Shown piece by piece: positions 1-64,000 of a stretch of DNA of 64,000 nucleotides (position 1 is its first letter; every line of letters begins with the position of its first letter). Where the stretch lies: the NCBI RefSeq assembly GCF_000001735.4, contig NC_003076.8, positions 7,626,001 through 7,690,000 of the forward strand. Direction: 5' to 3'. Position numbers and translations under genes: made by a program. Origin of the DNA: Arabidopsis thaliana (taxonomy: Eukaryota; Streptophyta; Magnoliopsida; Brassicales; Brassicaceae). The notes below the pieces were generated by a model. The model was not told the origin of the DNA, did not search any database, and was given only the letters and a program-made list of their open reading frames with translations.

Positions 1-943
1 AAATTAGGTTCTGTACCTGCAAAGCCAAAGCATTACAACTTCAGGTCTCAACTCCACTACATGGATTCAATAGATAGAGCACTGTAGTACATTTCCAAAA
101 CCACTATACGGAACCAAGCTGCTCTTTTATCTACATGGAAACCAATTAGTTCTTTTTCAACAACTCTGCCCCAAATTTCCTATTGGTCTAAACTCAACTT
201 TAAACCAACGTTACTACTTGGCAATTCAAAATCCAGAGTAAAGAATATATAAAGGCATTACTTCAAAGTATAAATCCATTTACCATTAGCTCAGCATGAG
301 TTCTACTGGCGGCAAGATCCCACAAAACACAACCATGATCTTCCCATGCCGATGACCCGTCTTGCATTCCCGGCGCTGGACATGAACTAACCGTCTCCCC
401 CACCTCATAAGTGGATTCATCATGATTATCTCCAATGTCCATGCTCTCTGGATCACCATTGGAAGTCTCAACAACCCCATTTCCAGATATAGCTACTACA
501 CCTTGAACCACATTATCCGTATTCATATGATCATTATGTCGTTCGTCACTTCCCGAATCAATTGGAAGGAGTTTCCTTATCAGTGAAATAAGATAGCTAG
601 GATCAACTGTAGTCGAAATGTCAAACAACTGCACAACACAGAAAATAAGAAACATCACTCTCTACACAAATAAAAATCACAACTTTAAATCCAAAAACTA
701 CTCTTAAATAGCCAACTAAAAACCCCTAATTGCACAAAGTACCATTGACGCTCAATTTCCTACAATGAAACTACCTCAACAACAACGAAGAGTGAGCAAA
801 TTAAGCTCAAAATTTACCTCATCAGGCGGAGGAGGAGGATGATGTGAGGGAAACTCGTTTTCACTTTCTTCTCTTCTTCCAGTAAAATTTTCTTCTTCTT
901 CTTCAAGTATTCCTCGCTGTTTCGTCGCTTCATCGTCTTCCAT
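1..943 (-). CDS. SAAL1-like ARM-repeat protein, 5' part (runs off window)
   Basis: Partial gene. The ATG is at 943-941. Exon 1 is 818-943 (42 codons), exon 2 is 284-628 (115 codons) and exon 3 starts at 16 and leaves the window; all junctions are GT-AG and in frame. The start is acidic (EEEEE) and then proline-rich (HHPPPPPDE). Exon 2 carries the block CVLWDLAASRTHAEL, followed across the intron by M-VQNL. I recognise this arrangement from SAAL1-type armadillo-like proteins (animal serum amyloid A-activating relatives). An ORF continuing through the donor at 283 would end in a spurious VNGFIL tail; the exon at 1-16 restores the family motif, so I prefer the spliced model. The plant function is unknown to me. 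It is transcribed divergently from the MRS2-11 gene, with 732 bp between the two ATGs. Confidence 0.75.
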
Positions 944-1675
944 TTTAATCTCTCTGGTTTTTTAATTTCTCCTTTGCCCTTATTTCTCTTCTTCTCTCGC
1001 CAGAAAATTCGAAACACCGCTTTACTTGTTTTACAAAATAGTCCTTGTACTAAATCATGTCTTGTTTTCACACCTACATAATTTACTTCTCTTATAAAGT
1101 ACCTTAATCTTTTCAATAGACGATTACACCCCCATTTTGAATGAACCACAAAAATCTGCCAACTGTTAAATAAGTCTCGGTGACAGGTGGCAGATTATTC
1201 ACAGGTGAAAAGATCGTGGGTAAGAAAAGCCTCAGCCACAAAATTAACGGTCAACTACCATAAATTGTTTATTCATTAATCCAAAACAAATCTCTATTTA
1301 ATAATTTTTTGGAAAAAATTAAATTTTTTAAGAAATAACAGAAATATTTGTAAGAAATAAAAACTTCGATAGAGATAATTTGATATATACAGTAAAAATT
1401 CTATAAATTAATACACACGGTAAATTATTATTTTGATATTTTTTATAAAGTTTTCACTTTATTTATTTTATTGTTTTGTCCAAAAATTTATTATTAAAAA
1501 CACATTAATTTGTAAAAATGCCAAAAAATGATTAGATGTTTCGGAAATATTTGAGAGTGACAAGTCATACAAATTGGATGTTGTTTTTACTTTTTTAGTT
1601 TTTTGGTAAAATTATCCTTAAAGCTAAAAATCTCCATAACCAAAGCTTCTTCGTTCCACCAGCACCAAACCAACA
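944..1675. promoter_or_regulatory. Divergent intergenic region between SAAL1-like gene and MRS2-11
   Basis: This 732-bp gap holds the 5' leaders and promoters of two head-to-head genes. It is very AT-rich from about 1260 to 1560. I see no convincing TATA box at a good distance for either gene, and no RNA gene. Shared regulation is possible but not shown by the sequence. Short ORFs that extend into it on the minus strand are read-through of the SAAL1-like first exon in other frames. Confidence 0.5.
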
Positions 1676-4633
1676 ATGGCGTTAACTCCAATTCCTTCAA
1701 CATTCACTTCTCTCTTCAACTTCTCCGATCACTCTCCATATCCATCTCCATCTCTCCATTATCTTCTTCCTGGATCTTCTCCTTCCTTTTCTCTCCAGTT
1801 ATCTGCGTTGAGTAGAACTCCGATCTACTTCGAGGCACTTAAAGTTTTATCGAGATCGAAATGTTTCGCCAAGTCTCCGACAACCGCCGAGGATTTCGTC
1901 GGCGATTACGAATCCCTTAACGTTAGCGACGACGACGATGGTAGTGACAGTAATAGTAGTGATGGAGATAACGGAGGAGGAAGAGATGATTCAAAGAAGA
2001 TCGATTCTTCTTCTTCTTCTTCATCAAGTGACTCTACGTCTCTGGGAATTCGTGAACCGGTTTATGAGGTTTCTTCTGGATATAATGAACTATTGAATTG
2101 CATGTTCATATAGTCAATTAGTCATATATTTAGGATTCTGTTTGAATTGATTAGCTTTGGATGAAACTGTCACTTGTTGTATCTCATCAAAGTTTGTAAC
2201 TTTATGAAGGTTGTGGAAGTGAAGGCGACTGGAGCAATATCTACAAGGAAGATTAACAGACGACAGCTGCTTAAATCCAGTGGTGACTGAAACAATAGTT
2301 AACTATTTTATACATTTGATGATCGTCATGTTGGTAGTTCTCTATGATAAGTCTAATATTTTAATCAGGTCTTCGTCCAAGAGATATACGAAGCGTTGAT
2401 CCTTCGTTGTTTATGACAAACTCAGTGCCATCTCTATTGGTATATATATAGCTCAAACTTATCATTTCTCTACAGTTATGTGTATGATGAACCATCTATA
2501 TGACAATGTTGAGACCTTTTCTTACATGTTATTTAGGTCCGTGAACATGCGATTCTGCTAAATTTGGGCTCCCTGAGAGCAATAGCCATGCGAGACCGTG
2601 TCCTTATATTTGATTATAACCGGTAATCTTGGTCGCAGTATATCTCTTTTTCTTCAGATCAATTTCTCTAGTATCGCTGGTGTAAGTCCAAAATATTTTC
2701 AGGAGAGGAGGAAGAGCTTTTGTAGATACATTGATGCCTCGGCTTAACCCAAGAAGTATGAATGGAGGACCCTCTATGCCATTTGAACTAGAGGTTGGTT
2801 TGGCCCATAAATAATTTGATTGGATGATGATTTGTTTATGTAGAAATATATGTTTTGTACACAGATAAAAGATTATAAATATTATCTCTTCAGCCCTGCA
2901 TAACTTGAGTTTGTTATAATTCCAATCATTTTGGTGTTAACCTTTCATTACTCTGGCTTTATTGAAGGCTGTTGAATCGGCGCTAATCTCAAGGATACAA
3001 CGATTAGAGCAAAGGCTTATGGACATTGAACCCCGTGTGAGTATGAAAAGCTAGTGAGTATATTTCAGTTAGATCTTCTTCACTTTGACTGCTAGACTAG
3101 GACTTCTCCATGACTAAGTTAGATCTTAAAAGGAACGGATTCGTGCTATAGAGGATGAAACTGCCATTTTCGACACACAAAGCATTTCCTTTTGCTATAA
3201 GTTTAAGTTTGAACTGAGCATAGGATAAAAGAGCTGAGGCGTTAAAATGAAATCCTTTATATGTTCTGACATGAAACCCTGTAGTTTTTTCCAAACATTG
3301 GCTTATGGCTTTTAAAGATCATTCTTTTTGCTCTTAATGTTTATATTACTTCCATTTGGTTCAGGTCCAAGCTCTACTTGAGGTTTTACCCAACCGCTTA
3401 ACTGCCGATATATTGGAGGAACTTCGTATTAGCAAACAAAGACTGGTAAACTTTATTTAGTTGTTTATGTATGTATATTCTTGTTAGTTGTTCGCTTCAG
3501 AGAACTCAATGTTCGGTTTTTTGTATTGAATTTTTCTTTATACACTTTTTAAAGGTTGAATTGGGCTCCCGAGCTGGAGCTCTTAGACAAATGCTCCTGG
3601 ATCTTTTAGAGGATCCCCATGAAATACGCCGCATATGCATCATGGGAAGAAATTGCACACTTAGAAGAGGAGACGATGATTTGGAGTGTACATTACCCTC
3701 AGATAAGCTGATTGCTGAGGGTAAGACTGCAAACATTTCCTCCATGATAATCACCACAAACAGATGAATTTAACGAGATTCATTTTCTTTTTCTGGTTCC
3801 GTGCAGAAGAAGAGGAGGAAATCGAAATGCTCTTGGAGAACTATCTGCAAAGGTCTTGACTTTTGCTCTTGAAGCACTCTGATATGTTTCATTGTTATGT
3901 AGTGAAACTCTATGGCTTCGTATGTGCAGATGTGAGTCATGCCATGGACAAGCAGAAAGACTTCTGGATTCTGCAAAGGAAATGGAAGACTCAATTGCTG
4001 TCAATCTAAGGTACTGAAGATAACAAAATACTCCTTTCTCTTAAATTCTTAGGCACTCTTACCATGGTCCATTGTTTGTTTCCAGTTCTCGGAGGCTTGA
4101 GGTCAGCAGGTTCGAGTTGCTTCTTCAGGTCGGTACATTTTGTGTTGCAGTTGGTGCTCTCATCGCAGGTATATTCACAAACTTTTGATGATTTGTATCC
4201 GCTTTCTCTGAAACCTTTGAACTATAGTAGAGCCTTTGCATTTAAACTACCAACTACCAAGATTGAACGGAGTGTCCACATTCTCCATTACATATGTGCT
4301 ATTTGAATTTGACTACAAAGAACCATTTCCCTATGAACATGATCTCAAAGCCAACAAATCCTATTTTTCCCCTGTTCATTGTAAATGGCTTATACCTTTT
4401 GTTTTGGGTACCTGCAGGTATATTCGGCATGAACTTGAGGTCCTATCTTGAAGAACAAGCTGTAAGTCCTCATCAAGCAACCACATATTTACAACTATTG
4501 TGCCATCATTTTACCATTAACATCTCGGGTTTTGCAGTCTGCATTCTGGCTAACAACGGGTGGAATCATCATAGGCGCTGCAGTCGCCTTCTTTCTCATG
4601 TATTCCTATCTCAGTAGACGCAAAATCTTTTGA
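1676..4633 (+). CDS. MGT10: Plastid magnesium transporter, CorA/MRS2 family (MRS2-11/MGT10)
   Basis: There are 13 exons: 1676-2068, 2210-2282, 2369-2439, 2537-2622, 2703-2793, 2968-3036, 3365-3445, 3555-3720, 3807-3852, 3930-4010, 4086-4168, 4418-4461 and 4538-4633. They sum to 1380 nt, giving 459 aa. The N-terminus is rich in Ser/Thr/Pro and poor in acidic residues, like a plastid transit peptide, and is followed by an Asp/Ser/Gly-rich linker. The middle is long and helical. Near the C-terminus is the family signature GMN (about residue 418) after the first of two transmembrane helices, then a second helix ending in a basic tail. MRS2/CorA proteins form pentameric Mg2+ channels; this member is known in Arabidopsis as the chloroplast-envelope type. 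The start at 1676 gives the transit peptide; no earlier in-frame ATG is useful. Confidence 0.95.
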
Positions 4634-5102
4634 ACCTTCAATCCTAAAAGACGAAAGAAGAGGTAAACCTGTTTCTTCTTCTTCCCATTTCCATATCCCC
4701 TTTAAATTTGATAAAGAGCGCTCAAAATATACGTAAATATTACAGGTTTAAAATCCGTGAAGAAAGTGAATTTCATTCATCACAGTTACATTATGGCATT
4801 AGGCCCCTACTAGTAGTTAGAGCGAGGTGAGTTCATCAAATGTCTGATAAATATTTATTGTTGTGGTCTCCATTGAACCCCAGTGACTTGTGTGCTATGT
4901 CCTCATTGCTTGGTAATGTTGTAAGATCAATGTATCATTTAATAAACTGGTTCGAAAGCAAATGAAAATTCAAATATAGGGTTTATCAAAACTGTTTTCG
5001 AGAGTAAAGGGATAAAAAACAATACAGTATCTAAATCTTCGATTCCCAGAGAAGAAATTCAAAGACAAATACAAAACTTTTTCAGGCATTTATATTTGTT
5101 TC
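4634..5102. other. Convergent 3' region of MRS2-11 and SRPK genes
   Basis: These 469 bp lie between the stop codons of two converging genes and must contain both 3' UTRs and poly(A) sites. The AATAAA at about 4940 could serve the plus-strand gene. I see no other feature. Confidence 0.5.
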
Positions 5103-7716
<2,614 letters not shown>

Positions 7717-10298
7717 CTATAAGAACATGTTGATTACCATTAGTAACAACATTAGAGTGTTTCCAACAATGTCCAAAGATAACTTCTGCGGTGCTGCAGC
7801 ATTCTCACTAAACTGTCCTGCGTTCACATATTCGCTTCTTCCGCTGCTGCTAGTCGCTGAGACATTTACCGACGTCGAACCTGAAGAAAGATAAAAAAGG
7901 TTAAGAATTTTTTAAGTGTGGTAAGATTTCATTGCTTTAGGGTGTCATTTGAGTTAAAGAGATGAGATTTACAGTCGTAGTTTGCCCATCCGATTCTCTG
8001 ACCGACCAGATCATAGACAAAGATCTTGTCTTTAAGAACCAAATCTGCAGAAGAAAAAAAGATGACAAAAACAGATGTTTTGTGTTACCAAATGTAGATT
8101 TCAAATAACAAAGGCTTCAGCTTTCGATTCGGGTTACCTCCAAGGATCGTTATCCCTTGATTCTGTATCCTTTGAAAACCGATGCACCACACTGCAGTAC
8201 CTCCCTAGAAAGCAGAGTGCAGAGGCCAATGTTATACCAGGAACAGAAAAAAAAAAACTCACTGTTTCAGGTCAAGGTAGGTTCAGATTCTGAAACCAGG
8301 TTCCTATGAAAAGGTTGCGAGTTAAAGTGCTTACGACATTGTTCTGCTGTATGAGGTAATCCTGAGGATTCAAGAACATAGATGCTCCACCAGCAAAGTT
8401 CAAGCTAACTGGAGGAAATATGTCTCCGACACTGATCATCACAGTACAATAAAAAAGTTCAAATGTTTACCAATTAAGAAGACATGCTTGGGATAAGAAG
8501 ATGTGGTCAGAGGATAGACCTTGTGGTTATTACGTAACATTGGTTCCCTTTCGAAACAACGGGTCTGACAGACTGCGAAACAGCATTTGTAATCTGAAAA
8601 ATTCCATAAGACAGATAACATTTAAGTATTGAACGAAGATTGCAGAGTATCAAGTCAATGGAGTACAGTTATAGTAACTCCATTTCACAGATGGTTCGGT
8701 GATATCAAAAGCATATAGCAACGTGAGCTCTGATGACTTACAGCTTCAACGAAAGGAACATAGGCTGCTTCAGAAAGGTATGCCAATGTTGTACCAGTGT
8801 CAATGATTGTTCCCTGGCCGTTTGATGTAGAGAAGACCGATGGATTGATAGGTAAAGCTTGGCCATTTACTGAGATGCTCAGCAGATTCACATTGTAATG
8901 AGGCCTGACATTTTAACACGCCATAAGATCATGCTTATCAGTCAATCTCTAATGAACATTTGAGCAACTATTTAAATAAGATCATGCTTATCAGTCACTC
9001 TCTAATGAACATTTGAACAACTATTTAAAATGAAACGGTTTCGAGGGATAAATGAACACTCACTGTGAGGGAACAAGTGGAGTAAAGACCATGTTTGGCT
9101 CCACAATCTCTCCAAGAACCAATATGCCTCCGCCTCCATTCTCTCCTTTCAAGCAGTGAGAGAACACTCTTGGAGCTATTCCCTGTGAAGCAAGCTGAGA
9201 AATGACAGACATTCCTTGCTGCCCAAACCCGAAGATTCCATCAACCGCTCTATCAGACTTCACTAAATCTCCCGTCTGAGAGGTGCTGCAACTGGTTCCA
9301 GAAAAACAATCCCACATAGCAACCAACAAAGTCAAGAGTAATGGCCCATATTGATGACTATGAAACAAAGGATTCGCTGAAATAAACTCACCCAAACACA
9401 ACCGGAGCCGTTGAGTTTGGGACCAGAGAGCTTCCCACAATCATATCAAATTGCAAGACATCAGATACGTAGAACCCTGAAGTGCCACTTCCATCCCCAT
9501 ACTGAAACGTGTAAGCACAAAGGTTGTTCTGAACAGAACAGCCTGAATCAGAAGACTGAATACCCCAACTGCATCTTTGATCAGAACATGAAATCGGTGA
9601 TGCTGTTACAGAGCTCCCTGGATCAAAGAAATTCAACTGAATCTGCAAAAGAAAGAAGCATCATATTAACAATCCAAAACCACAGAAATCATAACTAGAC
9701 CAAGATTATGACAAAGAATTCAAAAGCTTTACTTGGAGTCCACTGGTTTGAGGACAGCCATTACAAGAAGCACAACTAACCCACAAAACATCACTTCCTG
9801 TATCAACCTGTACATAAAAATCTCTTGGAGGAGTTCCTAATCGTAGTTTCGTGTAGTACAGTCTGTTACAAAGTCAAACACCAAAACTAAGCAGAAAACA
9901 ACAAAACCAAAAAAAGAACTTTTGATTGAGACTTGCAACAAAACAAAACTTTAACAGACAATGACTGAGATTTACTCAGATATTGTATCTAACACCTTAC
10001 AGGCATTGCCAAAAATCGATCAATCACCAAAAAAGAACATAAAGATGAAAACTTTAAATTACCCAACAACGAAAGGATCAAAAGTTCCGTCCACGGGAAA
10101 ATCTATGACTCCACCTAAAGACTGTAACAATCTGCCGTGTCTAGCTTCATCACGAGCCTTGAGCTGACTAAGTTCCATTTCGTGATTCGCTGGAATAACT
10201 CTTTCAAGTTTCAACGCCGCCGGGAAACCGTAAGACAAAACCGCCGCCGGTAATAAACAGCAAATCAGAATCGCCGCCGCAAAACGAATAGCGGCCAT
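7717..10298 (-). CDS. Pepsin-like (A1) aspartyl protease, secreted, hydrophobic C-terminus
   Basis: Ten exons: 10063-10298, 9733-9862, 9392-9642, 9064-9291, 8742-8904, 8520-8593, 8335-8431, 8138-8204, 7973-8044 and 7717-7880. They total 1482 nt, giving 493 aa. A signal peptide (about 1-22) precedes a short pro-region. The two catalytic motifs are DTGSD (Asp about 99) and DTGTT (Asp about 317). Cysteine-rich segments such as CASCNGC and CSDQRCSW match the nepenthesin-type plant-specific insert. The tail after WANYDC is Ser-rich and ends in a short hydrophobic stretch ([12 protein letters not shown]), which could be a GPI-anchor signal or a membrane tail. The enzyme should act in the secretory path or at the cell surface; its substrate is unknown. 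Intron 4 carries a recent 53-bp tandem duplication. Confidence 0.93.
8923..9028. repeat. 53-bp tandem duplication inside an intron of the aspartyl protease gene
   Basis: Units 8923-8975 and 8976-9028 begin ATAAGATCATGCTTATCAGT and differ at about two or three positions. Both lie between exons 4 and 5 and leave the splice sites intact. The high identity suggests a young duplication. Confidence 0.85.
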
Positions 10299-13200
10299 AG
10301 CTTCCCGAGTTGGGTCTGCTTATAAGTGTTAACAAGATCTCTGTTTTATCTCATCAGAAACCAAAAAGATCATCTTTTTACTTCCGGGCACGACAAGGAA
10401 TGAAGAATTGTGCCGTCAAATTGTAAACGGCTAGGAATTGTTAGACTTGAAATTCATGAAGACAGAAGAAGAAGAAGATTTGCAGATTTGTGTTTGTACT
10501 TGTGTCGTCTTTTGGGATAGAGAGAGAGAGAGAAGTAACAGCGGATAAACAGAAAATGTTCAAGTGTAGATTACGCCAAAATATCACATGTGTTTTAATT
10601 CGATTGATTTACTTTTTTATCAACCGATTTTTATTTCTTTCTATTAATCGATTTATATTTTAATATTATGAATTGAAATAATCGATTTCTTATTTTATAT
10701 TTATCAAAAAAAATTGTTTATATAAATGATATATACGGTTATGTACTATTTATTGTTATTATATATAATTTAACAAAAAGAATAAAATAACCGTATCTTT
10801 TAAATTTGGAAAAAAATTATAATATGTGAGTAAATGTGGCACATCTAAGAAAATTGGATATTCAATAGTTTTGAAGATGGAAGTGGAATTCCAAGTTGGT
10901 TAATGTTAAACCGTTGCCAAGTCAATAATCAGTCAATCTTTATTTTATATTATAGATGATGTTTTATCATCCATGTTGAATAGAAAAAAAAAAGAGATCA
11001 ATCATGATGTATAAAAAGTAAAAAAGAAAGAGAAATATTGCTATCTTTATTTTCTATATGTAATTTCTGCTTCATAGAGTAGAATGATCAACAACTTTTT
11101 CTTTACTACTTTTTAAGACAAATCTGATAAATTTCTACCCGAATTTAAGTAATAAATTCGACATTTTGAACAGGCGTGGAAAGGTTGCTTAGCAAACACG
11201 TAGTTACTTATCAAATACAAAAAGTATAATTGCGTAGGTGAATAAGGATTTGGATTCTTAAAAAAGAAAGAAAATGGAGACCAGTCAATGGAAGGTTCTT
11301 TCTTGGCATCATCTCCTTAGGCTTTCTTTTTTCTAATTTCTTTTTTTTTCATGGACAACATTTCTGGTTACCTAAACCACATAATGCGTACTTTTGACGC
11401 ACTTCATACTTGTATGCACAGAACAAAAGCAAGTGTGTATTTGTTTATACAGAATTGTGTATTTATTTATACGTACGTGTTTTGTATATGTTGAAACTAA
11501 GAATCCATTGGAAATGCAAGTTATACTTTTGAACAACATTGGATATTTCAAAAGCAAAAAAACAATGGATATTTTCAAACAAGTTGATGAATTTAGGTAA
11601 CTTGAAGACTCGATTGGTTTACGTACGGGTCAAATGTATCATTTCCAATATATAGACGAAGGACATTCGTTCATTTCCAATGGAATCAATTCACATGTAA
11701 TGTAATACAAAATTAGTTTGGATCAATGAGGCGGTTTCATAATATCAATTCATTCAAATATGGTTATAAAAACATATCTCGAGATAAATAAAGCAATGCC
11801 CTTTTTTTTTCCTTTGTGGCTAAGTTATGAAGGTGTGGTGTCACTTTCCACGGAATGTCTTTTATATTGTTTCGAGGCCCATAAATTTACAAAAGACTAA
11901 TTAACCATAAGTTTATACTATTTTTACTTTATTTTTGGCTTGTCATCAACATTTGTCCCATTTTTCAAATAATGTTTTCTCTTGTCATGTCTTGTTTTTA
12001 TGTAACTTTTTTAAAAATTAGACACTCGTACATGATTAGATATCATCAACTTACTTGCTTTCCACACAAATATATATTATCTTATCTTAGTCTAAATTAA
12101 AAATATATAATAACAACGAAAAAAGTACAGACAAATGAGCTATAATCTAATAATTTTTGGTTTCCCATATTAATAAAGATGTTACTATACGTTGTGGTCG
12201 CTTTTCATTGGACTAAATGAGTAGAATTTTTCAGGAAGTATTAAACTCTTATATTATCAAATCACATTTTCTGCGCAAAGCATTAAGAAGGAGGACATTT
12301 GATACTCACAATTACTGTTAGGAAGGATATTTTACATTTCAAATGCTTGTTACCACTATGCTTTTCGGAGAGTTTTTATGAGTATTGAATCTAAGGAAAA
12401 AAACATATTATATTTCTGTTCTTTATTATTTTTTTCATGTAAATTTATATCTTAATATAATTTTTATTTAGTTAATTAAGATTTTATGTGCCGGAACACA
12501 TATTGTCTTTTCATCGGAATTGAAATCTCTCTCGAAACAATATTTGACACTCGTATCTACTATTTCTTCGTGGAATAAAAATGACTAATAAGACTATATA
12601 TTTTTCCAACCACATATTTATATTTTTATCCTGTTATATTTGTACAGTATTTTTTATAGTAAATATGATTCTTTCAAAAATATTCAATATTTCTTACCAC
12701 TTATATATCATGTCTCATTTATATATCATGTCACTGTATTAAAATTATATAATTATGTGCATTTTTTGTAATGAATTAAAATATTTCGTAATGTTAAATT
12801 TAACAGTCAATGTTGTACAAATGACATAATTTCAGAAAAAAATAATACTTTTCAGTTCCAACATTTTCCATTCCTGTTATTTACAACTATAAGAGCATTT
12901 CCAACATACCTCTATTTTGTGTTTATATACTCTATTTTAAAATAAAATCTATTTCAACTTACTTTTATTTTTACCTCTAAAATACATATTTTTTTATATA
13001 GTTTAGTTAAAAAATTAGATAAAAATAGACAAAGACAATAGAATAAAATCCAGCTCTATTATAGGATTTTTTTATTTTAAAATCAAGAATAGAAAAAAAT
13101 ATTAGAGATGCTCTAATTTTATATTGGCTCCACCTATCCATCAATAAACATACAGCTCTTGACAAAAAAAAATTTATTTTTTTTGGATTTATTTCGTAAA

Positions 13201-13510
13201 CTATATTGTAATGGACCACAATTCAAGGTCCAAAACTCTAGCCCAATCTCACTAAATACTTGGTTTTATATAGATGTCATAGATCACTCAACCAATCAAA
13301 AATACCAATTTGTTTTTAATAAATGTAAAATTTTATTCAAACAAAAACCTTTGGTACAATAAATGCATCTTTTAGCTTAATGTTTTGAGAGATTAGAATG
13401 AGAGTGTTGAAACACACAAAAAGTGATAGAGCTCCAATTTAAGGTCGTGAGTGAAACCGGATGCGGATACCATCGTCTTATATAATATAAATTTTATATA
13501 ACTTATGAAC
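10299..13510. other. AT-rich intergenic region, no gene recognised
   Basis: This 3.2-kb region lies upstream of the aspartyl protease gene and downstream of the S28 peptidase gene. The first few hundred bases hold the protease leader, with an AGAGAGAG tract near 10520. The remainder is low-complexity AT-rich DNA without a coding or RNA gene that I can support. It contains one MITE (12893-13113). Short ORFs near 11400 on both strands are compositional. Confidence 0.5.
12893..13113. mobile_element. MITE, TAA target site (PIF/Harbinger-Tourist-like)
   Basis: A 221-bp element begins GAGCATTTCCAACA. It ends in the reverse complement of GAGCATCTCTAATA, giving imperfect terminal inverted repeats. 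It is flanked by TAA at 12890-12892 and 13114-13116. The interior is AT-rich and partly self-complementary, so the element can fold back. It has no coding capacity. TAA/TTA target duplications with fold-back structure fit Tourist-type MITEs of the PIF/Harbinger group; the family call is inference. Confidence 0.7.
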
Positions 13511-16500
13511 CTAGACTGGCATGTTAAGATCTCTTAGATCATTTTGATAAGTTGAAATCCAAGAATCAATAACTTTAATCTCTTTCTCTCTTTGAATCAC
13601 TAGCCACTCCGGATCTTCTTTGCTCTTCAAGGTGATATCTAGACAATGTGAACCTGCTCATATATTAACTTTCCATTCAAATTTTGAGAGAGTTCATCAT
13701 CATCTCCATAAACTATATGTTGGATCAAATGTTTAACTAAAACTGAAAATTTACGAAGTTACCATTTTTTGTCGTAATGGCAACTAAAGTATCTGAAATA
13801 TCCTCCAAAACTCTAGAACAATATCAAAATAATTCCCATAAAACCTTCAATACATTGATACACCAATATCATATTTAAACATGTATGAACAAATTATTAG
13901 ATTTATTTACCCGCCAACGCTATAAGGATCAGACAATCCATTAGAGAAAATGATGTTGCTTCCAAATTTTTGGAGGATTAACTTGACCTCCTGCATTAAA
14001 TAGTTCATAATAAGTTCTAGCTAATTATTTTCATCAAACTATTACATATAGAAAATCAACACAACTCTGAATTATTTTTACAATTCTATTAGTACGTTGA
14101 TTTTGTTGTTCTAAATCATGAAATTTTAAAAAACTTTACAAAAAATAAGCAAAATGTAAGCAAAACATATGTAAAATTAGAAAAAATTCAATCTATATAT
14201 ACATTTTTTGTAAGGATTTTGGGTTGAAAAATCCTTAAACTAAATATTAATTAGTTTTTAGTCTCTACAAATACTATCTCAAAATAAATATTGTCTTAAC
14301 AAAACCTTACAAATCTAGTTTCATATTAATTAGTTCAATTAATTTTTTCCGTTATTGCCAATTATATGCTTTTCTAAATATTAGAAAATCTCTCACGAAT
14401 CATATTTAATCTCAACTAACAATAATTAAATCAGTCTTAGCACAATTTAAGCATATGCGATTCATCGAATATTCGTGCTTCATTAATTTCAAAATATGCC
14501 ACCAATATTTGTTTTGATTTTATAGAAACTATTAACTACTATTTAAATTCGTATTTGTAATATATTCCTTAGAAAATAAAATCAATAGTTTGCAATTTAA
14601 TTTAGCGGTATTTAATGGTATTGTAGATGTGTAAAAGGGAAATCTTGAAAAGAAAACAATAAATCTAATGACCTAAATTGAAGACCTTCGATAAAAGAAA
14701 GAGCTTCATCAAACTTGGTGATACAGTCCGAGAAAGATTCGAACAACAATTTGATGGTGTAGGAAGAATTCAAGGAGTACGCATAGAAAATCAAGAAACT
14801 CAAGAAAAATCCCAAAAAAGATCTTGTAGCCAATAATCAAATATTCAACCCGGGTGAAGCACGGGTCATATAATCTAGTTATGATTAAAACTAGAGACAG
14901 TAAATACAAGGAACTATGAAGATTTAATTTAAAAGTGTTTCTGAACGATATTTGATTAATCATATATACCTGAATGCCGAAATAAGTTGTGATCCAATGT
15001 GGTCTAGGAGTGACACCATGATAAGACTTACATCCATCAATGTAACTGGTCATGTTAAATGGTGCCGTTGGGAACATTGTATCTTGTTTGTCATATCCCA
15101 CGGGCATCACTATCTCGCTGCAGCTCTATGTAAAGATCATTCATGTAAATTTATTTTCTCTATTAACTAGTCGAATTATGAAATAAAACCATATATAAAT
15201 CATTAAAATATCTTTAGAATCCACTAAAATCTATCCACGAAATTAACTAAAATGGTTAGTGCTATGCACCGTACGTCCGTACCCTTTTAATGTATGCGTT
15301 CGATCGTGTTTTAGTATGTTTTTAAAAGTAGAATTTACATACCTGCCATCTCCATGCGATGTTATTGTTTGTTGGCTGCGCAAACATTTTTGTATCATAG
15401 CAAGTTCGGTTGCCTACTAAAGCGACAACACCAGCAAAAATCCGGTCGAGTAAATTGTATCTACGGTTTGGTGGATTGGCGTTGATTGCGTTGCACACTT
15501 TGGCCACCCAAAAATTCGGACCTCGGTTGTATTGAACAGCTTCGGCATATATTGTGTCCAAAAAGTCTTTGATATCGAAGCTTCCGTTCAATGGACTGAT
15601 AAATAATTTTGAAGAAGAAACTAAGCATAAAACATAGATTAAGTGGAAAAAAAAAACAAAAAAAAATTAAGATATTTCTTTCTTACGCGCAAGTTTTGAA
15701 TTGTTTGCTAAGGATCGAGAGACCATTGGGTTTGCCAGCAACTCTATCGATTTCTATCCAAGAATTACGGATTGTATTATAACATCTTTCACTTGCTTCC
15801 TAATGGAATATATTTTAGAGAAAATAAAAAAGAAGAGTGTAATTAGTTAAAATTAGTAAAGACTACCATGTAACAACAAAAACGAAATAGTTGAAATTAA
15901 TGGACTGATTGTGGGGAAAAAAATAACTCCTACATGTTGATATGGGTTCTGAGTGGATAATTATTGTTACCTTGAAAACTTTGGTTACAATATAATAATA
16001 ACCAAATTTAGGACGAGTATCTTCAAAGTAGAGAAGAGGAGCTGAAGATGCTAATGCTCCGAGTGCTATGTGTGGATATTTTAGCCTGAACCATGCCGCT
16101 AACACTTTTATACCATGAAAAAAATTTATTATTTAAAAATTCATTAATATCATATAATGCTATTTAATATTATCATTATGAGATAAAGATTAACTACATC
16201 ACATAACCACATAAGTTACGGTTATGATAATTTTAACATATGATGTATACACATACACTGAACTTACTTCCACCATAGGATCCTCCAATTACAATGATAG
16301 GGCTGTGATTGGTGGAGTACTTCTCCTTAACGTGCAAGAGAATCGCGGCATAGTCTGCTAGGGCTTGTGCTGCGTTCAAATACCCCAACGTACTTGCGTT
16401 CTTTAGTGCTTCTTCTGCTGATCCAAATGGCATCGTCTCCCCATAATACCTATGCTGCATTATACAACGTTTGAATTTATATAATAGTTACTAGGGTCCC

Positions 16501-16945
16501 TAGTTACTACAAAAGATTAATCTAACCGCATGTATTATAAAAACACACACACCTCTATGTAGACGAGGAGCGCATTTAGGCGAGGACCGTTGTCACGAAG
16601 AAAACCGATGGCAGCCAAATCAGAGTCTAACGACGATTCTTCTCCAAGAAATGCTAAGATTGGCGCGTTGGCTTTAGCACCACCCCAGTGCGTGGAATCA
16701 ATGGCGTATCTTTGTTGAAAAGTCATGTAGCTTTCCGGTGTGAATGTGAAGTGATCGAGTGTCTGATTAAAGTAGTACATTTTAAGATTAGATTCATCTA
16801 CTTTTTGCGTTGATCCATCAGGTTCATTCTTTAGCGTTTTTGAGGAAATCCCAAGTCTAGCGATTTTGGAGTGTGCGAGGGGGATCAAATAAGATGAAGA
16901 TGTTGAAAATATAAATAGAATGAGAATTGTATATGGAAGAGACAT
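13511..16945 (-). CDS. S28 family serine carboxypeptidase (Pro-X carboxypeptidase-like)
   Basis: Nine exons: 16553-16945, 16268-16454, 15971-16104, 15687-15799, 15343-15595, 14970-15125, 13911-13990, 13763-13812 and 13511-13653. They total 1509 nt, giving 502 aa. An N-terminal signal peptide is followed by the S28 core. The nucleophile motif GGSYGG has Ser at about 190, the Asp lies in SNGLSDPYS (about 433) and the His in GSHCLD (about 458). The triad is therefore complete, and several N-glycosylation sites are present. Members cleave C-terminal residues after proline in the vacuole or apoplast; the plant substrate is unknown. The last three small exons are easy to miss: without them the Asp/His part of the triad would be lost. 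A TATA box sits about 80 bp upstream of the ATG. Confidence 0.92.
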
Positions 16946-17025
16946 TTTAGAATGAGAGTGTTTATCTTAGTAAGTTGGAGCGGTATATTCACTAAGTTGG
17001 CTTCCCAAGCTCATGCACCAGTACC

Positions 17026-17033
17026 TTTTTATA
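17026..17033 (-). promoter_or_regulatory. TATA box of the S28 peptidase gene
   Basis: On the minus strand this reads TATAAAAA, 81-88 bp upstream of the ATG at 16945. That allows a leader of about 50 nt. Confidence 0.6.
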
Positions 17034-18553
17034 GATCCCAAAAGTTGTATTTGCCCAACGAAAAAAAGATCCCAAAAGTTGTAATGCACTCACTATATTA
17101 TAAACTTATATAGTTATATGTGTGTATATTTTGATACTTATATAGGGAATGCAATCTAATATAAGTTCTATGGTTTTCAGAAAACATGTCTATTTTGAAT
17201 TTAACATCACTAAAAATTCCGAAAATTAGAAAGTCAATTAAATATTCAACAAAAACCAATTTGAAATCATACTTGTGACGAGCGATCATCTAAACTAGTC
17301 TACTTAATCGAGATCATAATCAAAGAAACGTACATGTTTTGGTCACTGCACATGGTTACCGATCTGAAGTACTCTTCCAAGCTCTTAGATATTTTGGAGC
17401 GATATTGGACTTAACTGTCACAATCATCTGACTACAAATCAACTATGGATTGTCCAACTCGGTTGTATCACAATCACAAGAGTTTTAATTGAAACAGAAT
17501 TTTCTAACATGTGGCAGTTGTTACACCATGGAATTCAAGTGGATTATTAACTTTAGAATTTTGTTGCGTAAGCTGATTTTCTTAATCTCTCAATTTTCCT
17601 AACCGGTATATTGAATCAATTTCTTCACTGACCGATCAAGCCATATTTTCCTCGGAATCGTCAATCAGTAAAAAAAAAAAAAACGAAACTTTTATTCAAT
17701 CTCAAACAAACTATGATTACTTTATCAACTAATTACACACGACATTTATATGTGCATATACAGTAGTTTTAAATTCACACGATCTAATGTTTCAAGTTAA
17801 GAATCATGGGCTTGTTTTCTCCTAAACCTTTAGAAGTTTATAAAACCCAATACGGTTGAATATTGTAGTGACCATTAACTAGTGCAAAAATAAAATTCTT
17901 TTAACTCTGAAATTTGCATTGAAAAATTATATATATGAAAGTGACTCTCTCCATATGATTGATACATCATCATTTTAGCATTTGCTATATGTCTATGTCT
18001 ATTAAATAATTAATGTAAACTCTTCAACTTCTAATTTATAGGTTAATAATACATTTATTATTTAATATTATATATTATTTAATTTTATATATTATTTTAT
18101 TTTACATATTTAATGTACTATTACTACTTTATTTTAATATTACATGATTTTTCAATAAAACCATTTTAATAGCTTTTTCATACTCGAAGATTTTTTTTTG
18201 TAATCCAAACTCAAAGTATGAGTATATAATAATTATGGATTAGTTAATGATTTAAGTAGGTTATTATCTTAAATTGATATTTATATAATAAATCACCGAA
18301 GGTGCATAATACGTACGAAGTTCCATCATCAAATTCTTAGGTTTCTAGAATCAAAGACTAACTTCTGTTAAATTGGTTTAAGATGAACGTTGTTTATAAA
18401 TTATGTGTATGATGAAATATTGAGAATGTTGTTAGAAAAAATATATTTTAATACTAAAAATAATTTCTTATTGCATTAGTGAATGATTCGATAAATAAAA
18501 TTATTTAAATTAAACGATACAAAAAAATCCGAAAAAACTGCGACAAATGATGT

Positions 18554-18762
18554 AGAACTCTGATATTTTCAGTGGATTATCTTTCTTTCTTTTCTTGTTT
18601 TTTTTTTATTTTTCTAATGAATTTGGGTAGCCTAGATATTTCTATTCATCCATCATATTTAGAACTCTGATATTTTCAGTGGATTATCTTTCTTTCTTTC
18701 TTTTTTTCCTTTTCTAATGAATTCGTGTAACCTAGCTATTTCTATCCATCCATCATATTTTT
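18554..18762. repeat. Tandem duplication, units of about 107 bp
   Basis: Unit 1 (18554-18660) and unit 2 (18661-18762) both start AGAACTCTGATATTTTCAGT and both end at CATCCATCATATTT. They differ by a few substitutions and by the length of an internal pyrimidine tract. No gene is affected. Confidence 0.8.
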
Positions 18763-21055
18763 GTACAAGTTTTCTCGTAGAGTATGATGTAGCTAGAGTG
18801 CCTGCCAGTCTGCCACCTTCTCATTCTTTCTTTCTTTTTTCCACCTTCTCATTCTTCATTTTATTTTCTAGCAGTAAATGTTTAGAGTTGTGTCAAAAAT
18901 AGAAAATAAATGGATGTTGCATTCAAGCTAAGTAACCAAGAAAAAGTGTCATATTGTGATAAAGATTGCGCATGCAAAGCGATGTGCATATATGTTCATT
19001 GCAGATTGGGCTATTGGCACCACCAATATACATGCTTGCTTCATGAAACTGCTATCATTTCTTTATTTTTTATGTATAAATTTAAATTAACCTATGTTTT
19101 CATATAATGGGTGCCTTTGGCCCAAGGACTTTCACTTTCAATTTTGTTTTCGGTTTAATAATCAAATCTTAACCTATAGTTTTTGAGAGACCATAGACCA
19201 ACTATTAGTCTATTAACTGAATCTTCATAAATTCACGGAATTATACCTAAGAAAAAGGTATTTTGAAAGAAGAAAAGCAAAAATTGTAAATCTTGGAAAA
19301 CTAACTTTCTTTAATGGCAAAGTTACATACATATCCTTATAAAATTTTAATGGTTAAAAACAAATTCTAATTCACATCTGGCTTGCCAAACTAATTCATG
19401 ATTTTTCTTTATTTTTCTGTCATAGGCTATAATGTAAAATGTACGCCATTGTCCCTTTCCTTCTAACAGGTTTTGTGTGGTAATTCAATTTAGCCTAAAC
19501 GAATATGTATTTGCCTGACAAAAACATGTGGCATATATTCATTATTACCTATAAGTGTTGTAGCCGATATATGCCTTCAACATTAAATGGAGACCTTATC
19601 AAGAATAGAAAAAAAATCGAAATGGAGAGGCCACGAATAAGTGGTGTATTTGTTCAAAAGAAGAAAAGAACAAGTGGAGTATATGTAAAGCTGTGAAATT
19701 AGAATAATGGTTGCTCAAAAAGCACTACGTTCTATTCACATAATTTTGACTTGGTATAATTGTTCTATGCAATAGGAGATTATTATTTGGAATTACCTAA
19801 TTAGAAAAACCACGACATCTACTACAATCAGAATGGTACTCTAAGGTAATTTATGCTCTGGTGCGATTCTAATAATAACAAAAAATATAAATGTATATAT
19901 ATGCAAAAAAGATTTTTACTATTAGAACCGTACCTCACTGTACAGTTCGATTTCCATTTGAAACCTTAGATATCTTATATATTCTTTAATTATAGATTTG
20001 ATTGGGGTGATAAATTTAATCTTAAACATAGTCAAACATTCAATCATATATCTTCCATTTGTTATGATTCTTACTCTATCGCGCCAGGACTGTTTGCAAT
20101 TAACGAATCCAATATCTTCGCATGTTACGGGTGCATGCAACCTATTTTCTTCAACATACATCCCTCTATTTCTAAGTAATCCATGTTCAAAAATAAAAAT
20201 CAATTTTTGCTTTAAAAAGTTACATATTTATAATTTATTATGTGTAGTTATTATTCTTTTTCGGTTTATCTCTGTAATATTATCATCTAAAGCAAAAATA
20301 AAATTATAATATTCAATTTAATAATATTTCTACAACACATTTTTTATTAAAAAAAAAATTGTTTCTTTTTCTCATATTCTTCGAGAAGGTTCAGACAAGC
20401 TAGTCTGTGTTCACATTTCACATAATTATTATGTCTCTTTCATGCCAACACTTTTAATCAGAATGAGCTATCTTTCTTTTCCAGTGAATTCACGATGCTT
20501 TGACGGTCAAAGATGATTAGTTAGGTCAAAAGACAACGAACAGATAATTATCTTTGCATTCCTAGAGTGCAAATTGTGGAAATTTCGAAAAAAATTTCTG
20601 CATATTATTGTCTCGCTCGAAAGCTGATAATCTAGAACCCGTTTGTACGACAAACTTCTCTCATTTGGGCTTCGAGCTTCCCACATTTACCTTATCTTTA
20701 ATTGGGTTTGAATTTTTTGGGGTTCCAATATAAATTTTAATTGGGCTTAAAATCAAAATATGGCCCATAAGCACCTTGTAATCTTGTCACAAATTAGTTT
20801 ATTTCACGTCGTTTGTACTTAACAGTATCTATACCAATGAAAAAATACTATATATATTCATAACTATTATACACATATTATGAATTTCATGGTGTAATTT
20901 TTTTTTTTTTAATACACAGTGTTGCTAGAGCAGTATTTGACCCCAAAAATGTATAGATGTTTAGACGATAGAAAAAATAAGTACATATAGAAATGCAATT
21001 CGTTCATGCATAACATAACAATGCAATTATTAGTGTGACAATGCAAAGTTACTAA

Positions 21056-21679
21056 TCAAATATCAGCATCACATGAACTATTTTGGGATTTGTTAGGCTG
21101 CGACAAAGAGACCGTGACATGAGAACACTTAATCTTAGCTGTACGATGTGATGACTTCCATATCCCCACTTTAAACCTAACCCTAGCCTTAACAAAAACT
21201 TCAAACCCAATCTTTCCCAACGAATTTTGAGACCTCAAATCCTTACCATTGGATTTTGAAACGGCAACGTTTTCCGCAATCAACGTTTCATCAATCTGCT
21301 TAACGTTCATCCGCGGTTGGTGAAACGGCTCCACTGTGTCGAACGCAAGCGTCTGGTCTTTGAATTTAACGAATATCTCGACGGAACTGTAGTAAACCGA
21401 GATTCTGTGGTTAGGGTTGTGCGATTGGATGGTGAATTGGAATGTAGCTGACATGTGATTGTCGTTGGTAAGGTTAAAGTTTTGAACCGAGGCGTTTTCA
21501 ACAGTGTAACGAAGTTTCTTGGGTTTGGTTTCAAGCCATGTAATGAGAAAACCTACAGCTGCCATGAAGATTAGAGTTAGTATAACGAGAAAAATGTAGC
21601 ATATAAGGCTAGGGCGGCGCAATGGCTGCGCTGGCGAAGTTTCCATCGGCATCAATTCTAGCTTGGGCTTGTGACACAT
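21056..21679 (-). CDS. LEA2 / NDR1-HIN1-like (NHL) membrane protein
   Basis: Single exon, 207 aa. A short cytosolic N-terminus rich in Pro (about 1-25) precedes one strong transmembrane helix (about 26-48, ICYIFLVILTLIFMAAVGFL). A beta-rich LEA2 domain follows, with the family-type stretch NPNHRISVYYSS at about 88-99 and several Asn-linked glycosylation sites. Proteins of this group sit in the plasma membrane with the C-terminal domain outside, and are linked to stress and defence responses. The ATG at 21679 is followed directly by the conserved layout. Length is normal for the group. No close neighbour suggests a specific role. Confidence 0.85.
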   Translation of the reverse strand: MCHKPKLELMPMETSPAQPLRRPSLICYIFLVILTLIFMAAVGFLITWLETKPKKLRYTVENASVQNFNLTNDNHMSATFQFTIQSHNPNHRISVYYSSVEIFVKFKDQTLAFDTVEPFHQPRMNVKQIDETLIAENVAVSKSNGKDLRSQNSLGKIGFEVFVKARVRFKVGIWKSSHRTAKIKCSHVTVSLSQPNKSQNSSCDADI

Positions 21680-23681
21680 TGGTTTATATGTATGTTAATG
21701 TTTGTATATATAGAGTATATACTTGTGATGCAAGATACTTGGAAAGTGCCTTGTATTCTGATGTTCTTTTCTTCAGCTGTAGAGCGATCAGAGATATATG
21801 AGTTATTTGTTATTGTCCCTTTAGAACATTTTTGTCCCATATACTTTGCTTTCCCATCGACTTTGCTTCTAGCAATTGTAAGACAACACTCAAACTGGCA
21901 AGTGGGAGTGTGGGACATGACCCTATATAATATTTTTATGTTTAAAAGCTTATTTTCAAGAAGACAGATCATTTTAGGCCTCACACCAAAGCTTATTCTT
22001 AGTGTCATTAATTAAAATTAACTTGTTACAATAGGAACAAATATCACCTGCGAAGATCTCGTCTATTTGATCATTCTTGTTCTTATTGTCATTAGTATGC
22101 ACATAAAAATTGTAGCACCTTAACATTTGTTTATAAACTAGGTTTTAACTCGTGGTATACAGTGATCGATTTTTATAATCAAAAAATTTAAATTTTAAGT
22201 TGTATATGTTTTATTAATATTGTTTATTTTGTTTAGTATTTAGTATTGTATAATTGTATTTTGATTGTAAGTTCCAAGAAATTTCACTTGTAATATATCG
22301 TCTCATATTAATATCTATCCAAATCCGTCACACTATATATCCCCGTCCAACAATATTAAACATCATTTTGTTATTCTTCTTTTAACTTATATTTCTATTT
22401 AAAAGACATCTGATTCAACTCAATTTAAAGTTTTTTTAAAATGGTTCACATAATATATATATTTTTAATTGTTATAGATCTCAGAAATTATTAATATTAT
22501 CAACTTTTTATAGAATTTATATATTAAAACTATATTACACATTTTACAAAGTTTAAAATTTTTAAAGTTCAAATATTTATAATATTTGAAACTTCATATA
22601 AGTTTGAACATAATAAATATTTTGAAATTTTTTACTATCTTTAATTTATTAAATAAATAACGTGAGTAAACTGGATAACACTTTTAATTTTGTGACAAAA
22701 AGACATTACTGATCGACGTTTCTTGTAATAAAATAAAAAATGTCTTGTTTTCATATATTTTAAGTTGATGTCTCATGCTTCTAGTCACTGTCTGAAAAAA
22801 ATTAGCCTGTTTTTATTTATATGAATTTAATAGAATCTAACGGTAATTTAATTCCTTATAAAACTCTATCATAATCGTTGTAAATTTAAAATATAAAAAT
22901 AAAATAATTTGAAAAAAATAGTAAAACATAAGCAAAAATTAAGCAAAAATATGTATATAAAATAATCATATGATTAGTAGTGGAACTCATTACCAACTTC
23001 ACTGTTAATCATATTCAAAATCTACCATATTCATCAACAATATAAACGAATAATCCATTGGTGATTCATCAACCATCTCTAGACTCTAGATTACGCATCA
23101 TTCGTTGATAATGCAAGCGAAATAAATTTATAATAGGCTAGACAGAAGATTACAAGACTTTATTCAAATCTGAATCTATTAAAAACCAAAAACTTCTTCT
23201 AACGTTAAACATTTCGATCTTGTAGATCCAAACCAATAAAGCATGTATTACTCTATTTAGTTGTTCAAATAACTGCACCTTCAACAATAATGACCCATAT
23301 TTTTATTTTTATTTTTATTTTTAATAATGATCCATATACCAACCCTATTTTCCATATAAATTAAACCACTAGGAATCACTCGAAAATAAATGATTGATAT
23401 GTCGAAGGAAGAACCACTCGAAAATAAAGGTTTTCATTCGTTGAGTAACCTTTCAAATGTAAGTTATTACAAACACGTTATTGGAAATTATTATAATTAG
23501 CATAGAATTTTTATTATATTAACAATAAATCAACTTCTTTAATTATAAAATATAATTTAAAATATAAAGAATAAAATTTAGGAGAAACTTAAATTGTTTT
23601 ATATAGTTATATCTCATTGATATGATAAATTAATATATATAATGTTTAAATTTAAAAGTTAACACAGAAAATTAATCTACA

Positions 23682-23685
<4 letters not shown>

Positions 23686-23715
<30 letters not shown>
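23686..23715. repeat. (AT)15 microsatellite
   Basis: An uninterrupted AT dinucleotide run of 30 bp; such runs are usually length-polymorphic. Confidence 0.95.
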
Positions 23716-23718
<3 letters not shown>

Positions 23719-23838
23719 TTTGTAATTTGAGTAGTTAATGCATGAACTCAAACATCAATCTTTGGTAATGCAAGTGACATGAATCTATAATAGCCTAGAC
23801 ACAAATACAAATGCTTTATTCAAATTTGAGTGAGTCCA

Positions 23839-24226
23839 TGGCGGACCCACTAAAGAAGGAAGGGGGTCACTTGACCCCCCTTAAAAATATATAAAAAACA
23901 TTTAGTCCTTTTAAAATCCTAAAGTGCCAGTATCATATTTGGTAATTCTCAAAGTGGTGACATCTCTTCTACCATGTTCGATTCTTGTAGACATAATTAT
24001 TTTTTCATTTTTTAAGTTTATATTTATTTTTCTGAAAATCACAACATATTTGGAGGATTTAAAGTAGCAATATTTGTGTTTGATACTAAATTAATAAATA
24101 TAAATTATAAATTAACAAAAAGGTTTAGTGTTTTTGTAATATTATTTTGAAATATATTATACGATATAAAAAATTTTAAAATTATTTATTTTATGACTCC
24201 AATAAAAATTATTTTTGGGTCCGTCA
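23839..24226. mobile_element. Putative small non-autonomous element with short inverted ends
   Basis: This segment of about 388 bp starts TGGCGGACCCA and ends TGGGTCCGTCA, an 11-bp inverted repeat with one mismatch. It has no long ORF. The DNA on its two sides matches an uninterrupted paralogous stretch at about 23150-23195: TTTATTCAAAT precedes the insertion and ATCTATTAAAA follows it. That supports an insertion event. About 8 bp between the match and the left end are unexplained, and I see no clear target-site duplication, so the exact left boundary and class are uncertain. Confidence 0.5.
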
Positions 24227-24510
24227 ATCTATTAAAAGCGTAAGAATATTTGAAGACAAAAATACGAAAGTTTACTATCAATTATTCTTTGATCTGACAC
24301 CGCAGTCTGTCATTATCAAAGGCAATTTCATCTACAAATTTACATGTGACAAGAAATGTTGTAGGTTTTGAAAATTGTTTTCAGTTGTGGTAGATTTTGA
24401 ATGAGAAGCGGTACATTTGCAAGATTCCCAAAAATTAAAGACTAATAAAATATATTTAATTATTGATGCTACAAATCTTCGAAACATTTTTTATGCAAAT
24501 TTACGAAGTT

Positions 24511-24562
24511 AGCCCAATAAGTTATTATACGAGTACGGCCCATTTAAGTTATCTACAGCCCA
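24511..24562. promoter_or_regulatory. Cluster of three site II (TGGGCY) motifs
   Basis: AGCCCA at 24511, GGCCCA at 24537 and AGCCCA at 24557 are spaced 20-26 bp apart and read as TGGGCT/TGGGCC on the other strand. Site II clusters bind TCP factors and are common in nuclear genes for mitochondrial and ribosomal proteins. They lie just upstream of the likely transcription start of the 69-aa gene. Confidence 0.6.
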
Positions 24563-25306
24563 ATATCAATTTCCCAGATCGTCACGTCCAAATTTGTCGG
24601 TTCATACACCTCCGCGGCTCGGTACAAATCCCAAATTCCCCAAATGATTCACTGAGTCGACTCGACCTCCTCATATCCCAAGTGAGATCTTCTTATTGTT
24701 TATCCGTTTGGTTCGTGATTATAAATTTTAAATCTTGCAAGATGTTCTCATACAGTTATCGCTACAGATTTCGTTCGAATTGTTTGGTTGAAATGTTTGG
24801 ATTATGGATTCAGGACCCTTGATTTTGCTCTTTACTTGATTAAGAACATCTCGACGGATTCTAATTGGTTTTCTTATTGTATAAATGTAGTTTTTGTCGA
24901 ATAATACTGGATTTAGGGCTTTTCGTGTATAAAAACTGTTACTTTTGGCACATCACCTGTGAGATCAATTTAAAAAACCATTGAGGTTCTGATCTATATC
25001 TGATTCTCACTTATGTCTTGATTTCACCATCTGATATTGATCAGTTTATCTGGAACTGATGTTGTAAACCATGTCTTGTCTGTGAAAAAACAAGCTCTGT
25101 GTTATGTATCTAAATGTTGACACATGAATTTCAGTGTTTCACAATGTCATAATTCTTGTTTTGTTACCTATATGCTATTAGGTGTTAGCGTCTGAGTTCA
25201 AATGATCATTTTATAACCCTTATGATGTGACACTGATTCCAATTTTGATTTTGGTTTCTCTCTAGATTTTTTTGTTTGGGTTACAAAGCCAAAACGAGAG
25301 ATTACA

Positions 25307-25603
25307 ATGGCACCATCACGTAACATCGTTGTAGCCACCGGTTTGGTTCTTTTCGCATCTGCAGGCTTAGCTTTCCCCTTTTACATGGCGTAAGCACCCT
25401 ATTCTATCTCTCAAATGTTATTTTCTCATCTTGTGGTATGACATTTGTTGTTTACTCTGTCTCATTTGGGTTGCAGATCTTCGAAACAACCAGTTATCGA
25501 TCCAACAAAACCATTACCTCCTCAAGCAACTTTTAGAGGACCTTACATAAACACAGGCTCACGCGATGTTGGACCTGATCATCGAACTTACCCAAAGAAA
25601 TGA
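25307..25603 (+). CDS. 69-aa single-helix membrane protein, conserved-looking, function unknown
   Basis: Two coding exons, 25307-25389 and 25477-25603, encode 69 aa. A non-coding first exon probably ends at 24681, with an intron to the acceptor at 25265, which is a typical leader intron. The protein has a short N-terminus, one hydrophobic helix (about 8-27, ending FPFYMA) and a polar Pro/Gly-rich tail ending HRTYPKK. It is not a secreted peptide by appearance, because no cysteine pattern and no cleavable site stand out. The three site II motifs upstream are typical of genes for mitochondrial subunits, so a small inner-membrane complex subunit is a reasonable guess but no more. I do not recognise the family. 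Confidence 0.8.
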
Positions 25604-26129
25604 TCCAATCAAGTCAAAACAATTACGCAGGTGTTTTCATTGTGAGCTTTGTATTCATAAGATAATATCGTTTTGTAGTTTGTTCTCCAATCCATTTAAG
25701 TCGTTGTCCTTCATGTAACACCAGTCCAACTTAACCATTGAATGTAACTGAAGAAACAGATTTATTCCTGCATAAGAACTTGATTTTTGATTGTCTAAAA
25801 AGTTTTGAGACTCAAAATCACATAACTTGGACAATACTTCTCAAATCAAAGCTTAGATATATACGCAATGAGAATCACTGTTTCAATTTTTTTTATCTCA
25901 GTTAAAGTGGAGCTCTTTAGATTCTAATCAAAATTAACAGATTTGAGAAATTGAGCAATGAAATTGCAATCGAACATTGGAAAATTAAGTAGATTTCATA
26001 GCCGTGCCATAAATTAAAACCCTAATTCCCATATTACATAACCCTCAAAGATACCCAAAAGCATAAACCCTATTTCACATTCCAACTACTACTACTACTT
26101 CTCCTCCATTACAAAACCACATTCCAAAT
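25604..26129. other. Convergent 3' region of the 69-aa gene and H2B
   Basis: These 526 bp between two stop codons must hold the 3' UTRs of both genes. An ACTACTACTACT run sits near 26086. Nothing else is recognised. Confidence 0.5.
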
Positions 26130-26567
26130 CTAAGAACTCGTAAACTTCGTAACCGCCTTAGTCCCTTCAGAAACAGCATGTTTCGCCAACTCTCCAGGCA
26201 ACACAAGTCTCACCGCAGTCTGAATCTCCCTAGAAGTAATCGTCGGCTTCTTGTTGTACCTCGCAAGCTTCGAAGACTCACCAGCAAGTTTCTCAAAGAT
26301 ATCATTGATGAAACTGTTCATGATTCCCATGGCTTTGCTGGAGATTCCGATATCTGGATGAACTTGCTTCAACACCTTGAAGATGTAGATCTTGTATGTC
26401 TCAACGTTCTTCTTTGATCTCTTCTTCTTCTTGTCTCCGGCGCCGGCTGGTTCCTTCGGGAGTTTCTTTCCGGCTTTTGGTTTCTTCTCTGCCGCTGCTG
26501 CTGGTTCGGCTGCCGGAGTTTTCTCTGCCGGTTTCTTCTCCGCTGGTTTCTTATCTGCCTTCGCCAT
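26130..26567 (-). CDS. HTB2: Histone H2B
   Basis: Intronless, 145 aa. The Lys/Ala/Pro-rich N-terminal tail has KKPAEK repeats, followed by the histone fold from [20 protein letters not shown] onward. The C-terminus [12 protein letters not shown] carries the conserved monoubiquitination lysine (K141 here, the counterpart of human K120). The start is the second Met of the ORF (26567), which gives the canonical [11 protein letters not shown]; the upstream Met adds only two residues. The protein pairs with H2A in the nucleosome. The symbol is assigned from memory of the Arabidopsis H2B set, whose members are nearly identical, so it is less sure than the family. Confidence 0.96.
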
Positions 26568-27540
26568 TTTCAAACTTTTCTAGGGAGTGAGTTTTTTTTG
26601 CTGTGATGGTTTTGATTTGATACTGTTATCTTCGAGAATTGTGTGTTTGTTTATATAAGAGAATAGGAAGAGATCTGATTAGTTAAGATACTGAAACGCG
26701 GATGCGTGACGTGGAGATATGAGTGCTGTTCGATGAAGGGTTTTGGTGAATGGATGGTTCAGATCTATTTTACTTTAATGCGCGAGTGATTTTAAATTTC
26801 TTTTTCGAAATATTGAAAAATTCGAATTTTCTGTTGCGCTTTTTGTTATCCGCCATAAGTTCATGAAGCGGCAAAGAGAGAAAAAGTTTTTGGCGTGGAT
26901 AGCTGACGTGGTTACTTTTGATCCGTCTACCAATGAACGGCTATGATTTTACCGTATCTACAAAGTTGGTAACAACTTTTTCCTATCTAACATTTTTATG
27001 GAAATGAAGAACTAATGCATAATTATAAGTTTTCAACTCTTTCAAAATTCTTCAAAAATAACCAACTTTTTATAGATACAAATTTTGAATTTCTCTAAAA
27101 TACAAACATTTAGTTCAGCTTAATAAGTTGGACTCATCTTAATAAGTTAATATGTAGTTGTATTTTAACAGAGTTAACGATGTTTCTTATATTTTCTTAA
27201 AATTCTGCATGATATATCAATAGATAGTTGTTGATTAATCTGAGAAGTGAGAGACGTATTAAACATAAATTTTGATTCTCACTGATTCCACATATTTCTG
27301 AGATTAGTGAAAATCTATGCATGATACCCATCAGAACCAAAATCATTTGTAACATTAACGTTAATGCACAAGTCACTATGATACAAATCTGTATATTATC
27401 TTATCTTTGTGACATTAATTTAGAGAATATAGAAACTCGTGAAAAGAAAAAGAACAAAAAAAAGAGAGGGAGTGAATGCACGTGTCATTTCTTGAGATAT
27501 CGTCTATGAAATCTCTATAGACCTCAAACTTCCTATGTTC
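26568..27540. promoter_or_regulatory. H2B promoter and 3' flank of the zinc-finger gene
   Basis: The H2B promoter occupies the left part. It has a TATA box at 26651-26657, an ACGCGGATG near 26696 resembling the histone octamer (CGCGGATC), and ACGTGG/TGACGTGG near 26707 and 26902. Replication-dependent plant histone promoters use such octamer and ACGT elements; the match here is imperfect. The right part is the flank downstream of the zinc-finger stop. Confidence 0.5.
26651..26657 (-). promoter_or_regulatory. TATA box of H2B
   Basis: TATATAA on the minus strand, 84-90 bp upstream of the H2B ATG. Confidence 0.65.
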
Positions 27541-28662
27541 TTACTTTAGGGTGATTGTCGGCGGCTTGGACGACCCATGTGCCGGTACGTGGCCCAAAAA
27601 CAAAGAAACGTGGCTCATCAGCTTGTCTTTCCTAGAAAATTTAGTCCCACAAGAGCAAACCCACTTTATATCCCCACAATGCTTCTCGTGTGTCCTAAGA
27701 TCAGACAGAACCGAGAAATGCTTCACACTACATCTCCTGCACATATACATTTTGGGACAATGACTCCTCTTGTAATGATTCTTGGCGCAAATCACAGATT
27801 TCAACGGTTGAAACTTCTCGTGCCTCTGGTTCCATCTACACCCGTGTTGAGGACAGGAGTAGTAATGTTTCTTTAACGAGTATCCTCCTTTCTTGTCTTG
27901 GCTCGTTGGGCTGATCAAGGCCTCACGTGTCTTGTACTCATCCCCGTGCGCTCTCATGTGCATCCTTAGATTAGCGTCTCTCTTAAACCCTTTCCCACAA
28001 ATCTGGCAGTAATGCGTGTATTTCGCTAGTAGGTCCGCTACGTCTAGCTCCAGTATATCGTAGCTCCCGGAACTTGGTTTAGAACGATGTTTATCTTTTT
28101 TAGGGTTTATGGTTTCGGTGTTGTACCAATCAAGATTCTGGTCGGGAAACGAGATCTGCCCTCTTTCTTGGACACCAAAAAGGTTGGTCGACTCTTGCAC
28201 AAAATCATGACCCGGGTCGGTTTCTTGTCGGGAAAACTCCAAAACCATTGCATCTACGGTTTGATCATTATCGATATCGTTGTTGTTGTTGTTAGATCCG
28301 ATTTGGAGTTGTTGGCAAGTATATAACATGGATGAAGCAGCCGTGATGATCTCTTGAACCAAACTTCCGATGTTAGCCACGGCCAAAGACGTTGACCCCG
28401 AGGATTGGTTAATGTTATTAGTAGATACCATGTAGAAGCTGACCAGAGATTGGATCTGATGGACTTTTTCATGTAAGGTAGATAGATTGTATAGAAGAGA
28501 GAGTGAAACGTCGTCGTCTTCCATTGATTTCGTCCCGGTCGTGGTCACGGGATTAACATAGATTTGTTTTGAGGAAGTACTGGTCTCCCCGGAGAAGCTA
28601 GAGATTGATCCTTCAACTTTCTTTGCAATATGCTCATCTCGATTCATCATATGTATATGCAT
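27541..28662 (-). CDS. STOP2: STOP1-like C2H2 zinc-finger transcription factor (STOP2)
   Basis: Single exon, 373 aa. The first 200 residues are polar and low in complexity (Ser/Thr, and an Asn/Asp run encoded by GTT/GAT repeats on the opposite strand). Then come four Cys/His fingers: CQICGKGFKRDANLRMHMRAH, a second finger starting CPQHGCRWN, a third with CRRCSVKHFSVLSDLRTHEKHC, and a fourth C-C-H-C type with WVCSCGTKFSRKDKLMSH. This order is that of STOP1/ART1 factors, which switch on genes for aluminium and low-pH tolerance. STOP2 is the Arabidopsis paralogue with partly overlapping targets. The first of the Met codons (MHIHMMNRDEH) is used; a later Met is equally possible and changes only about six residues. 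Confidence 0.92.
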   Translation of the reverse strand: MHIHMMNRDEHIAKKVEGSISSFSGETSTSSKQIYVNPVTTTGTKSMEDDDVSLSLLYNLSTLHEKVHQIQSLVSFYMVSTNNINQSSGSTSLAVANIGSLVQEIITAASSMLYTCQQLQIGSNNNNNDIDNDQTVDAMVLEFSRQETDPGHDFVQESTNLFGVQERGQISFPDQNLDWYNTETINPKKDKHRSKPSSGSYDILELDVADLLAKYTHYCQICGKGFKRDANLRMHMRAHGDEYKTREALISPTSQDKKGGYSLKKHYYSCPQHGCRWNQRHEKFQPLKSVICAKNHYKRSHCPKMYMCRRCSVKHFSVLSDLRTHEKHCGDIKWVCSCGTKFSRKDKLMSHVSLFLGHVPAHGSSKPPTITLK

Positions 28663-28750
28663 GTATATGAAGAATCTAGCTTGAGTTTTGTTCTTATATT
28701 TTCTTTGGATTTTGTTGAATCTTTAAATTCTTTGTGGTATATTTGTTTCA

Positions 28751-28756
28751 TATATA
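28751..28756 (-). promoter_or_regulatory. Possible TATA box of STOP2
   Basis: TATATA lies about 90 bp upstream of the STOP2 ATG. AT-rich context makes this moderate evidence only. Confidence 0.45.
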
Positions 28757-30773
28757 TGCCAGACGGTCCAGACTCTAGAGAGATGCAATGAAGAAGACAC
28801 CCTACCCTCTACCGTATAAAATACTCGCGAGTTGTGACATACATTCACACAAAATAACACACACAAACAAATACATGTCACACATATAGTAATTTATTTT
28901 TTCGTTTCACTTTATCAAACATCTTAAAATCGGAAAGATTATACTAAATTGAGTAAAATTTGAAAACTAAGCTATTGAACCTAACTATATTTTGAACCTT
29001 GCAGTTTATTAGTGATTTAAAATCCAAAAGATATTTTGATCCAAACAAAATATTGTAATTAAAAAAAAAAACATTCTAATTGATATATTATGTCAAGTAA
29101 TGTTTTTTTTTCTTAATTTAGAAGTTAGAATTTAAGAATTTTATGTTTTCTAGAGACGGGACACACGTTAGGTTACATTCATCTGTTTTAGAAAGAAAAA
29201 AAAAATTAGCGGGGGTTGATGAACCCTTAATCAACCATTGGGCCAAAGGACTTCCACAACTATATTTGTTTATGTTTATGTTTGATTTTATTTAAAATCA
29301 GATATTTAATTAAAGATTTACAAAGATGTTTTAAATTAAAAAGACATCTAGACGTTTATAAATATACGATACATAGAAGTTGTAAATAATGTCTTTTTGT
29401 CAATAATGACAATAATATGCAATATACAGATTTTGATGAACCCGGATGCTGGCAAGAGAAAACGCTAGAAAAGTTCAATAGACTAAGTTTTTGTCGTCAT
29501 GAATGATGTTTTTTCTTCTCTCTAAATGCATTTGTCATGTATATGAATTATTTACATTAGGTTGAAAATGGAATAATAGAAGTATGTGATGTGGTTAGGA
29601 TTAACTTGGAAGTCAACTCGAGATAGCAAAAGCGACCATCCCCACATAAATCCTCCCCCGGATGAAACCTTAACTAGACTTTGTCAGCTACATCTTATGA
29701 GTTAAATAAACGAAGAAGGTCAATCCCGATGTAATTAAAGAATGATTAACCTAAGTCAAGTGTTAGTGTTCTTTCATGGCCTTTTCTTGTATTGTTCTAT
29801 ATACAATACGTTCTGTAACTGTCAAGCTCACATCTATATAATATCTTATGTCAAATCCAATCCTTTAAAAAAAAAGTTGCGACTACATTCAGTTCTCTTA
29901 TCTGCTTACATGCACACATATTTTTTTTTCTTTTCATGCACACATATTTGTACACGCGTGCATATACGATTATATGATTGGATCTTACATGAAATGTTTA
30001 TAATGTGGCCATCGGCATGAGTTGCAATTATATTAAATAAATATTGCTTATGCGTGCTCATTTTTTAATTTCGGAAGAAGTAGTTTTGTTGGTGACTAAT
30101 CAAAATTTCTATGCAGTGATGATGATATGGGTGATCAATGCTGTTTCTTGGGGTTAGCTTTGGTGAGTTACGTTACTTTTTGTCCTTTAGAAGAAAAAAA
30201 TGCCACGTTAGTTAACGCTTTTTAAAAAAAAGAAGTTGCTGCTACCATTACAGTGACAGTGTATTCCACATGCGATTCTAGTAGAGTTTTTTAGTTCTTT
30301 TTGCTGGGAACCAACCTGCAAACCACATTTGTAAATAAGACGTTATTAAACCAGACTTCACTAATATAGGCCAGTCGAACTGGCTCACCACAACATGGGA
30401 ATGTAGGATGACATGAATCTCTGAATTACAAATGTCATGTATATAATTACCCTCAGTTTTAAAATGCTACACCAAACAAATTCAACTCAACTACTTTAAT
30501 TTAGTTTTCAAGTTTCCAATATGTGACCAAAAAGTGAAAGCTAACAAAAACAAGACCTTTGCGTAGCTGGGAGTTCGAACTCCACTTTCCCTATTATTAC
30601 GTACTTTGTCAAATAAAAAAAGAAAATATAAAGAAAAAAAATACACAAATTTCTTTTGGAAAAATTATGCTTGCTACCCAAGCTAACTATTTTTGAATGA
30701 GTTTTAAATTGCAATTTCAAATTCCTCCAATCTGATCACCGGGACGTGAGCAAGAACACGGGATCGGAGATGA

Positions 30774-30902
30774 TTACTCGTCATCATAATCTGATGATCC
30801 ATCGGAATCACCGGAGAAATAGAGGCGGCACGTGGTATCGCCAGAAGTTGGATTGTAATTTCTTTCTTCATGACCTTTGGCAATTTGTCTGTTGTAGTTT
30901 GC
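30774..30902 (-). pseudogene. Possible relic of a coding exon (42-codon acidic C-terminus)
   Basis: On the minus strand 42 codons read without a stop and look protein-like: they include KGHEERNYNPTSGDT and end LYFSGDSDGSSDYDDE before a TAA. The sequence is much GC-richer than its neighbours, and third positions look balanced. It is closed by an in-frame TGA just upstream. A TTTTTACAG tract, as before an acceptor site, lies about 50 bp further upstream. The longer overlapping ORF in another frame looks less like protein. It may be the last exon of a decayed or captured gene; I cannot name the family. Confidence 0.3.
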
Positions 30903-31223
30903 TCAATTACCCGTAAATTAGCAGAATTAAGTTGTAACCTGTAAAAACTAACAGTAATCAGACAATCCTTTAAAATATATATATTTATGTCGCCGGCCAA
31001 AACCTGTTTCTTGTTGGTAACGTTTGCCCATTCATTATTTACTATTATTAGGGTTTTAAAACTCAGATGATCACTTGTTCTTTAGATTCTGTTACCTAAA
31101 CAGTAAAAGAAGAATTAATTCATATAAAAGATCCAAATCCTTGTAATCCTTCTCCGATAACACATTGCTCCTGGAATCTTTTTTTTTTTTTAATTTGTTT
31201 CATTTGAGGGTTCATCATCATCA

Positions 31224-33868
31224 ATGGAGGTGTTTGGAGATAATAAGATGTTTTACATGAGAGACACATGGAGAGAAGGAACCATGATTTGTGACGTCTT
31301 ACCTATCAACCCTAGCTCCAATGGTGTTTGGCCGCAACAAAAATTCTCAGATCCTAACATCAATGTTCATTTCTGGAATTACGCGTTTCCACACTTGCAA
31401 ATGATATTTCTCATCATCTCTTTCTTATGGCAATTCTTACATTTCTTCCTTCGACGTCTTGGCATGATACGTTTCACTTCTCATATGCTTGTAAGTAATC
31501 GAAAATCTCGATTTCGTTTTCTTGTTATCTGGATTTGAAATTTGAGGTTTGTGTTGATCTTTGTTTGTAGACTGGTGTTCTTTTAAGCAAGTCTTTTCTA
31601 AAGGAGAATTCAGCAGCGAGAAGATTCTTTTCTACAGAGGATTACAAAGAGATTGTGTTTAGTCTCACTGCTGCTTGTTCTTACATGATGTTCTGGTTCT
31701 TGATGGGAGTTAAAATGGACACGGGTTTGATCCGAACCACAGGAAGAAAAGCTATCACCATTGGGCTCTCCTCTGTTTTACTTTCGACGTTAGTTTGTTC
31801 CGTTATCTTCTTCGGAAACTTAAGGGACGTTGGAACGAAAAACTCAGACCATACTCTCAATTCATTAGAGTATGTTGTGATTTACTCAATCCAATGTCTT
31901 TCTTCTTTCCCCGTTGTTGGAAACCTTCTCTTTGAGCTCAGGCTACAAAACTCAGAGCTTGGTCGTCTAGCGATATCTTCTGCTGTGATAAGTGATTTCA
32001 GCACCTCAATTCTCGCTTCCGTTCTCATATTTATGAAGGAGCTCAAGGACGAACAAACACGGCTCGGGAGTGTGTTTATAGGTGATGTTATTGCAGGGAA
32101 TCGTCCTTTGATGCGAGCAGGGATAGTGGTTCTCTTTGTATGTATTGCCATCTATGTTTTCAGACCGTTAATGTTCTACATTATTAAACAAACACCTTCC
32201 GGTCGTCCCGTCAAGGCAATCTACTTAAGTACAATAATTGTTATGGTTTCTGGTTCAGCCATTCTTGCCAATTGGTGCAAGCAATCTATTTTCATGGGAC
32301 CTTTCATCTTAGGTCTTGCTGTTCCTCATGGTCCTCCTTTAGGTTCTGCGATCATTCAGAAGTATGAGTCGGCTATATTCGGAACTTTTCTTCCGTTTTT
32401 CATTGCTTCATCTTCCACGGAGATCGATATTTCGGCTTTATTTGGTTGGGAAGGTCTCAATGGTATTATACTCATCATGGTAACATCTTTTGTCGTCAAG
32501 TTCATCTTTACTACTGTTCCTGCTTTGTTCTATGGTATGCCGATGGAAGATTGCTTCGCTCTATCTCTTATCATGTCGTTTAAAGGCATCTTCGAGCTCG
32601 GTGCCTACGCCTTGGCCTACCAAAGAGGGGTATGTAATTATGTATACACACATAATGAAGTTCATAATCATAATTAATCATTTCAATACAAAGTTTATCT
32701 TATGTTTATGCTTTGAACATTGCAGTCTGTCCGTCCCGAGACCTTCACTGTGGCGTGTCTTTACATAACGTTGAACTCCGCAATCATTCCTCCGATCTTG
32801 CGGTACTTATACGATCCTTCGAGGATGTACGCGGGGTACGAGAAGCGGAATATGCAGCATTTGAAACCAAACTCTGAGCTAAGGATTCTGTCTTGCATTT
32901 ACAGAACTGATGATATAAGTCCAATGATTAATCTTCTTGAAGCTATTTGTCCGTCCCGGGAATCTCCTGTAGCTACCTACGTTCTCCACTTGATGGAGCT
33001 TGTAGGACAAGCAAATCCGATCTTCATTTCACATAAATTGCAAACTCGCAGAACAGAGGAGACGTCTTATTCAAACAATGTACTTGTCTCCTTTGAAAAG
33101 TTTCGTAAAGATTTCTATGGTTCGGTCTTCGTAAGCACCTACACGGCTTTATCTATGCCCGATACGATGCACGGAGATATATGTATGCTTGCTCTCAACA
33201 ACACTACTTCTCTCATACTCCTTCCTTTTCACCAGACTTGGTCTGCTGACGGATCAGCTCTTATCTCTAACAATAACATGATCCGGAACCTTAACAAGAG
33301 CGTTCTCGACGTGGCACCTTGTTCTGTCGGAGTCTTTGTATACCGAAGCAGTTCCGGACGGAAAAACATCAGTTCCGGACGGAAAACCATCAATGGCACA
33401 GTTCCAAACTTATCATCTTACAATATTTGTATGATCTTCCTAGGCGGTAAAGACGATAGAGAAGCAGTGACACTTGCTACACGAATGGCCCGTGACCCAA
33501 GGATCAATATAACCATTGTTCGACTGATCACTACCGATGAGAAAGCACGAGAGAACACGGTGTGGGATAAAATGCTTGACGATGAACTTCTTAGAGACGT
33601 GAAAAGCAATACATTAGTAGACATTTTCTACTCGGAGAAAGCGATTGAAGACGCGGCTGAAACATCGAGTTTGCTAAGATCGATGGTAAGCGATTTCGAT
33701 ATGTTCATAGTGGGAAGAGGGAACGGAAGGACGAGTGTGTTCACAGAAGGGCTTGAGGAATGGAGTGAGTTTAAGGAGCTTGGTATTATTGGAGATTTAT
33801 TGACTTCACAGGATTTTAATTGCCAAGCTTCTGTTTTGGTTATACAACAACAACAGCTAATGATTTAG
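31224..33868 (+). CDS. CHX3: Cation/H+ exchanger, CPA2 family (CHX3)
   Basis: Three exons, 31224-31490, 31571-32629 and 32726-33868, encode 822 aa. The first half has about ten to twelve hydrophobic helices of the Na/H-exchanger fold. It includes [16 protein letters not shown] around the ion-binding Asp and [14 protein letters not shown] in a later helix. The second half is a hydrophilic cytosolic domain of about 400 residues with the typical GGKDDREA motif and a VGR stretch near the end. CHX proteins move K+ or other monovalent cations against H+ in endomembranes or the plasma membrane; many are expressed only in pollen. A seven-residue in-frame duplication (SSGRKNI / SSGRKTI) lies in the cytosolic part. 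The gene lies tail-to-tail with CHX9. Confidence 0.94.
33350..33391 (+). repeat. 21-bp in-frame duplication inside CHX3
   Basis: Two adjacent 21-bp copies (33350-33370 and 33371-33391), starting AGTTCCGGACGGAAAAACAT in the first, differ by one base. They add seven residues to a loop of the cytosolic domain. Confidence 0.85.
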
Positions 33869-34926
33869 GTTCTTATATACGTACATAATCATTTTGCAAT
33901 TTTACCATTCTTTTCATTATAGACTTAGAAATTTAATTGTAAGAAGAATATTTTTTTTGTAAATTTTATTTAGACCATTCAAATGTAACTTTTTGGAAAA
34001 TCCACTTAGCCGATCAGTTCATCACAAATATAATCGCATAAGGTTTTGCGATCAACAACTATATTAATCTTTATATTTATAGAAAATCATGTTTATATTA
34101 ACACTAAAACAACATAGAGGGAAATAGAGAAACTGGTCAAGATCGAACATATTTATTTAGGTTAAAATAGTTTGAAATTTCATGTTGAACAATGTAAGAA
34201 ATCGAAGTAAAATACAAGACATTTTCACTTATTTTTCGATCAGTTTCACTGAAACCTTTGTTGTGCTTGAGCTCGGATGAACAATGGAGATATCTCACGT
34301 TTGAATTTTTCTCTTACATAATCTGTGTTTTAGAAATCATTGGATATTCATAGGAGTGGTTATAGAACTACATTGTGCACATTACTCGTATTTTTTTTCA
34401 TTAAAGCTCAGGTGAAATTTTCAATTTTGTTATTTATTTATTATTATTATTATTATTTTTTTAATTTTTTAATTTTTTAGCAGTAGTGTTTGCTTCAACA
34501 AAGCGCCAAGATTTAGATATTTGGAATAATTCTGTGCAAATTAACTGTGCTAAGTAGTACGAAATGGATTATTTGCATACATTTAAAATACAATTTTAAT
34601 GAACACTAAATTTAGATAAATCAATAATTAACTGGCTTATCAATGTATTCCAACTGCGTCAAACTCATCTTTGTATACTATGTTAGAGCAGAACAACTCA
34701 TCTCTCAAAAATACCGGATTATTGATTTGATATATACTATTTTAGGAACAATATATGCATGAGTTTCTTACTCAAAAACAATTTGGTAATGAATGGATTA
34801 ACCAATGTTGTTTAGATCAATTATATTAAATCTATTTCCACGTCAAATGTAAATTCTAACATTTACCCATGATGCGAGTATAATTCAATTTTTTTTTTTG
34901 AGATCATTCACTGACATATGTTACAC
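33869..34926. other. Convergent 3' region between CHX3 and CHX9
   Basis: 1.06 kb of AT-rich sequence between the two stop codons. It includes a TTATTATTATTATTATT run near 34436 and holds both 3' UTRs. No gene or RNA is recognised. Confidence 0.5.
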
Positions 34927-37829
34927 TCATCCATGTTGTTGTTGTTGTTGAACTACTAAAACAGAAACCCTAGCTCTTAAATCTTTGGATGCAAGCAAAT
35001 CTCCGATGACTCCTAACTCCGGAAGCTCCATCCACTGTGCCAACCCTGTTAAGTCCAGCGAATAATCTTCGTGATCTCTTCCTACAATCATCAAATCATG
35101 GTCTTCCGCCACCAATCTAACGGTGGTGGCCACCGCAGGTCCACCGTTGACTACCTTCTCCATATAGTTAAAATTGTTGGCCAATGAATATGTCGCTTTC
35201 AAATCATTCAAGACCTCGTCGTCAACAAGGTAATCCCAATTCTTGGACTTATCTAGTTCTTGACCAGACAAAAATCTGATAACAGTAAGACACACTCTCG
35301 AGTTCTGTCCCATCCATTTCGCAAGGGAAAGCGCCTCACGATCATCTTTACCACCAATGAAGATCACACCAACGTTAATGATACTGTTGGTCTTTTTCTT
35401 ACCTTTATTATATCCTCGGTAGTTAAGTATGCCGACAGAACATGGAGCGAGGTCAAGGAGAGATTCATTAACACGTCTGATCATAATATCGTCTGATTCA
35501 TATTCTCCATCGGGTGACCATTTTCGTCCCGAAGGGACAATGATCATCGATGTGAGGTGGTCTAAAGCAAGATTGCAAATGTCTTGATCCATTAGGTTCT
35601 CATGAGAATAAGCTGTGAAGGAACTAACAGTGGTAGATTCCCAATTCTCTTGTTGAAACTCGGTGAACGCGAGCATCATTGTTTGTATGTAAGAGTTTTG
35701 AAGCAACCGCGCTTTAGACCGCTTGTCATGAGGTATCAAGATGGGAAACGTACGTCCTGCGAGTTTCACTAGGTGTAACGCCGTGACAGCAATGACTCCT
35801 CTGTCTTTGTTATCGTTGTTTAGCGGCGAGGAAAGCAATTCAAGTAGCGAGATCGCACCTGAGATGTTGTCAGGCTTGTGCAAACAAGTTAGAATCTTGA
35901 GATCTGAGTTTGTTTTAAGATGCATAATGTCTCTCTTGACATATCCAATATACTTCCTCTTTGGATCATATAGTGCTTTTATAATCGTAGGCAAAATCCC
36001 CGCGTTCAATAGCACGTAAATAATCATGACCGTGTACGTTGCTCGCGACAAATTCTGTTAAAGAAAACAAAAAACATTCAACCATTAATTCAAAACCATA
36101 TGATGCAATATATATACATGTAGAGTGTAGGTTAGATGAAGATTATTTTACCCTTCTTCTTAAGGCGACATCGAAGAAGCATAAGTCAACAAAACCCTTA
36201 TAGTTCATGATAGTGGCGATGATAACGGATTCTCTAGTAGGTAACTCGCAGAAGATCAAGCAAGGTACAAAAGAGGCAGTCCATTTCACTACCACTGTAA
36301 GACCCAGTAGAAGTATGTTAAAGGAAATGTCATCGAACGAATACAATGCTCTTACAACGTCAGCTTTCATCGCCATGACCGCGATTGAAATAGGGAAAAA
36401 TATGTTTGTAACCAAGCTCTCGAACCTTGCCTCTAACGCAGATCCCAGAGGCGGACCGTCTGGGATTGCCAACCCCACCAATAAAGCTCCTAGAATGTAC
36501 ATTTGGTTGAAAACACTTAAGTATATACTCGCGGCGATTGCGGTCAGGATTGTTACGTATAAGTAGACTTTCGGTACGGGCTTGCCTTCTGGGGTCATGT
36601 CCACTATTCGTTGTGCCATTGGCTTGAAGATGAATAGGATCACAAGGACTAAGATGATCAATGCCACTATGTCGCGGTTGGCTATTCCGGGCGATACATA
36701 CCTGCAGACCGTTTCAAACTATTATAGCAAATAATGTTCGTTAGATAGTAGATATACATTACTAATCAAACACTCCGGTGCCGTCTATTGTGTAGATAAC
36801 AATTAGTATTGCTTTATAGACAATAAAACGGTAACTTTTCGTTGATCAAACTTTTAACCAGTTTTAGAGCATTATATATATTGCTTTAGGTCTCCGGATT
36901 TGTAGACTTTGATTACTACAAAAGTATATTTAATGAGGTAAGTAGTTTTGTATGCAAATGCACCAATTAGATTCCTAAATTAATCGACGTCTTACATACC
37001 TGTATGTTCCAACGTAGGAGATGCATACTAGAGTGAGAAATCCAAGGAAATCGCTGACGGCGGCTGTAGATATGGCGATGCGGCCGAGCTCGGAGTTTGA
37101 CATCTTCAGCTCATATACGAGGTGGGTTATGACCGGTAACAGCGTTACTGCTTGAATCGATACAATCACGGAGCGTTCTGTTGGGGCTAGCCTCAGAGGC
37201 ATATAAAGAGGGTCGACCTTGTCGAGACGGAAGTTTCTGAAGGCTAACCCGCTGATCATAGTCACGAAAAAGGACGAAACCGCGATTACTATCGGACGTT
37301 TACCGATTTGATACACCGCTCTCTTGTTGGTCTTCACGCCCATTAAGAACGTGAACATTACCAACCCAAGCCTGGCCACACCTTCCAACGCTACGTTTCC
37401 GGGGATGTCTAACGATAATCGGTCCGATGAATACTCCAGAAGATCAAGCAGCTGAGGTCCAAGAATCAAACCAGCCTAGTTCAAAAAAAAAAAAAAATTG
37501 TTACTTGCAGTACAAGAAACCAAGCGTTTGGTACTTGCGATACAAGAAATTGACAGTTGTGGACGTTTTTCTTAACTTACAAGTATGTTGGAGACGAACC
37601 GTGGTATGCCAATACGTCTGAGGAACATATGAGATAAGACGATGCAAACGAAGATGAGAATGATCTGCAGCTCAAGGAGAGGCAATGCATATCCGAAGAT
37701 AACAGTAGGAGTTTCATATTTTTCCATGATTCCATAAGAAGAGATGTTGAAAAAAGTAGCTCCGTAACAAATTTCAGCTTTGCTATGAGGCGGTGAAGGC
37801 CCAGGAACTAGTGCTTGAGAATCGGTCAT
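34927..37829 (-). CDS. CHX9: Cation/H+ exchanger, CPA2 family (CHX9)
   Basis: Four exons, 37581-37829, 37000-37475, 36152-36701 and 34927-36054, encode 800 aa. The N-terminal transport domain has the CHX signatures [16 protein letters not shown] and [15 protein letters not shown]. The cytosolic C-terminal domain has GGKDDREA and VGRDHEDYS near the end, and the protein stops after a glutamine run (VVQQQQQHG). Introns 1 and 3 match CHX3 in position: after the IL/ML of helix 1 and just before the SRATYT/SVRPET block. Exon 2 of CHX3 is split here by one extra intron. This supports common descent of the pair. It is likely a K+ or monovalent-cation/H+ antiporter of pollen endomembranes, by family. 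Confidence 0.94.
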
Positions 37830-39142
37830 GATGATGACGAAGATATGCTTTTGTCAAACTTGTAAAAGATCGATTTCGTTTTTTTTCGCTGATAATTTAT
37901 TCTTAACGTCAAAATATTCAACAACGTAACGGTTTGTTTTAAAAAAAAAACAGTTGCTGTTGTTTATCAAATAGTTGGCGCCCCCCTTTGACTAGTACTT
38001 TTTGGTTGCGAAATAATTTTGTTACGTTTTGGTCAAACTTATCAACAAATAAATGATGATACTTAGGCACTCTAATCCTTTCCTAAAACTTGACCATTTT
38101 GGTTGACCAAAAAAAGAAAAAGAAACTAACCCATTTTACCAAATACTTATTTTATAACAAACCCAAAAGATAAGCCCAATCTAAGCCCATTGAAGATCAA
38201 ATATTGAGTTGACACTACCTACTAATCTAACTCAAGAACTTAGCCCACAACTTTAACACTACTAATATCAAACTTCAAAAAAAAAAAAAAGTATTCCATA
38301 GTGTGTTTTAGTAGAATTTATAAAAGAGTGGACCCAAAAAATTGAGTCATCAAGTTGGAGGACATATCCATTATCCAATCCTATCCTGTTTTCTGCTTTT
38401 TAAAAACAAGACATGACATATTGACATTGACCCACACACCACAAAAATTTGTTCTTAATGACCCGCCAAGTCGCCAACTGAATTGAATCTTAAACCGAGT
38501 GTTTCATATGTTATTAACTTTCACTTAGTACATTAAACTTTTTCTAATAGAATATAAAAAAATAACTTTCTTTTTAATGCATAATTACAAGTAAGATATT
38601 TTTTTTAACAAAAGTCCGACAACGAATCTCTTTTCACTTTTCATTTTCAATTTTTTTTACCTCTAGTTTTCTCATTAATGTTGATGAAATTTGGCTCTGA
38701 CTAATTAACTATTATGTATTTTATTTAAAATTAACTATTATGTAATTTTTTATTATTTAAAATTATGTATTCTGCTAATGAATTCCAATTAGGAGTAAAC
38801 CATAAACAAGTGGAAAAATATTTCTGTTTATTAAGAAGAAAATTTATATTTAGCAAAAAAAACAAAAACGTTAAAACCTTTTTAATAATGAGTATGGGAT
38901 TTGTTGATTAGGCAAAATAAAAAATCTGGCGTGTTGCTGAGTCATCACTCATCTTCATATAAATAAATATCATCAACATGATTGCTTTTTCATCTCTGCA
39001 ACTTCCTCTGTTTCTGATTACCAAACGTCGTCAATACATTTCTTCAAATTACGTTTCTTTTATTCTTTCGTTACTCTCAACAAATTTTGATATCTGATTG
39101 GTGTTGATTCCAAGTAAGAAAGATCAAAACTTTAGGTAAAGT
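37830..39142. promoter_or_regulatory. Divergent promoter region of CHX9 and CHYR1
   Basis: 1.3 kb between two divergently transcribed genes. The CHYR1 side has a TATA box at 38958-38965 and GTTGCTGAGTCATCACTC just upstream, which includes a TGAGTCA (GCN4/bZIP-type) core. The CHX9 side has long homopolymer A and C runs near 37940-37990. No extra gene is seen. Confidence 0.5.
38958..38965 (+). promoter_or_regulatory. TATA box of CHYR1
   Basis: TATAAATA, 185 bp before the ATG, which would give a leader of about 150 nt. Confidence 0.55.
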
Positions 39143-41031
39143 ATGGATATGGGTTTCCATGAAAATGAGCAAAATCAAGAATTTGCGAATCTAATGGAGA
39201 TTGGATCTGGGCATTACGGGTAAATAACATCTTTTGAGTTTCTTTTGAGTTTTGAAGCTAAAGTTTCATTTTTTTTTTTTTTTGAATTTGATTATCCTTG
39301 TGTGTGTGTGTTTAGGTGTTCACATTATAGAAGACGATGCAAGATTAGAGCACCATGTTGTGATGAGATTTTTGATTGCAGACATTGCCACAACGAAGCT
39401 AAGGTAGAAAACTAATATTAAAGGAATAGTCTTTTTACTTCTCTGTCTTTGTAACTTGTGTGTGTGTGTGTGTTTTTGTGAAGAACAAGTTTTGGTTATA
39501 GATGTTAATGTGTTTTGTTTGTTTCAACAGGATTCTCTTCATATTGAACAGCATCATAGACATGAGCTTCCTCGACATGAAGTTTCAAAGGTTTTTAACT
39601 TTGAACATTCTGGTTTATGAACATTTTGATTCTGTTTATTCATTGTGATAACAATTTTGGTCTACTTTTTTTCAGGTCATATGCTCGCTTTGTGAGACAG
39701 AACAAGACGTGAGTATCTACATTTTAGATATACAAATTCTATTGGTAAATATGTTTATTGATGTAGAAGAGACCTGTAATTTGTTTTCTTCAGGTTCAGC
39801 AAAACTGCTCCAATTGTGGTGTATGTATGGGGAAGTACTTCTGTTCAAAATGCAAGTTCTTCGACGATGATGTAAGTTTTGTAATTGAGTTATTGCTCTT
39901 TCTATAGCTGGAATTAGTAGTAATGAGACTTAATATTGGTTGTTTCAGCTTTCCAAGAAGCAATATCACTGTGATGAGTGTGGGATTTGCAGGTATAGAA
40001 ACTGGCATTGTGATTTTTGCTTACCTATTCAAAAAAGAATCTGTTGATTTTTGGTAACTAATTATTGATATGTTATCTCATGATGTTGGTTTAATAGGAC
40101 CGGAGGAGAAGAAAACTTTTTCCATTGCAAAAGATGCCGTAAGAGACAAAACCTCATGTTCTTGTTTCTACAAATTCTCGTGCCTTTCTTTGTTTGGAGA
40201 TCTTATTTTGTTTTCTTAAAACAGGATGTTGCTACTCCAAAATTATGGAGGACAAACACCAATGTGTTGAAGGCGCTATGCATCACAATTGCCCGGTTTG
40301 TTTTGAGGTATAAGAATCAGATTCACCCATTTCTTAATGCAACATAATGGTTTCTTACAATTGAACTTGATGTGGATGTATTTGTTCTCAGTATCTGTTT
40401 GATTCAACAAGAGATATCACTGTCCTACGATGTGGTCACACTATGCATCTAGAATGCACGAAAGATATGGGGCTACATAACCGGTAAAAGAACTCTCAAA
40501 TCTTTTATGCAACCCATGAATGAAGTCATTGATAAACAAAGATTAAAAAAATTCTTGATGCTTTGTGTAGATACACATGCCCTGTATGCTCCAAATCCAT
40601 ATGTGACATGTCTAATCTGTGGAAGAAACTTGATGAAGAGGTGAGGTTTCTTGATCTGATGTTCGGTCTCCTTGTATAGTCTCTTATGTTTCACTAAGTC
40701 TTACATTCAAAATTTTGCAGGTTGCTGCATACCCAATGCCAAAGATGTATGAAAACAAGATGGTAAACCAAAATTAAATTCGATATTTGATTCTCGTGTG
40801 TGTGTGTGTGTTTGTGTTATGTACACTTTCTGATTTGGATTTAAATGTGATGTGTTGAGTCAGGTATGGATTCTCTGCAATGACTGCGGCTCAAACACGA
40901 ACGTTCGGTTTCATTTGATCGCGCATAAATGCAGTAGCTGTGGTTCCTACAATACAAGACAGACACAGAGAGGCTCTGATAGTCACTCTTGCTCCTCTGG
41001 AATGCCTCAGGTTGTTGGTTCAACCGGTTAA
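39143..41031 (+). CDS. CHYR1: CHY zinc-finger and RING-H2 E3 ubiquitin ligase (CHYR1/RZPF34)
   Basis: Twelve exons: 39143-39219, 39316-39403, 39531-39590, 39676-39708, 39794-39871, 39949-39992, 40098-40138, 40225-40307, 40392-40483, 40571-40640, 40721-40762 and 40864-41031. They total 876 nt, giving 291 aa. Domains in order are the CHY zinc finger ([15 protein letters not shown], about 27 on), the CTCHY zinc finger ([17 protein letters not shown] and CDECGICR), a RING-H2 (CPVCFEYLF ... CGHTMHLEC ... CPVCSKS) and a C-terminal zinc ribbon (CNDCGS ... CSSCGS). All metal ligands are present. In plants this family promotes ABA and drought responses, including stomatal closure, through ubiquitination of partner proteins. 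The many small exons of 33-100 bp are the usual gene structure of this family. Confidence 0.95.
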
Positions 41032-42228
41032 TTTTTAACCAGAGCTGGTTTTGGTGTCTGAATTTCCCATGAGGAGATTATTTGTACTTTCTATAGTTTG
41101 GTATCAGTCAATGCCTTTGGTTGTTAACAATTATATCATCACAGATTCAAAAGCTGCTTTGAGCCAATCCAACTTGCAAGTCTAGACCATTATAGCCCAA
41201 AACAACCATATCTTGAAATAAATTATATATATTAATGTTTAAATAAGTAAAATTTTGGTAAAATCAGTATAAGAATGTACAAATATGCCTTATCTTTTTA
41301 ACACAAATTGAGATAGAAATTTTTGTCGAATTTGCACATTTTCATGAAATCTCTATAACTCTATTTCGTTTCTTGATCAAGTGAAGTTAAAATCCTTTCT
41401 TGTTGTGGACATAATAACTTGAAGCTATTGCCCAAATAATATACTGAAAGGTAAATCAATCCAATAAGCCATGAGTGGACTGTCTATTTTTTGACACAGC
41501 TTAACAACTTATGTTAGTGACATGGACAAGAAGATCCGGTTCTAGATCTTGAGGACCTACCCGAACCGACAATGAAATGGCTTTTGGACCATTTGGTTGT
41601 TGGGCTTACCAACGACTTCTCACCCATTTCCCCCAAACACAAAAATATTTAAATAAAATATCTCAAAAGTTACAAATCATCAAGCACACCCCCACAAGTT
41701 ACATTATGAAGACAGGAACATAACATCATACATAGAGAGAGAGAAAATGAAGCTAAAGTCTTGAGCTTTAGATTTAACATAATCATCCCCAACTGATAGT
41801 AGAGGGAAAAATCATAGAGTACAAAAGAAACCCCTAAATTAGTTTCACAATCATGGAGCCAAAACATGAATGTAAAATTGGGTTTTTGGGGTTGAGATAC
41901 AAAACCCAACAACAACAACAACAAAAATAGCAAGCATAACTAGAGAAAGAAGTAAACTAGCAAACTCTCTCACTTAGTATTAACTCTTCATTGAGCTAAG
42001 AGTTAAACCAGGGGAGTTTTTTTTTTCTTACTTTCTCATCACGCTAAATCTAAACCCACAATGGAGCATAACCAAAAGCCCTAATGTACAAAAAGATCAC
42101 TCTCACTTGAACACTAGAAGTGAGATTAATCTGGAATTGACCTATGTATGTAATGGTATATTAGATGACTATTAGTACTACTTGAGTAAGATAAAAGATC
42201 AGTAGCCAGAAATGTTTTCATTGCCCGG
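41032..42228. other. Convergent 3' region of CHYR1 and the DUF1635 gene
   Basis: 1.2 kb. A GC-richer stretch of about 41680-42228 directly downstream of the DUF1635 stop probably is its long 3' UTR. The 87-codon minus-strand ORF in it (41670-41933) is Leu/Ser-rich with no recognisable domain, and I do not call it a gene. Confidence 0.45.
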
Positions 42229-43315
42229 TCATTGGAGAAGAACTTTCTGATACTTAGCTTCTGAATAGGATCCATCTGAGAATACTCTTTTCCTGTTGAA
42301 CTTCCCACATCCATTGTTGACAATTGGGCATTGGACTGTGACCGGAGGGATCTCGAAGCTCTTGAGAGGCGGTGGCGGATGGCGCCATTGAGGTAATGGA
42401 CCAGCTAAGAGCAGTGTCTGAAGTAAAGGCCCTGCCTTAATAACAGCTTGTAAAAGCTTACCCTTCTCAGGCAGTGGCTTGTCTTGCAACAATGGATCCA
42501 TGATAATCTCAGTTCCTGAGACTTCTTCAAGCTGACATGGTGGTGGATTCATGATATGATCAGTTGGTGACATAATGCTCTCCTCGCAATCAGAAGATGA
42601 GAAGCTCTTGTTGGATCTTAGTTGTTGAGGCTGCACTTGTTCGTCTTCAATGCTTGAAGCTCCAGATAAAGGAGGAGTCATATGCTTTTGCTGCTGAAGC
42701 GAGTGGCTATCGAACATGAGACGCTGACATTTCTCGAGAGCTTCGTCTCTTTCTTTGATGGTTTTGGTTAAGATGTCTTTGAGATGGATCAATTGCTCGT
42801 CTCTTTTCCTTATTTCTTCATAAGCAAACATCTTTGTTTGGTCCAGCTCTAGTGTTGTGTACAGTAGAGACTGTCTTATTTCTTCTGTTGTCTGTAAAAA
42901 GTCGTAAAAACACTCAGACACATAAATCAAGAAACAGAGGAAACAGAGGAAGCAAACAAAAGAAGAAAGAAACATGGAACCCCTAAATTGAGCAACCTCT
43001 TGCTAAGAAATGCAAAATATGAAAAATCTAGATGAATCGTTAACAAGTAGGTGTAGATGCAGGGTATATTAGATAGACCAAGGAGAAGAAAAACAGAAAA
43101 CCCTCGAGAAATTTCTTGTTTTTGGACAGACATTATGTGCCAGTTTAAGCAAAATAAAAATTGAAAGAAAAGGAAGGCAAAAGCCAAAACCTGCCACTAC
43201 TCACTCACTAGTGTTTAAAGAAACAAATGAAACTCAAATTAAGAAAGAAAAACAAATTTACCTTTGCGTGAGAGTAGTAAGGCCAACCAAGAAGAGCATT
43301 GCTTTGGTTATCCAT
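42229..43315 (-). CDS. DUF1635 family protein, coiled-coil, function unknown
   Basis: Two exons, 43262-43315 (18 codons) and 42229-42891, encode 238 aa. The start MDNQSNALLGWPYYSHAK is in a separate small exon, supported by the in-frame phase-0 intron; an ORF running through the intron would give a false hydrophobic N-terminus. Exon 2 begins with a coiled coil (TTEEIRQSLLYTTLELDQTK, through about residue 75). It continues with a low-complexity Gln/Ser/Pro part and a conserved C-terminal segment (GKLLQAVIKAGPLLQTLLLAGPLPQWRHPPPP). This layout is that of plant DUF1635 proteins, of unknown biochemical role. The leader is rich in CT repeats on the coding strand. Confidence 0.88.
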
Positions 43316-43377
43316 AAAATTCAACTAAATTGAGGTTAAAAAGGATCTTCTGATTCTCTAAATAACTGTTCGTGTGT

Positions 43378-43395
43378 GAGAGAGAGAGAGAGAGA
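43378..43395. repeat. (GA)n tract in the DUF1635 leader
   Basis: An 18-bp GA run about 60-80 bp upstream of the ATG reads as CT repeats in the transcript. CT/GA-rich leaders are common in plant promoters and bind BBR/BPC factors. Confidence 0.75.
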
Positions 43396-43437
43396 AAGAG
43401 AATGTGTTTTAACTTGAGGGGTTAGGGAGGGAAGGAG

Positions 43438-43444
43438 TTATATA
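43438..43444 (-). promoter_or_regulatory. Possible TATA box of the DUF1635 gene
   Basis: TATATAA on the minus strand, 123 bp upstream of the ATG and just upstream of the GA tract. Confidence 0.5.
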
Positions 43445-46400
43445 TTAGTAAAACCTTGTAGTGGACTGCTTAAAGCAGATCAAGCTTTTTCAGGTAGCTC
43501 TCTTTCGAGTTTTCAATAATTTAATCGAATAACTAAGAAATTAAAAGAAATATAAAATGATGCCACATGATTGTATCATATCTTGCAACATTATTTCAAC
43601 TAACCCCACTTTATAATTTACAACGCGCAAACTATTTAGAATATTATTTAAAGAACAAAATATCTCACAAAACTTCAAAGTAATGTTAACTTACAATGTC
43701 AAAATATAATTTTATGAACAGCAGAGCAGACAAATTATGTCCCTAAACGTACTAAAACGTTTCAAAAATATAACTATAGTTCATGTCTTTTTTCAATCAT
43801 TCTTATACATTCGTTTCAAGTTTAGTTCTTGTACATTAAACGATATTAAAAAAATTTAAGTGGGCGTATCTTTTTAATATATATTGCTATAGTTTTTGCC
43901 TTTTTCTTTTTTCTTTTGCCGTAAGTATTTGGTGGAAGAGAAGACCTTGGACCAATATCGTAGTTTACTGACTTTGGTCTCTCACTCACTCACATTATAG
44001 TCTCAACTCTTGTAAAAGTCTTTTGTTTTCTTCTTCGGTTTTCTTGGGATGTGCAATTAAGTTTCTTGTCTTTATACAAGAAAAATCGAGTAGCACCGAA
44101 AAGAGCGGGAACGAATGCTTCTTCGAACACCATTTTTCTTTTTCTTTTTTTTTTTGTTTAGAAATCAAAGAAGCATAGAGTCAATGCGAAGTGGATTCCA
44201 CAGTCAGCAAAAGAGGCAAGTAACCAAACTTTTCCCACCAAAATATTGAGAAAAGTTGATATGGAATCCCTTTTTCAATTATTAAATCGATCACTACTCG
44301 TGGAATAAAAGAAGAAATGTTCTCGCTACTCACATTCTCGTTCACAAATGTTACGTGAAAATTACAAAATAAACAGCTCATTTTTTTATTTATTTTTAGT
44401 GAAAGATAACATCGCTAGATCATAATATAACCGGGAGCAAGAGATATATATCGTCGGTTTTTAATATTATAGTCAGTATAAAATCTACCATCAATAGTTA
44501 ATTTTTCCTTTTTTTGTCAGTATCGATTATCCATGGGGTAGATCTTATATTCAAAATTACGGATATAATCTTTTTTGTGTAAAAATATTCATGTTCTTTT
44601 GTTTTGCTAATCGATCATTGATCAAGTATGATATCTAGTGTAATATAGTTTTTTTTTTCGTAACTAGTGTAATAGTATCAACGTCAAAAAACTATATTTT
44701 GTATGTAACTGGAGTAACAACTTAAAATACGAAAGTAATCAAATAAATATTTAGTTTCCTCAAATATTCGTCTAATATCAATTTAGACTGAGCAAAGTTT
44801 TGTACCATGTCTTTACTTTTGGTGTAAAACTTGTAAATAAGGTGGCGAAAAATCAATCTTTATTTCTTGGGCAGAAATTTATAATCAATTTTTTGAAATA
44901 CTTTGTTGAAAATGATTATTGACTTTTACTGCAAGTGGAAGTAAAGTGAATATCCATATTTGGTTTGCTGGGCATCAGCATGTGTTAAGTGATAATCATG
45001 ATGGTGATATTCCTAATATTAATAATAGGGCCATTAAAAAGAGTGTAAATGATTCTCTCCTTCAACAATATACAGATGAATAGTATAATATTATTCCCAA
45101 AAAAAAGAAGGAAAAAAAGGTATTTCCAATAGTAAAAGTAAGGAGACAAGAGTTATCATTTCATGGTCTCTTTCACCAACATTAATCTAAGAGCATGTCA
45201 AGCAAATCTTTGTATTTCTACTTTTCTTTTTATTGTGTTGAATATTAAGAGCTTCTCTCTTTCGTCTGCTTAGGTTTTCTGTGTGAATGGTCACGCACGA
45301 AGATAATGTAGCTTTGTGATTCGTTGTACTTACTCGTGCTTTTTATAACATATACAGTAGTGTATTAGTGTATAATGTACACTATAATATATAAATCACT
45401 AGTACGTAAAAATGACCAACTAAATATATGTGAGCCAATAGTATTTCTAGTCTGTGTTAAATGGGTTTAATTAGAACGACTAAGTTGCGGAATAACCTGT
45501 TTTTCATTATTATTTTTTCAATTAATAAACTGAGGCTGATCTAACCAACAATATTTAATAATATTGTGCATTAAATGTTATTTTTGCGATATAAGAAATG
45601 AGATTGTGGAAAACTGGAAATTATGGAAAATCTATATGCGAATCGCGATAATGCGATAAAATCTACTATAATTTATGTTTTGTATCGTTTTCTTTATATA
45701 GATATTATGAAGAATTGCTATTACGTTATAGATAGCAAGCTAAGAAAAAATGTTTTCTTAGATATGGAATAATCTAATTATTGATAACTAGTCTTGAGTT
45801 AGAAATAAATAGACATTGTTATTGACTTCATAGATCTCTATATCACTTACAGTATGATTTTGAATATGATGACCCAATATCCAATATCTTGTAATGCCTT
45901 ATTAATATGTTGGCAATATTCACAACAAAGATAATTCAGGATAAGAGATAATAATACGAAGCCACAAACATGGGAGCTATCCATAAATGCATAGGACATG
46001 CTTTGCTTTCATTCTTCACTGTCATCATGAATGGAACAAGTTTGTATGCGTATTAGTTTTCTCCAATTAATTAAGATCCTTAAATTCCATATTAAGGGAA
46101 ACTATTTTGTCGGCCAATAATTCAATTCCTCATGATATGCCTTTTAAAGAAACATTTTAAGAAACATGCGAAAACGAAATTACCGTTGTGGCAGTTAAAG
46201 AAATATTCAATCTCATTTCTCCATATATGCCTTTTATTTTCATCGTACACGGCATCATAATTTACACCTAATTAACATTCCAAAAATCGCATGTTTAACA
46301 TTTAGCATGCAGGACCACAATAGATAATTGTCAAAGTTGGTCTGTCATGCATGTTCTTCATTAAGAATATATAGAATCGATTTAGTCTAAAAATAGTTAT

Positions 46401-47373
46401 TTGGACGTTCAAAAGAATCTTCTAATGACAATGAATAAATTGACACATATCAATATGTCATCTACTAATTTAGGTTTTTCGTTTACTTTCTATATGAGAT
46501 TCCTAACAATTTTCAAACATGGCATGTATACATAATTTACGAATATTGTTTTTGTGTGTGTGTGTGTCATAAAGTCTACGTGTATTGTTTTGATAGTTCT
46601 ATAATGTGGACTTCGACGTCCGAGTGTTTCTGATACATAATATCATCCAGTTGTTTTCCAGTAAGCACGCGAACCATTAGACAAGTTCTTTTTGTTCCTT
46701 CTTGCATGTGTTATGTGTTAGAATTTTGTTGACTAATTAGCCCATCTCACGTTGTCTAACAATCTTAGTCGTCTTGTGTTTGAAAAAATGCAAAAAGGAA
46801 ATTGAAAAACTTAAAATATCTAAAGGTTTCAGTTTTCTCGAAGTAGAGTAATTAAATGGTTGGTGTTCAAAAAAAAAAAAGAGTAATTAAATGGTTGAAG
46901 ATTTTAGTTTTTTTTCGTCATGTTGAATTTTTTTGTTTTAAAAGGGAAAATGACATGAGTTCCATTGAGCAATCATATTTGTAACGTAAAAGATAACTAC
47001 TCACAATCCTTTTTTAAAGAAAATAAAAGGTCTCTTGTAAATTAAACTGTTTCGTGACATTTCAACTGAAGGTTTTCTCCTTTCTTTCTTTAGTTAAGAG
47101 TTATGAGTTATGACTTTGAAGAGGTGTTTGAAAGATATTTAAGCCATTTCAGATATGTCAAAGCCCAATACCCAACCCATGGGCTTCTAAACCGGTAGGA
47201 CAATCCTGACTAGAATTCAAATTCAAGTGGCTGAAGTTTTAGAAACAATAAAATGTGCAGAACTCCTTCAGTTCAAATATTTACAATGGGTTGCAAAGTC
47301 CTTCAAGGCCCATTTAAATGTTTGTTGGAGTTGAACTAAGAATCAGATAATTAAGTTAGATAGTTTAAAAATA

Positions 47374-47377
<4 letters not shown>

Positions 47378-47406
<29 letters not shown>
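47378..47406. repeat. (TA)n microsatellite
   Basis: A 29-bp uninterrupted TA dinucleotide run. Confidence 0.95.
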
Positions 47407-47408
<2 letters not shown>

Positions 47409-50400
47409 AGAGTTTTCTTTTTGTGCTTTGTTTTTATGAAGAACCACATTGACACACATCATGTCACGTTTGGACTGGTTGAAACAAGACTTGTAGAGAA
47501 AAAAAAAAAAAAAAACTGAATAAAACCGGTATAAACAAGGTTTTTGTCAAGATTTTAAAATTTTAATAAATTATATACCAAATCAAAACCTTCAAAACAA
47601 AGAATTCAAGACTACTTTTAAAATTTTAAAAATCAAATGTATGTGATGGTGAAAATATTTACAATATATGTATAATGACTATATTGCCAATTATTTTGGA
47701 CTACAAGGTTATTCAACATTTTTATGAGATGATTAGTAAAATTGCAAAGATTAGCAACTTTAGGTACTTTCGCACAAAGCCTTATAAACAAGACTGATAT
47801 AAAACCGTTTTTTTTTGCTCTCTTGTTTTTAAAAGTTTTTCTATTTGTTAATGAAAGATGTTGGAGTGGCAGAGGTAGAGTATAAAAAATAATGCAGATA
47901 GCTTCTTCCTTCTGATTTAAGTCTAAGCGACCCCCTTACCAAACATATTGCTTCGATTGTAATATTTCTACAATAACTATCATAATATATCTAATCTACG
48001 TATGTACATATAGACATTATATAGAGAGAAAAATATTTAATGTGAAGAATAATATATATATGCCGAATCATGAATGCCTCGTGAATTCATTGACAATAAG
48101 GAGACTCAAAATACTATAGACTATTTATTATATATAGTCAAACCAAACAGCATCCGAAGAGATAGTAAACAGTCACAACGTATAATTTTATTAGAATAGA
48201 GATGTGGTTCGTGATTAACTGATTGTTATTAGTGTCGTTATTGTGTCACCGTTGTTATTAAAATTAGATAAAACGAGTGTATATGTATAATGTATATTTC
48301 AAAATGTTTGATTTGTAATTTTCTATACATCAACACGAAAGATCCGAAGTTTGGAGTGTTCAATTGCCCAAAAACAAATCCATCTAGCCTCGTCCAAAAC
48401 CAGATGGCAGATACAGAACCGGAAAAGAAAAGGTTCCATGGCTACGCTACGCAATGCAAATGATTTGAATCTGATGCTAAGGCTATGTCGCTGTATAAAG
48501 ATTTCTAGTTTCCTTCTGATTCAAAATCATGACAGTTTCAAAAATAAAATAAAAAATCAAGAATCGTATCATAAGTTGTGAATCAAACGATTGTGCAAAT
48601 ATATAATTAGCTTGAAGTAGTTTTTGCATGTAACTACCAATCGTCAGTGATCGATGCTGCACCATTGTCAAATAAACTACACATTTTTCAATTACCACCA
48701 AGTATAAGTTAGGCTGGCGAAGTAACAAAATTGAATCTATTATTAGAATAAAATACTAAATATCATTCCAATTGAAGTAACAAATATATTACGCCAACCT
48801 TATCCAATAATTCCAATTAATATATTTTGAACAAAGTAATGAAAGGAAAAAAAAAACGCATCAACCATAGTTGGCAAAAATAGTCGCTCAACGTTAAAAT
48901 GGATAAATTTATAGTATACTGTAATTTTCATTCAATTCAATTGTCAATACTATACATGCACGTAAATCCATTTTTGTCTCTATGTATATAAATATACATG
49001 TAGCTTTTTATGTTCAGATGGGTAAATGTGTGAATTGGGTTGGTTACAATATTAAATGTTGCATTTACTGTAGTCTATCTAGGTGACTTAAAAATGCGAC
49101 CAATCAGTAGCTGAATTCTTATTAAACAATAAATACACCCAAATTTTAACAGATGCCGTTACTAATTAACCATTTTGTGATTGGTACAACCACTCTGATA
49201 TTCTTTATCCATGTTGTTGTGACGGTAGATTTCGTTTCTTAGAACATTCAAAATTTTGTGGGGGATATAGTATGAAATTATGTACGGTGACTTTGAAACC
49301 GTGACTGATTAAGTGATTAAGTTTTGGAGGATATGAGGCTAAATATTTGTTTGAAACGTATTTATAAACTAAGTTTTACAAAGTTTATTATTAGATTAAT
49401 AACAAAAACCTAAACAAAAGATATTCGCCTCAAGAGTCAAGAACATTCATTTTCTCTTTAACCTTTCATCTATTATTTGCTCCAAATCACAGCAGAGACC
49501 ATAACAAAAAGCTGTTGTATTTTAGTATTTATATGCTTCTTTTACAACATACAAAAAAAAACTTTATTTCGTCTTCGTTGTCTTACCAAGTGGGCATTAC
49601 TTATACCTAAAGATAGAAGATGTCCAGCTTCTATCATCTTAGGCAATGTCCGTGCTCATAACCACTTTTCTAAGTCTTACTTATAACCACTTGTCTACTT
49701 GAATTGATTGGTGTGATGATTAATTGGCCATTGATAGAAGTATAATTAGGACAAAGTAAATATGGTTTTAATGATATCTAACCCCTTAAATAATCATATA
49801 CTCCTTCCCTTTCACTATTTAAATGTTTAATAACGTTGCATGCATATTAATAAGTCAAAATATTATTCTTAAAAACGACAAGATTATGACAATACTAAGG
49901 AGATACTACTATACTTGGAGAACAAAATAAATGTATACAAATTGTTAGCCAACCAAAGAATAAGTATACGAAGCTCATGCATGTATGACACAACGACACA
50001 TTCTGATAACAACCAAACACTTCCGAATTTAACAACTAATGAATAACATTACAAAAACAATGGATTTTAAAGTCTTTTTCGTGTGTGTATGTAAATGTGT
50101 TGCACTCTTTCTCCCCACACACAGAGTCACAGACCCAGTGGCCACTGGCCAGTGCCCTTGTAAGCTTTTTAGATACCTTTTGCATTTTTTTCCAAGCCCC
50201 ACTCTAAATATATTTATAATATATAATATTATAGTGGATTTGTTCGATTACAATTACATGTTATTATTTTCCAAATTTAAATCCGAATTTTAGATACTAG
50301 GTTGAAAAAACGGTATTTTAATACTCGTTTGGGATGAAGTACGATGTATTTTTGGCTGCTCATTTTCTAACTGAAAAAAAAAATTATCTTATTTTTATGT

Positions 50401-51196
50401 AGGGACTATTAACAAAAAGGCTAAAAAGAGTTTAGAAGAAGAAATAGGCTAATCTTTTGATAAGAAAAATATACAGTTTCTGATTCAAGGTTTAGAATTT
50501 ATATTTGTTGGATTAGCTTTTAGGCTTCTGAGTTTAGTTTTAAGGGTTTGGAATATATAGGACTGATAAGCGTATGGTGCAAATTGCATTGTATATCCCA
50601 TCGAATTATTAATTAACTTAGTTTCATTAATTTGTCAAGTTTCATTTCTTTCATTATGAGAACTTTGTAATCAGAAGTGAGTTATAAAAAGTGTATTTAA
50701 AGTCACATCTAACTTGTCATTATTAAACTACAAATGATAAACGTAATCCAAAAAAGCAACAATTAGCTTATCAAGACACATTTACATAAAAAGCACATGC
50801 CCCTCACGGGATCAAAACATCCCAACTTACCAAAATCCGCAAAGTAATGATCACGGAGCCAACAAGGGCATTATAGTCATTCCACGTTATCTGCTACGGT
50901 TACGAGAAACTTGACCAGCGATGAACCCGAGACCATTGCCGAGCTCTATTCTGCTCCATTGCCCATCACCATGTGACGACCTTCTCTCTCTAAATTCTCT
51001 CTGTACTCTGAAAAAAACTCTTTTTTTTTTTGTGTGGGTTTCTTAATGATTTGTTATGACCCTGTTGGATTCAAACCAAACCCACACGAGAGAATGATGA
51101 GAAGTAGATCACCGGTTTTGTAATTCTTTCAACGACTCTTTCTCTACATTTCTCCCAAATCTCTGTCTCTTGAGTTTGATTTAGCTAAATCAAGCA

Positions 51197-52892
51197 ATGT
51201 CGCTTGACATAAAGAAACCGAACATCACCAAGACGAAGAAGAAGAAGACAGGTTTCGTCGTAAAAATGCAGCTTAATAACAACAGAGGAGGAAATAAAAG
51301 AAACATCTTTATCTTCTTCTTCTTCAGAAACTATTACACATGGATCCTCTGGTTTTGCCTCTCTCTGTATTTCTTCACATCTTACTTCTCCGTCGAAGAC
51401 CAATCCTCACCGTCGTCAATACGTCTCTTGTCTAACCACAAAACGTCGTCGTCTCTCCCATCTCGTGCTCTCATCGAATCTTCCGCCATTAAAACCACCT
51501 CCATTGGTAAAAAAGCCTCGATCTTTATCTCTTCTCTGTTTCAAATCTTTCACTTCTCCTCAAAAATTGATTTTTTGGGGTCTCTGATTAAAGGTTTGTT
51601 CACCGGAATGAAGATATACGTTTACGATTTACCGGCGAGTTATAACGACGATTGGGTTACAGCATCAGACCGTTGCGCTAGCCACCTCTTCGCGGCGGAG
51701 GTAGCTATCCACCGTGCACTTCTCTCCTCCGACGTCCGTACGTTAGACCCAGATGAAGCTGATTACTTCTTCGTCCCTGTCTACGTTTCTTGCAATTTCT
51801 CCACATCCAACGGCTTCCCTTCTCTAAGCCACGCTCGCTCTCTCCTTAGCTCCGCCGTCGATTTTCTCTCCGATCATTACCCATTTTGGAACAGGAGTCA
51901 AGGCTCTGACCACGTCTTCGTCGCTTCCCATGACTTTGGCGCATGCTTCCACGCAATGGTAAGCTCCAAAGTCCTCATGTTTAAGGGCTTCCATGCCTAA
52001 AGTTTGTTTTTTTAATTGATTTTTGATTGGTTTGTGTTCTGTGAAGGAGGATATGGCTATAGAGGAAGGGATTCCAAAATTTATGAAGAGATCAATAATT
52101 TTACAAACGTTTGGAGTTAAGTACAAGCATCCATGTCAAGAAGTGGAACATGTTGTGATTCCTCCTTATATTCCACCGGAGAGTGTTCAAAAAGCTATTG
52201 AAAAAGCTCCGGTGAACGGACGGCGAGACATTTGGGCGTTTTTCCGGGGAAAAATGGAAGTCAACCCTAAGAATATTAGCGGACGCTTTTACAGCAAGTG
52301 CGTTGTGTTAGCCAAAACCTTTCACATTTTTTTCTTGTTGACTTTGACTTTTGTGTTTTTGGATTTCTCGTTTAATTTACTAAAATGCCATTTTCTCCCG
52401 GCGTGTAGGGGAGTGAGAACGGCGATTCTAAAGAAATTCGGAGGAAGAAGGCGGTTTTATCTAAACCGGCACCGGTTTGCTGGATACCGATCAGAAATCG
52501 TGAGATCAGTGTTTTGTCTCTGTCCTTTAGGGTGGGCACCATGGAGTCCTAGACTAGTGGAATCCGCCGTGTTAGGTTGTGTTCCCGTTGTTATCGCCGA
52601 TGGGATTCAATTACCGTTCTCGGAGACGGTACAATGGCCGGAAATCTCACTAACGGTGGCGGAGAAAGACGTGAGGAATCTACGAAAGGTTTTGGAACAC
52701 GTGGCGGCTACTAATTTGTCTGCAATACAAAGAAACTTACATGAACCGGTGTTTAAGCGGGCCCTCTTGTACAATGTGCCGATGAAAGAAGGAGACGCCA
52801 CGTGGCATATTCTCGAGTCGTTGTGGAGGAAGCTCGATGATCGGTCGTACAGAAGGTCAAGGGTTTTAAGCCAACGAGAAGTCGACATGTAG
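51197..52892 (+). CDS. F8H: GT47 exostosin-family xylan glucuronyltransferase homologue (F8H)
   Basis: Four exons, 51197-51506, 51594-51958, 52047-52297 and 52409-52892, encode 469 aa. A short basic cytosolic start precedes one transmembrane anchor (about 43-65, YYTWILWFCLSLYFFTSYFS). A Ser-rich stem follows, and then the exostosin catalytic domain starting GMKIYVYDLPASYNDDW. The C-terminal half has the GT47 motif FCLCPLGWAPWSPRLVESAV, around the nucleotide-sugar site. It is a type II Golgi protein. F8H is the close paralogue of FRA8/IRX7, which makes the reducing-end tetrasaccharide of glucuronoxylan in secondary walls. The naive ORF reads through introns 1 and 2; splicing removes a false hydrophobic stretch. 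Confidence 0.95.
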
Positions 52893-53220
52893 GATTCTGT
52901 GTCTGAATGGATGCTAGGCTGGAATTTTTCGGACTGTTTCGGAATTGGTTAACCGGGAATGTCTCGAGTGGGGTCCACAACGTGAGGGGATTAACTCGGG
53001 CACGTGAGATGTTTACTGAGCTGGCAATTATTGAGTGGAATATTAACGTGCCCCAGGGAAGTGAAAGTGTAAAGTATTGCTGACGTGTAATTCTTTTGAT
53101 GAGTAGGCATATAAATTCTTTTGAATATAGTTGATCGAAATGCAAAGTTATATCAAATGTCAACTTCAGTTTAACATTTAAAAGTAACAACTCTATCAAA
53201 TTAATTTTCTTATATGAATT

Positions 53221-53579
53221 TACTAACTACAACTACGCAGCTAAATAATATTTGGTGTCAATTAGCAATATAACAACTAACAAGTTTAGTATAAGAAATT
53301 TTGGGTCTAGATTGATTTTTTTTCAAATGACATAAATTATCTAAGTAAGGTGTAATATCCATACAAGTTACTTTAGTATAATGCCGTTTAATATCCGAAT
53401 TGTAGTTTTATGAAAAAATAAAAGAAATAAACATTTATCTTCATCCAGAGAACAATTTTAAATGAAAAATCCAACATAAAATTTATTTAGTTAGAATACA
53501 AATAAATTAATTTACAATCGTTTAGTTCATTCTCGGAATTCTGACATCGGATGTAAGTAAAATGACCAAAACTCAACAG
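53221..53579. repeat. Direct repeat, copy 1
   Basis: Pairs with 53814-54201. Shared landmarks in the same order are TATTTGGTGTCAATTAGCAA, AATATCCATA, TAGTTTTAT, AAATAAAAGAAATAAAC, TTCTGACAT and CAAAACTCAACA. Identity is moderate, with indels, so the duplication is old. Neither copy has coding capacity. Confidence 0.7.
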
Positions 53580-53813
53580 TAATATGACCACATCAAGACC
53601 ACATCAAAACTCAACACTAGACACTTACGAAACCATCCATGGTCTTGTCTTTGCAAGACCACATTATTTCCATTGGTTTTTTTTTCCTTCTCTAACAACA
53701 TATAAGCTAGAAACAACATTATTCGTTATTGTGTTCTTTCTCATAACAAGTGTTTTTCATTATATTGTTGTACCAACTTTTATCGAATTAAGTTTCCTAT
53801 ATAAAATTACTTA

Positions 53814-54201
53814 TTAACTACTACCACATAGCTATATAGTATTTGGTGTCAATTAGCAAGAAGTTTGATACATGAATTTTGTGTAAAGACAGAATGACAA
53901 AAATTGTTTAACTAAGTTGCAATATCCATATAATTAGCTTTAGTATCATGCAACTTTATTTCACAGTTGTAGTTTTATTCCAAAAATAAAAGAAATAAAC
54001 CACAATTATTTGGGTTTAAATTAAACTCAAAAGCTCTTGTTTATCTTCACACAACTAATTTTTTTATAAAAGAAATAAATCCAGTATAAATCTACAATTT
54101 GTTTTAAAGAATACAAATAGGTAAATTTACAATTTGTTTCTAAATTCTTCTATAAGTTCTGACATTTGATCTAGCTAACTAAAATGATCAAAACTCAACA
54201 C
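53814..54201. repeat. Direct repeat, copy 2
   Basis: Second copy of 53221-53579, in the same orientation, separated by about 234 bp. It is slightly longer because of an insertion near 54000-54060. Confidence 0.7.
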
Positions 54202-55379
54202 ATTAAAAAAACGCTCTGATCGGATCTAAAAATTTAGTTGACCATCTTTAAATATATTTTATGGATAAAATAAGTAAGAATTAGGAAGATATAATTGGGA
54301 AAGTAATGAATAAAGATAAAATAAAAAGGATGGTGTTTGTATAGGGAAAGATGAAAGACAGAGCAATGTGAGCAAGAGACAGCTAGTGTGTCAGAAGAAG
54401 ATGCATATATCAATAAATGTATTGTCTATTAAATTCTTATTTACACATATTTTTTGAGGCCCACATTACTTTCTTATCTTATGTCTTGTAGACATCACAA
54501 AACAATAAACCAATCAATATTATTGTAATACTATAAGTTACACAATTATCTATGTTTTAAACCTTTAATTCCTTCTACTATCGAATACACTTAGGTTGAT
54601 CTATATTCTTTTAATTACAATTAGCGGAAATACAAAATCATTGCGACAACGAGCACAGTTTGGAATGATTATCATATAACTTGTTAGAGTGAAATTGTAC
54701 TAGTCCAAAATACCAACTTCATTCTATATTTCATACACAATATGTTATTTTTTTATGAAAAGAAATGAAACGTAACAATCTCGCTTGACTTGACTGTATG
54801 AGCATTATTTTCTTTACAAGTTATTTGATACATGTAATGTAACCCCACAGTTAGAGAAAGTAACAAATATGTGTCGTACAGTTGTTTTGTTCTAAAATCG
54901 CAACAAAAACAATGACCATTAACATAATTTTGGTTCGAACGAAAGTGACACAGTAGCTCATCTATAATGGGTATGGTCATTGCCTCATTGGTCAAGTATC
55001 ATCCCTGGCACTAAAGATTGGTTAATTGGGGTCTGCTGGATCCATATTGGACCTATTATCTAATATGAACGAAAATTATATAAAAGGGCCTCCAAAAATT
55101 TACTTTACTAAAAGGCCCAATATTATGTTGGCCCGACTTTGACCATACTTCTAGGCTCTTTTTTTTTTGTTTGGACATCATTTCAGTTCGGTCTGACCGT
55201 TTACGGGTTTTTTTTTCTTCCAAACCAACAATTCCTTAAGTAAAAAAAAAAACATAAGATAAAGTATCATTCTTATTTTAATAGTTTTGGTCCGCCAGAG
55301 GCATAAGCATACAAATATTCTTTTCTCCTAAAGTTTTAAGAACAGAGCAAGGTTAAAAAAAAAAACACAAGTCGCAACA

Positions 55380-56720
55380 ATGGAGAGAGTGATGAACATC
55401 ATAAAGCCAAAACCTGATCCCAAACAACTGTTGCGTGATTGGCAACGCAAATTACGTCAGGAGTGTCGTAACATCGAACGCCAAATCCGAGGTTCTTCTA
55501 TTTTACACATCTTCTCTCGCCTTTTTCTTATGGTCAATTTAGGGTTTTCGAAATCTAATTGAATTAGATGCTAGTTTAGATTAATTGGATTGAATCTGGT
55601 TGATCGCACCCAAAAATTGCGAGAATTTACTCTGAATCAGATTTGGATCGGATGATTTTGATTGGTGTATGAATTTTTCGATTTGATCATATGGGTTGGG
55701 TTTGAATCTATGGAATTTTTAAAGTTTTGATTTTGTTCAGATATACAGAAAGAAGAGAGAAATGTACAGAAAGCTATTAAAGAAGCTGCAAAGAGGAATG
55801 ATATGGTCTCTGCTAAGGTTAGAACCCAAAAAGTCTCTGTCTTTGTAAGCTGCAAAGAGAAAGTTTTGCTCTCTCTTCTGATTTGAGTCTTTGGTGTTCT
55901 TAGGCACTTGCTAAGGAAATTGTGAGTTCGAGAAGAACAGTGAACCGGTTATATGAGAATAAGGCACAGATGAATTCTATATCAATGCATCTTGGAGAGA
56001 GTGTTGGTAAATAAATCTTTTGTGTTCATCATTTGTTATTACTATGTTTTGTGATGTGGTGGTTTTCTTGAACTTTGTTCATTGGAAATCTGCAGCGATT
56101 GCTCGAACAGTTGGGCATTTGTCGAAGAGCGCAGAGGTTATGAAGCTTGTTAATAATCTCATGAAGGCTCCACAGATGGCTGCAACAATGCAAGAATTTA
56201 GCAAAGAGATGACTAAGGTACCTTTAATTGTTTCCTTATCTCATTGTTATTGATACGTGTTCTCTGTTTGATGATTCAGAGTTATGATCACTGCTTAACA
56301 GTTAGTATCTTTGTTTATAATCCTGAGTGTATTCTTTGATATGTGCAGGCCGGAGTTATTGAAGAGTTTGTGAATGAGGCCATTGACAATGCTCTAGATT
56401 CAGAGGATATGGAAGAAGAGATTGATGAAGAGGTTGATAAAGTATTGACAGCAATTGCTGGAGAAACCGCTGCAGAGCTCCCAGTAGCTGTTAGGAAGGA
56501 GAGGATAAAGGTACCTGCACAGAAGGCGAGCACTTCACGTGAGGTAAGATGATTGAACTTGAACATGACAAATGGTTGAGGCTTATAACTTCTGCAAGAT
56601 TAGATTCTGAGAGAAAAATTTGGTTTTCTTCTTTTGCAGGAAGAGGCAGTTGCAGAGGGTGTTGATGATGAGGAGGAATTGGAGGAAATTCGAGCTCGGC
56701 TCGCTAAAGTTAGATCCTAA
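55380..56720 (+). CDS. VPS24.1: ESCRT-III subunit VPS24 (CHMP3)
   Basis: Six exons, 55380-55491, 55741-55817, 55904-56006, 56096-56217, 56349-56543 and 56640-56720, encode 229 aa. The basic first half (VMNIIKPKPDPKQLLRDWQR, then helices rich in Lys/Arg) is the ESCRT-III core. The acidic second half begins at about SEDMEEEIDEEVDK. The end LEEIRARLAKVRS fits an MIT-interacting motif (Leu/Arg-Leu pattern), which recruits the VPS4 ATPase. VPS24 co-assembles with VPS2 on late endosomes to form intralumenal vesicles of multivesicular bodies. Length and domain order are normal. Confidence 0.95.
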
Positions 56721-57221
56721 CTGTTTCTAGTGACTCTTTTAAACGCTATTCTTGATTGATATGATCAACTTTTGATGAGAACACAAGGAGATCGCACTGT
56801 ATTGTATAATATAAATGAATAACCATGCTTCAAAGTTCAAAATACATGTAAACATTATTGTTAACGAAGTGTTTTTTTCTTCTTTTTATGGTAATTTCTT
56901 CCTAACCTTTTTCCTTAATCTAGAAAATATGGTTCAGCGATTAAAACCCGGTTTATTGTTTTTTCTCGGTTTATGTTTAGTTTACATTTTTAAACATATT
57001 TTGGCAATATTGATAAATGATTAAATATAACTTTAGGCTATATTGATTATATGACTTATCTGTAAATTTATCACTTGGTTAGGGCAAGTCATAATCTGAG
57101 TAATTAGATTGGGATAATATATTTGTTTATAGATCATACGTATAAAACGAAAAAAAACCTACAGTATAATGAAACGGACGTGACAAGTTAAATTATAGAA
57201 TAATTTGGTGACGAATCATTC
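56721..57221. other. Intergenic, VPS24 3' flank
   Basis: 501 bp holding the VPS24 3' UTR and AT-rich DNA up to the start of the palindrome. Nothing else is recognised. Confidence 0.5.
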
Positions 57222-58333
57222 AATTCACAATATGTGGTTAATAGCGAAGGTGATACGAAAAGGGAGATATATATTTCCACTCGAAAATATACTTCCCAAC
57301 ACCGTACCGAATCAAAATTATAGAAAATTATTTAGGGGACATGACACATGAGGAGAGTATTCACGAGTCGTTAATACGTCGAGTGGCGACGACGAAGAGC
57401 TACCGGAGATAGATCCTAGGCAGAAGAATTAATCTTCCACAAACCCTAGGATTGCAATAAATAACACTCCAAAATCTCTAACAAACAAAAAGAAAAGAAA
57501 GTCAATAAGGACACTGCTTTAACTTATTTTTCTTGCATTGGAAATCAGTAAGGACATTACACCAAACCTTATTTACTCCTACAACATATACTCGTGGAGT
57601 GTTGACCATTACTCCTAAATCATAGACTCGTGGAGTGTTCATCATTCACAGAAAGTAATAATATCCGGTTTAATAGTTCGGTTGAGTCGGATAACTTAAG
57701 CAATTGTAATATGAGCTTGTTCACACTCTGTTTTCATTTCTAAGATCAAATACAAAAACTTTAACAAACTTTATTCATCTTCTCTCTCGTTCGTAATACA
57801 AAGAAGAAAAACATGGCGACCAAAACCTTCTCTCTCTCTTTCCTCCTCATAGTTTGCATCTTCTCTCAACTTTCATCTACCTTTGGTGATCCTTCCGTGA
57901 AAGATTTGGGCCAACACGCTGGCTACTTCAGCCTTCCGCGTTCAAAATCAGCCAGGTTGTTCCATTTCTTCTTTCAATCACGAAACAATAGTAGTGATCC
58001 TGTTGTGATCTGGTTATCCGGCGGACCAGGTTGCAGTAGCAGTAACCAAAGATATATCAGTTACCTTAAGGTTTATTACAATCCCTTCTTTCTTTTCGTT
58101 TCCATTGTGGACTCGCGAAGCTAAAGCGGGAATGTAGTGGCCAGCGTAAGACTCACCGGTGATATAGAAGTCATCTTTTGCTAAGTTTGGATGCTCTTTG
58201 AAAAAAGCCTACGAATATGAAGGTAGAACTCAACTCAATATAATTAATTCAAAGAAAAATTCTTTTGAAATTTTTGGAAGACCAACAACAAATCAAATAA
58301 CCTGTAAGAAGTCGTATAGGTCATTGCTGACAC
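57222..58333 (+). repeat. Left arm of a 2.6-kb palindrome made of carboxypeptidase gene pieces
   Basis: The reverse complement of this arm is found at 58532-59821. From 57813 to 58333 the pairing keeps one axis: every checked pair of positions sums to 116865, which means no net indel over 521 bp. In the blocks read by eye I saw one codon difference (Ser to Pro near residue 9). Outside 57813 the arms still match over blocks such as 57361-57403 but are offset by about 181 bp, because the right arm has extra sequence. From outside in, the arm holds a promoter-like block, a leader, a fused carboxypeptidase exon 1-2 in sense, then a carboxypeptidase exon 4 with its upstream intron in antisense. 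Confidence 0.9.
57813..58124 (+). pseudogene. Truncated serine carboxypeptidase (S10) piece, left arm
   Basis: The open frame has 103 codons. It starts with a signal peptide (MATKTFSLSFLLIVCIFSQL), then matches SCPL47 over GDPSVKDLGQHAGYFSLPRS to SDPVVIWLSGGPGCSSS. The pro-region present in SCPL47 is missing, and the intron that splits SCPL47 after HSKSAK is absent. Homology ends at about 58043. The remaining codons read the intron start and then antisense of another carboxypeptidase exon, so the C-terminus is nonsense. The catalytic Ser, Asp and His are not encoded. It cannot be an active peptidase. A spliced transcript joining this to the sense exon in the right arm is conceivable; a gene model may have been drawn that way, but the phases I tried do not fit simply. 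Confidence 0.8.
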
Positions 58334-58421
58334 TGTCCTCGTCATGCCTGAGATCGGTGCTGTCGTTCGCGTAACTAAACCCCGTTCGGATTGGTTGGTC
58401 CACGTAAATTAGATTGGATAT
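58065..58421 (-). pseudogene. Antisense carboxypeptidase exons 3 and 4 in the left arm
   Basis: On the minus strand two intact exon-like blocks are seen. 58302-58421 encodes 40 residues with YVDQPIRTGFSY, the counterpart of SCPL47 exon 3 (also 120 bp). 58065-58208 encodes 48 residues with the active-site motif GESYAGHY, the counterpart of SCPL47 exon 4 (also 144 bp). An intron with GT-AG ends separates them. In YVDQPIRTG the usual VG is replaced by IR. The block lacks any start or following exons, so it is a gene fragment. Only the end of exon 3 falls within the palindrome; the rest of exon 3 lies in the loop. Confidence 0.8.
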
Positions 58422-58531
58422 CTATTAAACAAAAAAAATAATAGTTAAATTATGGATTAATTTGTTTCTTGAGGAACAAGAAAGGAACCAACCTAGTCCC
58501 AAAAAAAAAACCCAACCTAGTCCCAAAATTT
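58334..58531. other. Loop of the palindrome (198 bp)
   Basis: The unpaired centre between the arms. The left 88 bp are the remainder of antisense carboxypeptidase exon 3. The right part is AT-rich, with two copies of CCAACCTAGTCCCAAAA (58490-58528). Because only the left side has the full exon 3, the right arm's copy was cut at about 58532. Confidence 0.8.
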
Positions 58532-58800
58532 GTGTCAGCAATGACCTATACGACTTCTTACAGGTTATTTGATTTGTTGTTGGTCTTCCAAAAATTTCAA
58601 AAGAATTTTTCTTTGAATTAATTATATTGAGTTGAGTTCTACCTTCATATTCGTAGGCTTTTTTCAAAGAGCATCCAAACTTAGCAAAAGATGACTTCTA
58701 TATCACCGGTGAGTCTTACGCTGGCCACTACATTCCCGCTTTAGCTTCGCGAGTCCACAATGGAAACGAAAAGAAAGAAGGGATTGTAATAAACCTTAAG
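58532..58800 (+). pseudogene. Sense carboxypeptidase exon 3 end and exon 4 in the right arm
   Basis: Reads the last 11 codons of exon 3 (SVSNDLYDFLQ), an intron and the complete exon 4 at 58657-58800 (48 codons with GESYAGHYIPALASR). Over these 144 bases I count 24 mismatches to SCPL47 exon 4 (63007-63150), about 83% identity; the longest perfect run is 17 bases. The exon is followed directly by a few bases of its intron and then by antisense exon 2, so it has no functional continuation. Confidence 0.8.
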
Positions 58801-59052
58801 GTAACTGATATATCTTTGGTTACTGCTACTGCAACCTGGTCCGCCGGATAACCAGATCACAACAGGATCACTACTATTGTTTCGTGATTGAAAGAAGAAA
58901 TGGAACAACCTGGCTGATTTTGAACGCGGAAGGCTGAAGTAGCCAGCGTGTTGGCCCAAATCTTTCACCGAAGGATCACCAAAGGTAGATGAGAGTTGAG
59001 AGAAGATGCAAACTATGAGGAGGAAAGGGAGAGAGAAGGTTTTGGTCGCCAT
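58741..59052 (-). pseudogene. Truncated serine carboxypeptidase piece, right arm
   Basis: Mirror copy of the left-arm piece: 103 codons with the same stop and only one residue changed (SLPFLL instead of SLSFLL). Like its partner it has a leader, signal peptide and the GGPGCSSS motif, then runs into antisense sequence. The two pieces face each other, so transcription from both leaders would be convergent. Confidence 0.8.
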
Positions 59053-59821
59053 ATTTTCTTCTTTGTATTACGAACGAGAGAGAAGATGAAGAAAGTTTGT
59101 TAAAGTTTTTGTATTTGATCTTAGAAATGAAAACAGAGCGTGAACAAGCTCATATATTGCTTAAGTTATCCGACTCAACCGAACTATTAAACCGGATACT
59201 ATTACTTTCTGTGTACGATAATTGGATAATAATAGAGAGTGATGATGAACACTCCACGAGTCTATGCTTTAGGAGTAAATGATTAACACTCCACGAGTAT
59301 ATGTTGTAGGAGTAAATAAGGTTTGGTGTAATGTCCTTACCGATTTCCAATGCAAGAAAAATAAGCTAAAGCAGTGTCCTTATTGACTTTCTTTTCTTTT
59401 TTTGTTGTTAGAGATTTTATAGTGTTATTTATGACAATCTTAATTATTCATATATGTTTATAACTGATTTCTTGATCATAAGTTTTATTTATCGAGATTA
59501 AAAAACAATTCTTGGCAATATTTAATTCGATGAGTCTTTTCTGTCATATAGACGTGGACTTGTGTTTAGTATATAGACACAAGGATCTATCTCCCCGTAG
59601 GATTCGTGGAAGATCAATTCTTCTGCCTAGGATCTATCTCCCGTAGCTCTTCGTCGTCGCCACTCGACGTATTAACGACTCGTGAATACTCTCCTCATGT
59701 GTCATGTCCCCTAAATAATTTTCTATAATTTTGATTAGGTGTTGGAAAGTATATTTTCGAGTGGAAATGTATCTCCCTTTTCAAATCACCTTCGCTATTA
59801 ATTAACCACATTTTGTGAATT

Positions 59822-60352
59822 TGCAGACTGTTCTGGGATTTGGTCAATGATTCTAATGCATGTTTAGGATATCTGATTTCAAAATAATGCGATACAATAT
59901 TAGCTTTCATCTTTTGTTGATTCAAGATATTTAAGATTTTTAAAAAACAAACTGAAAATCCATATTAAAATTTATTTAGTATCCAAAGTAAATTTGAATA
60001 AAGATGTAAAATCACCCTAGTTTTTAAAAAATAAAAATAAAAACGAAAATGGAGAAAAGGAAAAACATAGTAGTTTGGTCGGAAAATAATAAGGAGGTTC
60101 ATTAATATGTAAATCACTTTTCTTTTCTTTTTTGTGAAAAAATGAATGTAGTAAAACTTAAAAAGTGAAAAAACCCCAAATGTTATCAAATGTGACAAAT
60201 GGGTTTGAATTGTAATCAAATGTTACAAATGGGTTTGAATTGTAAACAAAAGTTATCAAATGTTATAAATTGGGTTTGAATTGTAGTCAAATATCACAAA
60301 TTTATATAGTTCGAATCTGGAAGTATAACGTTAAACGGAAATAAAAGATTAA
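59822..60352. other. Intergenic with a short tandem repeat
   Basis: Between the palindrome and the S1-like gene's stop. AT-rich; the right part contains imperfect units of about 30 bp (listed separately). No gene is seen. Confidence 0.5.
60185..60303. repeat. Imperfect 30-bp tandem repeat, about 3.5 units
   Basis: Units at 60185-60214, 60215-60244 and 60255-60285 share ATCAAATG, ACAAATGGG or ATAAATTGGG, then TTTGAATTGTA. A partial unit follows. It lies just downstream of the S1-like stop codon and may be in its 3' UTR. Confidence 0.85.
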
Positions 60353-60793
60353 CTAGTTAATCCAAAACCTTGGAGGGATGAGATCGAAGGTTTTCTTGTT
60401 ATTGTTCCAACTATAAAATCCATAGTCTTTGGCAAAAATGGAACACGAGTCTTTGCAGTGATCTTTGTCTGATGAATCGTACAAAACGAACCACATCCCG
60501 TAAGCTGCGGAACTTTTCTTATTGTAAAACGTTCCTACACATAGCGTATGTGATAACTGTCTAGATCCCGCCACTTTTTCATTATCGCCGGCAATGCTTG
60601 GGATCTCTATCATAATCTTTTGACCCAAAGGTACGGATTTGGACAGTTCAGGGGTTGGGCGGCACGTGACGAAAACGGGAACATTTGGAAGTGTTTGCAT
60701 CTCGTTGGATACGATAAGTGTGGCGGCACGTGCAGATCCAGACCTAGCAAAGAGCATTAGGACCATGATCGATACCAATATAAGTGTGTCCAT
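60353..60793 (-). CDS. Small secreted protein, divergent S1/SPH (self-incompatibility-like) family
   Basis: Single exon, 146 aa. A signal peptide (about 1-23, ends GSARA) precedes a beta-rich domain. Features typical of S1-like proteins are present in order: a V.N start strand (TLIVSNEM), PVFVTCRP, a PLG turn, LCVGTFYN, then FVLYDSSDKDHCKDSC with two of the conserved cysteines, and an aromatic GFYSWN. There are four Cys after the signal peptide. S1 proteins of poppy act as pistil determinants; the many Arabidopsis SPH genes have mostly unknown roles. The match is by pattern only and the middle is atypically long, so another secreted family is possible. A TATA run lies about 65-75 bp upstream. 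Confidence 0.6.
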   Translation of the reverse strand: MDTLILVSIMVLMLFARSGSARAATLIVSNEMQTLPNVPVFVTCRPTPELSKSVPLGQKIMIEIPSIAGDNEKVAGSRQLSHTLCVGTFYNKKSSAAYGMWFVLYDSSDKDHCKDSCSIFAKDYGFYSWNNNKKTFDLIPPRFWIN

Positions 60794-62083
60794 AATTTTG
60801 ATTCGGTGTTGGATGGTATATCTTTTGAGTGCAAATGTATCTCCCTTGGCTTTTCATATATATATACATGAGCTAGCTTCAGTTTCTCAAATTTGGGCCA
60901 TAAACAATATCTACGTTATAGGTGATTAATAGCTGAATCTATATGGTTACAAATTAGAGTTAACAATTTCAGCTTGGTACATATTTAATTTATGCTATTT
61001 ACACTCGTTATGAAACTCAAACATAGGGTAGTTTTCAAAATCTTCCTTTTTAATTTATGCTATTTACACTCTTTACACTCTCCAATCGTACAAACACCTA
61101 GATCTAGCACACACATAGTAACTTCACATCTCCCCTAAAAACCTAAGACTTCATATCAAAAAACAAATAACAAAAATACAAGAAATAACTAAAAATTCAG
61201 AAATTCTTAGTTATATATGTCAAAATTAAAGTTTTTAAAAATGAGTTTTTTGGGGACTCAAACCGGAACTAGCTCAGACTCTCAAATCATACACCTTCCT
61301 GAACCGATTTAAACTAAATATTTATAAAAACTCGAACGATTCTAAACCGTCACCTAAAATACCAAACGCGGGAAAAAATTCTGAACTGACCCGAAAACCC
61401 GAATGACTAGACCTAGTAAGCATCATAGCCGCTAAGAGATTTGTCTGGTGTGGTAAATTCATGCATGCACCTAAATTTTAATTTGGTGAATTGGAATTTT
61501 TTTTTCACTTGGTTTTTGGTTTCTAGAAGGTGAATTAGATAACCACTAAATCAAAATTTGATAGAAACATTGTATCGACGTTGATTGAATCAATAACATA
61601 TTTTGAGCAAAAATTTTCATTTTTAATCATCTGGTGTATTCCTAACAAATTATAAAAGCTATAAGTAATGACTGGAAACTAATTTGGCTAAACATTAATC
61701 AATTAAAGTTATAAAATATATTTTATTTATAACAATTATATGGATAAGAGTTTAAGTTTTAGGACTTAGGATTTAGCATTTGGAATTGAGACTTTAACTT
61801 TTAATTTTTACTCTAAATTTAGTTTTTAGGGTAACTTAGAATAAAATATAAATTTGGGGGTTGAATATACAAGATTTGTTAACTTTTTGGGCTTTTAACT
61901 TTTTGGAATATTTTCTTATTTTTGATATATATAAACTTATATACTGAAATCACTTTTGGAAAGATATCTTCCATATATCTCTTCTTAATCCAATTTTTTG
62001 CCAAGTCCTTATATATCTCCATTTCCACCCTACACCCAACTCTCGTACAAAGCAGGAAAAACAACAAAAAAAACAAAAACAAA
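60794..62083. other. Divergent region between S1-like gene and SCPL47
   Basis: 1.3 kb. The left end is the S1-like promoter, including the 58-bp block shared with the palindrome arms. A 20-bp string, TAATTTATGCTATTTACACT, occurs twice (about 60988 and 61052). The right end is the SCPL47 promoter with TATATATAAA at about 61926. No gene is seen. Confidence 0.5.
60857..60866 (-). promoter_or_regulatory. TATA run of the S1-like gene
   Basis: TATATATATA, 64-73 bp upstream of the ATG. Confidence 0.5.
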
Positions 62084-63897
62084 ATGGAGGCCAAAACATT
62101 TTTTCTCTTCATGCTTTTCATCTTTTCTCAGTCTTGGCTCTCAACTTCTAAAAGGATCCTAAACAATCCCTCTGTTTTCTCATCGTCTTTGAATTTTTCG
62201 AGTGGTAATGCAGAGAGACTTATAAAATCATTCAATCTAATGCCTAAGTATGACGTTAATGTCATCCCAAAAGGAAGCCTTGATGCTCCAAGACTCATTG
62301 AGAGACAAATTGATTTTCTGGCGACAGCCGGTTCCAAAAACGCTTCCGTTGGTCCTTCTGTTCAAGAGTTTGGCCACTACGCTGGTTATTACAGCCTTCC
62401 TCATTCAAAATCAGCCAAGTAAAGTTTTAATCTGTTCAAATAATGATTTGCTTTAATGGAGATCAATTTAGTAGTTAGTACTTAGTATAGATAAGTACAC
62501 GTGTTTTATTTGATATTGCAGGATGTTCTATTTCTTTTTTGAATCACGGAACAAAACAACCGATCCGGTTGTGATCTGGTTAACCGGTGGACCGGGCTGC
62601 AGTAGTAGTGTGGCTATGTTTTATGAAAACGGTCCGTTCAAGATCTCAAAGGATTTGTCTCTCTATTGGAACGATTTTGGCTGGGACAAGGTTTGACTAG
62701 TTTAGTAGAAATAACATCTTTCTTGTTACTCAAGAAACATATCTATCTACAATAAACATAGCAAAAATGCATTTCTTCTTAACTCTTGTTTTAATAGGTA
62801 TCCAATATAATCTACGTGGATCAGCCAGTCGGGACTGGTTTCAGTTACACATCTGACGAAAGCGATATCCGGAATGACGAGGATGGTGTCAGTAATGACC
62901 TTTATGATTTCTTACAGGTTTGATGGCTGTTGGTCTTCCAAATTTTGTTATCTGTATTGTTCTTTTGAGTTGTAGTGACTTTGGTTCTATCTTTGAATTT
63001 TGGTAGGCTTTCTTTAAAGAGCATCCAAAATTCGTAAAGAATGATTTCTTTATTACCGGTGAATCTTACGCTGGTCACTACATTCCGGCTTTGGCTTCAC
63101 GTGTTCATAGTGGCAACAAAAAGAAAGAAGGGATTCCAATCAACCTTAAGGTAAGTGATCACAATGGTTTTGTTTTTGGGGGGAATAAACCAAATTTTCT
63201 TGTTTAATCTCGATTGAAATCAGGGTTTTGCGATTGGTAACGGTTTAACCAACCCGGAGATCCAATATGGTGCGTATGGGGATTATGCACTGCAAATGAA
63301 GTTGATTTCAGAGTCTGACCACGAGAGCCTCAAGCAAGATTACGTTGAGTGTCAAAATATAACCAAAAAATGCAGTAATTTCAATAAAAAGCTCTTTCTT
63401 CTTTATTTTCGTTAGATACATATTGTTCGAGTTAAAAGATAAGAAACTTATATTTTGTTAATATCAGGTCTTGGTGGTGGTTTAGTTTGTGATTCTGCTG
63501 TTGAAGTTTGCACCAGTATCTTCAACAAGATAGTGGCAAAAAAAAGTGGCCTAAATGTAAGCATAAAAAACCTTAAACTGATTGTGTTTTCTCAATAAAA
63601 TTTCTTTTGTTTACGAGATTTCCTCGATTTGTTTGAAGTATTATGACATTAGGAAGAAATGTGTGGGGAGCTTGTGTTATGACTTTTCGAGGATGGAAAT
63701 ATTCTTGAACAAAGAAAATGTACGGAAAGCCTTAGGAGTTGGAGATATCAAGTTTGTGTCTTGTAGTAGTACAGTTTATGATGCAATGATAGAGGACTGG
63801 ATGCAGAATCTTGAGGTCAAGATCCCGTCTCTTGTCAATGATGGAATCAATCTTCTAGTTTATGCTGGAGAATATGATCTCATTTGCAATTGGCTTG
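62084..63897 (+). CDS. SCPL47: Serine carboxypeptidase-like protein SCPL47 (S10), 3' end outside window
   Basis: Exons seen are 62084-62418, 62522-62690, 62798-62917, 63007-63150, 63224-63374, 63468-63556 and 63639-63897; the last one ends at a donor (GT at 63898) and the gene continues beyond 64000. About 422 residues are in view. A signal peptide (about 1-23) and a pro-region precede the S10 domain: GGPGCSSS (oxyanion region), DQPVGTGFSY, nucleophile GESYAGHY (Ser about 228) and VYAGEYDLICNWLG (Asp about 416). The catalytic His must lie in a following exon. Members are vacuolar or secreted carboxypeptidases, or acyltransferases; the CPY-like features (class III group) suggest a peptidase. 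The nearby palindrome is built from relatives of this gene. Confidence 0.92.
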
Positions 63898-64000
63898 GTA
63901 AGATTTTATTATAATTTCCCGTTGCCATAATTATTTTTTATAAACATTTTTGGAATTTTAAAATAGGTCAAAAGTGTAGTTTCATTTGTGCTATCAGTTT

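Follow-up and report, generated by a model that had tools for sequence, protein, structure and literature searches.

AT5G22960, a probable endogenous inverted-repeat siRNA locus derived from a broken SCPL47-like carboxypeptidase gene copy in Arabidopsis thaliana

Endogenous inverted repeats that give rise to siRNAs are represented in Arabidopsis by the “endoIR-siRNA” loci IR71 and IR2039, both of which, according to the available passages on them, are diced by DCL2, DCL3 and DCL4. AT5G22960, the locus considered here, is like them an endogenous inverted repeat with siRNAs, and it differs from IR71, for which those passages give a dsRNA of about 3 kb, in that its near-perfect part is 521 bp long and the gene family behind its arms can be identified. 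MIR163 and MIR161 also contain an inverted duplication of sequence from a protein-coding family, as AT5G22960 does, and MIR163, in the available part of PMC1790633, acquired its promoter too from the gene that it arose from. These two loci give discrete miRNAs, whereas AT5G22960 has a long, nearly perfect duplex. To our knowledge, no miRNA is known from AT5G22960. A natural inverted repeat of a gene family is likewise found at the I locus of soybean, where the CHS1-3-4 cluster silences CHS7/8 and yields primary siRNAs against intact relatives (PMC3804491, available part); that cluster, however, spans 27 kb and has a seed-coat phenotype, whereas AT5G22960 spans 2.6 kb and any effect of it is conjectural. 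AT5G22960 lends itself well to the question of whether gene-derived hairpins silence the family from which they came or merely persist, because its closest relative begins 2.3 kb from the palindrome edge and just two relatives were found in the genome at the nucleotide level. The closest relative is an S10 carboxypeptidase gene which we take, from its position, to be AT5G22980 (SCPL47); the other, which the inner arm matches on chromosome 3 (C3 16467022-16467635), is presumably the SCPL48 locus.

The proposal of an earlier note on this DNA that the hairpin is a source of siRNAs is essentially right, and it has already been reported. A commentary of 2024 in The Plant Cell (PMC11663577), written to accompany Li et al. 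2024, treats both IR71 and At5g22960 as endogenous inverted repeats, and states that the effect of amp1 lamp1 on the SUC:SUL hairpin is found at both as well. A 2020 survey (PMC7001039), in the part available, includes AT5G22960 in its own Table 1 among 107 “PHAS” (phased siRNA) loci, a locus being retained only on detection in 3 or more of 902 small-RNA libraries; its phasiRNAs come from 21-22-nt reads, and on a repeat such a call does not tell the two arms apart as sources of the reads. The published interval falls within the stretch over which the arms are identical, in the carboxypeptidase-like right arm. Polarity in that survey was set from the trigger where one was found, and the AT5G22960 locus is given without inferred polarity; a missing trigger is as expected, because a self-folding hairpin needs no miRNA trigger. 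A lack of small RNAs in every tissue, the outcome which the earlier note had named as contrary to its reading, is opposed by both of these records, the second in the part available. IR2039 was considered as a name for the AT5G22960 locus and set aside: the available IR2039 passages give no position, and the two are not equated. The available part of PMC2246279 places At5g22960 among embryo-sac-enriched genes on the ATH1 array (coa data set), a signal that could be cross-hybridisation with relatives. The derivation from an SCPL47-like gene, the chimeric build of the arm and the gradient of divergence described below may be new; they were not met in the literature search, which is not a claim that they are absent from print.

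The features of the palindrome are collected in the following table, in positions of the window, that is, of the whole 64-kb stretch of DNA that was analysed. The window is taken to be Chr5:7626001-7690000 of A. thaliana, a placement supported by the published Chr5 interval of the PHAS locus, which on this offset lands in the carboxypeptidase-like right arm.

Table 1. Parts of the palindrome, its open frames, the published phased siRNA locus and the neighbouring carboxypeptidase gene
Feature	Position in window	Strand	Content
Left outer arm	57222..57812	+	5'/upstream region of the carboxypeptidase copy
Left inner arm	57813..58333	+	SCPL47-like exons 1-2 sense, then exon 4, intron 3 and end of exon 3 antisense
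103-aa open frame, left copy	57813..58124	+	First 77 aa match Pfam Peptidase_S10
Loop	58334..58531	none	Remaining antisense exon 3, a bit of intron 2, filler
Right inner arm	58532..59052	-	Reverse complement of left inner arm
PHAS locus	58660..58943	- (AT5G22960)	Chr5:7684660-7684943 (PMC7001039, available part)
103-aa open frame, right copy	58741..59052	-	Starts MATKTFSL; AT5G22960 is listed on the minus strand
Right outer arm	59053..59821	-	Left outer arm mirrored
Neighbouring S10 carboxypeptidase gene, first four exons	62084..63150	+	Closest relative of the arms

The near-identical inner arms of about 520 bp around a 198-bp loop which the earlier note had described are borne out by the arm alignment, in which 521 bp contain 3 substitutions and no indel; a repeat search extends the pair slightly (57808-58333 and 58532-59057, 526 nt, 99% complementary, spacing 198 nt). 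Over the 437 bp nearest the loop (57897-58333 against 58532-58968) the aligned arms are identical. The outer arms differ by 26 substitutions in 579 aligned bp and by 9 indels, the largest of which are 157 and 27 bp, with both extra blocks carried by the right arm; the constant axis holds for the inner arms and is lost in the outer ones. Eight inverted pairs were found when the window was searched for pairs of at least 60 nt within 6 kb, and of these five are pieces of the palindrome and three pair the palindrome with the neighbouring carboxypeptidase gene. The palindrome is real, and a chance origin is ruled out by arm length alone. It is also unlikely, judging from the sequence differences, that one arm is an assembly artefact, as the earlier note had allowed, because 29 substitutions and 9 indels separate the two.

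Each inner arm aligns as a chimera with an internal turn, in which a piece of exons 1 and 2 in sense is joined to the exon 3-4 region in antisense. The order along the plus strand begins with the upstream region (57222-57812), exons 1-2 in sense (57813-58043) and then an antisense stretch made up of exon 4, intron 3 and exon 3 (58056-58429, of which 58056-58333, reaching into the end of exon 3, belongs to the left inner arm); the second half consists of the end of exon 3, intron 3 and exon 4 in sense (58532-58809), exons 2 and 1 in antisense up to 59052, and the mirrored upstream region. An upstream region is present in each half of the palindrome, and the two copies face each other. The description of the whole as a palindrome of carboxypeptidase pieces applies to its inner part, while the outer 591 bp on the left and 769 bp on the right are non-coding or upstream DNA. 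Within the loop, antisense exon 3 continues to about 58429 and a bit of intron 2 occupies 58449-58484, followed by filler. This filler contains a 24-nt direct duplication (58478-58501 and 58502-58525, 83% alike) and looks like repair filler; elsewhere in the window, 41 nt at 37453-37493 are 80% like 58470-58510 of the loop.

The aligned arm pieces are 77-83% identical to SCPL47 (exons 1-4 at 62084-62418, 62522-62690, 62798-62917 and 63007-63150), a likeness to a protein-coding family that exceeds a target site, and Pfam Peptidase_S10 is matched by two pieces, one of exons 1-2 in the left arm and one of exons 3-4 in the left arm plus loop. The gene copy is nevertheless broken, lacking about 64 codons behind its start region as well as the remainder of exon 2, and comparison with SCPL47 found no match in the palindrome to sequence beyond exon 4. 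Intron 1, which is present in both SCPL47 and SCPL48, is missing exactly at the exon 1/2 border (57953-57957 against 62418-62522), but intron 3 is kept, and the copy is therefore not a simple processed retrocopy.

Across the 139 codons shared by all three sequences, the palindrome copy has 80.3% nucleotide identity to SCPL47 (dN 0.13, dS 0.83) and 74.3% to SCPL48 (dN 0.16, dS 1.83), and SCPL47 and SCPL48 have 82.3% identity to each other (dN 0.09, dS 0.95). The dS of 0.83 is a rough estimate, because the two pieces of the copy differ, with 0.57 for exons 1-2 (52 codons) and 1.05 for exons 3-4 (87 codons). By these distances the SCPL47-like copy is old, and its dN/dS of about 0.15, a pairwise value that includes the constraint on SCPL47 itself, suggests protein constraint over much of its history. 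The fold-back is another matter: its divergence is 4.5% in the outer arms, which, at a mutation rate of about 7e-9 per site per generation, would date it to roughly 3 million years, far younger than the gene copy, with hairpin age and species limits based on divergence alone.

A transcript crossing the palindrome had been expected to fold into a near-perfect duplex, and the prediction agrees: the plus strand from 57813 to 59052 folds as one long duplex at -1030.1 kcal/mol, and the whole 2600-nt strands give about -1959 (plus) and -1987 (minus) kcal/mol. The long near-perfect inverted repeat with the capacity for intramolecular dsRNA by which endoIR-siRNA loci are recognized is thus present. 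Transcription across both arms has indirect indications, namely the ATH1 array listing and the naming of the locus among inverted repeats that produce small RNAs. AT5G22960 is very probably such a locus, a head-to-head SCPL47 duplicate whose transcript folds and is diced. In the mechanism that we propose, an old SCPL47 duplicate would first have undergone rearrangement, and the rearranged copy would later have been duplicated head-to-head along with its upstream region; Pol II would begin transcription in one of the outer arms, the right arm (minus strand) being the likeliest, and continue across the loop into the other arm; folding of the transcript would create a duplex of at least 520 bp, from which DCL2, DCL3 and DCL4 would dice mixed 21-, 22- and 24-nt siRNAs; and some of these could, by their sequence, direct AGO1 to the SCPL47 and SCPL48 mRNAs. 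We infer the choice of promoter, the set of Dicers and any effect on SCPL47 or SCPL48, the siRNA sizes and Dicer dependence being drawn by analogy from IR71 and IR2039. A start in the right arm is weakly suggested, because the annotation is on the minus strand and because a TATA-like TATATG (59156, minus strand, right outer arm) is intact only there, a 4-bp indel breaking it up in the left arm.

The candidate targets of such siRNAs come from a nucleotide search of the whole genome, in which the left inner arm had eight matches: the two arms, three pieces of SCPL47 on C5 and three of SCPL48 on C3, so that these two genes are the sole other matches in the genome. At3g45010 and At5g22980 stand side by side in the S10 table of PMC1560137. 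Predicted complementarity was evaluated by Allen-type scoring with a cut-off of 4: the possible 21-mers from both strands of 57808-58333, the left inner arm, were compared with exons 1-4 of each gene, the only exons used because the arms matched nothing further downstream. Scores of 4 or less were obtained by 130 of the 1012 21-mers against SCPL47 and by 47 of 1012 against SCPL48, and the right inner arm gave the same counts at this cut-off. Five mononucleotide shuffles of the left arm gave 0 for each target, a weak control that excludes chance only, because homology guarantees such matches. Exact matches reach at most 17 nt with SCPL47 and 18 nt with SCPL48, and no exact 21-nt match between the inner arm and exons 1-4 of either gene was found; targeting would therefore need tolerated mismatches. 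Regulation of S10 carboxypeptidases by the hairpin, which the earlier note had put forward, is on this predicted pairing possible but unproven, and the literature search found no published test of whether the AT5G22960 hairpin lowers its sister genes. The miRNA miR865, whose predicted targets include the serine carboxypeptidase At5g42240, concerns another gene and was set aside.

The distribution of differences between the arms is uneven, with 10/220, 11/192, 2/64, 3/103, 3/243 and 0/278 substitutions in successive segments from the outside to the loop. The outer arms differ from the inner ones (26/579 against 3/521, Fisher P 3e-5), the contrast within the inner arm is not significant (3/243 against 0/278, P 0.10), and the absence of change from the last 437 of 1100 positions has a probability of 3e-7 if the 29 changes are random, all of these values being guides, with segment borders set after inspection of the sequence and outer arms that are non-coding. 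The fall in divergence from about 5% outside to zero in the inner 437 bp therefore points to arm-to-arm conversion or to constraint, and gene conversion between the arms would be the simplest cause. This fall towards the loop separates two ages, that of an old gene copy and that of a young or homogenised hairpin. A methylation footprint in the arm differences was considered as well; the transitions, 19 of the 29, are unpolarised and too few, and they neither show nor exclude one.

Constraint on the duplex is part of a reading that goes beyond the endoIR-siRNA explanation, in which the hairpin is a proto-MIRNA or functional silencer that is selected, with siRNAs that lower SCPL47 and SCPL48, and is on its way to becoming a miRNA gene, a course that has been proposed for MIR163. 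This reading is unlikely. It is favoured by the contrast between the loop-proximal 278 bp and the outer arms, by the inverted duplication of sequence from the target family along with an upstream region, by the predicted complementarity to both paralogues, and by the siRNA stage before miRNAs described in the available part of PMC1790633; however, gene conversion between close palindrome arms gives the same gradient without selection, a search of 56500-60500 against Rfam at the gathering score found no known RNA family, and drift and death are, in the available part of the same paper, perhaps the commonest fate of such loci. There is also no short imperfect foldback of the kind suited to DCL1, and the near-perfect 521-bp duplex found in its place has the structure of an siRNA source rather than that of a miRNA precursor. 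What the locus shares with the proposed precursor stage of MIRNA genes is a gene-derived inverted duplication, both arms of which resemble a protein-coding family; a course towards a MIRNA gene is possible but unproven. It is improbable that the inner 437 bp have been kept identical as a useful duplex, which would make the locus a young selected silencer, a retired carboxypeptidase gene turned into a source of RNAi against its relatives SCPL47 and SCPL48; the site of such silencing might be in or near the embryo sac, for which the array study listed the transcript.

That the locus is mostly an inert relic, a pseudogene left by rearrangement, with siRNAs directed chiefly at their own locus (for example through methylation) and no effect in trans, has a little less than an even chance, and is compatible with the endoIR-siRNA explanation. 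The broken state of the gene copy fits it, as does the high methylation in all contexts that the available passages give for IR71 and IR2039, but the listing of the locus with IR71 in the amp1 lamp1 work (PMC11663577) suggests activity.

The outer arms bear on a different origin for the palindrome, namely a Pack-MULE or foldback-type transposon with captured pieces of a carboxypeptidase gene lying between its terminal repeats, and such an origin is very improbable. Long inverted repeats do enclose gene fragments here, and a 59-bp piece of the outer end recurs at 60789-60847 with 88% identity, the left outer arm giving a weak 66-bp match there in a search of the window; however, in whole-genome searches with both outer arms at E 0.001, the best candidates being scored, no further copy was found beyond each other and this piece, and no direct repeat of 8-12 nt lies across the ends at 57222 and 59821, the longest being a 7-mer at 57203 and 59838 that abuts neither. 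The transposon was accordingly disfavoured, its ends having neither a multi-copy family nor an abutting target-site duplication of the size looked for, and a head-to-head duplication of the SCPL47-like copy is preferred.

Several smaller features lie in and beside the outer arms. The sequence at 59722-59779 (also 57260-57324, inverted) is 88% like 60789-60847, the leader of a 146-aa ORF (60353-60793, minus strand) that has a secreted-looking start and presumably corresponds to AT5G22970, whose position it fits; the palindrome edge may, by this similarity, hold a piece of the 5' region of that gene. Each outer arm contains a tandem duplication of 36-37 nt (57573-57644 and 59242-59315; TTACTCCTA...CTCGTGGAGTGTT), which, being common to both, is probably older than the fold-back. 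A short degenerate array of direct repeats with units of about 30 nt (AAATGGGTTTGAATTGTAATC) lies at 60178-60301.
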